Source of the DNA: Salvelinus alpinus
Taxonomy: Eukaryota; Chordata; Actinopteri; Salmoniformes; Salmonidae
DNA: 64,000 nucleotides
Reading direction: 5' to 3'
Assembly (NCBI RefSeq): GCF_045679555.1
Contig: NC_092092.1
Location: forward strand, 12,586,690 to 12,650,689
The translations under genes were made by a program, and so were the position numbers. The notes under the pieces were generated by a model. That model did no database searches, had not been told where the DNA came from, and worked only from the letters and a program-made list of their open reading frames with translations. Shown here one piece after another: positions 1 through 64,000 of this stretch (positions are counted from its first letter, which is position 1; each line of letters starts with the position of its first letter).

Positions 1-111
1 CAGCTCCTCCCATCAGTCCTTTCATCCATCTTCTAAACGATTGAACAATACATGTCAGTAATTAATAACTGATACAGTATATCAGGTTGTTAATTGAAAA
101 CAAACATCAAA

Positions 112-286
112 GGTATCCTAGCGGTTAAGAGCTTTGGGCCTGTAAGTGAAAGGTCGCTGGTTCGAATCCTCGAGCTGACTAGGTGAAACATCTGTCGATG
201 TGCCCTTGAGCAAGGCACCTAACTCTAGTTGCTCCTGTAAGTTGCTCTGGATAAGAGCATCTGCTGAATGACACAAATGTATCTGT
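112..286 (+). mobile_element. HpaI-type tRNA-derived SINE
   Basis: The head is tRNA-like: an A-box-like TAGCGGTTAAGAGC near 119 and a B box GGTTCGAATCC near 160. The body contains TGCCCTTGAGCAAGGCACCT, and the tail reads CTGGATAAGAGCATCTGCTG, which is typical of the salmonid HpaI SINE family. Family naming is from memory of the consensus. A reverse-oriented relative lies at 15304-15475. Confidence 0.85.
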
Positions 287-979
287 GTCTATATCTAGCT
301 AATGATTGAGTTACTACAATAACTCTGGGAGCAAAGGAAACAAATCCTACACATGAGCCCAGACAGCCTCATCATTCCTTCATGTCAGGTGCACAGGCCA
401 GTCATTAGCCTTAGTTCCCCTCATGGCAGCTTAATCCATGTCTGAAGCAAAATGTGTAACCGATGGTCTGTAACTATTTCATTTCAATCATTCAATCAGA
501 CTTCTTGCGGTCTCTGCGGTAGCCTTAAATACTGTTCATCGGTTTAACATCAGCGCAAGGGGATTTCTCCAAGAGGAAGGTGTTTAACATCAGCCCAAGG
601 AGGTTTCTCCAATGGGAGGGGTTAATGTAGAAGAGACTATAAGGAAGGAGTCATAAAACATGAAATCAATATCAAGTTGGCCTCTGTATTCCTGTGTGTC
701 CAATAATTAAGGTGTGTGGTAGGTTAACATGTCCATGTATCAGTTAGAAGAAAGGCCTGCCTTTTGGATATGTAGCCTTGGATACGTAGCCTTGGATATG
801 TAGTCTCGCTATATAACTGGTTTCATGACTGATTCAGTACTCATTTCTACTTTCTGGCAAACATGGTTATACTGAATTGTGTGTTTGTGTTTCTCCCTTG
901 ACCTGACCTCCTTCATTGACTGTAATAGAACAGATAAAGATTAATCACAACAAAGCATAGTGATAAGTTTGAGTATCCA
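287..979. other. No gene seen; unclassified intergenic sequence
   Basis: No coding signal. There is a short imperfect duplication (TTTAACATCAGC..AAGG..GGTTTCTCCAA) around 545-615 and a local repeat of GGATATGTAGCCTT around 767-805. Confidence 0.5.
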
Positions 980-1628
980 CTCAGTGTACAAAACATTGGG
1001 AACACCTTCCTAATATTGACTTACTTGTTACTTTTATCTCTAATTTTTATCCGTATTTTTTTGAATCTGCACTGTTGATTAGTAAGCATTTCACTGTAAC
1101 ACCTGTTGTATTTGGCGCATGTGACTAATAACATTTAATTTGACTTGCACCCCCTTTTGCCCTCAGAACAGCCTCAATTCATTGGGGCATGGACTCTATA
1201 ACGTGTCAAAAGCGTTCCACAGGGATGCTGGCCCATGTAGACTACATAGTTGTGTCAAGTTGGCTGGATGTCCTTTGGTTGGTGGACCATTCTTGATACA
1301 CATGGGAAACCGTTGAGCATGAAAAACCAAGCAGCGTTGCAGTTCTTGACACACAAAGCGGTGTGTCTGGCACCTACTACCATACCCCGTTCAAAGGCCC
1401 ATTCACCCTCTGAATGGCACACATACACAATCCATGTCTCAATTGTCTCACAGTGTAAACATCCTTCTTTAACCTGTCTCCTCCCCTTCATCTACACTGA
1501 TTGAAGTGGATTTAACATGAGTGACATAAATGTGACATAAATAAGGGATCATAGCTTTCACCTGGATTCACCTGGTCAGTCTATGTCATGGAAAGAGCAG
1601 GTGTTCGTAATGTTTTGTACACAGCGTA
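980..1628. mobile_element. Non-autonomous DNA transposon with terminal inverted repeats
   Basis: The ends are inverted repeats: TGTACAAAACATT at 985-997 and AATGTTTTGTACA at 1609-1621 match exactly, and the similarity extends to about 30 bp each side (AGGTGTTC... near 1600). No intact transposase is present; short ORFs inside have no recognisable domain. A LINE tail is inserted near the left end (1037-1143). The superfamily cannot be fixed by eye. Confidence 0.75.
1037..1143 (+). mobile_element. 5'-truncated LINE 3' tail nested in the DNA transposon
   Basis: Contains the tail motif GTAAGCATTTCACTGTAA followed by ACACCTGTTGTATTTGGCGC and ATGTGACTAATAACATTTAA, the same tail seen at 5380-5458, 13905-14022, 35050-35120 and 48640-48714. 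It interrupts the transposon, so it inserted later. Confidence 0.75.
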
Positions 1629-2690
1629 TTTTCAAACTCATATTTGGAAGGTTAAATTAACATAATTTATTAATCCATAGTTTTCATCCCTAGTTGAACA
1701 GTGGCAGAAACTTCACACAAATGAAATTACAAATTTCTATCCCTGTCACATATCACAATGTCTATCCATACTGTACTCCAGGTGTCAACTGAAGCACTAT
1801 ATAAACACCATTCCACTTAAGGTCCACCAGGAAAGGGGAACTTTTATTCCACAAGAGCAATCCATCAGAATGATAACACACCTGCTCCAGGATTTTATTT
1901 CCTTAATCAGTTTGGGATTGGGTTCACATTGGGTTTATGCTAATGTCTGCCCTTGTTAAGCGTTGTTTTCTTCTTTTGGAGATTGTTGTCTCACTCTCTT
2001 TTATGACTAATTGGATGACATTGCTCTACGGCAACCAGATGGGTCAGATCTATAGACTGTGTTCTCTCTCAAAGCCATTGCTGTTCTCTCTGTTTTCATT
2101 GATCCTGTCTATAGCCAATGACAGCCTATTTTGTTTTGAGGAAGGTAGTGCTAAACTTAAATAATGAGCAATTCTACAGTTACTCAGGTGGCCATTTGGA
2201 TGGTTTGTTGTTGGCAAGGCAACACATTTCACTTTCAGTAGCCAACAACCTTTGGCTCTTTACCGCTTTAGTGTATTTTTTGTTGACCAGTACCTGCTCT
2301 TGTACGCATCATATGAGGTAGTTCTTATATCTGTTGTTTTGCTACATCAAACTAACATCAAACATCCGGGTTTGATTCCTGGATAAGCCATATGCACATT
2401 GGTTTGAATGGAAGTATCCCCCAAATTATCATATTATTTGTAAGTACAGTAGACTGACCTAGTTTGCATCACCATCACTGCATATCGTCTTGCTGACTGC
2501 TATTCTTGTTTCTCCACACATTTGCACAAAACTCGACTCAGTCAATCTTTAATCAGCTGAAGCTGGGTATATTTTGTGGCGATGGAGTGGAAATAGTGTC
2601 TCTTTTGCAGAAAAAAAGCTTTGCACTCTACATTTTGCCAATAAAAATCACATGGGAGTGTGACATTGCTTCAGATTTGATTCATAAGTG
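1629..2690. other. No gene seen; unclassified intergenic sequence
   Basis: AT-rich sequence with only short ORFs (75 codons or fewer) and no recognised domain. Confidence 0.5.
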
Positions 2691-3150
2691 GGAGAATGGA
2701 GCTGGAGGGAATAGCAGCCGTTTTACGGGCTCCTAACCAACTCTATTTTGCGTGTTTTTTTTGTGCTGATCTTAACTTTTTGGATACATAATGTTTCTGC
2801 CATCGTTTCCTATGACCGAAAACAGCTTCTCGACGTCAGAACAACAATCACTAACTTCAACTTGGATGAGGATTTATACTTCAATGAGTCAGCAGCGAAG
2901 GACATACTGTACTGCTCATCCTGGACCCGGCCCAAATCACTGACACTCGAAGAAGGAAGAGGCGCCGTTATAGAGGCCGGCATGCGGGATACTTGACAAA
3001 ATTCCGTCTGCAAGTTGATATACTGCCTCTACCCTCTGTTCTAATGGCGAATGTGCAATCACTGGAGAATAAACTGGACGAGCTTCGTTAAAGACTATCG
3101 TATCAACGTGATCTAAAGAACTGTAATGTTTCTCCAGGACATGGCTGAAG

Positions 3151-3335
3151 ACCTAGGATAGGATAAAGTAATCCTTCTAACCCCCCCCTCCCCCTTAAAA
3201 GAGTTAGATGCACTATTGTAAAGTGGCTGTTCCACTGGATATCATAAGGTGAATGCACCAATTTGTAAGTCGCTCTGGATAAGAGCGTCTGCTAAATGAC
3301 TTAAATGTAAAATGTAAATGTAAATGAAGAAGGAC
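3151..3335 (+). mobile_element. SINE inserted in the LINE
   Basis: Shares about 170 bp with 44160-44338 in the TRIM gene: GTAATCCTTCTAACCCCCC, AGAGTTAGATGCACTATTGT, CACTGGATATCATAAGGTGA, and a tail CTCTGGATAAGAGCGTCTGC followed by AATGTAAATG repeats. LINE sequence resumes on its right side. Confidence 0.75.
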
Positions 3336-4918
3336 AGGGGAAATATAAATACACTGCATATCTAGCAGTTTTTTCTATACATCAGCAGGACAGAAAGGCA
3401 GTGTCGGGGTAAACTGAAGGAGGGTGGTGTGTGTCACTTTGTCAACAACAGCTGGTGCACAATCTCTAATATTAAGGAAGTCTCGAGGTTCTGCTCGCCT
3501 GAGTTAGAATACCTCATGATAAGCTGTAGACCATACTATTTACCAAGAGAATTTTCATCTATATTTCGTAAATGGCTATTTACCACCAAAAACCAATGCT
3601 GGCACTAAGACCTTACTCAACGAGCTGTATAGGGCCATAAGCAAACTAGAAAATGCTCACACAGAGGCGACGCTCCTAGTGGCCGGTGATTTTAATGCAT
3701 GAACACTGAAATCTGTTTTACCTAATTTCTGCCAGAATGTCACCTGTGCAACTAGAGGCAAAAAAACTTGATCACTTTTACTCCACACACACGAACTCAT
3801 ACAAAGCTCTCTCTCGCCCTCCATTTGGCAAATCTGACCATAACTCTATCCTCCTGATTCCTGCTTACAATCATAAACTCAAAACAGGAAGTATCAGTGA
3901 AGTGCTCGGTATGGAAGTGGTCAGATGAAGCGGATGCTAAGCTACAGGACTGTTTCGCTAGCACAGACTGGAAAATGTTCTGGGATTCATCCGATGGCTT
4001 TGAGGAATTTAACACATCAGTCACTGGCTTCATTAATATTTCGTCCCCACAGTGACCGTACATACATATCCCAAACAGAAAACATGGATTACAGGCAACA
4101 TCCGCACTGAGCACAAGTCTAGAGCTGCCACTTTCAAGGAGCGGGACACTAATAACTAACTCCAAACACCATTACGTTTTTAGATGACACAACGGGGGTA
4201 GGTCTGGTCACCGATGACGATGAGAAAGCCTATAGGAAGGAGGTCAGGGACCTGGCAGTGTGGTGCCAGGACAACAACCTCCCCCTCCACGTCAGCAAAA
4301 CAAAGGAGCTGATCGTGGACTACAGTAAATGAGGGCCGAGCACGCTCCCATTCACATCGACAGGGCTGTAGTGGAGCAGGTCGAGAGCTTTAAGTTCCAC
4401 GGTGTCCACATCACTAAGAACCTATCATGGTCCAAACACACCAACACAGTGAAGAGGGCACAACAACGCATCTTCCCCCTCAGGAGACTGAAAATATTTG
4501 GCATGGGATCTCAGATCCTCAAAAGGTTCTACAGCTGCACCACTGAGAGCATCTTGACTGGATGCATCACCACTTGGTGTGACAACTGCTTGGCATTGGA
4601 CCGCAAGGCGCTACAGAGGGTAGTGCGTACTGCCCAGTACATCACTGGGGCCGAGCTCCCTGTCATCCAGGACCTCTATACCAGGCGGTGTCAGAGGAAG
4701 GCCCTAAAAATTGTCAAAGACTCCAGCCACCCAAGTCATAGACTGTTCTTTCTGATCCCGCATGGCTAGCGGAACCAGGTCTGGGACCAAAAGGCTCCTG
4801 AACAGCTTATAACCCCAAGCCATAAGACTACTGAACAGTAGCTACCTGGAATATTTACATTGACCCCCTTTTTTTAACTGACTCTCTTGCACTGGCTCTG
4901 TGCACACTCACTGGACTC

Positions 4919-5063
<145 letters not shown>

Positions 5064-5716
5064 CATATGCTCACACACACAATGCACACACAAACATGCG
5101 TATTGACGCCACACACACACAGACGCACTTTCACACTCTTCACATACGTGGCTGCTACTCTATTTATTATCTATCCTGATTGACTAGTCACTTTTAACCC
5201 AACCTGTACCTATTACATAAAGTACCTCAATCACTTCAACTACCTCGTACCCCTGCACATTAACTCGCTATTGGTACTCCTTGTATATAGCCTCGTTATT
5301 GTTATTTTATTGTGTTACTATTTCCTTTATTTTGTAAACTTTTATTACTTTTTAACTCTGCATTGTTGGGAAAGGGCTTGAAAGTAAGCATTTCACGGTA
5401 AAGTCTACACCTGTTGTATTCAGAGCATTTGAGAAATACAATTATTTGATTTTGATTTGAATAATGAAAATATTGTATGTCAGATGGCATTTATATTCCG
5501 TGCAAAAAGTGTCACCTCTGGAAATGGGCACTTTAAAGACCCAGCTTTGGGAGCATTTGTGAGGTTTCACCTAAAGGTTAGTAAAGACAGCCAGCATACT
5601 CTGAACAAAGCTGCTTTCATCAACTGTTCTGACATTGCAATTATTATTCTATACCAATTCACTTCAAGGACCAAATGTAGAGGGAAAATAAAATAGGCCT
5701 ACAACAAACTTTGTGT

Positions 5717-6745
5717 GTTGGTGACTGATGTCTGCTGCTGTATGTCTCCCCTCTTGGTCACCCATCCCCACAGCCTTGGTGACTGATGTCTGCTGCTGTA
5801 TGTCTCCCCTCTTGGTCACCCATCCCCACAGCCTTGGTGACTGATGTCTGCTGCTGTATGTCTCCCCTCTTGGTCACCCATCCCCACAGCCTTGGTGACT
5901 GATGTCTGCTGCTGTATGTCTCCCCTCTTGGCCACCCATCCCCACAGCCTTGGTGACTGATGTCTGCTGCTGTATGTCTCCCCTCTTGGTCACCCATCCC
6001 CACAGCCTTGGTGACTGATGTCTGCTGCTGTATGTCTCCCCTCTTGGTCACCCATCCCCACAGCCTTGGTGACTGATGTCTGCTGCTGTATGTCTCCCCT
6101 CTTGGTCACCCATCCCCACAGCCTTGGTGACTGATGTATGCTGCTGTATGTCTCCCCTCTTGGCCACCCATCCCCACAGCCTTGGTGACTGATGTCTGCT
6201 GCTGTATGTCTCCCCTCTTGGCCACCCATCCCCACAGCCTTGGTGACTGATGTCTGCTGCTGTATGTCTCCCCTCTTGGCCACCCATCCCCACAGCCTTG
6301 GTGACTGATGTCTACTGCTGTATGTCTCCCCTCTTGGTCACCCATCCCCACAGCCTTGGTGACTGATGTCTGCTGCTGTATGTCTCCCCTCTTGGTCACC
6401 CATCCCCACAGCCTTGGTGACTGATGTCTACTGCTGTATGTCTCCCCTCTTGGTCACCCATCCCCACAGCCTTGGTGACTGATGTCTGCTGCTGTATGTC
6501 TCCCCTCTTGGCCACCCATCCCCACAGCCTTGGTGACTGATGTCTACTGCTGTATGTCTCCCCTCTTGGCCACCCATCCCCACAGCCTTGGTGACTGATG
6601 TCTGCTGCTGTATGTCTCCCCTCTTGGTCACCCATCCCCACAGCCTTGGTGACTGATGTCTGCTGCTGTATGTCTCCCCTCTTGGCCACCCATCCCCACA
6701 GCCTTGGTGACTGATGTCTGCTCCTGTCTGTCTCTCCTGTCAGCC
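5717..6745. repeat. 58-bp minisatellite, about 18 copies
   Basis: The unit begins TTGGTGACTGATGTCTGCTG and runs to ATCCCCACAGCC. The spacing is exactly 58 bp. Units differ at a few fixed sites (TTGGTCACC/TTGGCCACC; TCTGCTG/TCTACTG; one TATGCTG). The final unit is degenerate (6718-6745). Since 58 is not a multiple of 3, the minus-strand ORFs are repeat artefacts. Confidence 0.97.
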
Positions 6746-6759
6746 ACCCATCGGCACCC

Positions 6760-8308
6760 CCCTAATAACTGATGCCTATCTTTCCCTAGCTACGGTCTTC
6801 AAGGCACTTGGCACCCGTTCTCCAGACTGTGATATCAACCACTGCTGTTACTGGTCCCCAGGTCATGGCAGCTGTGCAGAGCCAAAATAAAGAATATAAA
6901 TAAATAAAGGCTTTCATTGTTGTTCCACCTGGCCAGATCATGGGGAAAATAAAGGTGCATATGTAAGCAGAGAGAGCGGGCCCCAGACTGCTGTAGGTTA
7001 TCAGTAATCTCACTGAAAGCATGGCCTGCGGTGGTGGAAGAGCTAAGCACAGTGTTTTTGTGATAACGTACCTACCTCTATCCCTTCAGGGGCTGCCATA
7101 TCATAACCATCATCTCTTTGAGTTACTGTTTAAATTACAGTCTGATGTCTTGCCAGGGAAGGCTGAGAACTTTTGTGAGTCACTGTTTATCTCCCAACTT
7201 GAAACTGTTTAACTGTAGGTTACTCAGTCAGAACAACTATTACAATGGATTGGCAGCATGTGCATTCTGCATTCATATTTGCATTTTCTGTGTATGGTGA
7301 TATAATTGGGAAGTTGAAAGTAATATGCAAATGTTGTTTTGAATGTGTACTGCATTCGTTGATGTTCTGCTGCACACGTTTCATCATATTGATAAGATTT
7401 GAAATAAAATGTATATGTTTTGATCAGAAGTAAAGAAGAAATGCTGGATTTGAAACAAAAGGTCCTTTAGATAATTATTATTCATTGTTTCATTAAAAGG
7501 TATCTTTTTATAGCATAAAAAACATTCACAAGGATTTTTTTCTGCAGTGTGATAAACGCTTAGAGGCAGGATTTTTAAGACTTGTCAGCTCATACAGCTT
7601 TTGATCAAATATACATGAATCTCAGATCCATAATTTCACATTTGATCTTGGCTAGTAAGAGATTGAAATTGAAATGCCCTAAAGCACTGTCCAACAATTA
7701 TATTGGACTGTAATTGCAGCCGTATTGCCAGAAAATGTGAATAGATTATAGCCACATCTTCTGGAAATAAACATAAGTCCTGCAGCAGAACTATTCTGCT
7801 TGTATCATACTTAGACAACTCTCAAGGAAACTTTTTTTTTAATGGGATCATTCAATCACCCAAATATGTTTATTTTTGTCCTACCTTGGATGTCTTCTAT
7901 TGGCCAAAAGTGACAGGAACTGTGATAAGCATGTATTACTTTGGTACCCCATAAGTAGGCTGTGTCTAGGTTAATGTAAATGTTTTAAATAAAAATCTTC
8001 ATTTTAGCATAGACGCACAACACACAATCAATTATTTTGTATTCCTTTGTAAACAAATCTGTCTCCATGGTGTCTTAATGTTTTATAATGAACCACCGCC
8101 CCATTGAGTGTTGCCTCAATTCGTATTTTGTCCTGGTTGATCTGGAGGCATGGAGTCAGACTAGTGTAAACTTGAGAACATCTTCTAAGAACACATCTGA
8201 TAGGGAATATGGATCAACGCAAAAGCAAAGTCAGAGATAAACTTACTGTACATTATTTCACAAAGAATAACGAGATTACACTGCGGGATTCATAAGTGGG
8301 TCAAAAAC
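6760..8308. other. No gene seen; unclassified sequence
   Basis: AT-rich. There are clustered AATAAA hexamers around 6885-6905 (AAAATAAAGAATATAAATAAATAAA), which would suit a 3' end, but no upstream coding exon can be supported. Other ORFs are 78 codons or fewer with no recognised domain. Confidence 0.45.
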
Positions 8309-8313
8309 AACAC

Positions 8314-8914
8314 TGTTACGGCTGTCGTCTTCCTCCTCCTCCTCGGACGAGGAGAGGAGAGAAGGATCGGTGGACCAATACGCAGCGAGGTAATTAGACA
8401 TAAATGATATTTATTGAAACACGAAGACGAAATACGGAAACACTTGGAAATTACAAAATAACAAACACGACGTAGACAGACCTGAACATGGAACTTACAT
8501 AACTACACGCAGAACTCACGAACAGGAACAGACTACATCAAACGAACGAACAGCCAAGACAGTCCCGTGTGGTGCACAGACACAGACACAGACACAGACA
8601 CAGACACAGACACAGACACAGACACAGACACAGACACAGACACAGACACAGACACAGACACAGACACAGACACAGACACAGACACAGACACGAAAGACAC
8701 AGGAGACAATCACCCACAAACAAACATTGAGAACAACCTACCTTAATATGACTCTCAATCAGAGGAAATGCCAAACACCTGCCTCTAATTGAGAGCCATA
8801 CCAGGCAACCCTTTAACCCAACATAGAAACACAACACATAGAAATGCCCACCCCGCTCACGCCCTGACCAATAAACACATACAAAACAAGAGAAAACAGG
8901 TCAGGAACGTGACA
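8314..8914 (-). mobile_element. Solo LTR (family A) with 5-bp target duplication
   Basis: On the plus strand it runs from TGTTACGG to AACGTGACA, i.e. TG...CA ends, and is flanked by AACAC at 8309-8313 and again at 8915-8919. It matches the LTRs at 54232-54692, 58671-59023 and 61861-62352. The minus strand holds the start of the family ORF (acidic serine/glutamate run). A (CACAGA)n expansion at about 8577-8692 lengthens it to 601 bp. TG..CA ends and a 5-bp duplication fit an LTR retrotransposon reduced by LTR-LTR recombination. Confidence 0.9.
8577..8692. repeat. (CACAGA)n hexanucleotide microsatellite inside the solo LTR
   Basis: About 19 tandem ACAGAC units. The other LTR copies have only one or two (CAGACACAGACACGG near 62127), so the expansion arose in this copy. 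Confidence 0.95.
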
Positions 8915-8919
8915 AACAC

Positions 8920-11900
8920 CATTTTTATGTTAGAAAGAGTTGTACACTATTCTGTCTTTCTAGGCCGTTTTCCACATTGGACCCAACCGAAAATCACCGA
9001 GAATAATTTGTCAATGTGGTATTTTTTCTTATAGTCTTTGTTCTGTAGGCGGGCAACTCTATGGTAACGGAATTGCGCTGAGAATGTATGCCAAATAAAA
9101 ACCATTGATTTCAAACTTTAACAAACCGTGGAACTCTATGCACAAGGACTAAGTTTAACAATTTACATTGAACAGTCTACAAAACACATTTACTGGAAGA
9201 ACTGTGCAGATGCTAAGTTTGGTAACAGAATTTTTGTAAAATCGCCCTCAGTTTTTTATGTGTCGACGTTTTCCCCAAACTCTTAAATATTTGTAGAATC
9301 CTTTGCGTCTAGGGAGGGTTCTTCCCAGGGAAACCTTATCTTTTCATGTCTTCCGAGAGGGAGATTATCAGAAAACCCACTAGATTGTAGCTTGGGCTAA
9401 CCATAATTGGAACATTGATAGTTGGGGCTTTGTGGTCCTTGCCCCAATGTCTTTCTTATCAAGGGTGGTGTGAAATGATTAAATATCTGCTCCGAATTAA
9501 AATTCAACGATGTCTGCAGAAGGAACAGCTACATGTCAGCTATGACATGACACATTGACTTTTTGATCCATTTTGGTTATTGAACTACAGTAAGTGAAGT
9601 TGATTTACACCCGGTAACGGAATTTCATCATTGGTCCCTTATCTGCACTACACATACGTAAGTGTCTAATTATGCATATGAAATGTTATTCCCTTCATGG
9701 TGGTATATCCTAATTATGTACACAAAGGTATAAATATTCAATATCCTCCTTTGCATATTTGAGTATTATTCTACACACGGGCTATTATTTGAATGCTCTC
9801 TGCCCCCAAACAAGACCCAATTTGGTTGGTCTGGACCGGACTAAATCTGAACCAGTCATAGACGTATATGTTTCACAAGTTTGGTCGTCAAAGTAAAGCA
9901 CAGTATATCTCAGTAGAGTACAGTACAGCATAGCACAGAACACTAGAGTAGAGTTCAGGAGAGTACAGTAAAGTAGAATATAGTACAGTACAATACAGTA
10001 AATTATAGTGTACTCAACTCTGGTGTGCTCTCTGTGTACTGCACTGAACTCTACAGTAAATCCAACTGTGGTGTGTGATTACTATGATTTCCCATTGAAG
10101 CCAATTCAATTGAAGAAATTCCGTTACTGTTTTTTGGGGGGAAATTCAGTAATGGAATTTCTAGTTTTAATCCTTTCATAATTCAAAAACGAAATTGATA
10201 TCAGTAAAAACACTAACGGAATTTCAAGGCACAAGGCAATGTTTACAGAAGGCAGAACATTTTATCAAAAAACGACATATAAGTGTTGATGTTAGTTGGC
10301 AGGGGTCTTGACTTCAACATTGTGTTTTGATGTATTTCTAGTAACTTTTAAGCCTTTTTCCTGGTAGATGTTTTCCTGTTTGACAGGAAATAAATGCCTT
10401 TGGTTATTCCACTTTTTTTTTAAAATAGACTCTTTGCTTGCATGTGACACCCAAATTGACATGCTCCTATGAAATTTACATGTTGGTGCTCACAGGTCTT
10501 TTTACGTGGAAATGACCAGGCCTAAACATTCACTGCCACATCAATATCTATCAAATGATAGTCTTATGTTTCTCAGATATGGATGAACTTGGGATTTCAT
10601 GTTCTCATGTTATTTGAAACACAATTCAAATAGGCCACACTTTAATGTGCAAAGTAGGCCTACAACATTTGATTGAGTTTAGTATATCTCATGAGGAATT
10701 CCCTTCAAACTCTTGCTAATGCCATGTTATTACATTTGCTGTAAATGAAGCATCCAACATGTTAATGGTAAACGACATGATGAATATTCAATATTCAACC
10801 TGTCACTCAGTGTAAAATTCATAGCTACTGGTAGATAGATTGAAAGAGGAAATTAAACATACACCCACCTCAGAATTACCCAGCTGCTGCGCCAGGAAAT
10901 TGCATTGCATTTAGATTGTCTCTATATTGGGTTATTTGTTTGTATTTTGTTATGGTACTGAATCCAATGATGGTAAGCCTTGCAGCGCTTTGTTTCACCA
11001 ATACAATTTCTTTGCATATGATGCCCTCCAATGGCCAGATACTGTCATTGAAGTAGGCCTACTTTATAAGTTCAGAAAAGCAGTTCATCTTCAATCTATT
11101 GCATCACATAAAGCAACCAAAAACAGTGCGAAAGAAACTGAATGAAAGAGAAAAGTTAGCTGCATGTATGAAATAACACGGGTGTAAAAACTAATCAGGG
11201 TTGTGGTGACTTGTATTGACTGCAGTTAAAATAATCTGGTGGTGAATTTGCTGGTGGTTTGGGTGTGGGCTATTGTGGTGATGTATCGAAAATAATACAG
11301 GAGGAGAGGAGGCACAGCTTTAAGGGATATTGTCGGTTTATTTGATAGGAATGGCAGGGGTGATTATAAAGATATGTTGGATGTTCTGGATGATTGATCT
11401 AAGATCAAGGGAAAGTACATACAGTATATGGTAGTCATAAACTATTACAAACTGGGTGGTTTGGGTCCTGGATGCTGATTGGCTGAAACTGGATTTGATT
11501 CGTGTATATCAGACAATATATGTCGGGTTTGATGCAAAACTACTTGTTTACTGTTCAATTTTTGTTTGTAACTAACCACTTTATAATAGTAACAAGACAC
11601 CTCAGGGTTTGTGGTATACCTAAGGGGTTTGTGGTATATGGCCAACATGGTCTGCATTTGATCAGACGTGTGTATATATCAGACATTATACTATGGCATT
11701 GTTGAATGCACTTTTCTGATTGCCTTGAAGGGCATTCTAAAGTGTGCATTATTTCCCTATAATGCACAGTATATTTGCACGGTTGAATTCAATGTTTAAT
11801 TTTTACATGTTTTGTTTGAGCTGCTTTTGAAAGCAAAAGTTTAATAGAAAACAGTATTGGTATTGTTAGGACTGATGGTTTGGTTAGCTAAACTAGCAAG

Positions 11901-12169
11901 TCTGTTTGTTTGGTTACCACGGCAACTACTGTAGCTATCTACTAAACTTGCTAGCTACTTCAGTGGATGTTGAACACATTTCTTCCGGCAAATGAACACA
12001 TTTCTAGTGGCAAATGTGTTAAATTATAGACACGGTATAAAAGGGATAATCAACTCGGGTCAATGCGTTCTTTGGAAAAGAACGCAACTCCTTGGAAGGT
12101 CAAACATACCTTCTGTGTCGTTCATTATTTTCCATAGAATGCATAGTCCCTAGTTGATTATCACTTACA
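8920..12169. other. No gene seen; contains degenerate short repeats
   Basis: Holds six near-copies of a GTAACGGAATTTC motif between 9062 and 10226 and a degenerate AGTACAGT-type tract at 9897-10010. Around 11505-11565 a sequence (GATGCAAAACTACTTGTTTACT) recurs at 13300-13340 on the far side of the Tc1 element. ORFs are short and unrecognised. Confidence 0.5.
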
Positions 12170-13291
12170 TACATGATCAGTCAAAAGTTTGGACACACCT
12201 ACCCATTCAAGTTATAGAATAATAGTGAAAACATCAAAACTATGTGGTAGCCATGCTGGTTAAGTGTGCCTTGAATTGTAATTAAATCACAGACAGTGTC
12301 GCCAGCAAAGCACCCCCACACCATCACACCTCCTCCTCCATGCTTCACGATGGGAATCACAAATGCGGACATAATCCGTTCACCTACTCTGTGTCTCACG
12401 GCGGTTGGAACTAAAAATCACACATTTGGACTCATCAGACCAAATGACAGATATCCACCAGTCGAATGTCCATTGCTTGTGTTTCTTGGCCCAAGCAAGT
12501 CTCTTCTTATTATTGGTGTCCTTTAGTAGTGGTTTCTTTGCAGCAATTTGACCATGAAGGCCTGATTCACGCAGTCTCCTCTGAACAGTTGACGTTGAGA
12601 TGTGTCTGTTATTTGAACTCTGTGAAGCATTTATTTGGGCTGCAATCTGAGGTGCAGTTATCTCTAATATACGTATCCTCTGCAGCAAAGGTAACTCTGG
12701 GTCTTCCTTTCCTGTGGCGGTCCTCATGAGAGCCAGTTTCATCATAGCGCTTGATGGTTTTTGCGACTGCACTTGAAGAAACTTTCGTAGGCTCTTGAAA
12801 TTTTCCGGATTGACTGACCTTCATGTCTAAAAGTAACGATGGACTGTCGTTTCTCTTTGCTTACTTGAGCCGTTCTTGCCATCATATGGACTTAGCCCTA
12901 TTTGGTAAAAGACCATTTTCTGTATATCAAGCCTATCTTGTCACAACACAACTGATTGTCTCAAACACATTAAGAAGGAAAGAAATTCCACAAATTTACT
13001 TTTAACAATGCACACCTGTTAATTTAAATGCATTCCAGGTGACTACCTCATGAAGCTGGTTGAGAGAATGCCAAGAGTGTGCAAAGCTGTCATAAAGTCA
13101 AGGGGTGGCTACTTTGAAGAATTGAAAATATAAAATATATTTTCATTTGTTTATCACTTTTTTGGTTACCACACTATATGTGTTATTTCTTTGTTTTAAT
13201 ATCTTCACTATTATTCTACAATGTATTAAATAGTAAAAATAAAGAATAACCACTGAATGAGTAGGTGTGTCGACTTTTGACTGGTACTGTA
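12170..13291 (-). mobile_element. Tc1-like DNA transposon, internally deleted
   Basis: The terminal inverted repeats match: CAGTCAAAAGTTTGGACACA near 12178 against TGTGTCGACTTTTGACTG near 13265-13284. The ends abut TA. The minus strand encodes broken Tc1/mariner transposase: HTH region at about 12824-12610, the IWSDESK catalytic-Asp region near 12445, and GGGGVMVWGCF near 12330-12300. The part with the last catalytic Asp and Glu is missing, so it is inactive. Confidence 0.9.
12199..12824 (-). pseudogene. Tc1-like transposase remnant
   Basis: Reading 12824 down to 12199 in shifting frames gives a helix-turn-helix segment ([19 protein letters not shown]), [16 protein letters not shown], an HTH_Tnp_Tc3-like segment ([20 protein letters not shown]), IWSDESK with the first catalytic Asp, and HGGGGVMVWGCFA. 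The frame changes at least twice and the C-terminal third is absent. Known family role: cut-and-paste transposition at TA. Confidence 0.85.
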
Positions 13292-13904
13292 TACGACGGG
13301 TATGATGCAAAAATACTTGTTTACTATTCTATTTCAGTGTTTCCCAAAACTAGGGGTCTGACTTGAAAATGGGGTCACAAGAGAAACTCTTGAGAGACAA
13401 AAAAATCATTTTTACCGCAGTTACGATATGCGGTTGTGACATGTGACCCTAACTTTTGAATGCAAAAACGTCATAATTGAAAGCAATGATGATATTTTTT
13501 ACACAGATGATCATACGCAATTATTGCCTGAGGACCTTTCGGATGCGTTTTGGTCACTTCAAACCACACTTCTTTCAGATTTAAATACTTTGAAAGTACT
13601 GTCAGACTGATTTGTAATAGACTGTCAGGAACCCAAATAAAAACTAAACATTGGCTGTTTTTTTACATGGTGGGGTTGTGAAACATTTTGGGGTCATGTG
13701 TCAAAAAGGTTTGGGAAACCCTGGTTTAAATATAATACACATAGGCCTACTAAGAGCAGTTGTACATGGCGGTTTAAAACAGTTGAATGGCGTAGGCCTA
13801 TATAGCTTGACGTGGTGTGGAAGACCAAATCAAATGAAACACACAGTCAATTACTTTTTAAAACTTTTTTTTAAAACTGTAGTTTATTTAGTAAATATTT
13901 TCTT

Positions 13905-14022
13905 AATTCTAGTTCTTGAACTGCATTGTTGGTTAAGAGCTTGTAAGTAAGCATTTCACGGTAAGGTTATATTCGGCACATGTGACAAATAAAATGTGAT
14001 TTGATTTGATTTGATACTTGTG
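13905..14022 (+). mobile_element. 5'-truncated LINE 3' tail
   Basis: Contains CTGCATTGTTGGTTAAGAGC, GTAAGTAAGCATTTCACGGT and ATGTGACAAATAAAATGTGA followed by (TTTGA)n. Same tail family as 48393-48714. Confidence 0.8.
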
Positions 14023-14214
14023 CCTCGGCCAGATAAAGGAAGGCTGGAGGGAATGAAGGCTGGCCTAAAAGTCACATTTCAAAAGACCAAATTAAGGCAT
14101 TTTCTTTGTGCTGACACAATCATTTCATTGAAATTAAGTATTTGCATGTGTATTTTTTATCAGAGACAGTGACATTTGTCACTTTGCTCTGGAATCCCAC
14201 CTTCAGCCAAGAAA

Positions 14215-14265
14215 ACTACAAGTCCCAAAGTTCCACACCTATTTTGTGGAACGTTCATGCGCAGC
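14215..14265 (+). promoter_or_regulatory. Candidate xpo5 promoter: ZNF143-like and NRF1-like sites
   Basis: ACTACAAGTCCCA at 14215-14227 resembles the ZNF143/THAP11 site (ACTACAATTCCCA). CATGCGCA at 14256-14263 resembles an NRF1 half site. Both lie 130-175 bp upstream of the xpo5 start codon with no TATA box, as in a housekeeping promoter. Between them GTTCCACA...TGTGGAAC (14230-14252) forms a short palindrome. Function is inference. Confidence 0.5.
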
Positions 14266-14389
14266 ACGTTGTGCATGTGTACATGCTGTGAATTATCGAA
14301 GCGCGTGCAGTTTACCCATTCTGCAGGTGTTTTGCAAAGTGAAGTACCGTTAGCATTCATCTCACTTTTTGAAGACGCTACTCAAAGTC

Positions 14390-17300
14390 ATGGGTGAACC
14401 AGTGTCTGAAATGTGTGATCACCTCATCAAAGCTGTTAACGTGATGATGGACGCTGAATCTAGTCAAATATATCGTCTGGAGGCCCTAAAGGTACCTTGA
14501 TGGCTAGATGCTAGTTAGCTAACGTTAGCTGTTAAGGCGTCAGCTAGCTAGCTAGCTTTCCCAGTTGCGATGTGGTTACTTGACTGAGAATGGGCTGTGT
14601 TATACAAATACATAGCTAGCTAGTTATAACTTAGCATTATAGACGTCGATCGTGGCATTTTACTATGTCTATTGCATGGATTAATCAATGGGCGTAGTTT
14701 GCTAGCCATTTAGCTAACTAGCTAGCTAACGTCAGATGGCTAACATGCCATTCCCATCACGTTGCCAGCTGCAGATTTCATTCATTGCACACCGGTAGCA
14801 ACCTAGATATCTGTGCAAAACCATTACCGATGCCTGATGCACTCAAACTGAATGCAAGATCACTTATGCCAAGAATTTATCCTAGACATATTGATTGCGT
14901 TGAATAAACTTGAGTTATTCAGTGTTTTGAGAGCGTCTTGCTAGATTGCCAGCAGCTACTTACTAGTTACAGTAGCAATCTTTGACTTCTCCTAAGTCAC
15001 TTCTTTGTAAATCTAAATTATATTTATAACTATGACTGATATCATTGCAAGTTCCCCGTTTTGATGTTTCAAACGTCAAGGTAGCTAATTGAGTGAGTGC
15101 ATATTATTAACTTGTCCATCGTGTCTCTTTTTCTCTTCAGTTTTGTGAAGAATTCAAAGAGAAGTGTCCATTCTGTGTTCCATGTGGGCTACAGTTAGCA
15201 GATAAAGCCCAAACACCAGTGGTGAGGCACTTTGGTCTACAGATACTGGAGCACGTCATCAAGTGAGTTCATGAGTATATTTGGCTTTATGATTCAGTTC
15301 TGTACATTTACATTTTAGTCATTTAGCAGACACTCTTATCCAGAGTGACTTGCTTAAGTTAAGTGCCTTGCTCAAGGGCACATAAACATATTTTTTTCTA
15401 GTTGGCTCAGGGATTCGAACCAGTGCCCTTTCGGTTACTGGCCCAATGCCCTTAACCGCTAGATTACCTGCCGCTCCATCATTGTCATCAAGATATTTCC
15501 CTACACATGTGGACTGGACGAGTCCTGCCAATGTGTTCCCCAAAACCTTGTTTTTCTTCATGTTGAGAATAGGTTCAGATGGAACAACATGCCACAGCAG
15601 GAGAAAGTCCAGCTGAAGAACTGTGCCATGGGGCTGTTGTCAACTGTAAGTCTGTCTGGGTGATAAACACCCTGTTTCTCTATTTTTCTAGAAAAGGTAT
15701 GTGGCAGACAAGATGATGAAGGGAATTAATGGTGGTCTGTCCACCGAATAGCAAATATAGTAAAATAAAAAGTAGAAATAAACCAACAAATTCCGCATTG
15801 TTGCGTGATCTGTTAGGTGTATATTAATTAATATGCTGAGACTAGTCCGTTCCCTGACTGGCACACTTCCTCTCTGCAGGGCACCTATCCGATCCTGGAG
15901 GAGGAGAGTCACATCAAGGACGTTCTCGCACGGATCATAGTGGAGATGATCAAGAGAGAATGGCCTCAGCACTGGCCTGACATGCTCAAGGAGATGGAGG
16001 CACTCACCAGCATAGGGGTGAGTCAGCACTTTCCATTTCAGTGTTTCCCCTAGGTTGTTATGTTGGCGGGTGTCAACTGCCAAGGCCCCCCCCCCCGGAG
16101 CAACTTTCAGGGCTCAAAACATCAATTGATTCAATTGGAGAGTACATTACAGTATACAAATAAAGTTGTTGCGATCAGATTGTCAACTCCCTCCTCCCTC
16201 TCCCTCCCTCATTCCCTCCCCCAGGAGGCCCAGACAGAGCTGGTGATGATGATCCTGCTGCGGCTGGCGGAGGACGTGATCACCTTCCAGACCCTGCCCG
16301 CCCAGCGCCGCAGGGACATCCAGCAGACCCTCACCCAGAACATGGATAGCATCTTTAGCTTCCTGCTCACCATCCTGCAGCTCCACGTCGACGAGTACCG
16401 CAAACTGGTAAACAGACAATGGTTACCCTTGTCTGTCTCATGGTGAATATTTTTTTGCGGCAGTATTTTTCACCTCTTTTATTGATATGCGCTACCTTTT
16501 TGTATCTCTTCCAGAAAAAAATACCAGGCCAAGAATTGCAGGTAGGAAGGAGTGTTTTAGATGTACTACAATATATATTCTAATGTATTATATTTACATT
16601 TAGACACCCAGCTAAAGAGACTTCTCTGTTCTGCCCCTACCCCCTTTTTCCCATCTCTCCCCTCCCTACTCCTTCCTTCCTCCTCTTCCCTCCCTCTGTT
16701 TCCTGGCCCCTCTCCCCCCGGTTAGGCCAAGGCCCACTGTCGTGTAGGTGTGGCTGCTCTGAACACCCTGGCAGGTTACATAGACTGGGTGGCCCTGGCC
16801 CACCTCACCAATGACAACTGTCGCCTGCTGGAGATGCTGTGTCTGCTGCTCAGTGAGACAGAGCTGCAGCTGGAGGCTGCCGAGTGCCTGCTCATCGCCA
16901 TCAGCCGCAAGGTTAGTGCACAGTACTAGACACTCCCCTTACTGCAGACAGGCTCTGTAGGACCTGACAGGCCCCTTTTTGTCCAGACACTCCCCTTACT
17001 GCAGACAGGCTCTGTAGGACCTGACAGGCCCCTTTTTGTCCAGACACTCCCCTTACTGCAGACAGGCTCTGTAGGACCTGACAGGACCCTTTATGTCCAG
17101 ACACTCCCCTTACTGCAGACAGGCTCTGTAGGACCTGACAGGCCCCTTTATGTCCAGACACTCCCCTTACTGCAGACAGGCTCTGTAGGACCTGACAGGC
17201 CCCTTTATGTCCAGTCACTCCCCTTACTGCAGGCACACCCCTTTCTAGGACAGGACAAGATATTTGTTTACGGCTCCCGAGTCTAAGACACTGCATCTCA

Positions 17301-20300
17301 GTGCTAGAGGCATCACTACAGTCCCTGGTTCAATTCCAGGCTGTATCACATCCGGCTGTGATTGGGAGTCCCATAGGGCGGCGCACAATTGGCCCAGCGT
17401 CATCCGGTTTTAGCCGGGGTAGGCCGCCATTGTAAATAAGAATTTGTTCTTTAAATGACTTGCCTAGTTAAATAAAGAAAAAATATATTTGTTGAAATGT
17501 GAAATGGAGTTCTACAGCTACTGAATGGCCAGTACTAGTCAGGTACGTCACAGGGCTGTGAAAACAGCTGTGTCACCTTAACGTCTTAAAGACAGTACTG
17601 TGCAGCTGTCTTCATCGACCTGGCCAAGGCTTTTGACTCTGTCAATCACCGCATTCTTATCGGCAGACTCAACAGCCTTGGTTTCTCAAATGACTGCCTC
17701 GCTTGGTTCACCAACTACTTTTCAGACAGACTTTAGTGTGTCAAATTGTAGGGCCTATTGTCCGGACCTGTGGCAGTCTGGGGTTACCACAGGGTTCAAT
17801 TCTCGGGCCAACTCTTTTCTCTGTATATATTAATGATGTCGCTCTAGCTGCGGGTGATTCCCTGATCCACCTCTACACAGACGACACCATTCTGTATACA
17901 TCTGGCCCTTCTTTGGACACTGTGTTAACTAATCTCCAAACAAGCTTCAATGCCATACAACACGCCTTCCGTGGCCTCCAACTGCTCGTAAATGCTAGTA
18001 AAACCAAATGCATGCTTTTCAACCGTTCGCTTCCCGCCCGACCAGCATCACTACTCTGGACGGTTCTGACTTAGAATATGTGGACAACTACAAATACCTA
18101 GGTGTCTGGCTAGAATGTAAACTCTCCTTCCAAATTCATATTAAACAATATTAAATCTAGAATCGGCTTCCTATTTCACAACAAAGCCTCCTTCACTCAC
18201 GCCGCCAAACATACCCTCGTAAAACTGACTATCCTACCGATCCTCGACTTCGGCGATGTCATTTACAAAATAGCCTCCAACACTACTCAGCAAATTGGAT
18301 GTAGTCTATCACAGTGCCATCCGTTTTGTCACCAAAGCCCCATACACCACCCACCACTGCGACCGGTATGCTCTCGTTGGCCCTCGCTTCATACTCATCG
18401 CCAGACCCACTGGCTCCAAGTCATCTATAAGTCTATGCTAGGTAAAGCTCCGCCTTATCTCAGCTCGCTGGTCACGATAACAACACCCACCCGTAGCACG
18501 CGCTCCAGCAGGTATATCTCACTGGTCATCCCCAAAGCCAACACCTCCTTTGGCCGCCTTTCCTTCCAGTTCTCTGCTGCCAATGACTGGAACGAATTAC
18601 AAAAATCACTGAAGCTGGAGACTTATATTTCCCTCACTAACTTTAAACATCAGCTATCTGAGCAGCTATCCGATCGCTGCAGCTGTACATAGCCCATCTA
18701 ATCTACCTACCTCATCCCCATATTGTTTTTATTTACTTTTCTGCTCTTTTGCACACCAGTATTTATACTTGCACATCATCATCTGCTCATCTATCACTCC
18801 AGTGTTAATCTGCTAAATTGTAATTACTTTGCTACTTGGCCTATTTATTGCCTTACCTCCTCACGCCATTTGCACACACTGTATATACTCTTTTTTTTCC
18901 TATTGTGTTATTGACTGTACGCTTGTTTATTCCATGTGTAACTCTGTGTTGTTGTTTGTGTCGCACTGCCTTGCTTTATCTTGTAAATGAGAATTTGTTC
19001 TCAACTGGCCTACCTGGTAAAATAAATGTGAAATATCTATATATTTTTTAAATGTGCCTGGTGTCTCCACAGGGGAAGCTGGAGGACAGGAAGCCGCTCA
19101 TGGTGCTGTTTGATGACGTCGCCATGCACTACATCTTGTCCGCAGCACAGTGAGTAACCATTCCCCTCGTCACCCATAAGGCTTTACAAAGAAGCATTTC
19201 TAGCTCGTTCTGGCTTCTCATTCTCATTGGTTTGTGGCTACAGGTCTGCAGATGGAGCAGCAACATGCAACAAATCCTCTCCGACACAGTGAGTAGCCTA
19301 CACATGTTGGTGTTCAACGTCAGTGCCTGCCCAGCAGTCTTATGTTGTTTTGCTCCAGAACAGGGTTAATATTCAGCATTAGCATTGGAGCTCATATGGC
19401 CTGTTCTTTTTCTTTCTTTCTGTGAAGTGTGCTGTGTTTAAATCAAGTTTGATTTGACCCCCCCCCAGGCCAGTGGTGGAGAGACACTACATCTTCCTGA
19501 AGAGGCTTTGTCAGGTCCTGTGTTCCCTTGGCAGCCAACTCTGCTTCTTAGTGGTGAGTCTGTCTGCACTGTCTTTGATTACGATCATCTATTTACTATA
19601 TTGTTTTATGTATGTATTTATTTATAGTACTTGATGAATCTGTCCTTTGTCTTATGTATTTCTAATGCAGGGTTCAGATGTGGAGGTAGATGTACCTGCA
19701 AACCTCAGCAAGTACACAGAAGCATTCCTGGCCTTCACCACTCACCCAAGCCAGGTGAGTTACCAACTGTTACAGTAAAGTACCAGCCAGGTGAGTTACC
19801 AACTGTTACAGTAAAGTACCAGCCACAGGCTCATGATTCAAATCCCATACAGCTATCTAACACTACTGTTTCTCCATATCTCCCTTTGTCAATTCTGGGT
19901 TTCGAGCACTGAACGTTGACAGGTTTATTCTTTCATTTTTTGATCTGTTCTGATAATCTATTCTACTCTGAACTGAAGTATTTATTTTCTTTCCCCACCA
20001 GTTCCTAAGATCTTCCACCCAGATCACATGGGGAACCTTATTCAGACATGAGATTCTCTCCAAGGATCCTGTCATCATCCAGATGATGATCAAGTACTTC
20101 AGAGCCACCATGACCAACCTAGTCAAGGTGAGACAGGCTACAACATACGTGCATCCAAGACTTTGTGCAGGTGCACATTAAAAGTATCAAAATGTTCATT
20201 AGAAAAATGAGCAAGTGAAGGACTCATTGAGTTACACACAAACTATGATAAGTAATGACAAGTACACCAAAAGGTTGAGCTTCTCCACTATTTATATTGT

Positions 20301-23300
20301 TTCTCTACATGCTTTGGGAAGGTGGGTTCTTTAATTCTATGACTTTGTGTTCTCGTGCTCCTCCTGTTAGACTGGTTTCCCTTCCAGGAACGACAGTCCC
20401 AGCTGTGAGTACTCCCGTCATGACTTCGACAGTGATGAAGACTTCAACTCCTTCTTCAACTGTAAGCAATGTGACTCCTATTTTATTTGAATAACTTGGA
20501 TTTATGCAATCTTAATATGTAATATTATTTATTTATTTGCTATCAAAGAATGTTCTCTCCAGTTTGTTCCTATCGATCACGACCCTGATGCTTGTGTTCC
20601 GATGTGTTCCAGCCTTCCGAGCGCAGCAGGGGGAGGCGGTCCGGAACGCGTGTCGTGTCGTTCCCTTGGAGGGCTTCCAGATTGCAGCAGAGTGGCTGCA
20701 GTATCAGATCAGTACACCCATTGACATCGGGACCACTGGGTGTACGTCCAGCTTCTTGACTGTGGCTCACTGAAGATCTGGGAAGGGGGGGTCTTGTGTG
20801 TGATGATAAATGTGTCAGTATGAAACAGTGTCTTGGAGTCCCTGTGGGATTAACACGCTGTCAGCCACAGCAGTCAGACTACCACAAGAGTAGGTGTAGG
20901 GCTCATTACTGGAGAGGCTGTGGACTAGAGCCATTAGTACGTTTCTAGGTCATCTGAGCTGACTGCTCAAATCAAGAGTTAACCCGTATCAAGAGGAAGT
21001 AGAGAGTTGAGGTTCTTATAAAGGAAATGCTTCTTTATATGGATGATATGAATTCTCACTCTAGGTCACCCGTAACACACACATTTAGATGAATTCTCGT
21101 AACAACTCTCTGAAAGGGATTGATACTGGTGGTGCCTGTTAACTAATTAGATAATTAGCATTATTAACTATGGACTTTGTCTCTGTCTTCTCACCTTTTT
21201 CCCTCCCTCTGTCTTCTCTCTCTCTTCCTCCCTTCCTCCTCCTCCCTCCTGTCTCTCTCCCTTCCTCCTCCCTCCTGTCTTCTCTCTCTTCCTCGTTTCC
21301 AGCTAAGATGGCTGAGGGGCTGTGCTCTATCCTGTCTCCGTCAGCGGTCCAGTGGGATGCTATGACCTTCTTCACAGAGAGTGTTGTGGGACAGATCTTC
21401 AAGAACGTAGAGGTTGAGGTATGAGGAAGCAAAACAGAATGCTTTTGGATACACACAGCCGAGAGTTAGAGGGGTAGAGAGGGTGATACGCTATCCAAAG
21501 ACGGTCAAAGTGTGAACGCCACCAGTCGGGTTCCCTAGATGGCAACAATGCAACAGCTACTACTTGTAGGTATTGTTGAAAGACAAAACCATTGATTTAC
21601 ACTTTCTTCCCCATGGCTCAAGAACATAAACAAGTGTTATGAATGTAATGAAAGGAAATGATGATGACGAACCCCTAACTCTGTGGTGTTTCTCTGCCCT
21701 TTCTGTAGAAGTTGCCAGTAGATCAGGGCATTGAGCTGCTACAGGCAGTGTTGAACTACAACACCCAAGACCCTCTCATCCTGTCCTGTGTCCTCACCAA
21801 CCTCTCCTCCCTCTTCCCCTTCGTCACACACCGACCTCACTTCCTGCCTCAGGTCCTCTACAAGGTGAACACCCAAACGTGTACACACCAATCTATAATC
21901 TCTCCGTCTTCATGTGGATGGTGTTAAACTGTTGTTTTTTCTTTCCCAGCTGTTTGCCTCCATCACATTTGAGGTGGTAGAGGAGAGCAAGGTGAGCCGT
22001 CTTAAATATTCTTAGGAGGGATGACAGATGTGTGTTCTTTGGGATTGTATAAAAATAATAGGTATCCGAGGCCAAGTATTCGGTCCAATCTGTTATGTTC
22101 ATGTTTTAAGTATCCCTATATTTCTGTTACGGGGCTATCACTCAGTCAAGAGTGCGTCTGCGCGGGAAGTCTTGTTGTTGATGGACCTAGCCTTGAGTGG
22201 AATGGCTACCTTGTAGTGTGTTCATACAGTAAACTTTGTTAAACTGTATCCTTGTCGTTGTGTCATTTCGAGTTAACACAATCATCAATCTGATCTGTGA
22301 TGTCATTTTCAGGCGCCACGGACGCGTGCGGTGAAGAACGTCAGAAGACACGCCTGCTCCTCCATCATCAAGATGTCTCGAGATTACCCATGGTTCATTC
22401 TGGTATGTGTCCGCGGTCACATTTCTCCCAGTCCTAGAGGACTGCTCATCCAGCACTGTGCAGCAGAAAGGAACCAATGCTTTAAATAGTCAACTGTGTT
22501 TCATCACTATCACTTCAATCTATTGCTTCTTACAAGTGTGTATGGGGGCGATGTCTGTGTGTTTTCATCATGTACATCTCTCTCTCTGCAGCCATGTTTT
22601 GACATACTGTATAATCAGGTGAAGAAGCTGTTCTCCAACGAGGCCCTGTTGACCCAGATGGAGAAGTGTGCTCTGATAGAGGCTCTGGTCCTCATCAGTA
22701 ACCAGTTCAAAGACTACACCAAGCAGAAGGCCTTCCTGGAGGAGCTCATGGCCACCGTGGCCGCTCGCTGGACCTCCGACGAGATGAGGCAGTATGTACA
22801 CACACTATACACACTGAACTGTGTATACACACACTCACTGCAGGCACACTTTTATTTATTTTTATTTAACCATTGTTTAACTAGGGAAGTCAGTTAAGAA
22901 CAAATTCTTATTTACAACAGCCTAGGAACAGAGGTAGAACGACAGATTTTTACCTTGTCAGCTTGTGGATTCGATCTAACAACCTTTCGGTGACTGGCCC
23001 ACGCTCTAACCACTAGGCTACCTATCTCCCACATGCGTGTGTACTAGAGTTAAGAACGTAAGCTCACTCCAAAGCTGGCTTGAAATGTCACGGATGGAGT
23101 CATCCAATTGGTAACCTTTGGAACGTTGTCAAGGAGTGTTGTCACGTGTGTTAGGAAGTGGTTTTCAATAAGCAAGCAACTTGATTTTCGTAACACGCGC
23201 AAACAACATGTGTACATACACATACACACGCTATACACGCACACACAATGTATAATATAAATGGTTGTCCTCTCTGTGTTTATCAGGGTACTGTTGGAAC

Positions 23301-26300
23301 CTGCTCTGTTCCTGGCTTTTGTTGGTGCTGATCAGCTGATGGCTGAAGGCACAGACCACACAACAGGCATCAACAGGTCACGGGTAGGTAGGTGTGTGTG
23401 TGTGTGTGTGTGTTCGCGTGTGTGTTCGCGTGCGTGTGTTCATGGCTAAGTGCTAAAACTTTCTATGTGATGTCAGGCTTGCCAGTCCTGCCAAAACATC
23501 AACTACTGTATATTGAAAGTGTCCTATTCCCTGTTTCTCTCCCCCACCCTGCCCTCTTTCCCTCCAGTTGAGTTTCTGTGTATACACCATCCTGGGGGTG
23601 GTGAAGAGGGCCCGCTGGCCGGCTGACCTGGAGGAGGCTAAGGCAGGGGGCTTCGTGGCGGGCTACACCCCTTCTGGAGCCCCAATCTACAGAAACCCCT
23701 GCACCCCCCAGGTCCTGGCCCTGCTGCCCAACCTGCTCGCCCTCATCAGGTAAGGGGATGTGTAGAGGGGGTGGGGGTGTTGGAGATGAAGACAGCGTGT
23801 GCATGTGTTTGGAATGATGATAATGTTTGATGATAGTTTTTGTGATGGTAATCAATCAACTGTAATTATAAAGCCCCTTTTACATTAGCAATGTCACAAT
23901 GTGCTTATACAGAAACCCAGCCTAAAACACCAAACAGCAAGCAATGTAGATGTAGAAGCACAGTGGCTAGGAAAAACTCCCTAGAAACGCACAAACTTAG
24001 GAAGAAACCTATAGAGGAATCAGGCTCTGAGGGGTGGCCATTCCTTTTCTGGCTCTGTCGGTTGGCGATTTAAGGCCAGATTGTTCTTCAAGATGTTCAA
24101 ACGTTCATAGATGACCAGCAGGGTCAAACAATAATCAGTGGTTGTAGAGGGTTAGCTTTTTATAGCAGAGCATTGAGGTTGAGACAGCAAGTGGGATGGA
24201 GGGAGCGCGAGAGGATGGAAAACAGTAAGTCTGGGACAAGGTAACATGTCCAGTGAAAATGCAGAGCTCCAAATTCAAATAAATTACTATAAAAATTAAA
24301 CTTTCATGAAATCACACATGCAATACACCAAATTAAAGCCAAATTAAAGCTGTTGTGAATCCAGCCAATGTGTCAGATTTCAAAAAGGCTTTACGACGAA
24401 AGCACCCCAAACGATTATGTTAGGTCAGTACATAGCCACAGAAAAACACAGCCATTTTTCCAGCCAAAGAGAGGAGTCACAAAAAGCATAAATAGAGATA
24501 AGAATAATCACTAACCTTTGATCTTCATCAGATGACACATAGGATTTCATGTTATACAATACATGTATGTTTTGTTCGATAAAGTTCATATTTATATCCA
24601 AAAATCTCAGTTTACATTGGTGCGTTACTTTCAGTAATGTTTTGCTTCCAAAACATCCGGTGATTTTGCAGAGAGCCACATCAATTTACAGAAATACTCA
24701 TTATAAATGTTGATGCAAATACATGTGTTATGCATGGAACTTTAGATAAACTTCTCCTTAATGCAACCGCTGTGTCAGATTTCAAAAAAGCTTTACCGGT
24801 AAAATCACAATAATCTGAGTACAGCGCTCAGAGCCCAGCAAGCCAAAGAGATATCCGCCATGTTGTGGAGTCAACAAAGTCAGAAATAGCATTATAAATA
24901 TTCACTTACCTTTGATGATCTTCATCAGAATGCACTACCAGGTATCCCAGTTCCACAATAAATGTTTGATTTGTTCGATAAAGTCCATCATTTATGTCCA
25001 AACACCTCCTTTTGTTCGTGCGTCCAAACTGACGACGTGCTGGCAGGTCCAGGCGAAAGTTCAGACGAAAAGTCATATTACAGTTCGTAAAAACATGTCA
25101 AACTAAGTATAGAATCAATCTTTAGGATGTTTTTATCATAAATCTTCAATAATGTTCCAACCGGAGAATTCCTTTGTCTTCAGAAATGCAATGGAACGCA
25201 ATCTACCTCATGTAAATGCGCGTGACCAGCCCGTGGCACTCTGCCAGACCTCTGACTCAATCCCCTCTCATTCCCCCCTCCTTTATAGTAGAAGCATCAA
25301 ACAAGGTTCTAAAGACTGTTGACATCTAGTGGAAGCCTTTTGAAGTGCAATATGACCCCATTTCCACTGTATCTTGGATAGGCAAAGAGTTGAAACACTA
25401 CAAACCTCAGATTTCCCACTTCCTGGTTGGATTTTTTCTCAGGTTTTTGCCTGCCATATGAGTTCTGTTATACTCACAGACATCATTCAAACAGTTTTAG
25501 AAACTTCAGAGTGTTTTCTATCCAAATCTACTAATTACATGCGTATTCTAGCTTTTAGGACAGAGTAGCAGGCAGTTTACTCTGGGCACCTTTTTATCCA
25601 AGCTACTCAATACTGCCACCCTGTCCCAAAGAAGTTAAGTCACACAGGACACCAGATAAGACAGGAGAATTTCACCAGATAGGACAGACTGATCCTAGCC
25701 CGCCGGCACGTAGACTGTTGCAGCATACAGTTGTCGGAGGTTTACATACACCTTAGCCAAATACATTTAAACTCAATTTTCCACAATTCCTGACATTTAA
25801 TCCTAGTAAAAAATGCTGTCTTAGGTCAAGTAGGATCACCACTTCATTTTAGAATGTGAAATGTCAGAATAATAGTAGAGAGAATTATTTATTTCAGCTT
25901 TTATTTCTTTCATCACATTCCTAGTGGGTCAGAAGTTTACATACACTCAATTAGTATTTGGTAGCATTGTCTTTCAATTGCTTAACTTGGGTCAACTGTT
26001 TTTGGTAGCCTTCTGCAAGCTTCCCACAATAAGTTGGGTGAATTTTGGCCTGTTCCTCCTGACAGAGCTGGTGTAACTGAGTCAGGTTTGTAGGCCTCCT
26101 TGCTCGCACATGCTTTTTCAGTTCTGCCCACAAATTTTCTAATGGATTGAGGTTATGGCTTTGTGATGGCCACTCCAATACCTTGACTTTGTTGTCCTTA
26201 AGCCATTTTGCCCCAACTTTGGAAGTATGCTTGGGATCATTGTCCGTTTGGAAGACCAATTTGCGACCAAGCTTTAACTTCCTGACTGATGTCTTGAAAT

Positions 26301-29300
26301 GTTGCTACAATATATCCGCATAATTTTCCTACCTCATGATGCCAACTATTTTGTGAAGTGCACCAGTCCCTCCTGCAGCAAAAGACCCAACAACATGATG
26401 CTGCCACCCCTGTGCTTAACGGTTGGGATGGTGTTCTTCGGCTTGCAAGCATCCCCCTTTTTCCTCCAAAGATAACGATGGTCATTATGGCCAAACAGTT
26501 CTATTTTTGTTTCATCAGACCAGAGGACATTTTTTCAAAAAGTACGATCTTTTGTCCCCATGTGCAGTTGCAAACCGTAGTCCGGCTTTTTTATGGTGAC
26601 TTTGGAGCTGTGGTTTCTTCCTTGCTGAGCGGCCTTTCAGGCTATGTCGATATAGGACTTGTTTTACTGTGGATATAGATACTTTTGTACCCGTTTCCTC
26701 CAGCATCTTCACAAGGTCCTTTTCTGTTGTTCTGGGATTGATTAGCACTTTTCGCACCAAAGTACGTTCATCTCTAGGAGACAGGAGCAAGGAACTTAAA
26801 CGTTAGCTTTTTTACATGGCACATATTGCACTTTTACTTTCTTCAACACTGTGGTTTTTGCATTACTTAAACCAAATTGAACATATTTCATTATTTATTT
26901 GAGACTAAATAGATTTTATTTATGTATTATATAAAGTTAAAATAAGTGTTCATTGTTCATTCAGTATTGTTATAAAAATGGTCTGATTAATCGGCATCGG
27001 CTTTTTCTGGTCCTTCAATAATCGGTATCGGCGTTGAAAAATCATAATCGGTTGACCTCTAATACCAGGGAGCTAACTTGTGAAAAAAAAAATGTTTTTA
27101 GAGGTGCAACTGCATCTAGGGTATTACGCAAAGTTAAATTTAGGTCCTCCGTCTGGTGGTTAACCTGATGAGGACAGAGGGCGCTGTTTTCACTTTGGGG
27201 GAAAATCGTACCCAATTTAAACGGCCTCGTACTCAATTCTTGCTCGTACAATATGCATATTATTATTATTATTATTTTTTTTTTATTTTTATTTTTTAAA
27301 TTTTATCCCCTTTTCTCCCCAATTTTCGTGGTATCCAATCGCTAGTAATTACTATCTTGTCTCATCGCTACAACTCCCGTACGGGCTCGGGAGAGACGAA
27401 GGTCGAAAGTCATGCGTCCTCCGAAGCACAACCCAACCTAGCCGCACTGCTTCTTAACACAGCGCGCCTCCAACCCGGAAGCCAGCCGCACCAATGTGTC
27501 GGAGGAAACACCGTGCACCCGCCCCCTCGGTTAGCGCGCACTGCGCCCGGCCCGCCACAGGAGTCGCTGGAGCGCGATGAGACAAGGATATCCCTACCGG
27601 CCAAACCCTCCCTAACCCGGACGACGCTAAGCCAATTGTGCGTCGCCCCACGGACCTCCCGGTCGCGGCCGGCTGCGACAGAGCCTGGGCGCGAACCCAG
27701 ACTCTGGTGGCGCAGCATAGCACTGCGATGCAGTGCTCTAGACCACTGCGCCACCCGGGAGGCCCTGCATATTATTATTACTATTGGATAGAAAACACTC
27801 TCTAGTTTCTAAAACCGTTTGAATTTTGTCTGTGGGTAAAACAGAACTCATTTGGCAGCACACTTTCTGACCAGGAAGTGGAAAGTCTGAAATCGATGCT
27901 GTGTTCAAGGGCCTGCCTATAAATGGGCATGATACGTATGACTATACGTGCACGTCATACACCTTCCCCTAGATGTCAAGAGGAAGTGAGAGAAGAAATG
28001 AGTTGATTATCTCGGTCTGAGGTGGAATAAACCCTCTTGGAACGACGTGTACGCCATTTCCTGTTTTCTGCAAGGCGCGTGGAGGGACCTGTTATTGCCT
28101 ACTGGAAAGCTGTCGTTATAGGCGAATACTATCTCCGGCTTTGATTTTATTTGATACATGTCACAATATCATCGTAAAGTATGTTTTTTCAATATAGTTT
28201 TATTAGATTATTGAAATTTTTTCGGGACGTTAGGCGTGTTGCGTTGTCTGCGTTTGTTCACGAAGGAGAGCTTAGCACCACTTGGCCAGTGTGCTTGCTA
28301 ATTCAAGAGGGAAAAAGAACGTTCTAATACCAAACAAAGACGGTTCTGGACAAAGGACCCCTTGTACAACATTCTGATGGAAGATCAGCAAAAGTAGGAA
28401 CCATTTTGTGATGCTATTACATATATCTGTCGAACTGTGTACTAGTAGCTTTGCGCTCAGGTTTTGGTTATTCCCTTACCATAACTAAGTCTTATGTCGT
28501 AATGAAGATATTTTTAGAATTTTAACACTGCGATTGCATTAAGAACTAATGGATCTATCGTTTCCTATACAACATGTATTTTTTTGTAATGTTTATGAAT
28601 AGCTATTTGGTCAGAATAGGTGAGAGTCTAATAGAAATATCCGCACATTCTGGGAAAAATATGCTACGTTACCACATTGTATAACCACGGATTTCAGCTC
28701 TAAATATGCACATTTTCGAACAAAACATAAGTGTATGTATAACCTGATGTTATAGGACTGTCATCTGAGGAAGGTTTATGAAGGTTAGTGAAATTTAATA
28801 TCTTTTGCTGGTTTATTCGCTAACGTGCCTATTGCTATCGCTAATGTGCCTTGATGAATGAATGCGGTAGTGTGGTAGGCTATTGTAGTAAGCTAATATA
28901 ATGCTATATTGTGTTTTCGCTGTAAAACACTTAAAAAATCTGAAATATTGGCTGGATTCACAAGATGTTTGTCTTTAATTTGCTGTACACCATCGACTTT
29001 TCAGAAAAGTTATGATGAGTATTTAGGTAATTCACGTTGGTCTCTATAATTACTCTGGCTGCTTCAGAGCTATTTTTGACGGTAGCTGTGATGGTAGCTG
29101 CAATGTAAAACTGATTTATACCTCAAATATGCAAATTTTTCGAACAAAACATCGATTTATTGTGTAACATGTTATAGGACTGTCATCTGATGAAGTTGTT
29201 TCTAGGTTAGTTTGGTTGGATCTTGGTTAGTTATGTTGGTTTTGTGCATGCTACCTGTGCTGTGAAAAATGTCTGTCTTTTTTTGTATTTGGTGGTGAGC

Positions 29301-32300
29301 TAACATAAATATACGTGGTGTTTTCGCTGTAAAACATTTAAAAAATCGGACATGTTGGCTGGATTCACAAGATGTGTATCTTTCATTTGCTGTATTGGAC
29401 TTGTTAATGTGTGAAAGTTTAATATTTCTAAAAAATATTTTTTGAATTTCGCGCTCTGCCTTTTCAGTGGAATGTGGGCGGAGTTCCGCTAGCGGAACGC
29501 TGGGGCCAGACAGGTTAACTTTTTTGGGCTGCAATCCCGTTAACGGGATGATATGACAACAGCCAATGAAAGTGCAGGGCGCCAAATTCAAAACAACAGA
29601 AATCTCATAATTAAAATTCCTTAGACATACATGTGTCTTATACCATTTTAAAGGTAATCTTGTTGTTAATCCCACCGTGTCCAATTTCAAATATGCTTTT
29701 CAGCGAAAGCACCACAAACGATTGTTAGGTCACACCAAACCACAATAAGCACAGCCATTTTTCCAGCCAAAGATAGGAGTCACAAAAAGCACAAAGAGAT
29801 AAAATGAATCACTAACCTTTGATGATCTACATCAGATGACACTCATAGGACTTCATGTTACACAATACATGTATGTTTTGTTTGATAAAGTTCATATTTA
29901 TATAAAAAAATCTGAGTTTACATTGGCGCATTACATTCACTAGTTCCAAAAACATCCAGTGATTTTGCATAGCCACATCGATTCAACAGAAATACTCATC
30001 ATAAATGTAGATGATAATGCAAGTTATACACATGGAATTATAGATATACCTCTCCTTAATGCAACCGCTGTGTTGCATTAAGTTTACGGAAAAAGCAAAC
30101 AATGCAATAATCTGAGACGGCTCTCAGAACAATAGTCAAATTAGCCGCCATGTTGGAGTCAACAGAAATTACATGATAAATGTTCTCTTTGATGATCTTC
30201 ATCAGAATGCACTCCCAGGAATCCCAGGTCCACAATAAATGTTTGTGTTGTTCGATAATGTCTGTTATTTATGTCCAAATACCTCCTTTTGTTAGGCGTT
30301 TGGTATACATATCCAAACGCTCGTTCTGGTTGAGCGTTACTTCGGACAAAAAAAGTTATTACAGGTCGAAGAAACATTTCAAACTAAGTACAGAATCAAT
30401 CATTAGGATGTTTTTATCAAACATCTTCAATAAAGTTCCAACCGGAGAATTCCTTTGTGTCTTGTGGAGGAACGGAACGCAAGTGGATATCATGTGGAAT
30501 GCGCATGACCAGAAAATGGCTGACTGCCAGACACCTGTTCATTCTGTTCTTATTCAGTCCCACAACACAGTAGACGCCTCATTCAAATTTCTATAGACGG
30601 TTGACATCTCGTGGAAGCACTAGGAAGTGCAACTTCATTCATATCTCAAAGGGATTTCAACGGGAACTGTGTTGAAAACCTACCAACCTCAGATTTCTCA
30701 CTTCCTGTTTGGATTTCTCCTCAGGTTTTTGCCTGCCATATGAGTTCTGTTATACTCACAGACATCATTCAAGCAGTTTTAGAAACTTCAGAGCGTTTTC
30801 TATCCAATACTACTAATAATATGCATATATTAGTAACTGGGACTGAGGTGCAGGCCGTTTACTCTGGGCACCTTTCATCCAAGCTACTCAATACTGCCCC
30901 TGCAGCCATAAGAAGTTAACTGATTTTTGTATTCCGACGTCCTTGGGTAGATGGAGTCTGGAAGGGCATCTAGGAATCTTTGGGTTGTCTGAGAATTTAT
31001 AGCACGGCTTTTGATCATCTTTGTTTGGGGTCTAAACAGATTATTTGTTGCGATTTCAAACCTAATAACATTTAGATGCACAATATTTATTCCACGTGAG
31101 AACTAGATCCAGGGTATGACTGGCAATGCGTAGGTCCAGAGACATGATGATAGTGTGTGTGATGATGATTAAGAGGATGATAATGTCTCTTTGTAGAACC
31201 CACAACAATCTGTTCCTGCCGGAGAACATGTGTCGTCTGAGTGAGACGTTCTCCAGGGCCTACGAGGTGATCGAGGTGGAGAGGAAGGTGGTTCTAGGTA
31301 AGAGGAACCACACTGATTCACTGGTTCTGCACAGTACTGGTTTAGAAACTCTATACCACAAGGTGTTAACCTGATATAATTTCACCCCTGAGGGATATAC
31401 TACATAGCAGGATCAATGAGTTAGCCAGCTAACTTGCCTGAATGTTCGAATTAAAAATAAATAAATATATATATTAGCTTGAGATGGGCATTGCTAACTC
31501 ATTGATTCTGCTTTTAGTATACACTGATAAACCTCCATGATTATTGTGTGTCTTGACCTGTAGGCCTTACACAGCCAGTCCTGGACATCTATGACTCTCC
31601 AGTGTATAAGACTCATCTAGAGCGCATGCAGGGTTTCTTCTGTACCCTCTATGACAACTGGTGAGTTCCTCACTGTGGATAGTCTTCTGCTTCCTCTCCT
31701 TCTCCACACATGCACACTACTCCTACACAATCTCGCTGTCTCTTGCTTACCAACCCTCTCTCTCTTTCTCAGTTTTGACCAGATGGTTTACAGCTTATGT
31801 CGAAATTGAATTTTCGTATCAGGTTAGGAGAATTAACGTATCGGGTTAGGAAAAGGGTTAGGATTAGCTAAAATGTCCCCAAAAAATCTACTTTTAACGT
31901 CAAATTTGCCATAAGCTGTATGCTCTCTAGACATGACCCCAGAGACGGAAGAGGAAGTGATACATCCCACTTTTTTCTGGTTCAATGGAAGTCAATGAAC
32001 TAAGCTGCTATCGTATTGGTGTCTATGGGAGAGCCACCCCGTTAAGCAGACCGGAACTGATTATTTTTTCAATGGTAATCAACCTAAGTGAACCATCTTC
32101 ATTTATCCACCATCTTCGATAACCCTCCTCTCTCTAGTTACCATATCCTGGGGAATGCAGGCCTATCATTGCATCAAGACTTCTACACCATCGATGGATT
32201 GGCTGAACAGATCGTTGGTTCCGCCTTAATCTCCCTCGACAACGTGCCTGACCACAGACTCCGCCCCATGCTCCATATCCTTCTATCCTATTGGCCCATC

Positions 32301-35300
32301 AGGGCTACCAATCACATAGAAGCTCTTGACTAATTCAATCAACATTTTCTTCAGCCTAAAAAATAATCTGTCATTGTGAACCAAGTATCCCTCTTGCAGG
32401 TTTTTTGGGTGATCAATTACAACCACATTTTCCCCCTATTGAACATAGAGAATGGAGTAAAACAAATGAAATCAAGCACACACTGCGGCATAGTCATGGC
32501 CACTGATATTACATGTCCACTATCTATTCAATCAATCTGTGCTCCTTAATGTGTGTGTGTGTGTGTACGGGTGTTCCTGAAGCAGCTGGTGCTGTCGTGT
32601 CCTCAGGAGTACTACGACAGTCTGCTCTGCCCCCTACTGGGCCCCCTGTTCGCCTACATGCTTCAGGTCAGAGCTAACACTTCTCTCCTTGCTCCTGTGA
32701 AGCAATACACCAAAAAGGAAAGCTTCTTTGCGTATATTAAAAATAAATAAATCAAGTAAAGTACTCGCGTAACATTAAAGGTTAGCTGTGGTACAACTTC
32801 CAAATAAATAAACTGATCTCTGAGTTTGATCAAGAACTCAGAGCATGCTTATTTTGGATTATCAGTCTTTTTGATCACTGCTGTCATAGTCACTAGAAAT
32901 CAGTTACCATTGAGATGATGATAATAATAAGTAATAACAGGACGTATCACATGACATTGTCTCTTTGTTTATTTGTACAGAGACTCAACCTCAGGTGGCA
33001 GATCATCAACCAGCGGAGTACTGTCAGGTAAGATGCGTTAGAGCCCTGCACAGCCATTAATTATAAGCCTGAGTCTTAGCCATTCCCGTGACGTTCAGGC
33101 CTTAACCTACCCAAAATTAAAGGCCCTTCCTGAAATCAGAAAAAACTTCCTTCGTTGGTATCCATTAGCTGCTGGTGTCTGTTTTAATGACTCCAACCTA
33201 AGTGTATGTAAACTTCCGACTTCAACTATACGTACGGTCACTGTGGGGACGACGTCATCGATGAACTTATTGATGAAGTCAATGACTGATGTGGTGTACT
33301 CCTCAATGCCATCGGAGGAATCCCGGAACATATTCCAGTCTGTGCTAGCAAAACAGTCCTGTAGCTTAGCATCTGCTTCATCTGACCACTTTTTTATTGA
33401 GCGAGTCACTGGTGCTTCCTGCTTTAATTTTTGCTTGTAAGCAGGAATCAGGAGAATAGAATTATGGTCAAATTTGCCAAATGGAGGGCGAGGGAGAGCT
33501 TTGTATGCATCTCTGTGTGGAGTAAAGGTGGTCCAGAGTTTTTCTTTCCCCCTCTGGTTCCAAATTTAACATGCTGATAGAAATTTGGTAAAACGGATTT
33601 GTTTCCCTGCGTTAAAGTCCCCAGCTGCTAGGAGCGCCGCCTCTGGGTGAGCGTTTTCTTGTTTGCAAATGGCGGAATACAGCTCATTCAATGCTGTCTT
33701 TGCGCCAGCCTCTGACTGTGTTGGTATGTAAACAGCTACGAAAAATACAGAAACTCTCTTGGTAGATAGTGTGTTCTAGGGCTTATCATTAGACACTCTA
33801 CCTGAGGCGAGAAATAGCGCAAGACTTCCTTAGATATCGTGCACCAGCTGTTATTTACAAAATGACGTAGTCCGCCGCCCCTTGTCTTACCAGACGCCGC
33901 TGTTCTATCCTGCCGGTACATCGTATAACCAGCCAGCTGTATGTTGATAGTGTCGTCGTTCAGCCACGACTCTGTGAAGCATAAGATTTTACAGTTTTTA
34001 ATGTCCCGTTGGTAGTTTAATCTTCCACGTAGCTCGTCGATTTTATTCTCCAAAGATTGCACGTTTGCTAGTAGAATGGAAGGAAGTGGGGGTTTATTCA
34101 ATCGCCTACAAACTCTCAGAAGGCAGCCCGCCCTTTGGCACCTTTTTCTCCGCCTCCTCTTCACGCAAATCGCGGAGATCTGGGCCTGTTCCCAAGAAAG
34201 CAGTATATCCTTCGCGTCGGACTCGTCAGAGTCGTGAAAGGAAAAAAAGGATTCTGCTAGTCCGTGGTGAGTAATCACAGTGCTGATGTCTCGAAGTTAT
34301 TTTTGGTCATAAGAGACGGTACTGCAACATTATGTACAAAATAAGTAAAACAATAAGTTGCAAATAAACAAACAAAAAAACACAATAGGATGGGGACAGG
34401 TAAAACGTCTGCCTTCCTCTCCGGCTCCATCTTACATCTTATATTCATTGTCCACACACATCAACACAGTCCCGAAGAGGACACGACAATGCCTCTCCCC
34501 CCTCAAAAACTTCAACAGCTGCACCGTTGAGAGCATCTTGACTGGCTGCATCACCGCTTGGTATGGCAACTGCTTGTCATCCGACCGCAATGTGCTACAG
34601 AGTGTAGTGCATATGGCTATACCAGGTAGTGTCATAGGGTGGCCCTAAACATTTTCAATGACTCCAGCCACCCAAGTCGTAGACTGTTCTCTCTGCTACC
34701 GCACGGCAAGCGGTACCGATGCATCAAGTCTGGAACCAACAGGACCTGAATAGCTTCTACCCCCAAGCCATAAGACTACTAAATAGTTAGTCCGTGTAGC
34801 TATTGGATAACTATTTAACTAACTGACTCATCACATACACTGCTGTTACTGTTATTATGTATCCCGTTGCCTAGTCACTTTGTCCCTACCTATATGTACA
34901 TATCTACCTCAATTACCTCGTACCCCTGCACACCAACTTAGTACTTGTACCTCGTGTATATAGCCAAGTTATCTTTACTCATTGTGTATTTATTCCTTGT
35001 TATTATTTTTCTATAATTTTTCTTTCTCTGCATTGCTGAGAATAGCCTGTAAGTAAGCATTTCACTTCGTAAACAACACCTGTTGTTTACAAAGCATGTG
35101 ACTAATAAAGTTACATTTGATGTGGTCACTTTGAATGCATGGGTTTTCTATTTCTGTGCTGGTGGCATGTTGACAATCTCCCTCCCTCTCCCTCTGTTTG
35201 TGTAGTATGGAGGATGACGAGGACGAGGCGTGTGAGGAGAACCAAGTGACCCAGGAGATGCTGGAGGAACAGCTGGTTCGTCTGGTCACCAGAGAGGTTC

Positions 35301-37461
35301 TGGACCTGCTCAGTAAGTCCAGACTCTGGGAGAAAGGACAGGTTAATGGGATGTAGGGAGCGACTAAGTAGCACTTTATATGGAGTTTCTATATTGAGCA
35401 TGTTTTTTTGTCCAGAAGAAACAATCTGGTCCCTTGAAACTGTTCATAGGAATTTAGTTCTGCTGCACATCCAGATTTAATAGGTTTGGGGTATGTGGGG
35501 TGGATTAGGGTTGGGGTATGTGGGGTGGATTAGGGTTGGGGTATGTGGGGTGGATTAGGGTTGGGGTATGTGGGGTGGATTAGGGTTGGGGTATGTGGGG
35601 TGGATTAGGGTTGGGGTATGTGGGGTGGATTAGGGTTGGGGTATGTGGGGTGGATTAGGGTTGGGGTATGTGGGGTGGATTAGGGTTGGGGTATGTGGGG
35701 TGGATTAGGGTTGGGGTATGTGGGGTGGATTAGGGTTGGGGTATGTGGGGTGGATTAGGGTTGGGGTATGTGGGGTGGATTAGGGTTGGGGTATGTGGGG
35801 TGGATTAGGGTTGGGGTATGTGGGGTGGATTAGGGTTGGGGTATGTGGGGTGGATTAGGGTTGGGGTATGTGGGGTGGATTAGGGTTGGGGTATGTGGGG
35901 TGGATTAGGGTTGGGGTATGTGGGGTGGATTAGGGTTGGGGTATGTGGGGTGGATTAGGGTTGGGGTATGTGGGGTGGATTAGGGTTGGGGTATGTGGGG
36001 TGGATTAGGGTTGGGGTATGTGGGGTGGATTAGGGTTGGGGTATGTGGGGTGGATTAGGGTTGGGGTATGTGGGGTGGATTAGGGTTGGGGTATGTGGGG
36101 TGGATTAGGGTTGGGGTATGTGGGGTGGATTAGGGTTGGGGTATGTGGGGTGGATTAGGGTTGGGGTATGTGGGGTGGATTAGGGTTGGGGTATGTGGGG
36201 TGGATTAGGGTTGGGGTATGTGGGGTGGATTAGGGTTGGGGTATGTGGGGTGGATTAGGGTTGGGGTATGTGGGGTGGATTAGGGTTGGGGTATGTGGGG
36301 TGGATTAGGGTTGGGGTATGTGGGGTGGATTAGGGTTGGGGTATGTGGGGTGGATTAGGGTTGGGGTATGTGGGGTGGATCAGGGTTGGGGTATGTGGGG
36401 TGGATCAGGGTTGGGGTATGTGGGGTGGATCAGGGTTGGGGTATGTGGGGTGGATCAGGGTTGGGGTATGTGGGGTGGATCAGGGTTGGGGTATGTGGGG
36501 TGGATCAGGGTTGGGGTATGTGGGGTGGATCAGGGTTGGGGTATGTGGGGTGGATCAGGGTTGGGGTATGTGGGGTGGATCAGGGTTGGGGTATGTGGGG
36601 TGGATCAGGGTTGGGGTATGTGGGGTGGATCAGGGTTGGGGTATGTGGGGTGGATCAGGGTTGGGGTATGTGGGGTGGATCAGGGTTGGGGTATGTGGGG
36701 TGGATTAGGGTTGGGGTATGTGGATTAGGGTTGGGGTATGTGGATTAGGGTTGGGGTATGTGGATTAGGGTTGGGGTATGTGGGGTGGATTAGGTTTGGG
36801 GTATGTGGGGTGGATTAGGGTTGGGGTATGTGGGGTGGATTAGGGTTGGGGTATGTGGGGTGGATTAGGGTTGGGGTATGTGGGGTGGATTTCAGTGTGG
36901 CCATATTTCCTAACATTGATCCTTTCCCCTCAGCTCACGCCTGCATACTGAAAAAAGTTCCTGAGCCAGCAGGGAATAAGGAGGATGTGGATGGTAAGTG
37001 TTCCCTGATCCCTACTTGTTCCCTGATCCCTACTTGTTCCCTGATCCCTACTTGTTCCCTGATCCCTACTTGTTCCCTGATCCCTACTTGTTCCCTGATC
37101 CCTACTTGTTCCCTGATCCCTACTTGTTCCCTGATCCCTACTTGTTCCCTGATCCCTACTTGTTCCCTATTCCCTACTTGTTCCCTATTCCCTACTTGTT
37201 CCCTATTCCCTACTTGTTCCCTGATCCCTACTTGTTCCCTATTCCCTACTTGTTCCCTATTCCCTACTTATCTCCATGTTTCCAAGGGAAGAAAAGCATC
37301 ACTCAGGGTCCACCCCCTCATTCGTTCTACCTTTTGTGTCCTATTGTTTGTAGAGGATGAGATGATGTCCACTGAGTCCCAGGCAGTCACAGCCTCTCCA
37401 GCCCAGCCAACAGGCGAGATGACTGAGCTGGGGAAGTGTCTACTCCAACACGAGGTCGGCA

Positions 37462-37541
<80 letters not shown>

Positions 37542-40157
37542 CTATAGCAGGGGTGTTCAACTAATTCCATGTAGGACCTAGTTTCTGCTGGTTTTCGCTC
37601 CTCCCTTGTACTTGATGAATGAGTAAAGGTCACTAATTAGTAAGGAACTACCTTCACATGTTTGTCTAGGTCTTAACTGAAATGAAAATCCAAAAACCCA
37701 CAGACACTAGGCCCTGTGTGGAATGCGTTTGACACCCCTGATCTACAGCATCGACCCCTGGCAGTGTGACAGAACTCTCTTCCTCTGCAGGACATCTATA
37801 TGACCTTGTTGACGATCTCGTTCACCTCTCTGTCCTGGAAGGACACCAGCAACTGTCACCGCACCGCCTCCATGGTGTGCTGGACCCTGCTGCGACAGGT
37901 AGGCTGTTACCCTGCTGCGACAGGTAGGCTGTTACCCTGCTGCGACAGGTAGGCTGTTACCCGGCTGAGGCAGGTAGGCTGTTACCCGGCTGAGGCAGGT
38001 AGGCTGTTACCCGGCTGAGGCAGGTAGGCTGTTACCCGGCTGAGGCAGGTAGGCTGTTACCCGGCTGAGGCAGGTAGGCTGTTACCCGGCTGAGGCAGGT
38101 AGGCTGTTACCCGGCTGAGGCAGGTAGGCTGTTACCCGGCTGAGGCAGGTAGGCTGTTACCCGGCTGAGGCAGGTAGGCTGTTACCCGGCTGAGGCAGGT
38201 AGGCTGTTACCCGGCTGAGGCAGGTAGGCTGTTACCCGGCTGAGGCAGGTAGGCTGTTACCCGGCTGAGGCAGGTAGGCGGTTACCCGGCTGAGGCAGGT
38301 AGGCGGTTACCCGGCTGAGGCAGGTAGGCGGTTACCCGGCTGAGGCAGGTAGGCGGTTACCCGGCTGAGGCAGGTAGGCGGTTACCCGGCTGAGGCAGGT
38401 AGGCTGTTACCCGGCTGAGGCAGGTAGGCTGTTACCCGGCTGAGGCAGGTAGGCTGTTACCCGGCTGAGGCAGGTAGGCTGTTACCCGGCTGAGGCAGGT
38501 AGGCTGTTACCCGGCTGAGGCAGGTAGGCTGTTACCCGGCTGAGGCAGGTAGGCTGTTACCCGGCTGAGGCAGGTAGGCTGTTACCCGGCTGAGGCAGGT
38601 AGGCTGTTACCCGGCTGAGGCAGGTAGGCTGTTACCCGGCTGAGGCAGGTAGGCTGTTACCCGGCTGAGGCAGGTAGGCTGTTACCCGGCTGAGGCAGGT
38701 AGGCTGTTACCCGGCTGAGGCAGGTAGGCTGTTACCCGGCTGAGGCAGGTAGGCTGTTACCCGGCTGAGGCAGGTAGGCTGTTACCCGGCTGAGGCAGGT
38801 AGGCTGTTACCCGGCTGAGGCAGGTAGGCTGTTACCCGGCTGAGGCAGGTAGGCTGTTACCCGGCTGAGGCAGGTAGGCTGTTACCCGGCTGAGGCAGGT
38901 AGGCTGTTACCCGGCTGAGGCAGGTAGGCTGTTACCCGGCTGAGGCAGGTAGGCTGTTACCCGGCTGAGGCAGGTAGGCTGTTACCCGGCTGAGGCAGGT
39001 AGGCTGTTACCCGGCTGAGGCAGGTAGGCTGTTACCCGGCTGAGGCAGGTAGGCTGTTACCCGGCTGAGGCAGGTAGGCTGTTACCCGGCTGAGGCAGGT
39101 AGGCTGTTACCCGGCCGAGGCAGGTAGGCTGTTACCCGGCCGAGGCAGGTAGGCTGTTACCCGGCCGAGGCAGGTAGGCTGTTACCCGGCCGAGGCAGGT
39201 AGGCTGTTACCCGGCCGAGGCAGGTAGGCTGTTACCCGGCCGCGGCAGGTAGGCTGTTACCCGGCCGCGGCAGGTAGGCTGTTACCCGGCCGCGACATCC
39301 TCTCTCTCTCTGACTCTGTTCTTCTGTTTAGGTCGTAGGGGGGAACCTTCTGCCAGAGGCGGTCACATGGTTCTATGCCAGTGTTCTGAAGGGACTGCAG
39401 ATGCACGGACAGCACGAGGTCTGTAACTCAGCCCTCACACAACTGGCCCTGATTATATATGACAACCTGGTGAGTAACACACTCACTCGCTCACACTCCC
39501 TCCCTTCATCTTTCTTCTTCCTCCTAACTCTACCTTTCCTCCCTCTCTGGGTCAGCGGCCACGGTACATTGAGCTAAGGAGTGTGATGACTCAGATCCCC
39601 AGCATCAATCTGGAGGCTCTGGACCAGTATGACCAGCGGCTGCTGGAGCCCAGCTCCACCCAGAAGGTGGGAGAGAAGAAGAGGAAGGACCAGTTCAAGA
39701 AGCTCATTGCCGGCACCGTGGGGGTAATACCACCTCCCACAGCTAGATGGGGGTGTTCTTCCACTTGTATGTTTTTCTGCTGAGAAGACCTAGAATTATT
39801 TAATAACAAAATAATGTCCAAAATGCGTCCATTGTGACTGTTGAAATGGATATAATTTATATGATATAAGTTATACTTTGTTGGCGAGTGCTGGCAGTAT
39901 TTTTCATATAAGTTGAATTAAATAGGTCCTGTACACTCAGTTATAATAAGACAACCATTCTATCCAGACAGATTGTAACTGTATTTGATCTGTCCTCTCC
40001 ACAGAAAGCTCTGGGCCAGCAGTTTAAAAAGGAGGTACATATCAGAAATCTCCCATCTCTCTTTAAGAAGCCCAAGCTGGAGAAAAGGGACATTGTGGAG
40101 CCCAGTGAGACTGGATCTCTAGCAGCTCTCTTCTCCCCAACACAGAACGACATCTAG
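14390..40157 (+). CDS. xpo5: Exportin-5, complete gene in 33 coding exons
   Basis: Exportin-5 is a RanGTP-dependent karyopherin-beta that carries pre-miRNA hairpins and other short double-stranded RNA from nucleus to cytoplasm. Exons: 14390-14491, 15141-15262, 15573-15645, 15880-16017, 16225-16407, 16515-16541, 16726-16911, 19073-19149, 19244-19288, 19469-19553, 19671-19754, 20002-20127, 20371-20461, 20613-20741, 21303-21418, 21709-21864, 21950-21991, 22313-22402, 22592-22791, 23287-23383, 23568-23749, 31197-31297, 31564-31660, 32138-32274, 32569-32666, 32981-33027, 35206-35312, 36934-36993, 37354-37454, 37791-37898, 39332-39469, 39556-39723, 40005-40157. They join in frame to 1,221 residues (human 1,204). 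Recognisable blocks are REWPQHWPDM (exon 4), LTQNM (exon 5), the Xpo1-type helices, FDSDEDFN-like FDSDEDFNSFF (exon 13), ACSSIIKM (exon 18), SFCVYTILGVVKR (exon 21), an acidic loop (exon 27) and LPSLFKK near the C terminus. The ATG has G at -3 and +4. All introns are GT-AG except 24/25, which is AT-AC. Intron 21 (7.4 kb) is almost all transposons. Confidence 0.97.
15304..15475 (-). mobile_element. HpaI-type SINE in xpo5 intron 2
   Basis: Reverse-complement HpaI SINE. The tail motif is at the left (TTTAGCAGACACTCTTATCC); the tRNA-like head is at the right, with B box GGATTCGAACC near 15413 and CCCTTAACCGCTAGATTACC. Compare the forward copy at 112-286. Confidence 0.85.
16931..17225. repeat. 57-bp minisatellite, about 5 copies, in xpo5 intron 7
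   Basis: The unit runs from CACTCCCCTTACTGCAGACA to CCCCTTTTTGTCCAGA. Variation is GACCC/GCCCC and TTTTTG/TTTATG. 57 is a multiple of 3, which explains a long minus-strand ORF with 19-residue repeats; it is not a gene. Confidence 0.93.
17269..17478 (+). mobile_element. tRNA-derived SINE in xpo5 intron 7
   Basis: tRNA-like head with B box GGTTCAATTCC near 17329, a body with GGCGCACAATTGGCCCAGCG, and a tail GTAAATAAGAATTTGTTCTT..TAGTTAAATAAAG. The tail matches the 3' end of the LINE 110 bp downstream. Confidence 0.85.
17594..19047 (+). mobile_element. 5'-truncated LINE with reverse transcriptase remnant in xpo5 intron 7
   Basis: Begins inside the RT domain with FIDLAKAFDSVNH. The catalytic box reads YTDD in place of YADD near 17876. 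It continues through LVNASKTKCM and ends with a LINE C-terminal segment (SFQFSAANDWNELQKSLK) to a stop near 18692. Several frameshifts break it. The 3' UTR ends GTAAATGAGAATTTGTTCTC..GGTAAAATAAATGTG. Jockey/L2-type by RT motifs; inactive. Confidence 0.9.
19749..19823 (+). repeat. Tandem duplication of the exon-11 splice donor
   Basis: A unit of about 36 bp starting AGCCAGGTGAGTTACCAACT and ending AGTAAAGTACC occurs twice in direct tandem. The first copy spans the real exon-11 donor (CCAG|GTGAGT at 19754/19755); the second copy supplies an identical donor downstream. Confidence 0.9.
22846..23032 (-). mobile_element. tRNA-derived SINE in xpo5 intron 19
   Basis: Reverse-oriented. The tail complement TTATTTAACC..AAGAACAAATTCTTATTTAC is at the left, and the tRNA-like head with GGATTCGATC and CCACGCTCTAACCACTAGGC is at the right. 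Same tail type as 17269-17478. Confidence 0.8.
23840..24190. repeat. Unclassified interspersed repeat in xpo5 intron 21
   Basis: Contains GGAAAAACTCCCTAGAAACG and CAGGCTCTGAGGGGTGGCCA, which I recall as a very common fish interspersed repeat. No TIR, LTR or coding domain seen, so the class is left open. Confidence 0.5.
24240..25640 (+). mobile_element. Salmonid repeat family X, copy 1
   Basis: Aligns by eye along its length with 29515-30919 and, inverted, with 27160-29517. Shared blocks are CCAAATTCAAA, TTCGATAAAGTTCATATTTA, AACCGGAGAATTCCTTTGT, TGCCTGCCATATGAGTTCTG and an end TACTCAATACTGCC..GAAGTTAA. No coding domain is seen. A non-autonomous DNA element is likely but not proven. Confidence 0.75.
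25727..26800 (-). mobile_element. Sleeping Beauty-like Tc1 element, right end missing
   Basis: The left inverted repeat has the two direct repeats typical of salmonid Tc1 elements: GGAGGTTTACATACACCTTA near 25738 (outer) and GTCAGAAGTTTACATACACT near 25928 (inner). The transposase remnant is on the minus strand. The right inverted repeat and transposase start are absent at about 26795, so the copy is truncated. Confidence 0.9.
25951..26790 (-). pseudogene. Tc1 transposase remnant (Sleeping Beauty-like)
   Basis: Minus-strand pieces in different frames: 26790-26515 holds the second HTH region (KVSISTVKQVLYRHSLKGRS, RKKPQLQ); 26494-26237 crosses HNDH-like and GGGSIM-type residues with stops; 26259-25951 is an intact C-terminal segment with FQTDNDPKHTS (second catalytic Asp) and PLENLWAELKK (catalytic Glu) and ends normally. 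Frameshifts and a missing N terminus make it inactive. Confidence 0.88.
26820..27060. repeat. Unclassified fish interspersed repeat
   Basis: Contains GATTAATCGGCATCGGCTTT and ATAATCGGTATCGGCGTTGA followed by TCGGTTGACCTCTAAT, which I recall as a common terminal sequence of a fish repeat. No class can be assigned from the sequence alone. Confidence 0.5.
27160..29517 (-). mobile_element. Salmonid repeat family X, copy 2 (inverted), with a nested SINE
   Basis: Reverse orientation to copies 1 and 3. TTGGATAGAAAACACTCT near 27784 is the complement of the GAGTGTTTTCTATCC-type block in the other copies, and the element ends at GGCCAGACAGGTTAAC (29517). It is split by a SINE at 27272-27768. It abuts copy 3 head to head. 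Confidence 0.75.
27272..27768 (-). mobile_element. Long tRNA-derived SINE with target-site duplication
   Basis: GC-rich element in a very AT-rich surround. On the minus strand it starts GGCCTCCCGGGTGGCGCAGT, has B box GGTTCGCGCCC near 27690, and ends in an A/T-rich tail. It is flanked by GCATATTATTATTATTATT on the left and GCATATTATTATTACTATT on the right, a near-perfect target duplication. ORFs across it (up to 144 codons) are GC-driven artefacts. Confidence 0.88.
29515..30919 (+). mobile_element. Salmonid repeat family X, copy 3
   Basis: Starts TTAACTTTTTTGGGCTGCAA and ends ACTCAATACTGCCCC..AGAAGTTAAC. Aligned blocks with copy 1 include ATGATCTACATCAGATGACA, GAGTTCTGTTATACTCACAG and the CACTTCCTG block. 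No coding content seen. Confidence 0.75.
30920..31196. other. End of xpo5 intron 21, nothing recognised
   Basis: Unique-looking sequence leading to the exon-22 acceptor (TTGTAG at 31191-31196). No repeat recognised. Confidence 0.4.
32275..32568 (+). other. U12-type AT-AC intron of xpo5
   Basis: Exon 24 ends ATGCTCC and the intron begins ATATCCTTC, matching the U12 AT-AC donor consensus. The intron ends GTGTGTAC with AC at 32567-32568, and CTCCTTAAT at 32542-32550, about 19 nt upstream, matches the U12 branch-point consensus (TTCCTTAAC). Using these sites gives RPMLRVFLKQLVL, matching human exportin-5 RPMLRVFVKPLVL; no GT-AG choice restores this frame. Confidence 0.9.
33185..33229. mobile_element. 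Orphan Sleeping Beauty-type terminal repeat
   Basis: AAGTGTATGTAAACTTCCGA followed by CTTCAACTATA is the outer end of a salmonid Tc1 inverted repeat. No element body adjoins it; a LINE begins immediately to the right. Confidence 0.7.
33230..35120. mobile_element. LINE with inverted 5' half (twin-priming structure) in xpo5 intron 26
   Basis: 33230-34435 is LINE 5' sequence in minus orientation. A 180-codon ORF at 34278-33736 encodes an AP-endonuclease-type start: LANVQSLENKIDELRGRL, ILCFTESWLND, GYTMYRQDR, GKTRGGGL. From about 34445 to 35120 the LINE's 3' part runs in plus orientation (CTGCACCGTTGAGAGCATCT, then the GTAAGTAAGCATTTCACTTC tail). Both halves match the LINE at 2690-5458. The segment between the breakpoints (about 4055-4435 of that copy) is lost. 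Inactive. Confidence 0.82.
35486..36891. repeat. 25-bp G-rich minisatellite, about 57 units, in xpo5 intron 27
   Basis: The unit is TTGGGGTATGTGGGGTGGAT followed by TAGGG. A block of units (about 36375-36695) has GGATCAGGG in place of GGATTAGGG, and three 20-bp deleted units lie near 36715-36775. The array stops about 40 bp before the exon-28 acceptor. Long three-frame ORFs are artefacts. Confidence 0.98.
36999..37268. repeat. 18-bp minisatellite directly after the exon-28 donor
   Basis: The unit TTCCCTGATCCCTACTTG is repeated about 15 times. Later units carry TTCCCTATTCCCTACTTG. The first unit starts 5 nt after the GT of the exon-28 donor (GATG|GTAAGTG). 18 is a multiple of 3, giving an artefactual long frame that joins exon 28 to exon 29. 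Confidence 0.96.
37463..37540. repeat. (CA)n microsatellite, xpo5 intron 29
   Basis: About 78 bp of CA dinucleotide beginning 8 bp after the exon-29 donor. Confidence 0.97.
37548..37740. mobile_element. hAT-like MITE with 8-bp target duplication
   Basis: Ends CAGGGGTGTTCAAC and GTTTGACACCCCTG are inverted repeats of the hAT type (CAGGGGTGTCAAA). It is flanked by ATCTATAG (37540-37547) and ATCTACAG (37741-37748), an 8-bp duplication with one mismatch. 193 bp, non-coding. Confidence 0.88.
37884..39297. repeat. 25-bp minisatellite built from the exon-30 splice donor, 56 donor copies
   Basis: The unit GTAGGCTGTTACCCGGCTGA followed by GGCAG starts inside exon 30. The first copies read CTGCTGCGACAG|GTAGGC, identical to the real junction (37898/37899). 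CAG|GTAGGC then recurs every 25 bp to 39274, 56 times. Variants are ordered: three GCGACAG units, then GAGGCAG, a run with GTAGGCGG near 38275-38390, then CCGAGGCAG and CCGCGGCAG at the end. Confidence 0.97.
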
Positions 40158-41850
40158 GAGAACATAACAGCACAGAGAGGCTCTCAGACTGGACTAATAC
40201 ACACACACACTTTCTACCCTCCCCAGTGGAATTTTACTGCTGAAGGATTGTCTCATCAAGGGTACGACGTCTCTATCCTATTGGTCAACAGTAGGATGAA
40301 TGGACTCTACAAACTGTGGACAAAGAGAATCAGAATATTCTGTCATGGACTGAACTCTGCTAACTGGTCATACATATGTATCCAAATAATGTGTCTGTCT
40401 GCCTTGATCAGGAATATGGAACAATATGTATGAAGATGATGATGGTTATTGTCCTTCAAGAGGACATGACTGTTGCCATAAACCCTGCAGGTTGTAAATG
40501 GTAACAACACATTGCATTTATACAGCTCATATCCTCACTAGCACATCACATTTAACTTACATTGTGTTTTGGTATCTCCTCTAACATGGACCATCCACCT
40601 GGCTGCTAAACATAGAGATAGATAGAGGACTCATCTTTATATCTGTGTCATTATAGCGTCTGACAGCATGGGCAGCACCATTGAGGCTACAACCCATAGT
40701 CAAGCAGTCAACTGGGTGGGGATTCCTATTTTAAAATGGTGGATGATGGCAATGCCCATGCTAAAATGGGTTATACCCATGATGAGTCCTCTATCTATCT
40801 CTATGGTGCTAAATGACAGCAGCCATTTTGTGCCAGAAGAACCTGAATGGAATCCAGTGAGGTTCTGAGGTGGGAGACTTCAGAGTAGTCTGCTGTATAA
40901 GGAGAACTGTCATCAAGCCAAGGTTTTGTACAGGATCATTCCTCTGTTGATGGGTGAGGTTGTCAAGTAGAACCATCATTGGTGACTTTATGTTTTGCGC
41001 TGGTGTTTCTCCCAGCTATGAACGAATGAGAAACCAGCACTACATTCCTCTTAGGTTAAAGGGATAGTTTGCGGCATCACGTTTTTGTCAGGCGTTATTG
41101 TTTGTAAAAACTGACTAGTGGATAGCTCATATTTTATTGGTCTGTTTTGTAGGCAACATTGGATACATTTGGAAAAGATCTACAGGAAAGGAAAGGGGGG
41201 ATACCTAGTCAGTTGTACATCTGAATGCATTCAACCGAAATGTGTCTTCCACATTTAACCCTCTGAATCAGACCTCAATCCCAGATGAATGAGAAGAGAA
41301 ACTAGGCACAAACTACTGTAACTCAAGTTTATATGGTGTCTGTCAGTTTCCCATTCAGTTGGTATTGAGGCCTACAGAATGATTTACACTAAAGACGCCA
41401 TAATATGGACTCCTCTGTAATATAGACTCCTCTATAATATGGACTCCTCTGTAATATAGACTCCTCTGTAATATAGACTCCTCTATAATATAGACGACTC
41501 TGTTACATCAGTGATCAGTTCTGACAAACATTGATTGTTGTTGTGAACTACCCCTATAAATCTCCTCACCCTGTCAATTATTGTTTTGTTCACACGTGTC
41601 CTTTTTTCCTACTCAACACTAAGGACACAATGATCTGTACTTGTACAGGGGACAGAATATAAAACATTTTAGTGCTGTTTACTTTTTTCTGTTTTTAAAT
41701 AAAATAGACTTTAAAGTCATTTTAAATGTTTGATGTTATCAATTTCTATGTTATGCCATGGTCTACAAATATAAATATAGTTTTGCAGCTTGTAAAGCTG
41801 TGCTGTACTGGTCAATAATAATGGTTTACAGAGAGAATAAAACATACAGG
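40158..41850 (+). other. xpo5 3' UTR with candidate polyadenylation signals
   Basis: No coding. AATAAA occurs at 41698-41703 and at 41836-41841. A 15-16-bp tandem repeat (ATATAGACTCCTCT) lies at about 41402-41505. An inverted repeat with perfect 25-bp arms is at 40611-40635 and 40781-40805. The exact end of the transcript cannot be set without RNA data. Confidence 0.6.
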
Positions 41851-42186
41851 ACAAAAGTGTTCAGTGTGTAAATCCACTGTCATTGGCCCTGTTTGAATAC
41901 ATGGGTGCATGTTAACTATTCAAACAGGACCAGAGACTATTGAAACTCCTCCCCCGAGTCACATGATGACTAAAGTTCACCTCAGTGCGGTAACTTTAAT
42001 ATCTCTCCAGGACTCATGTCTGTCTGACACACAACACATCACTGGGATTTAATTTAGATTGTTCTGAACCATCAGGCTGTTAAACCAACCAATACAAGGT
42101 AATATCATCAAAACTGTGAACTTTATGTGCAGCTTTACTTGTTTTGAATGAAGTGACTCTTTAAGAGAGGAAGTTGTTAAAAGTGT

Positions 42187-42203
42187 AAGTGAAAGTAACT
42201 TTC
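42187..42203 (+). promoter_or_regulatory. IRF/PRDI-like site upstream of the TRIM start
   Basis: AAGTGAAAGT (42187-42196) resembles the PRDI/IRF element, and GAAAGTAACTTTC (42191-42203) is a palindrome apart from its central base, with facing GAAA half sites. It lies 39-55 bp before the ATG. Many fish TRIM genes are interferon induced, so this is a reasonable candidate; function is inference. Confidence 0.45.
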
Positions 42204-42241
42204 AGATCTCAATCCAGAACGGGGTGACACAGCGTGAGAAA

Positions 42242-44949
42242 ATGGCTTCTAGTTCGTCTCTCCCAGAGGAGGATTTCTCCTGTTCGGTGTGCCTTGACAT
42301 CTTCAAGGATCCTGTCATCTTGTCATGCAGTCACAGCTTCTGCCAAGCCTGTCTAAAGGAATGCTGGAAAGACAAGGAATCTCGGGAATGTCCAGTTTGC
42401 AGGAGAAAATCCTCAATGGAGAATCCCCTTACAAACCTGTCTCTAAAGAACCTGTGTGAGGCCTTACGGGAAAGGAGACAGGCAGATCCAACCACAGGGT
42501 CCAAGGTGATCTGCAGTCAACACAGTGAGAAACTCTGTCTGTTCTGTCTGGAGGATAAAGAGCCCATCTGTTTGGTGTGTCAGGTCTCAAGGAAACATAA
42601 AGATCATGACTGTATCCCTGTAGATGAGGCTGTACAGGATCACAAGGTAGGAGAACGATTCTGATAGAAAATATGTGATACATCAATACTCAAACTATGG
42701 AACATGAAGTTATCAATGTTTTATTAATGAGTCAGACTCATTTAGATAATAAATAGATGTTCTACACTTTGTGTTGACTGAATAATTGTGGAATTCAGTT
42801 TGTGATGAATTCCAAATCACTGTTTTGTATGAAATCTCAGATAATAAGTGAAAACCTACAGAAAGACCCTGGAACTTAAAGCAAATGTCTCTGCAGTGAT
42901 AGAGAAGTAGTGTACAGTTACAGGTTTACTTTTATTGTCAGGAATGAAAGATGAATATTTCCCTGGAGGCAGAACTGAGTGATTTCCACTAGATGAGCCA
43001 GCTGCAACGGCAAAATTGGCAATGTTTTAAAAAACAATTAAAAATAACATTTGCTTTTTGGTCTTAGTTTGAGGTTAAGGTCAGGCATTATAGTTAGCAG
43101 TGTGGTTAAGGTTAGGGTTAGGTTTAAAATAAAATGTTATGACGTTGTGGCTGTGCCAGCTAGAGACCACTGCATATCTGCCTCCAGAACAAGATTCATG
43201 ACAAAAAAAAACGTTAAGTTGCTATACAGACATGCTCTCTCCTATAAAGTGAGTCCAGAGGTTGTCTCCTCAGTGAGGTTCTGTCTCATTCCAGGAGGAA
43301 CTCCAGACTGACCTGAAGCCCTTACAGGAGAAGCTGAAGGTCTTTAATAAAGTTAAACAAACCTGTGATCAAACAGCAGTGCACATTAAGGTTAGTATAA
43401 ATTATGCAAAGTTACAATAGTACAGCATGTATTGTTTAAGTTGTACCCTACATGTTGGATTTTATTATGATAATAATTGTAGAATGATGTATTGTTCTCA
43501 CTGTCTCCAGAGCCAGACCCAGCACACAGAGAAGCAGATTAAGGAGGAGTTTGAGAAACTTCACCAGTTTCTACGAGAGGAAGAGGAGGCCAGGATAGCT
43601 GATCTGAAAGAGGAAGAGAAGCAGAAGAGTCAGAAGATGAAGGAGAAGATAGAGCAGATGAACAGAGAGATATCATCACTTTCAGACACAATCAGAGACA
43701 TAGAGAGGGAGCTGAAAGATGAAGACATCTCATTCCTGCAGGTAAGAACTGCTCTCTCAGACATACATTATAAATTAACTCAAAGATGTATAGATGAATC
43801 AATGATATTGATGTCTATATACTCTACTTTCCAGAACTTCAAGACCATGAAGGAAAGGTAAGTGATCTGCTTCTCGTCTCTCTCTTCTCTGTGGGTGTGA
43901 ACCCAACCTCACAGAAGTTCTGACTCCTGAATGTTATTCCAGAGCCCAGTGCACAATGTCAGATCCACAGCTGGTGTCAGGGGGGCTGATAGACGTGGCC
44001 AAACACCTGGGCAACCTGATGTTCAGAGTCTGGGAGAAGATGCAGGGGATCATCAAACACAGTGAGTACTGTATAGGAGAGCACATGATGGAGAACAATG
44101 TAAGATATAGATTTTAATTAAGTAGGCTATTTTAAGTAGCCCCCCCCCCCCCACCTCTTTAAGGAATACCTAGGATAGGAGAAAGTAATCCTTCTAACCC
44201 CCCCCCCCCCCCTAAAAGAGTTAGATGCACTATTGTAAAGTGGTTGTTCCACTGGATATCATAAGGTGAATGCACCAATTTGTAAGTCGCTCTGGATGAG
44301 AGCGTCTGCTAAATGACTTAAATGTAAATGTAGTGTTCTTAGTGTATATGAAAATACAATACATGGTATAATGTGTGGAATATCTCTTTGTTCTGAAGCT
44401 CCTGTGATTCTGGACCCCAACACTGCTTTCCCCAAGCTCTCTCTGTCTGATGATCTGACCAGTGTGAGTAAAACTGGCCCAAAGCAGCAGCTCCCTGACA
44501 ACCCAGAGAGATTCATGAAGTATCCAAGTGTTCTGGGCTGTAAGGGGTTCAGCTCAGGTAAACACAGCTGGGAGGTGGAGGTGGGGGACCATCCTCACTG
44601 GAACCTGGGCGTGGCTAAAGAGTCAACTGACAGGAAAGGGGAGCGGCATGCATCACCAGAGTATGGAATCTGGGCGATACTGCAGAGGAGTGGTAAGTAT
44701 ACTAATGGAATGGGAAAGACCCTCCTCCTGAAGAAGATACCCCAGAGGATCAGAGTGCAGCTGGACTACGACCAGGGGGAGGTGTCCTTCTACGACTCCA
44801 AAGACATGACACTCATCTACACTCATAAAGACACATTCACTGAGACTCTCTACCCATACTTCACTATTGGACCAGCTGGTGATGCAAAAGGCACTGGTGT
44901 ACAGATCTGCCAATCAGAGGTGTCTCTGACAGTGATGTCATCCCAATGA
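42242..44949 (+). CDS. TRIM-family E3 ubiquitin ligase (RING, B-box, coiled coil, PRY-SPRY)
   Basis: Six exons join in frame: 42242-42646, 43295-43390, 43511-43741, 43835-43857, 43943-44061, 44399-44949, giving 474 residues. Exon 1 encodes a RING finger ([22 protein letters not shown]; about residues 14-60) and a B-box ([25 protein letters not shown]; about 85-130). Exons 2-3 are Glu/Lys-rich coiled coil. The short exon 4 and exon 5 match the usual fish TRIM layout. Exon 6 is PRY-SPRY ([56 protein letters not shown]). RING TRIMs transfer ubiquitin; PRY-SPRY binds the target. The ATG at 42242 is chosen over an in-frame GTG at 42224. Close fish relatives are annotated TRIM35- or nuclear-factor-7-like; the exact orthologue is not decided. 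No breaks seen. Confidence 0.93.
44160..44338 (+). mobile_element. SINE in TRIM intron 5
   Basis: Same family as 3151-3335: CCTAGGATAGG, AGAGTTAGATGCACTATTGT, CACTGGATATCATAAGGTGA, tail GTCGCTCTGGATGAGAGCGT. It ends about 60 bp before the last exon. Confidence 0.8.
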
Positions 44950-45436
44950 GGTTGTGTGTGTGTGGATGTGTGTGTTTGTCTGTGTGTTTCTACGTGTGTG
45001 TGTGTGTGACAAAGTAACATGAGTCAACTATACTCATACTTTTTCTTCTAAATGTTCCTCATCAGCAACTTGCAGTCTTTTCCCACAAATTCTCTGTCCC
45101 TCCCCGAGGCTCACCATCTAGTCAGTGATGAACTAATATGGACAGGGCAGTAACTACATATAAGGACACCTACAGTAGGTCCGGACATTTGTTATTTTTT
45201 CCACAAAAACAAACTCAGTCGTGTCTCAACTTACTGTTGAGAGAATTGTAGAATACAAAATGTGACATTTAGAAACTTAGTTGTAAATCAGCAGTTTTCT
45301 TCTTATGTCACTTACTGACTTTCACTCAATCAGCCCATGTCAGTTAAACATGTTTTGATTGGTAAATTAGTCTAGTTAATCTAGTCAGCTATCTAAACTT
45401 GTTGACATCATGAACAAATTACTGACTGGGAACGCA

Positions 45437-45778
45437 GGGCACGTGCCCAGAGGCTCTGACCTCCAGGGGCCCTGACCTCCAGGGGCCCTAACCTCCAGGG
45501 GTCCTGACCTCCAGGGGCTCTGACCTCCAGGGGCTCTGACCTCCAGGGACTCTGACCTCCAGGGGCCCTGACCTCCAGGGGCTCTGACCTCCAGGGGCTC
45601 TGACCTCCAGGGGCCCTGACCTCCAGGGACTCTGACCTCCAGGGGCTCTGACCTCCAGAGGCTCTGACCTCCAGGGGTCCTGACCTCCAGGGACTCTGAC
45701 CTCCAGGGGCTCTGACCTCCAGAGGCTCTGACCTCCAGGGGCCTTGACCTCCAGGGGCTCTGACCTCCAGGGGCCCCA
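45437..45778. repeat. 16-bp minisatellite, about 21 copies
   Basis: The unit CTCTGACCTCCAGGGG has variants CCCTGACC, TCCTGACC and CCAGAGG. The minus-strand ORF is an artefact. Confidence 0.95.
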
Positions 45779-46014
45779 ATTGATTTTGTTGTGTAGAGTT
45801 GCAGGAAATTGTCTGTAAAACTACAAAATAATTGTTACGTAAAGCAAACTCATATGTTTACTTTTTGTTAATAAAATTATTTTTCTGCTAACAGATCCCT
45901 CTGCACTTATTATATTTTTTATCCTGAGTTAATGTGCAGCGGCTAATTGTGTTTGTCAATAAATTCTAAATGTAATACATCTTAATTAGTTTAATCTCTT
46001 CCTTGTTCTTATCA

Positions 46015-46540
46015 CGTTTCAGGTAAGATGCAAATTCAGACTGTGTTGAAGTAACAACGTTTATTACAGCAACAGGGGCAGGCAAACGACAGGTCGGCAG
46101 GCAAGGGTCGATAATCCAGAGAAGTGGGGCAAAGGTATAGGACGGCAGGCCGGCCTCGGGGTTAGGGGGAGACAGAGAGGTCAGGCAGGCCGGCCTCGGG
46201 GTTAGGGGGAGACAGAGAGGTCAGGCAGGCCGGCCTCGGGGTTAGGGGGAGACAGAGAGGTCAGGCAGGCGGGCTCAGACTCAGGACAGGCAAGGGTCAA
46301 AACCAGGAGGACTAGAAATAGGGAGACTGGGGAAAGCAGGAGCTGAGACAAAACGCTGGTTGACTTGAACAAACACGACGAAGTGGCAAAAGACAAACAG
46401 GGAACACAGGTATAAATACACAGAGGATAATGGGGAAGATGGGCGACACCTGGAGGGGGTGCAGACAAGCACAAGGACAGGTGAAACAGATGAGGATGTG
46501 GCAGTTCTGTTTGGAAAGAGACGACACATCTCATTTCCAC
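46015..46540 (-). mobile_element. LTR-like fragment with a 40-bp tandem repeat
   Basis: GAAGTAACAACGTTTATTAC and AAAACGCTGG..AACAAACACGAC resemble the Pol II/polyA region of fish LTRs in reverse orientation. A 40-bp unit (CGGCCTCGGGGTTAGGGGGA...) occurs three times at 46151-46270. No clear TG..CA ends, so the call is tentative. Confidence 0.4.
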
Positions 46541-46827
46541 CTGGTCATTCAGGTCAAATAAGAGTCATGAAGACTGACTAGTTTAATACTAACTTGTATA
46601 AAACTTTTGCATGCACTTTGAGTTAATGTTACTACTGTGTAAATCCTGCAATGTGGACAAATACTTTTTTTTCATTTGTATTAAGTTTTGGTATTATTTG
46701 TCTGTAGGCAGTATTCCCTCAGTTATGTAGGAATATGATGGATCTCTAAGGAGTTTAATGTATTCCAGTTATTGTATCTGTGGAGACAGTAGCATCATCA
46801 ATGTTGCTGTTCTAATGTGTTGAGACA

Positions 46828-46930
46828 GGAGAGAGACTGAGATGAGTGTGAAAGAAAGATGGAGGGAGAGATGAGTGTGAAAGAAAGATGGAGGGAGAGA
46901 TGAGTGTGAAAGAAAGATGGAGGGAGAGAT
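46828..46930. repeat. Short tandem repeat, about 29-bp unit, 3-4 copies
   Basis: The unit GAGATGAGTGTGAAAGAAAG followed by ATGGAGGGA is repeated directly. Confidence 0.85.
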
Positions 46931-48392
46931 GAGAGAAGTCTTGGAACATGGTATGTAGGGATTTGATTAGTGTTGTTCCTGGTCAGGTCCAATCTTAAGG
47001 AAAACCTCTGGGCCCAAGGTGTGGTTGGGTCACGTGTTAAATAAGGAAAACCTCTGGGCCCTAGATGTGGTTGGGTCCCGTGTTAAGGTAACCTCTGGGC
47101 CCTAGATATGAGTGAGAGGTCAAAGGTCTAGGAGTAGCTGAAGGTATAGTGTTATTACTACTGGTGAACTCACTGTTTATTTATTAGGAGTGAGTTTCTT
47201 CAGACAAAGTCTTTATTTACAACACTGTCATTTTCTCTCTATTTAAACAACTTTTTTAATTTGAAGACTTTTCTTTGTGTTTTTTACTTTATCAGAGTAC
47301 AACCACTGTGTCTAAATGATCACATGATTTTATTCTGTTATTTGCACCGACTTGTTTTATGAAATATTTTATGGAATATCTATTTTTTATGTTATTTGTT
47401 TTGATACTGTTACAAACAAATTTTTTGGTATGCAATCTGTGCTACAATATTTATTTAATTTATTCTAAAGTTGTGTTAAATGTACAGGCCTATCTGCATT
47501 GGTACTCTGTTTCTACATATTTTAACATTCAAAGATATTGACCTCTGAATCCTGACTAGATTTAACCATATCTTCTAACATTAACTATTGACTTTTGTGT
47601 AAATGTGAATAACTTGAATCCTTGTCAGAATGTCCTTTTCCAGAGTCAACGTTTACCTGTATATGTCCCTGACAGTGTCTGCAGCATTACAACATGAAAC
47701 GATGACATGATACTGGTCTGACTATTGAGCTACAGAGCTCTGTGTTAAACTGTTATCAGTGAATGTTCTACATGCTACTGGGTCTGGGAGGACATCATGT
47801 ACAACACAACGTCTGTCATTATTGGTGCTGATGTGAAGCTATGCAACAAACTGACATTAAAAGATCATCAAAGAAACATCTTTATTTCCTGTCGTTGTTA
47901 TTGGTTGTGTGAATTATTGATCATCAACAAAGGTCATGTATTAAACTGAGATAATGTCATGCTGAAGGTTGGCCATGATTGAAGATTTTACAACATGGAC
48001 TGGTAATATTTAATGTACATGTTTCAGTATTTCATTTATATTTAGCTATTTAGTGAATTTAGTTTTGTCTGCTAAACTGCATGCTGGAACTAGTGACTGG
48101 TCTGTAGTGACTGAGTGCAGTTGAGTTGTTAACCAGCAGATGGAGGACTTGAGATACAAAAGCTCAGCCTTTTGTAAAGATGACCTGAAACCAGTTGTCT
48201 GAGTTGTTACATGTTTGGTATGGTAAGTATACGTTGTGGACATCTGTGTTGTATTGTGTATTGTGAGTATAGCAGGTTCCTGCTCTCTCTCTCTCAGGTC
48301 CTGTAAATGAACAGCAGGACAGCAGTGACCGTGCTGGACATACCAATGTTCACTACTGTATATATTAACCACCTCAAACTCAGGTGTTGCCC
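46931..48392. other. No gene seen between TRIM and slit
   Basis: AT-rich sequence with a local duplication of AAGGAAAACCTCTGGGCCC (about 46996 and 47043). It may hold the distal TRIM 3' UTR, but no clear end is visible. Confidence 0.4.
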
Positions 48393-48714
48393 CCCCTCTT
48401 CTAAGCTGCTGCTACTCTCTGTTATTATCTATGCATAGTCACTTTAATAACTCTACCTAAATGTACATATTACCTCAATTACCTCGACACTGGTGCCCCT
48501 CGCACATTCACACATTGACTCTGTACCGGTACCCCCTGTATAAACACCCGCTACAGTTATTTACTGCTGCTCTTTAATTATTTGTTATTCTTATCTCTTT
48601 TTTAGGTATTTTTGAAAACTGCACTGCTGGTTAAATGCTTGTCAGTAAGCATTTCACTGTAAGGTCTACTACACCTGTTGTATTCGGCGCATGTGACAAA
48701 TAAGATTTGATTTG
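48393..48714 (+). mobile_element. LINE 3' UTR fragment (RSg-1-like tail)
   Basis: ACCTCAATTACCTCGACACT, GCACTGCTGGTTAAATGCTT, GTAAGCATTTCACTGTAAGG, TTGTATTCGGCGCATGTGAC and a TTTGATTTGA end. 5'-truncated; non-coding. Confidence 0.82.
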
Positions 48715-49645
48715 AAAAACTCAGGGGTTTATTTAGAATGGGTTCTCCAGACACAGTTTGTTAACTGTAGACATGCTAGGTTAGACCCATTCAACCATGC
48801 ATTATCCATACACAACCCCCCAAGTATACATAATGTTATTTTAGAATGATTCAAAATAAAACTTCACACCACTCTTCTATGTTCTCTCTCTGGTGAGCTC
48901 TAGTTACTACTAAATTACTACACAATTAGTCAGACAAATGTTCCTGAGACTTGCAGGTGACTTCCTTTGTTTCCTATATGAGTTGTGGTACTGTCTGCTG
49001 TTTGACAACTCTCCTCTTAAGTGCAAATTGGTGTTGTTTCTTCTGACGTCTGAGACAGAGATGTGTGTTGCGTATCTGTGTGCATTCCATTCACAGCTCT
49101 GTGAGAGAGTGGAGGGAGCAGAGAGAGGGACAGAGAGAGACAGGGTAGAGGGTGGTGTTCACCCTCTACCTTGTAATCAGGACCCCACTGACACTTTAGC
49201 TGGGCCAGATGGAGTCTCTCTCTCTCTACGATGTGTGGTGTCTGACTGGCTAGGACTGGGAAGAACAGATCACACACTCCCTCTCTTCTTTTGCACAGTA
49301 CCCCTCTTTCAACTCCCTCCGTCTCTCTCTCTCTCTCCTTTTCTCCCCCCTCTCTCTGTCAGACAGAGATTAGGGTTCCAGGGACCTTCAGGTTCTGTTG
49401 TAGTGTTGGTGTTGGGATGGTTTCACCACAGAGCAGGAAGAGATGAAGTGGAGAGTTAGACAGAGTGAGCTGTGCAGAGCCAGGATAAATTGAGCCAAGC
49501 CGGTGGTGTATTTAAACCAGAAGTGTTATTTTCATTGTGTGGAGAGAAGTTGGAGACTAACCTCCTCCTTGCCACCACTAAGGGCTTCAACAATCCACTA
49601 ATGTCCAAGTTGTTAGGTGATGTCATAAATATAAATTCTGTATGT

Positions 49646-49766
<121 letters not shown>

Positions 49767-50078
49767 CCTTTGTGATGCTGGGGACAGAAGTTGAGGTTAA
49801 TACTCTCTGCTCTATAGGGGCTGCATGGAGGCAAGCCTGGGAGAGAGAGAATAGACAGGAGGGAAAGAATGAAACGGAATAAAGGACGGAGAGAGAATTC
49901 TGAGAATAAAAGAGAAAATGAGGGACTAGAAGACAGAATGAGAGAGAATGAGAGAGTTCAGGCAGGGTTCTGAAGGGAGGTGTTGTGTGAGGAGGGAGGG
50001 AGGGAGGAGAGAAGGGGGAGGGGTGAAGTCAGGGGTCTGCTATTAGTAGATCCTAGTGATGGATGACTGCTGTGTGTG

Positions 50079-50253
<175 letters not shown>

Positions 50254-50612
50254 ATTTTTCATTCTGCTCTTTCCCCATTCCCCCATCATCAGACAAGCAG
50301 AGTAGAGCGGGACGGAGAGAGACGTGAGCCAACGAGTGCAGAACAGAACAACTCCACTAAGACAAGAGAGAGGTGGATAGTTCCCTTTACCAGGAAAGAA
50401 GGAGAGAAGATCAAGTCTTTCAGAAACATCAACAGGAGAAGAAATATGAGACTGCAGCACATTTAAAACCTCTAATCTGCTTTACTCACCGACTTATTTC
50501 TAGCCCCATTTTATGTTGGAACAGTTACATTTCTTTCTCATTCTACAAGAGCCTACACACTGATTGTAGAGAAGGACGTTTTGAGGAGCAGGAGGCTGCA
50601 GTGGTGGAGATC

Positions 50613-50815
50613 ATGCCCGGGAGAGGAGCTTGTTCTTGGGCAGGCGTGGGGAGGTTACCTGGGTACTGGGTGTGTGTGCTGGTTCTCTGTGCCCTGGTGA
50701 CAGGCTATGCCAGCGCATGCCCTGCCCTGTGTACCTGCAGTGGCACCACAGTTGACTGCCATGGGCTGGGAATCAAAACTATGCCCCGGAATATACCCCG
50801 CAACACAGAGAGAAT
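50613..50815 (+). CDS. slit1: Slit guidance ligand, first coding exon only (slit1-like)
   Basis: Slits are large secreted proteins that bind Robo receptors and repel axons and migrating cells. This exon encodes 67 codons plus 2 nt: a signal peptide (hydrophobic [12 protein letters not shown], cleavage expected near YASA|CP) and the start of the first LRRNT cap, [16 protein letters not shown] followed by [10 protein letters not shown]. The cysteines C-x3-C-x-C-x7-C are all present. CPALCTC and GTTVDCHG match slit1; [10 protein letters not shown] also fits slit2, so the paralogue is not certain. The ATG has A at -3. The donor is AT|GTGAGT in phase 2, as in slit genes. No second exon is visible; slit first introns are very long, so the rest probably lies beyond the window. 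Confidence 0.88.
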
Positions 50816-50840
50816 GTGAGTATCTACTTCTGTGATATAC

Positions 50841-50842
<2 letters not shown>

Positions 50843-50917
<75 letters not shown>
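50843..50917. repeat. (GT)n microsatellite after the slit exon-1 donor
   Basis: About 75 bp of pure GT beginning 27 bp past the donor. Confidence 0.97.
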
Positions 50918-50918
<1 letters not shown>

Positions 50919-51280
50919 TGTCCTCTACATCCCTCTCTTCTCTCCTGCTCCCTCTCTCCTGGCCTGTGACTCTCTCGGCTGTCACTTCCATGTGCTGTGG
51001 AATCTGGTCATGCTGACACTCTCAACTAGACCTCTAGCTACCTGCCTGTTATACTGTACCTGGTAAGACCTGGTGGAATTTACAGGGACATTTAACCCAC
51101 AGAGTTAACAGCATGATCAACCATTAAACTGTATGTCTTTGTGTTTTGAGGCAGACAGACAGACTGACAGGCAGATGGACAGACGTGACACAGTACTGGT
51201 TTTAAGGTTGAAGGTTGGGGGTCTGTTCTGTTAGTGGTTCATTTGTTTCTAATAAGGATCAGTGTTCATTGAGCAATAAT

Positions 51281-52281
51281 ACTTCAGCCACAAGAGCATT
51301 AGTGAGGTCGGGCACTGATGTTGGGCGATTAGGCCTGGCTCACAGTCAGCTTTCCAATTCATCCCAAAGGTGTTCGATGGGGTTGAGGCAAGTCAAGTTC
51401 TTCCACACCGATTTCGACAAACCATTTATGTATGGACCTCACTTTGTGAACAGGGGGCATCGTCATGCTGTAACAGGAAAGGGCCTTCCCCAAACTGTTG
51501 CCACAACATTTGAAGCACAGAATAGACTGGAATGTCATTGTATGCTGTAGCGCTAAGATTTCCCTTCACTGGAGCTAAGGGGCCCGAACCATGAAAAACA
51601 GCCCCAGACCATTATTCCCCCTCCACCAAACTTTACAGTTGGCATTATACTATGGGGCAGGTACCGTTCTCCTGGCATCTGCCAAACCCAGATTTGTCCG
51701 TTGGACTGCCTGATGGTGAAGCGGAATTCATCACACCAGAGAACGCATTTCCACTGCTCCAAAGTCCAATGGTAGCAAGGCGACGCTTGACATTGTGCAT
51801 GGTGATCTTAGGCTTGTGTGCGGCTGCTCGGCCATGGAAACCCATTTCAAGAATCTCTCGATGAACAGTTCTTGTGATGACTTTGCTTCCAGAGGCAGTT
51901 TAGTAGTGAGTGATGCAACCGAGGACAGACCATTTTTACGAGCTACGTGCTTCAGCAGTCCCATTCGGTGAGCGTGTGTGGCCTACCACTTCACATCCAT
52001 TGTTGCTCCTAAATGTTCTACTTCACAATAACTGCACTTACAGCTGACCGGTAAAGCTCTAGCAGGGCAGAAATATGATGAACTGACTCGTTGGAAAGGT
52101 GGCATCCTATGACGGTGCCATGTTGAAAGTCAATGAGCTCTTCAGTAAGGCCCTTCTACTGCCAATGTTCGTCTATGAAGATTGCATGGCTGTGTGCTCG
52201 ATTTTTATACACCTGTCAGCAACGGGTGTGGCTGAAATAGCTGAATCCACTGTCCACATACTTTTGTATATATAGTGTAAC
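51281..52281 (-). mobile_element. Tc1-like transposon remnant
   Basis: The minus strand encodes broken transposase: [17 protein letters not shown], then [13 protein letters not shown] (catalytic region) and [18 protein letters not shown] (51762-51553). The right end reads CCACATACTTTTGTATATAT near 52252-52275, like a known salmonid Tc1 terminus. The left terminus is not recognisable. Stops and frame changes make it inactive. Confidence 0.82.
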
Positions 52282-53590
52282 TGCGAGAAACCGGTAAATT
52301 ATAATACATTATTTATACATGTATGAACAGCATGGCGTGAAATTGAACTGTTCAATTATATGTGATGTCTAAATCTGGCTTCTCTACGTCCTCTGCATGA
52401 TGAACCAACCCTCAGGGTGGGGACAGACAGCCCATCTCAGTATGGAGCGCAGTTCACAATGCATGTAGACTTATCATCTCACCATGCTAACTTTTTTTCC
52501 CTTCTGACAGGTAGGCCTACATTTGCTGCAGCATAGCCTATGATACAGTAATATATAAACCGAATGTGCATCTAATTTACCATCTCCATCTGGCTTTCGG
52601 GGGTCACCTTGTTTTTTGTAAAGATGTATTTTTTAATTGCAGCTGCAGAGTTTTAAAACAGACTATCACTCTAATATTGTTGCTTTAAATCAGTGCACGT
52701 GCAAACACAGTCTTTCTCTCTCTCCAACTCTATTCAAACTGCATTCAAAATAGATAACCCTGTTCTAGATTGATATATAGCCCTATATATAGATGTCCTA
52801 GCCTACCTCTTTCAGGTAATACATTCAATGCGGTATTAACCTTATATTTAGCTAATTATTGATGGGTTATGCATAATAAGCTTCTAATTTATAGCCCCTG
52901 TCTCTTGTGCAATACACAAGCATCTGTGCTCTGCTGGCCTCTCCTTAAAAACACTCCTTGGCTCTTGGAGTCCCAAGCAGGATAAGCTAAAATAACCTGC
53001 TGGACATTATTTCTTTTAGCAATAGACTATGAGAAGAAGGCGCGATGGCAGTAGCCTACAGCAGTTATTCATTCAGACCATAACCATCAATCTTCTTGAA
53101 GAGAAGTGAAAGCGTTCTGCATCTAATTCTAGTCCTATATTATTCAAGGACGTCAATAGAATGACGAAGATAAGGACAACAAAACTTCTTTCATTTTACT
53201 GTTGGAAGCGAGGGAAGACTGAAGCAACAATAGACAGAGAAAGAGGAGACAGGCTAACAGCATTAGGGGAAATATCATGAAAGGTATATTTGCGTCAGCC
53301 TACTAATTATACAAAGAGCCTGTACTGGTAACTTCGTAGGGAGCATGTGCTGCACCAGAATCACATGTTCTCTTCTGGTTTGAATGACGTGTGTAATTCC
53401 AGTCCACATAATACAGTATAATACAGTATACAGTAATACGTCAGCCTACTGGCTAGTTTCATTTGTTTACTGAGGAGAGCATATAGCTAGCTACATCTAT
53501 GGGCTTTTGTGTTTTTCTGTCGTGCATAATGTGCAGTAGCCTATATAATGTATGTAGCCTATTGGATAACGACACAATCATCTGGGCTTT
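52282..53590. other. No gene seen; slit intron or intergenic
   Basis: AT-rich sequence with repeated TAGCCTA/TAGGCCTA words. ORFs are short. No element identified. Confidence 0.4.
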
Positions 53591-53599
53591 TTTGGGCTC

Positions 53600-54150
53600 G
53601 GGCTCATTAAATGTATTTAATATATGACTCATTAAATGTATTTAATATATGGCTCATTAAATGTATTTAATATATGACTCATTAAATGTATTTAATATAT
53701 GACTCATGAAATGTATTTAATATATGGCTCATTAAATGTATTTAATATATGACTCATTAAATGTATTTAATATATGACTCATTAAATGTATTTAATATAT
53801 GACTCATTAAATGTATTTAATATATGGCTCATTAAATGTATTTAATATATGACTCATTAAATGTATTTAATATATGGCTCATTAAATGTATTTAATATAT
53901 TTCTCATTAAATGTATTTAATATATGGCTCATTAAATGTATTTAATATATGACTCATTAAATGTATTTAATATATGGCTCATTAAATGTATTTAATATAT
54001 GACTCATTAAATGTATTTAATATATGACTCATTAAATGTATTTAATATATGACTCATTAAATGTATTACATATATGACTCATTAAATGTATTTAATATAT
54101 GACTCATTAAATGTATTTAATATATGAGTCATTAAATGTATTTAATGACT
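53600..54150. repeat. 25-bp AT-rich minisatellite, about 22 units, carrying AP-1 motifs
   Basis: The unit is GACTCATTAAATGTATTTAA followed by TATAT. Most units join as ATATGACTCATT, giving the AP-1 consensus TGACTCA; others have GGCTCAT, one TTCTCAT and one GAGTCAT. I count about 15 TGACTCA/TGAGTCA sites. Confidence 0.96.
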
Positions 54151-54231
54151 CATCAGGCTCAGGTAGCATCAGGTTGAATGTTCATGCTGATCAAAGCTCT
54201 AATCAAATCCAGACATATTTATATGATTTAT

Positions 54232-54692
54232 TGTCACGTTCCTGACCTGTTTTCCATTGTTTTTGTATTGATTTAGTATGGTCAGGGCGTGAGTTGGGTG
54301 GGTTGTCGATGTGTGATTTTTATGTTGGGATTTTTGTGTGTTCGGCCTGGTATGATTCTCAATCAGAGGCAGCTGTCAATCGTTGTCCCTGATTGAGAAT
54401 CATACTTAGGCAGCCGGGGTTTCACGTGTGTTTTGTGGGTGTTTGTTTTCCGTGTCATTGTTTGTACCACATGGGACTGTTTCGTTTGTTTAGTCTGATT
54501 CTGTTCGTGTTTTCTTCGTTATATGTAAGTTCACATGTTCAGGTCTGTTGACGTCGTTTGTTGTTTTCTATAGTTTTTTCAGTGTTCTTCGTTTCGTCTT
54601 CTTTAAAAATAAATCAAACATGTATTCTCCACAAGCTGCGTTTTGGTCCGATCCATGCTCCTCCTCAGACGATGAGGAGAACAATCGTTACA
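54232..54692 (+). mobile_element. LTR family A, forward copy (5' LTR of ORF copy 1)
   Basis: Begins TGTCACGTTCCTGACC and ends CAATCGTTACA, i.e. TG..CA. It carries a perfect 17-bp hairpin (54350-54366 with 54389-54405) and an AATAAA-like ATAAATCAAACATG near the ORF start. The ORF of the element begins inside it, at 54620. No matching LTR is found to the right, so the copy is truncated. Confidence 0.85.
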
Positions 54693-56462
54693 GAAACACC
54701 CACCTACAAAGGACCAAGCAGAGTGGGAAAGGGCAGCAGCGGCAGAAGACACAAGGACAACAAAACGTATTCGAGGACTTGGGAAGAGATCCTGGACGGC
54801 AAAGGACCCTGGGCTCAGCCATGGGGAATATCGCCGTCCCAAGGCAGAGTTGGAGGCAGTGAAGGCAGAGAGGCGCTGGTATGAGGAGGCAGCGCGGCGA
54901 CGCGGTTGGAAGCCCGAGATTCAGACCCAAAAATTTCTTGGGGGGGGGGGGGGGGCACACGCGGAGTGTGGCACACGCGGAGTGTGGCAAAGCCGGGTAG
55001 GAGACCAGAGCCAACTCCCCGTGCTTACCGTGGAGTGAGAGGGCGTCGTACTGGTCAGACACCGTGTTATGCGGTGGAGCGCACGGTGTCCCCAGTACGC
55101 GTGCTTAGTCCAGTGCGGGCTATTCCACCTCGCCGCACTGGTCGGGCTAGGTTGGGCATCGAGCCGGGTGCCATGAAGCCGGCCCAACGCATCTGGTCTC
55201 CAGTGCGTTTCCTCGGGCCGGCGTACATGGCACCAGCCTTACAAATGGTGTCCCCGGTTCGCCAGCATAGCCCAGTGTGGGCTATTCCACCTCGCCGCAC
55301 TGGCAGGGCTACGGGGACCATTCAACCAGGTAAGTTTGGGCAGGCTCGGTGCTCAAGAGCTCGTGTTCTCCTTCACGGTCCGGTATATCCGGTGCCACCT
55401 CCACGTACCAGTCCTCCGGTGGCAGCCCCCCGCACCAGGCTGTCTCTCTGTCTTCTCTCTCCAGTTGCTCCCACCTGTCCAGCGCTGTCAGAGCCTTCCT
55501 CCTCTCCAGCGCAGCCAGAGTCTGAGCTGCCCGCCTGCCCAGCGCTGTCTGAGCTGCCTGTCTGTCCCGAGCCGTCAGAGCTGCCCGTCTGTCCCGAGCC
55601 GTCAGAGCTGCCCGTCTGTCCCGAGCCGTCAGAGCTGCCGGTCTGTCCCGAGCCGTCAGAGCTGCCCGTCTGTCCCGAGCCGTCAGAGCTACCCGTCTGT
55701 CCCGAGCCGTCAGAGCTGCCCGTCTGTCCCGAGCCGCTAGAGCCGTCCGCCAGACAGGAGCAGCCAGAGCCGTCTGCCAGACAGGAGCAGCCAGAGCCAT
55801 CCGCCAGACAGGAGCAGCCAGAGCCGTCCGCCAGACAGGAGCAGCCAGAGCCATCCGCCAGACAGGAGCAGCCAGAGCCGTCCGCCAGACAGGAGCAGCC
55901 AGAGCCGTCCGCCAGACAGGAGCAGCGAGAGCCGTCCGCCAAACAGGAGCAGCCAGAGCCGTCCGCCAGACAGGAGCAGTCAGAGCCGTCCGCCAGACAG
56001 GAGCAGCCAGAGCCGTCCGCTAGACAGGAGCAGCCAGAGCCGTCCGCCAGACAGGAGCAGCGAGAGCCGTCCGCCAGACAGGAGCAGCGAGAGCCGTCCG
56101 CCAAACAGGAGCAGCCAGAGCCGTCCGCCAGACAGGAGCAGTCAGAGCCGTCCGCCAGACAGGAGCAGCCAGAGCCGTCAGCCAGCCATGACCAGCCAGA
56201 GCCGTCCGCCAGACAGGAGCAACCAGAGCCGTCAGCCAGCCATGACCAGCCAGAGCCGTCAGCCAGCCATGACCAGCCAGAGCCGTCAGCCAGCCATGAC
56301 CAGCCAGAGCCGTCAGCCAGCTATGACCAGCCAGAGCCGTCAGCCAGCCATGACCAGCCAGAGCCAGCCAGCCAGGAGCTGCCAGAGCCAGCCAGCCAGG
56401 AGCTGCCAGAGCCAGCCAGCCAGGTGGGGTCAGATTCCTCAGGTGGGGTCAGATTCCTGTAG
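54620..56462 (+). CDS. Proline/glutamate-rich ORF of LTR-A element, copy 1 (frameshifted)
   Basis: Starts MYSPQAAFWSDPCSSSDDEE inside the LTR. It changes frame once before 54850 and again at a 15-G run near 54939, then stays open to 56462. The open part (from about 54906) reads PCYAVERTVSPVRV, PPRRTGRARLGIEP and similar Arg/Pro segments, then about seven PEPSELPVC units, then many 9-residue QEQPEPSAR units and SHDQPEPSA units to a stop. No RT, protease, integrase or zinc knuckle is seen. It may be a gag-like or accessory product of a non-autonomous LTR element; I do not know a function. Its partner is on the opposite strand at 59559-61947. Confidence 0.6.
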
Positions 56463-56639
56463 GCGTTACCTCTACTGGAGCTGTTCAGGCCTCGAACAAT
56501 TATGAGCATATCATCTCTCATGTTACTGCATTGTGTGTGTGACCGGGGAACATCTGCAGACCTGTAGTAATTGACAACAGAAGGAGAGAAGAAATGAGAG
56601 GTTCTGCTTGTTTAAATGACTAGCTTCCTTCCCCTGCGG

Positions 56640-57272
56640 AGTCCCCAATCTCTCTCTCTCGCTCTCTCTCCTCTATCTCCACTCTCCCATCTCTTCTCAC
56701 TCTCTCTCCTCTATCTTCTCCCTCTCTTCTCTCTCTCTCTCCTCTTCTCTCTCCTCTATCTTCTACCTCTCTCTCTCCTCTCCTTTCTCTCCTCACTTCT
56801 CTCTCCTCTATCTTCTCCCTCTTTTCTCTCACTCTCTCTCTCCTCTTCTCTCTCCTCTATTCTCTCTCTTCTCCCTCTCTTCTCTCTCTCTCCTCTCTCT
56901 CCACTATCTTCTCCCTCTCGTTCCCCTCTCCTCTCTCCTCTCTCGCCTCTATCTTCTCTATCTTCTCCCTCTCTCTCTCCTCTCCTTTCGCTCCTCTCTC
57001 TTCTCTCTCCTCTATCTTCTCCCTCTCTTCTCTCTCTCTCTCTCTCTCTCCTCTTCTCTCTCCACTTCTCTATCCTCTATCTTCTCCCTCTCTTTTCTCT
57101 CTCTCCTCTCTCTCCACTATCTTCTCCCTCTCTCTCTCCTCCCATCTCTCTCCTCTCTCCTCTATCTTCTCCCTCTCTTCTCTCTCTCTCTTTCTCTCCT
57201 ATTCTCTCCTCTATCATCTCCCTCTCTCCTCTCTCCTCTCTCCCCTCTCCTCTCTCTTCTCTCCTCTCCTCC
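56640..57272. repeat. Polypyrimidine (CTCT)-rich low-complexity tract
   Basis: About 630 bp almost purely C and T on the plus strand, in irregular CTCTCTCC/TATCTTCTCCCTC units. The Ser/Leu/Pro ORF (224 codons) is an artefact. Confidence 0.95.
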
Positions 57273-57326
57273 TTGGGGCGTCATCAGTGAAGGCCACCCT
57301 GTAGATGAGACGTTGGGAACCCAAAA

Positions 57327-57327
<1 letters not shown>

Positions 57328-57386
<59 letters not shown>

Positions 57387-57400
57387 GTGTGTGTGTACCT
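57328..57400. repeat. (GT)n microsatellite
   Basis: Nearly pure GT, with one GC interruption near 57382. Confidence 0.95.
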
Positions 57401-57494
57401 GTAATGAGCAGCACATGTGTGTGTATCAGACCCCGGGACAATGAAGTTCACTCTATTATGTATTTCCCATGGCCGGTCGGTCGATGCACCTGTG

Positions 57495-57580
57495 TACACA
57501 CACACACACACACACACGGACACGGACATGCGCACGTGCACGCGCACATGCACACACACACGCACACGCACACACACACC
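57495..57580. repeat. Imperfect (CA)n tract
   Basis: CA repeats interrupted by CGGACACGGACATGCGCACG. Confidence 0.9.
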
Positions 57581-57926
57581 ATCTGTCTGTAATGACCACT
57601 CTCTCTCTCCCGCGTCGCTACACTGTGCTATAGTCCCTTGAGTGGTCATTAGAGGAGAGGGATCGAGGGGACAACACTGAAGTGAGGCGTTTTGGTTTGG
57701 ATTAGCAGTGGGGGAGGGATGGACCATGCCTGGTCAGTTTTAATCCTGAGATAGCAGACAGATATTGACTGTTGAAATGGGTATGTGTGCTTGAGTTTGT
57801 GTGTAAATATGCATGTGTGTGTGTGTATGTGTGTGTATATGCATGTGTGTGTGTGGTCTGCAGGCCTTCTCTATGGGAGGATGCTATCTACTGCTTAGTC
57901 TCTCTCCGGCCGGTCTCTCAGGCTTT

Positions 57927-58138
<212 letters not shown>

Positions 58139-58284
58139 AGCCAAGGAACTCTGTAATTCTGTCAGAGTGGTCATTGGGTTCTTGGTCTTCTCCCTGGTCC
58201 TTCATGCCCGGTTGCTCAGTTTGGTCAGTGGGGTGGTGGTAGGGTAGCTTTCTGGTAGCTTTGGTTTATGATTTGTTGAAAATT

Positions 58285-58375
58285 TTTTTAGTTACTACAT
58301 GATTCCATATGTATGTGTTATTTCATAGTTCTGATGTCTTCACTGTTATTCTACAATGTAGAAAATATATATTTT
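58285..58375. mobile_element. Tc1 terminal fragment
   Basis: TTACTACATGATTCCATATG, TCTTCACTGTTATTCTACAA and TGTAGAAAATA match the subterminal sequence of a Tc1 family like the one at 13165-13240. No transposase is present. Confidence 0.6.
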
Positions 58376-58670
58376 TTTTAAATGCCTCATCACAATTATA
58401 TCTCTAAGATATACAGACAGTTCCTTGCAGAGGAAGTCACAATTATTCGAATCACAACCAAGTCTCAAGTCACATTGTCCAAGTCTTAAGTCGAGTCCCA
58501 AGTCGAACCGGTCGAGTCTCGAGTCAAGTCCAAGCCCTGAATTCTCAAGTATATACATGCAATGACTTGTTCAGCTCCAAATCTGTGTCTATTTACTGAG
58601 GTTCCCAGATGCCCTTTTCATTATTTTATCTATAACACATTTTGATGATGTAATAATTAATTTTGATATA

Positions 58671-59023
58671 ATAAAATAATAAACAGAGTCAACAGACCTG
58701 AACAAACGAACTTACATAACACGAAGAACGCACGAACAGGAAAATAGACTACACAAAAACCGAACGAACAAACGAAACAGTCCCGTGTGGTGCAAACAGA
58801 CACAGACACGGAAGACAACCACCCACAACAAACAATGTGAAACAACCTACCTTAATATGGTTCTCAATCAGAGGAAACGTAAACCACCTGCCACTAATTG
58901 AGAACCATATCAGGTAACCCATTAACCAACATAGATACACATAACATAGAATGCCCACCCCAACTCACGCCCTGACCGACTAAACACATACAAAACAACA
59001 GAAAACAGGTCAGGAACGTGACA
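58671..59023 (-). mobile_element. LTR family A, truncated copy (3' LTR of ORF copy 2)
   Basis: Nearly identical to 62004-62352 over its length (ACAGACCTGAACAAACGAAC; GGTCAGGAACGTGACA). It lacks the part matching 61861-62003. In element orientation it is preceded by a G-rich tract, as a 3' LTR is by its polypurine tract. Confidence 0.82.
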
Positions 59024-59036
59024 TAACCCCCCCCCC

Positions 59037-59551
59037 TGTTATGCAGATGAATGAGGACCCAAAAGCGACGTAATAGTAACAGAGTCTTTATTCCAGTATA
59101 AAACAAATAATGATTCTCCTGGATATAAATCAATGGTAATCCAAAACAGGAAACTGAAATCCTCTCGTCAATAGAGAGGAACGACTGGAGACGCGACCAC
59201 AGACTGCAGGTCGCTTCAGGAAGGCACAGACCGTAGCTGACATAGACACCTGCTCACACGCAGCATCTGAAGAAGGCAAAAGAACACGACAGGGCGGAAC
59301 AAGGACACAGAAACTGCAAACATCAAACAAGAATCCGACAAGGACAGGAGCGGAAAACAGAGGGAGAAATAGGGACTCTAATCAGAGGGCAAAATAGGGG
59401 ACAGGTGTGAAAGAGTAAATGAGGTCGTAGGGAGAATGAGAAACAGCTGGGAGCATGAACGGAACGATAGAGAGAGAGAAAGAGAAAGAACCTAATAAGA
59501 CCAGCAGAGGGAAGCACAGGGACAAGACATGATCAAAGACAAAACATGACA
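59037..59551 (-). mobile_element. Different LTR (family B), probably a solo LTR in the poly-C tract
   Basis: Plus strand from TGTTATGCAG to AAAACATGACA, i.e. TG..CA ends, with CCCCC on both sides (59032-59036 and 59552-59556). It has no similarity to family A. The likely history is insertion into the polypurine tract of the family-A element. Confidence 0.7.
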
Positions 59552-59558
59552 CCCCCCC

Positions 59559-61947
59559 TCAAGGTGCGAACTCCGGACGCACCAGCATAAAGTCTAGGGG
59601 AGGGTCTGGGTGGGCATCTGTCCGCGGTGGCAGCTCAGGCTCTGGGCGTGGTCCCCACCCCACCATAGTCAATTCCCACTTTTGTAGCCCCCTCCCAATG
59701 ACCACCCTCCAAATACACCCACCTAATTTAAGGGGCAACATCGGGATAAGGGCCAGCACCGGGATAAGGGGCAGCACCGGGATAAGGGGCAGCATCGGGA
59801 TAAGGGGCAGCACCGGGATAAGGGGCAGCTCCGGACTGAGGGACGGCAGCTCCGGACTGAGGGGCAGCTCCGGACTGAAGGACTGCAGCGCCGGACTGAA
59901 GGACGGCAGCTCCGGACTGAAGACCGGCAGCTCCGGACTGAGGGGCAGCTCCGGACTGAAGGACGGCAGCTCCGGACTGAGGGGCAGCTCCGGACTGAAG
60001 GACGGCAGCTCCGGACTGAAGGACGGCAGCTCCGGACTGAAGGACGGCAGCTCCGGACTGAGGGGCAGCTCCGGACTGGCTGACGGCTCTGGCTGCTCAT
60101 GGCTCGCTGACGGCTCTGGCTGCTCATGGCTCGCTGACGGCTCTGGCTGCTCATGGCTCGCTGACGGCTCTGGCTGCTCATGGCTGACTGACGGCTCTGG
60201 CAGATCCTGGCTGACTGGCGGCTCTGGCAGATCCTGGCTGACTGGCGGCTCTGGCAGATCCTGGCTGACTGGCAGCTCTGGCAGATCCTGGCTGACTGGC
60301 GGCTCTGGCAGATCCTGGCTGACTGGCGGCCCTGGCAGATCCTGGCTGACTGGCGGCTCTGGCAGATCCTGGCTGACTGGCGGCTCTGGCAGATCCTGTC
60401 TGGTTGGCGGCTCTGGCAGATCCTGTCTGGTTGGCGGTTCTGGCAGATCCTGACTGACGAATGGCTCTAGCGGCTCCTGACTGACGAACGGCTCTGACGG
60501 CTCGGGACAGACGGGCGGCTCTAATGGCTCGGGACAGACGGATGGCTCAGACGGTGCTGGGCAGACGGATGGCTCAGATGGCACTGGGTAGACGGATGGC
60601 TCAGATGGCACTGGGCAGACGGATGGCTCAGATGGCACTGGGCAGACGGATGGCTCAGATGGCACTGGGCAGACGGATGGCTCAGATGGCGCTTGGCAGA
60701 CGGGCAGTTCTGGCCGGATGAGGCGCACTGTAGGCCTGGTGCGTGGTACCGGAACTGGAGGTACCGGGCTAAGGACACGCACCTTCAAGCTAGTGCGGGG
60801 AGCAGGAACAGGGCACACTGACTTCTCGAAGCGCACTATAGGCCTGGTGTGTGGTGCCGGAACTGGTGGTACCGGACTGGAGACACGCACCTCAGGGCGA
60901 GTGCGGGGAGAAGGAACAGTGCGTACAGGGCTCTGGAGACGCACAGGAGGCTTGGTGCGTGGTGCCGGAACTGGTGGTACCGGGCTGGAGACACGCACCA
61001 TAGGACTAGTGCGTGGAGGAGGAACATGGCTCTGGAGACGCACAGGAGGCTTGGTGCGTGATGCCGGAACTGGTGGTACCGGGCTGGAGACACGCACCAT
61101 AGGGCTAGTGCGTGGAGGAGGAACATGGCTCTGGAGACGCACTGGAAGCCTGGTGCGTGGTGTAGGCACTGGTGGTACTGGACTGGGGCGGGAAGGTGGC
61201 GCCGGATATACCGGACCGTGCAGGCGTACTGGCTCCCTTGAGCACTGTGCCTGCCCAACCTTACCTGGTTGTATGCTCCCCGTCGCCCGACCAGTGCGGG
61301 GAGGTGGAATAACCCGCACCGGGCTATGTAGGCGAACCGGGGACACCATGCGTAAGGCTGGTGCCATGTATGCCGGCCCGAGGAGACGCACTGGAGACCA
61401 GACGCGTTGAACCGGCTTCATGGCAACTGGCTCAATGCCCAATCTAGCCCTGCCAGTGCAGGGAGGTGGAATAACCCGCACCGGGTTATGAACGCGTACA
61501 GGAGACACCGTGCGCTCCACTGCGTAACACGGTGTCTGCCCGTACTCCCGCTCTCCACGGTAAGCCTGGGAAGTGGGCGCAGGTCTCCTACCTGCCCTCG
61601 CCACACTACCCTTTAGCCCCCTCCCCCCCAAGACATTTTTGGGGTTTCTTCACGGGCTTCCAGCCACGTCTCCGTGCTGCATCCTCATACCACCGATCTT
61701 GGGCTCTCGCTGCCTCCATCTCCTCACGAGCGCGGCGATATTCCCCAATGTGAGCCCAGTGTCCTTTTCCCTCCATTATTTCCTCCCATGTCCAGGATTC
61801 CTGTGTAGTGGGCCACTGCTCGTACTCACGCTGCTTGGTCCGGGTTTGGTGGGTGGTTCTGTAACGAACGTCTACTTCGTCCTCCTCCTCAGACGAGGAG
61901 AGGCGAGAAGGATCAGATGACCAATATGCAGCGTGGTGATTTGACAT
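59559..61947 (-). CDS. Proline/glutamate-rich ORF of LTR-A element, copy 2 (one frameshift)
   Basis: Begins at 61947 inside the LTR (MSNHHAAYWSSDPSRLSSSE; then ESWTWEEIMEGKGHWAHIGE and RWYEDAARRRGWKP). It shifts frame at a G-rich run near 61620-61630 and then stays open for about 690 codons to 59559. After the shift come PCYAVERTVSPVRV and Arg/Pro segments shared with copy 1, then about 14 PVPPVPxPRTRP-type units, about 7 PSEPSVCPV units, about 12 PEPPVSQDL units, HEQPEPSAS units and SPELPSF units. It ends in a non-repetitive stretch (LPPRTDAHPDPPLDFMLVRP). No enzymatic domain is seen. Conservation of the frame against copy 1, with different repeat make-up, suggests recent coding use. Function unknown. 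Confidence 0.62.
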
Positions 61948-62352
61948 AATGATGTTTATTAAAGAATAAAGACGAACACGAAAAACACTTGAGAATTTAC
62001 AAAATAATAAACGGAGTCAACAGACCTGAACAAACGAACTTACATAACACGAAGAACGCACGAACAGGAAAATAGACTACACAAAAACCGAACGAACAAA
62101 CGAAACAGTCCCGTGTGGTGCAAACAGACACAGACACGGAAGACAACCACCCACAACAAACAATGTGAAACAACCTACCTTAATATGGTTCTCAATCAGA
62201 GGAAACGTAAACCACCTGCCTCTAATTGAGAACCATATCAGGTAACCCATTAACCAACATAGATACACATAACATAGAATGCCCACCCCAACTCACGCCC
62301 TGACCGACTAAACACATACAAAACAACAGAAAACAGGTCAGGAACGTGACAA
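61861..62352 (-). mobile_element. LTR family A, full-length reverse copy (5' LTR of ORF copy 2)
   Basis: Plus strand from TGTAACGAACG to GGAACGTGACA. It contains the hairpin arms (62183-62200 with 62221-62238) and the start of the ORF on the minus strand. Confidence 0.86.
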
Positions 62353-62353
62353 T

Positions 62354-62595
62354 ATTTATGTTTATTAATTTTCCCTTTTGTTCTTTAAATATTTGCACAT
62401 CATTACAACACTGTATATAGACTTAATATCACATTTTAAATTCCTCTATTGCCTTGTAACGTTTGTAAGAGTAATGTTTACGGTTATTTCTTTATTGTTT
62501 ATTTCACTTTTGTTTATTATCAATTTCACTTGCTTTGGCAATGCAAACATATCTTTCCCATGCCAGTAAAGCCCTTCTAATTCAACTGAATTGTG
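62354..62595 (+). mobile_element. LINE 3' tail fragment (second LINE family)
   Basis: Contains CTTTGGCAATGCAAACATAT and CCATGCCAGTAAAGCCCTTC ending AATTCAACTGAATTG. The same tail in reverse lies at 62850-62935 (TTGACATGGCAAG), so both come from one LINE family. Confidence 0.65.
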
Positions 62596-62764
62596 AGCGA
62601 GAGAGAGAACGATGAAGAGAGACGTGGATCCCATTTGAAATGAGCTGGGGATATTTGAGTGAGGTGCTCTGACAGAATTACAATAATTGGTGCTCTCACA
62701 CCCCTGTCTCTCTACACAACTCCAATATTCTCTATAAAGGGCACCTCTCACTCTTTCTCTTTTT

Positions 62765-62850
62765 CCACTCTCTCTCTCTCTCTCTGTCTCTCTGTCTCTC
62801 TGTCTCTCTCTCTCACTCTCTCTGTCTCTCTGTCTCTCTCTCTCTCTCTC
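62765..62850. repeat. (TC)n low-complexity tract
   Basis: CTCTCTGTCTCT repeats of about 85 bp leading into (AATTC)n at 62851-62873. Confidence 0.93.
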
Positions 62851-64000
62851 AATTCAATTCAATTCAATTCAATTGACTTTATTGACATGGCAAGTTATTA
62901 TTACTTACATTGTCAAAGTATACATATCGAAAAATTTAAATAAAATATATATGTATATATATACACAAAATATATATATATTTATATATAAATAAATGGT
63001 GGGACTAACAGCAATAATAATAGTAGTGGACATGGGATTACCATTAATAACAGCTACAACAACAATATTAATCAGAACAACAATACATTAAAGCAACAGT
63101 AGTAGACCAGTGTCAACATGACTGAGAAGACACATGACCTGGTACGAAAGACAAAACAAAACTAAGCTAAATGGGAAATATTATCAACATTACTTTGCAT
63201 TTTTCACTGGCTGTCCCTCAGGCTGTGGCAGGAGGACACATATTTGGCTGCCAAAACTGCACATTTTGGCTTTTCACCCAATAAATATTTGAATTTTTCT
63301 TCATCTTTTATAGTTTCAAATTCTTTGTATTGAATTATAATTTTGGGAAAGAAATATGCTCTTAGGTCTGAGTATTTGTCACAGTGTAGTAGGAAATGCA
63401 CCTCTGTCTCTACCTCTCCCCTGGAGCAGAGTGAGCACAGCCTGTCCTCTCTGGGCAGCCAGGTTTGTCTGTGACGACCGGTCTCTATAGCCAGACTGTG
63501 CTCACTGAGTCTGTACCTAGTCAATGTTTTCCTCAGTTTTCTATCAGTCACAGTGGTCAGATAGTCTGCCACCATGTACTGTCTGTTTAGAGCCAAATAG
63601 CATTGAAGTTTACTTTGATTTTTTGTGGTGTCTTTCCAATAGGTTATATATTTTTCTTTTTGTTTCGTGATGATTTGGTTGGGCCAGATTCTCTGAGGGC
63701 TGTCCCGAGGCTCTATGGGGTTGGTTTGGGTTGGTGAACTGAGCCTCAGAACCAGCTGGCTGAGGGGACTCTTCTCTGGTTTCATCTCTTGACATTGTAG
63801 GGCTGTGTGATGGAATGTTTTAGGGTCACTTGTTTTTAGATGGTTGTAAAATTTGATGGCTCTTTTTTCTATTCGAATGAGGAGGGGATATTGGCCCAAT
63901 TCTGCCCTACATGCGTTATTTGGAGTTTTTCTTTGTACTTGCAATACAGTCTTGCAAAACTCTGCATGCAATACTTCAATTGGATGTTTGTCCCATTTAG
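62851..64000 (-). mobile_element. LINE, reverse orientation, cut by the window end
   Basis: The 3' end is (TTGAA)n at 62851-62873, then a UTR, then the C-terminal coding part at 63204-63971. The upstream part lies beyond 64000. Confidence 0.8.
63204..63971 (-). CDS. LINE ORF2 C-terminal region, partial
   Basis: 255 codons open on the minus strand and ending in a normal stop; the frame probably continues from beyond the window or from a break near 63971. It carries WLPREDRLCSLCSRGEVETE followed by HFLLHCDKYSDLR, a C-x2-C-x9-H-x4-C zinc-like motif known at the C terminus of some fish LINE reverse transcriptases. The RT core itself is not in the window. Confidence 0.65.
   Translation of the reverse strand: MHAEFCKTVLQVQRKTPNNACRAELGQYPLLIRIEKRAIKFYNHLKTSDPKTFHHTALQCQEMKPEKSPLSQLVLRLSSPTQTNPIEPRDSPQRIWPNQIITKQKEKYITYWKDTTKNQSKLQCYLALNRQYMVADYLTTVTDRKLRKTLTRYRLSEHSLAIETGRHRQTWLPREDRLCSLCSRGEVETEVHFLLHCDKYSDLRAYFFPKIIIQYKEFETIKDEEKFKYLLGEKPKCAVLAAKYVSSCHSLRDSQ

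Follow-up and report, generated by a model that had tools for sequence, protein, structure and literature searches.

The window, that is, the whole 64-kb stretch of DNA analysed here, carries a copy of xpo5, the gene for exportin-5. When a human exportin-5 sequence served as the tblastn query, 28 rows were obtained, which by count amount to 30 exon blocks along positions 14396-40139. The fourth-last coding exon is followed by an intron of 1,433 nt (37899-39331) that consists of a tandem array of 25-bp units plus 34 nt (Table 1). The exons on either side of this intron join in phase 0, and 138 amino acids joined from the array-bearing exon and the next two exons match human exportin-5 (PDB 3a6p_A, residues 1023-1159) with an E value of 6.9e-50. 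An earlier reading made from the letters of the stretch (termed the sequence-only reading below) had labelled the array-bearing exon as exon 30. We could not confirm this label: being the fourth-last of the 30 blocks counted, the exon is the 27th, or the 29th if the gene has 32 exons.

The motif CAGGTAGGC occurs 58 times within the 64-kb window, with 56 of the matches at 37896..39271 in exact 25-bp steps one at 19008 on the minus strand and one at 52508 on the plus strand, while shuffled sequence contained it 0.50 times on average and four times at most (0 of 100 shuffles reached 58). The count of 56 copies of CAG^GTAGGC at 25-bp steps, with the GT running from 37899 to 39274, had been given by the sequence-only reading and is exact. 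Tandem Repeats Finder (TRF), applied to the window, reported a period of 25, 56.3 copies and 99% matches for 37884-39290. Placed in register, each unit comprises 15 nt of exon end and 10 nt of intron start, and the alignment of the units bears out the claim that they span the true exon/intron junction of xpo5. The span originally proposed for the array, 37791..39331, was too wide in that it starts at the exon; the array proper extends from 37884 to 39297 including the partial last unit. In the single assembly searched (2.37 Gb, 928 contigs), the main 25-mer has 41 exact occurrences, all of them inside the xpo5 array. With head-to-tail units of high identity, ordered variants and a unit length within the range of about 10-100 bp, the array is a minisatellite. 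Its unit includes the real donor of the exon upstream, as expected of a donor-spanning intronic VNTR of the ABCA7 type.

Table 1. Features of the array-bearing part of xpo5 and of a second donor-spanning duplication in the same gene (^, exon/intron junction)
Feature	Position	Strand	Description	Evidence
xpo5 fourth-last coding exon	37791..37898	+	108 nt, ends CTGCGACAG, phase 0	exon joining, protein match, tblastn
Real (first) donor	37896..37904	+	CAG^GTAGGC	identical 9-mer at matching C3 junction
Array, 56 full 25-bp units	37884..39283	+	ACCC[T/G]GC[T/C]G[C/A]G[A/G]CAG^GTAGGC[T/G]GTT; first 15 bases = exon end	TRF, motif search, unit alignment
Partial 57th unit	39284..39297	+	ACCCGGCCGCGACA, without donor	unit alignment
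In-frame TAG	37950..37952	+	met on intron retention and with donors 4 to 56	
Non-repeated intron end	39298..39331	+	34 nt; pyrimidine tract, branch-point-like CTGAC (A at 39313), acceptor TTTAG	similar 34 nt in C3 copy
Next xpo5 exon	39332..39466	+	135 nt, 45 codons, in frame if skipped	
Second donor-spanning duplication	19749..19825	+	36-bp unit, 2.1 copies; two full copies identical plus remnant	TRF

The 56 full units fall into five types that are arranged in six runs (units 1-3, 4-15, 16-20, 21-49, 50-54 and 55-56, followed by the partial unit), with units 4-15 and 21-49 belonging to one type that accounts for 41 units. This order is far from random, as 10,000 shuffles of unit order gave a mean of 25.9 runs and a minimum of 18. 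Arrays of near-identical units are difficult to assemble, and the copy number of 56 in this assembly may be wrong; that the number or even the whole array stems from assembly expansion or collapse is highly improbable, however, given the ordered variant blocks, the intact flanks and a 3' unit that is a graded variant. The proposal that the array was seeded by the donor itself stands, since units 1-3 do not differ from one another and unit 1 takes in the final 15 nt of the exon. A spread of the array from the exon side, which had also been put forward, fares less well. The match of units 2 and 3 to the exon agrees with it and suggests recent copying on that side, but the partial unit that closes the array is exon-like as well (CGACA). 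In addition, column 10 is C in units 55-56 as it is in units 1-3, and the middle of the array is occupied by the derived GAGGCAG type. Taken together, these three features point to an internal expansion of the derived type between old ends, which fits better than growth advancing from the exon. None of the five variable columns falls within the nine donor positions. The probability of this happening by chance is 0.08, so that selection on the donors is not significantly supported; we count the invariance as a weak hint of constraint that speaks against the array being a mere passenger.

Salmonids are described as having two xpo5 paralogues (PMC7765534), and a second xpo5 is present in the assembly on contig C3, which accounts for three of the six assembly matches. 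The two copies share 102 of 108 positions in the array-bearing exon and 122 of 135 in the next exon. The C3 copy has a 9-nt donor identical to that in the window, present once, and a donor array was not found at the matching junction. The donor array is specific to one xpo5 copy. Since the C3 copy has the same donor only once, the array was either gained on the line of the window copy or lost from that of the C3 copy; an origin on the window copy's line would be simpler than a loss without trace. The matching C3 intron is 27,022 nt long and nearly filled by a pyrimidine-rich array of its own (TRF: 33-bp unit, 848 copies, 89% matches, 26,815 nt). This 26.8-kb minisatellite resembles the donor array in nearly filling the same intron, in the paralogue, but its unit is unrelated, and it lies on the acceptor side and excludes both the donor and the final acceptor. 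The 34-nt intron end with the branch-point-like CTGAC is conserved in both copies. AG is absent between C3 intron positions 95 and 27,021, and the C3 array contains none against 81 expected from base content. We do not read this lack as selection because the repeated unit itself contains no AG; only 25 of 876 A residues lie outside TTCAC.

The choice of donor has consequences for the reading frame. Splicing from donor 1 gives a phase 0 join and an open frame. All 55 downstream donors, when spliced to the next two exons, lead to a premature stop, and the expectation that they break the reading is borne out. Counted from the exon start, the stop is met at codon 75 with donor 2, at codon 54 with donor 3 and at codon 53 with donors 4 to 56; with donors 2 and 3 the frame is shifted, whereas every donor from 4 to 56 takes in the TAG at 37950. 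Translation also verified that readthrough into the intron ends at this TAG, as had been predicted. Premature stops situated more than 50 nt before the last exon junction usually elicit nonsense-mediated decay (NMD). With stops 208, 296 and 324 nt upstream of the last junction considered for donors 2, 3 and 4, respectively, NMD is expected for these three. Skipping of the 135-nt next exon leaves the frame open.

The same 9-mer is present in all 56 units, and the first donor is the likely main choice, as the exon is shortest with it and no other donor keeps the frame open. A further reason may be the very short introns that would remain after splicing from donors close to the 3' end, 58 nt in the case of the last one. 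The predicted U1 duplex energy is -10.7 for the array donor as well as for the C3 donor, compared with -14.0 for a consensus donor. RNA structure was considered as a cause of first-donor choice and dismissed, as predicted local folding shows no difference that favours the first donor: mean unpaired probabilities range from 0.20 to 0.35 over the 56 donors and are 0.27 for the first and 0.32 for the C3 donor. We also rejected the possibility that the units act as recursive (zero-length exon) splice sites, the pyrimidine share being 0.5 before the unit's CAG and 0.8 before the true acceptor (single unit, one 20-nt stretch, approximate register).

Donor-spanning repeats are known from two human genes. 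The minisatellite of IFI6 (6-16) has a repeat unit of 12 bp, and reportedly, going back to Turri et al. in 1995, it yields multiple splice donors. Two downstream repeat units of IFI6 reportedly serve as donors (PMC4526556), and three mRNA species are reported. Like xpo5, IFI6 has a tandem unit that contains a splice donor and lies where an exon ends; the unit is different and its downstream copies are said to be usable, whereas in xpo5 every downstream donor breaks the frame. The closer parallel is the human ABCA7 VNTR, located in intron 18, with a 25-bp unit starting at the exon 18 donor and 23.7 units counted in the human reference (PMC5954066). Both arrays have a 25-bp tandem unit directly at the exon that includes the real donor; in both, splicing from the second donor lengthens the product by 25 nt, with a frameshift, and the next exon is in frame (132 nt in ABCA7, 135 nt in xpo5). 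They differ in that the ABCA7 unit begins with the donor GT and its array is described as intronic, while the first xpo5 unit contains the last 15 nt of the exon. Gene and unit sequence are different as well, and for ABCA7 the effects of array length have been measured.

These precedents bear directly on the suggestion of the sequence-only reading that array length tunes xpo5 output, with more donors leading to more downstream use, premature stops and NMD. The frame consequences agree with such tuning in that all 55 downstream donors lead to premature stops, with NMD expected for donors 2-4. In ABCA7, however, whose array is equal in unit length and alike in design, one-unit retention amounts to 2 +/- 1% and is unaffected by array length, and a link between array length and NMD was not seen (PMC5954066). 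The other xpo5 copy, moreover, manages without a donor array. We consider tuning via NMD possible but disfavoured, indeed very unlikely. A better functional hypothesis is an influence of array length on the next exon or on expression: a longer array would cause more skipping of 39332-39466 and yield a shortened exportin-5. Here the analogy is favourable, since with longer ABCA7 arrays the 132-nt next exon is skipped more often and expression is lower (PMC5954066), and the next xpo5 exon can be skipped with the frame open. The two units, though, differ in sequence and in their join to the exon, and the length effect in ABCA7 is suggested to depend on protein motifs in the ABCA7 unit (PMC5954066), so that we regard a corresponding effect in xpo5 as unlikely.

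The simplest reading is that of a neutral passenger. Starting from the array anatomy, the frame consequences and the single identical donor in the other copy, we propose that a tandem duplication across the xpo5 exon/intron junction occurred after the two gene copies had separated and that ordinary array turnover then enlarged the array to 56 units. The first donor would be used in most transcripts, with a low leak to donor 2 and perhaps donor 3 that is presumably removed by NMD, and the array would be a mostly tolerated passenger. If its length matters, it would probably do so as in ABCA7, through more skipping of the following in-frame exon or lower expression, and not through donor choice. 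To this explanation as a whole, a passenger minisatellite born by junction duplication with the first donor mainly used, we assign a probability of about 70%. Against it counts that the leak could be larger, as downstream units are reported to act as donors in IFI6. A more speculative thought is that the two copies have diverged in opposite halves of one and the same splicing reaction, one with the donor repeated 56 times and the other with a branch-point-like, pyrimidine-rich unit repeated about 850 times and no AG over 26.9 kb; the two array lengths could then govern how often each paralogue skips the next exon, and through this total exportin-5 and microRNA export. This is a long shot.

The 36-bp duplication in the same gene spans the donor of the exon at 19671-19754, and use of its second donor would add an in-frame TAA. 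At the corresponding site of the C3 copy, AGCCAG recurs 36 nt downstream of the same point without a full second copy; this recurrence suggests that the duplication was prepared by a short direct repeat. With its two copies, the site shows the starting stage of a donor-spanning array. A third array in the window gene (57-bp units, 16928-17232) begins 17 nt past another xpo5 exon and excludes the donor; its C3 counterpart is diverged, with shorter similarity only.

Genome-wide, three CAGGTRAG words 4-30 nt apart gave 13,128 + 9,093 assembly matches against 4,025 + 4,353 for the reversed pattern, an excess of about 2.7-fold from which we draw no conclusion because matches are not independent arrays and single-word frequency is uncontrolled. 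Among the matches listed, which cover the first 12.3 Mb of contig C1, ten arrays could be distinguished and were read upstream of the first listed motif. A frame of at least 30 codons is open to the motif in five of the ten; one of these frames lies within the array it belongs to. At an E value of 1, no Pfam match was obtained with five upstream frames taken from four loci (L057, L060, L061 and, twice, L062), the queries being short and of low power, and placement at an exon was demonstrated for none of the ten.

Among openly licensed papers on fish donor-spanning minisatellites or xpo5 arrays, we found none that names this array. As the kind is already known from human genes, the fish xpo5 array looks like a new example with an informative paralogue and not like a new mechanism. 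Its value lies in being a natural test of how splicing selects one of dozens of identical donors. The other xpo5 copy, which has the same donor once in the same genome, serves as a built-in control, and the two-copy 36-bp duplication at a different donor of this gene preserves an early stage. ABCA7 illustrates that arrays of the donor-spanning kind matter in people; a fish array that shares its unit length and design, and that lies in a microRNA-pathway gene, would offer a second gene for measuring what length does.

In the second xpo5 copy, which lies on contig C3 and has a single donor in place of the donor array, the intron that matches the donor-array intron of the window (37899-39331) is occupied by a pyrimidine-rich minisatellite, on whose sense strand TTCAC occurs 851 times and the dinucleotide AG not once in the entire 26.8 kb. 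In the same copy, the second exon after the one that bears the donor array in the window is partly duplicated; the incomplete duplicate is located directly ahead of the full exon and has its own CAG.

Repeats at and between xpo5 exons of the window, together with a further 58-bp array, whose unit ends in the acceptor-like CCCATCCCCACAG, are compiled in the table. When the C3 copy was compared with the 57-bp array of the window, the similarity proved to be shorter and diverged.

Repeats in the window and on contig C3 of the assembly (G000; L015-L017, loci on C3)
Feature	Location	Strand	Copies	Remarks
33-bp pyrimidine-rich minisatellite	G000:C3:63820189-63847003 (L015-L017)		848	26.8 kb
Partial exon duplicate, cggccacagtacatggagctgagg...	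L015 ~1300-1540	minus		next-but-one xpo5 exon
36-bp tandem duplication	window 19749-19825		2	covers donor of another xpo5 exon
57-bp array	window 16928-17232		5.4	starts 17 nt past end of an xpo5 exon
25-bp minisatellite	window 35481-36891		57	between xpo5 exon blocks
18-bp minisatellite	window 36999-37269		15	between xpo5 exon blocks
58-bp array	window 5718-6752		17.8	

In raw match counts, uncorrected for word frequency or repeat families, triples of the donor word CAGGTRAG at short steps were found 22,221 times in the whole assembly versus 8,378 times for the reversed pattern, an approximately 2.7-fold excess.
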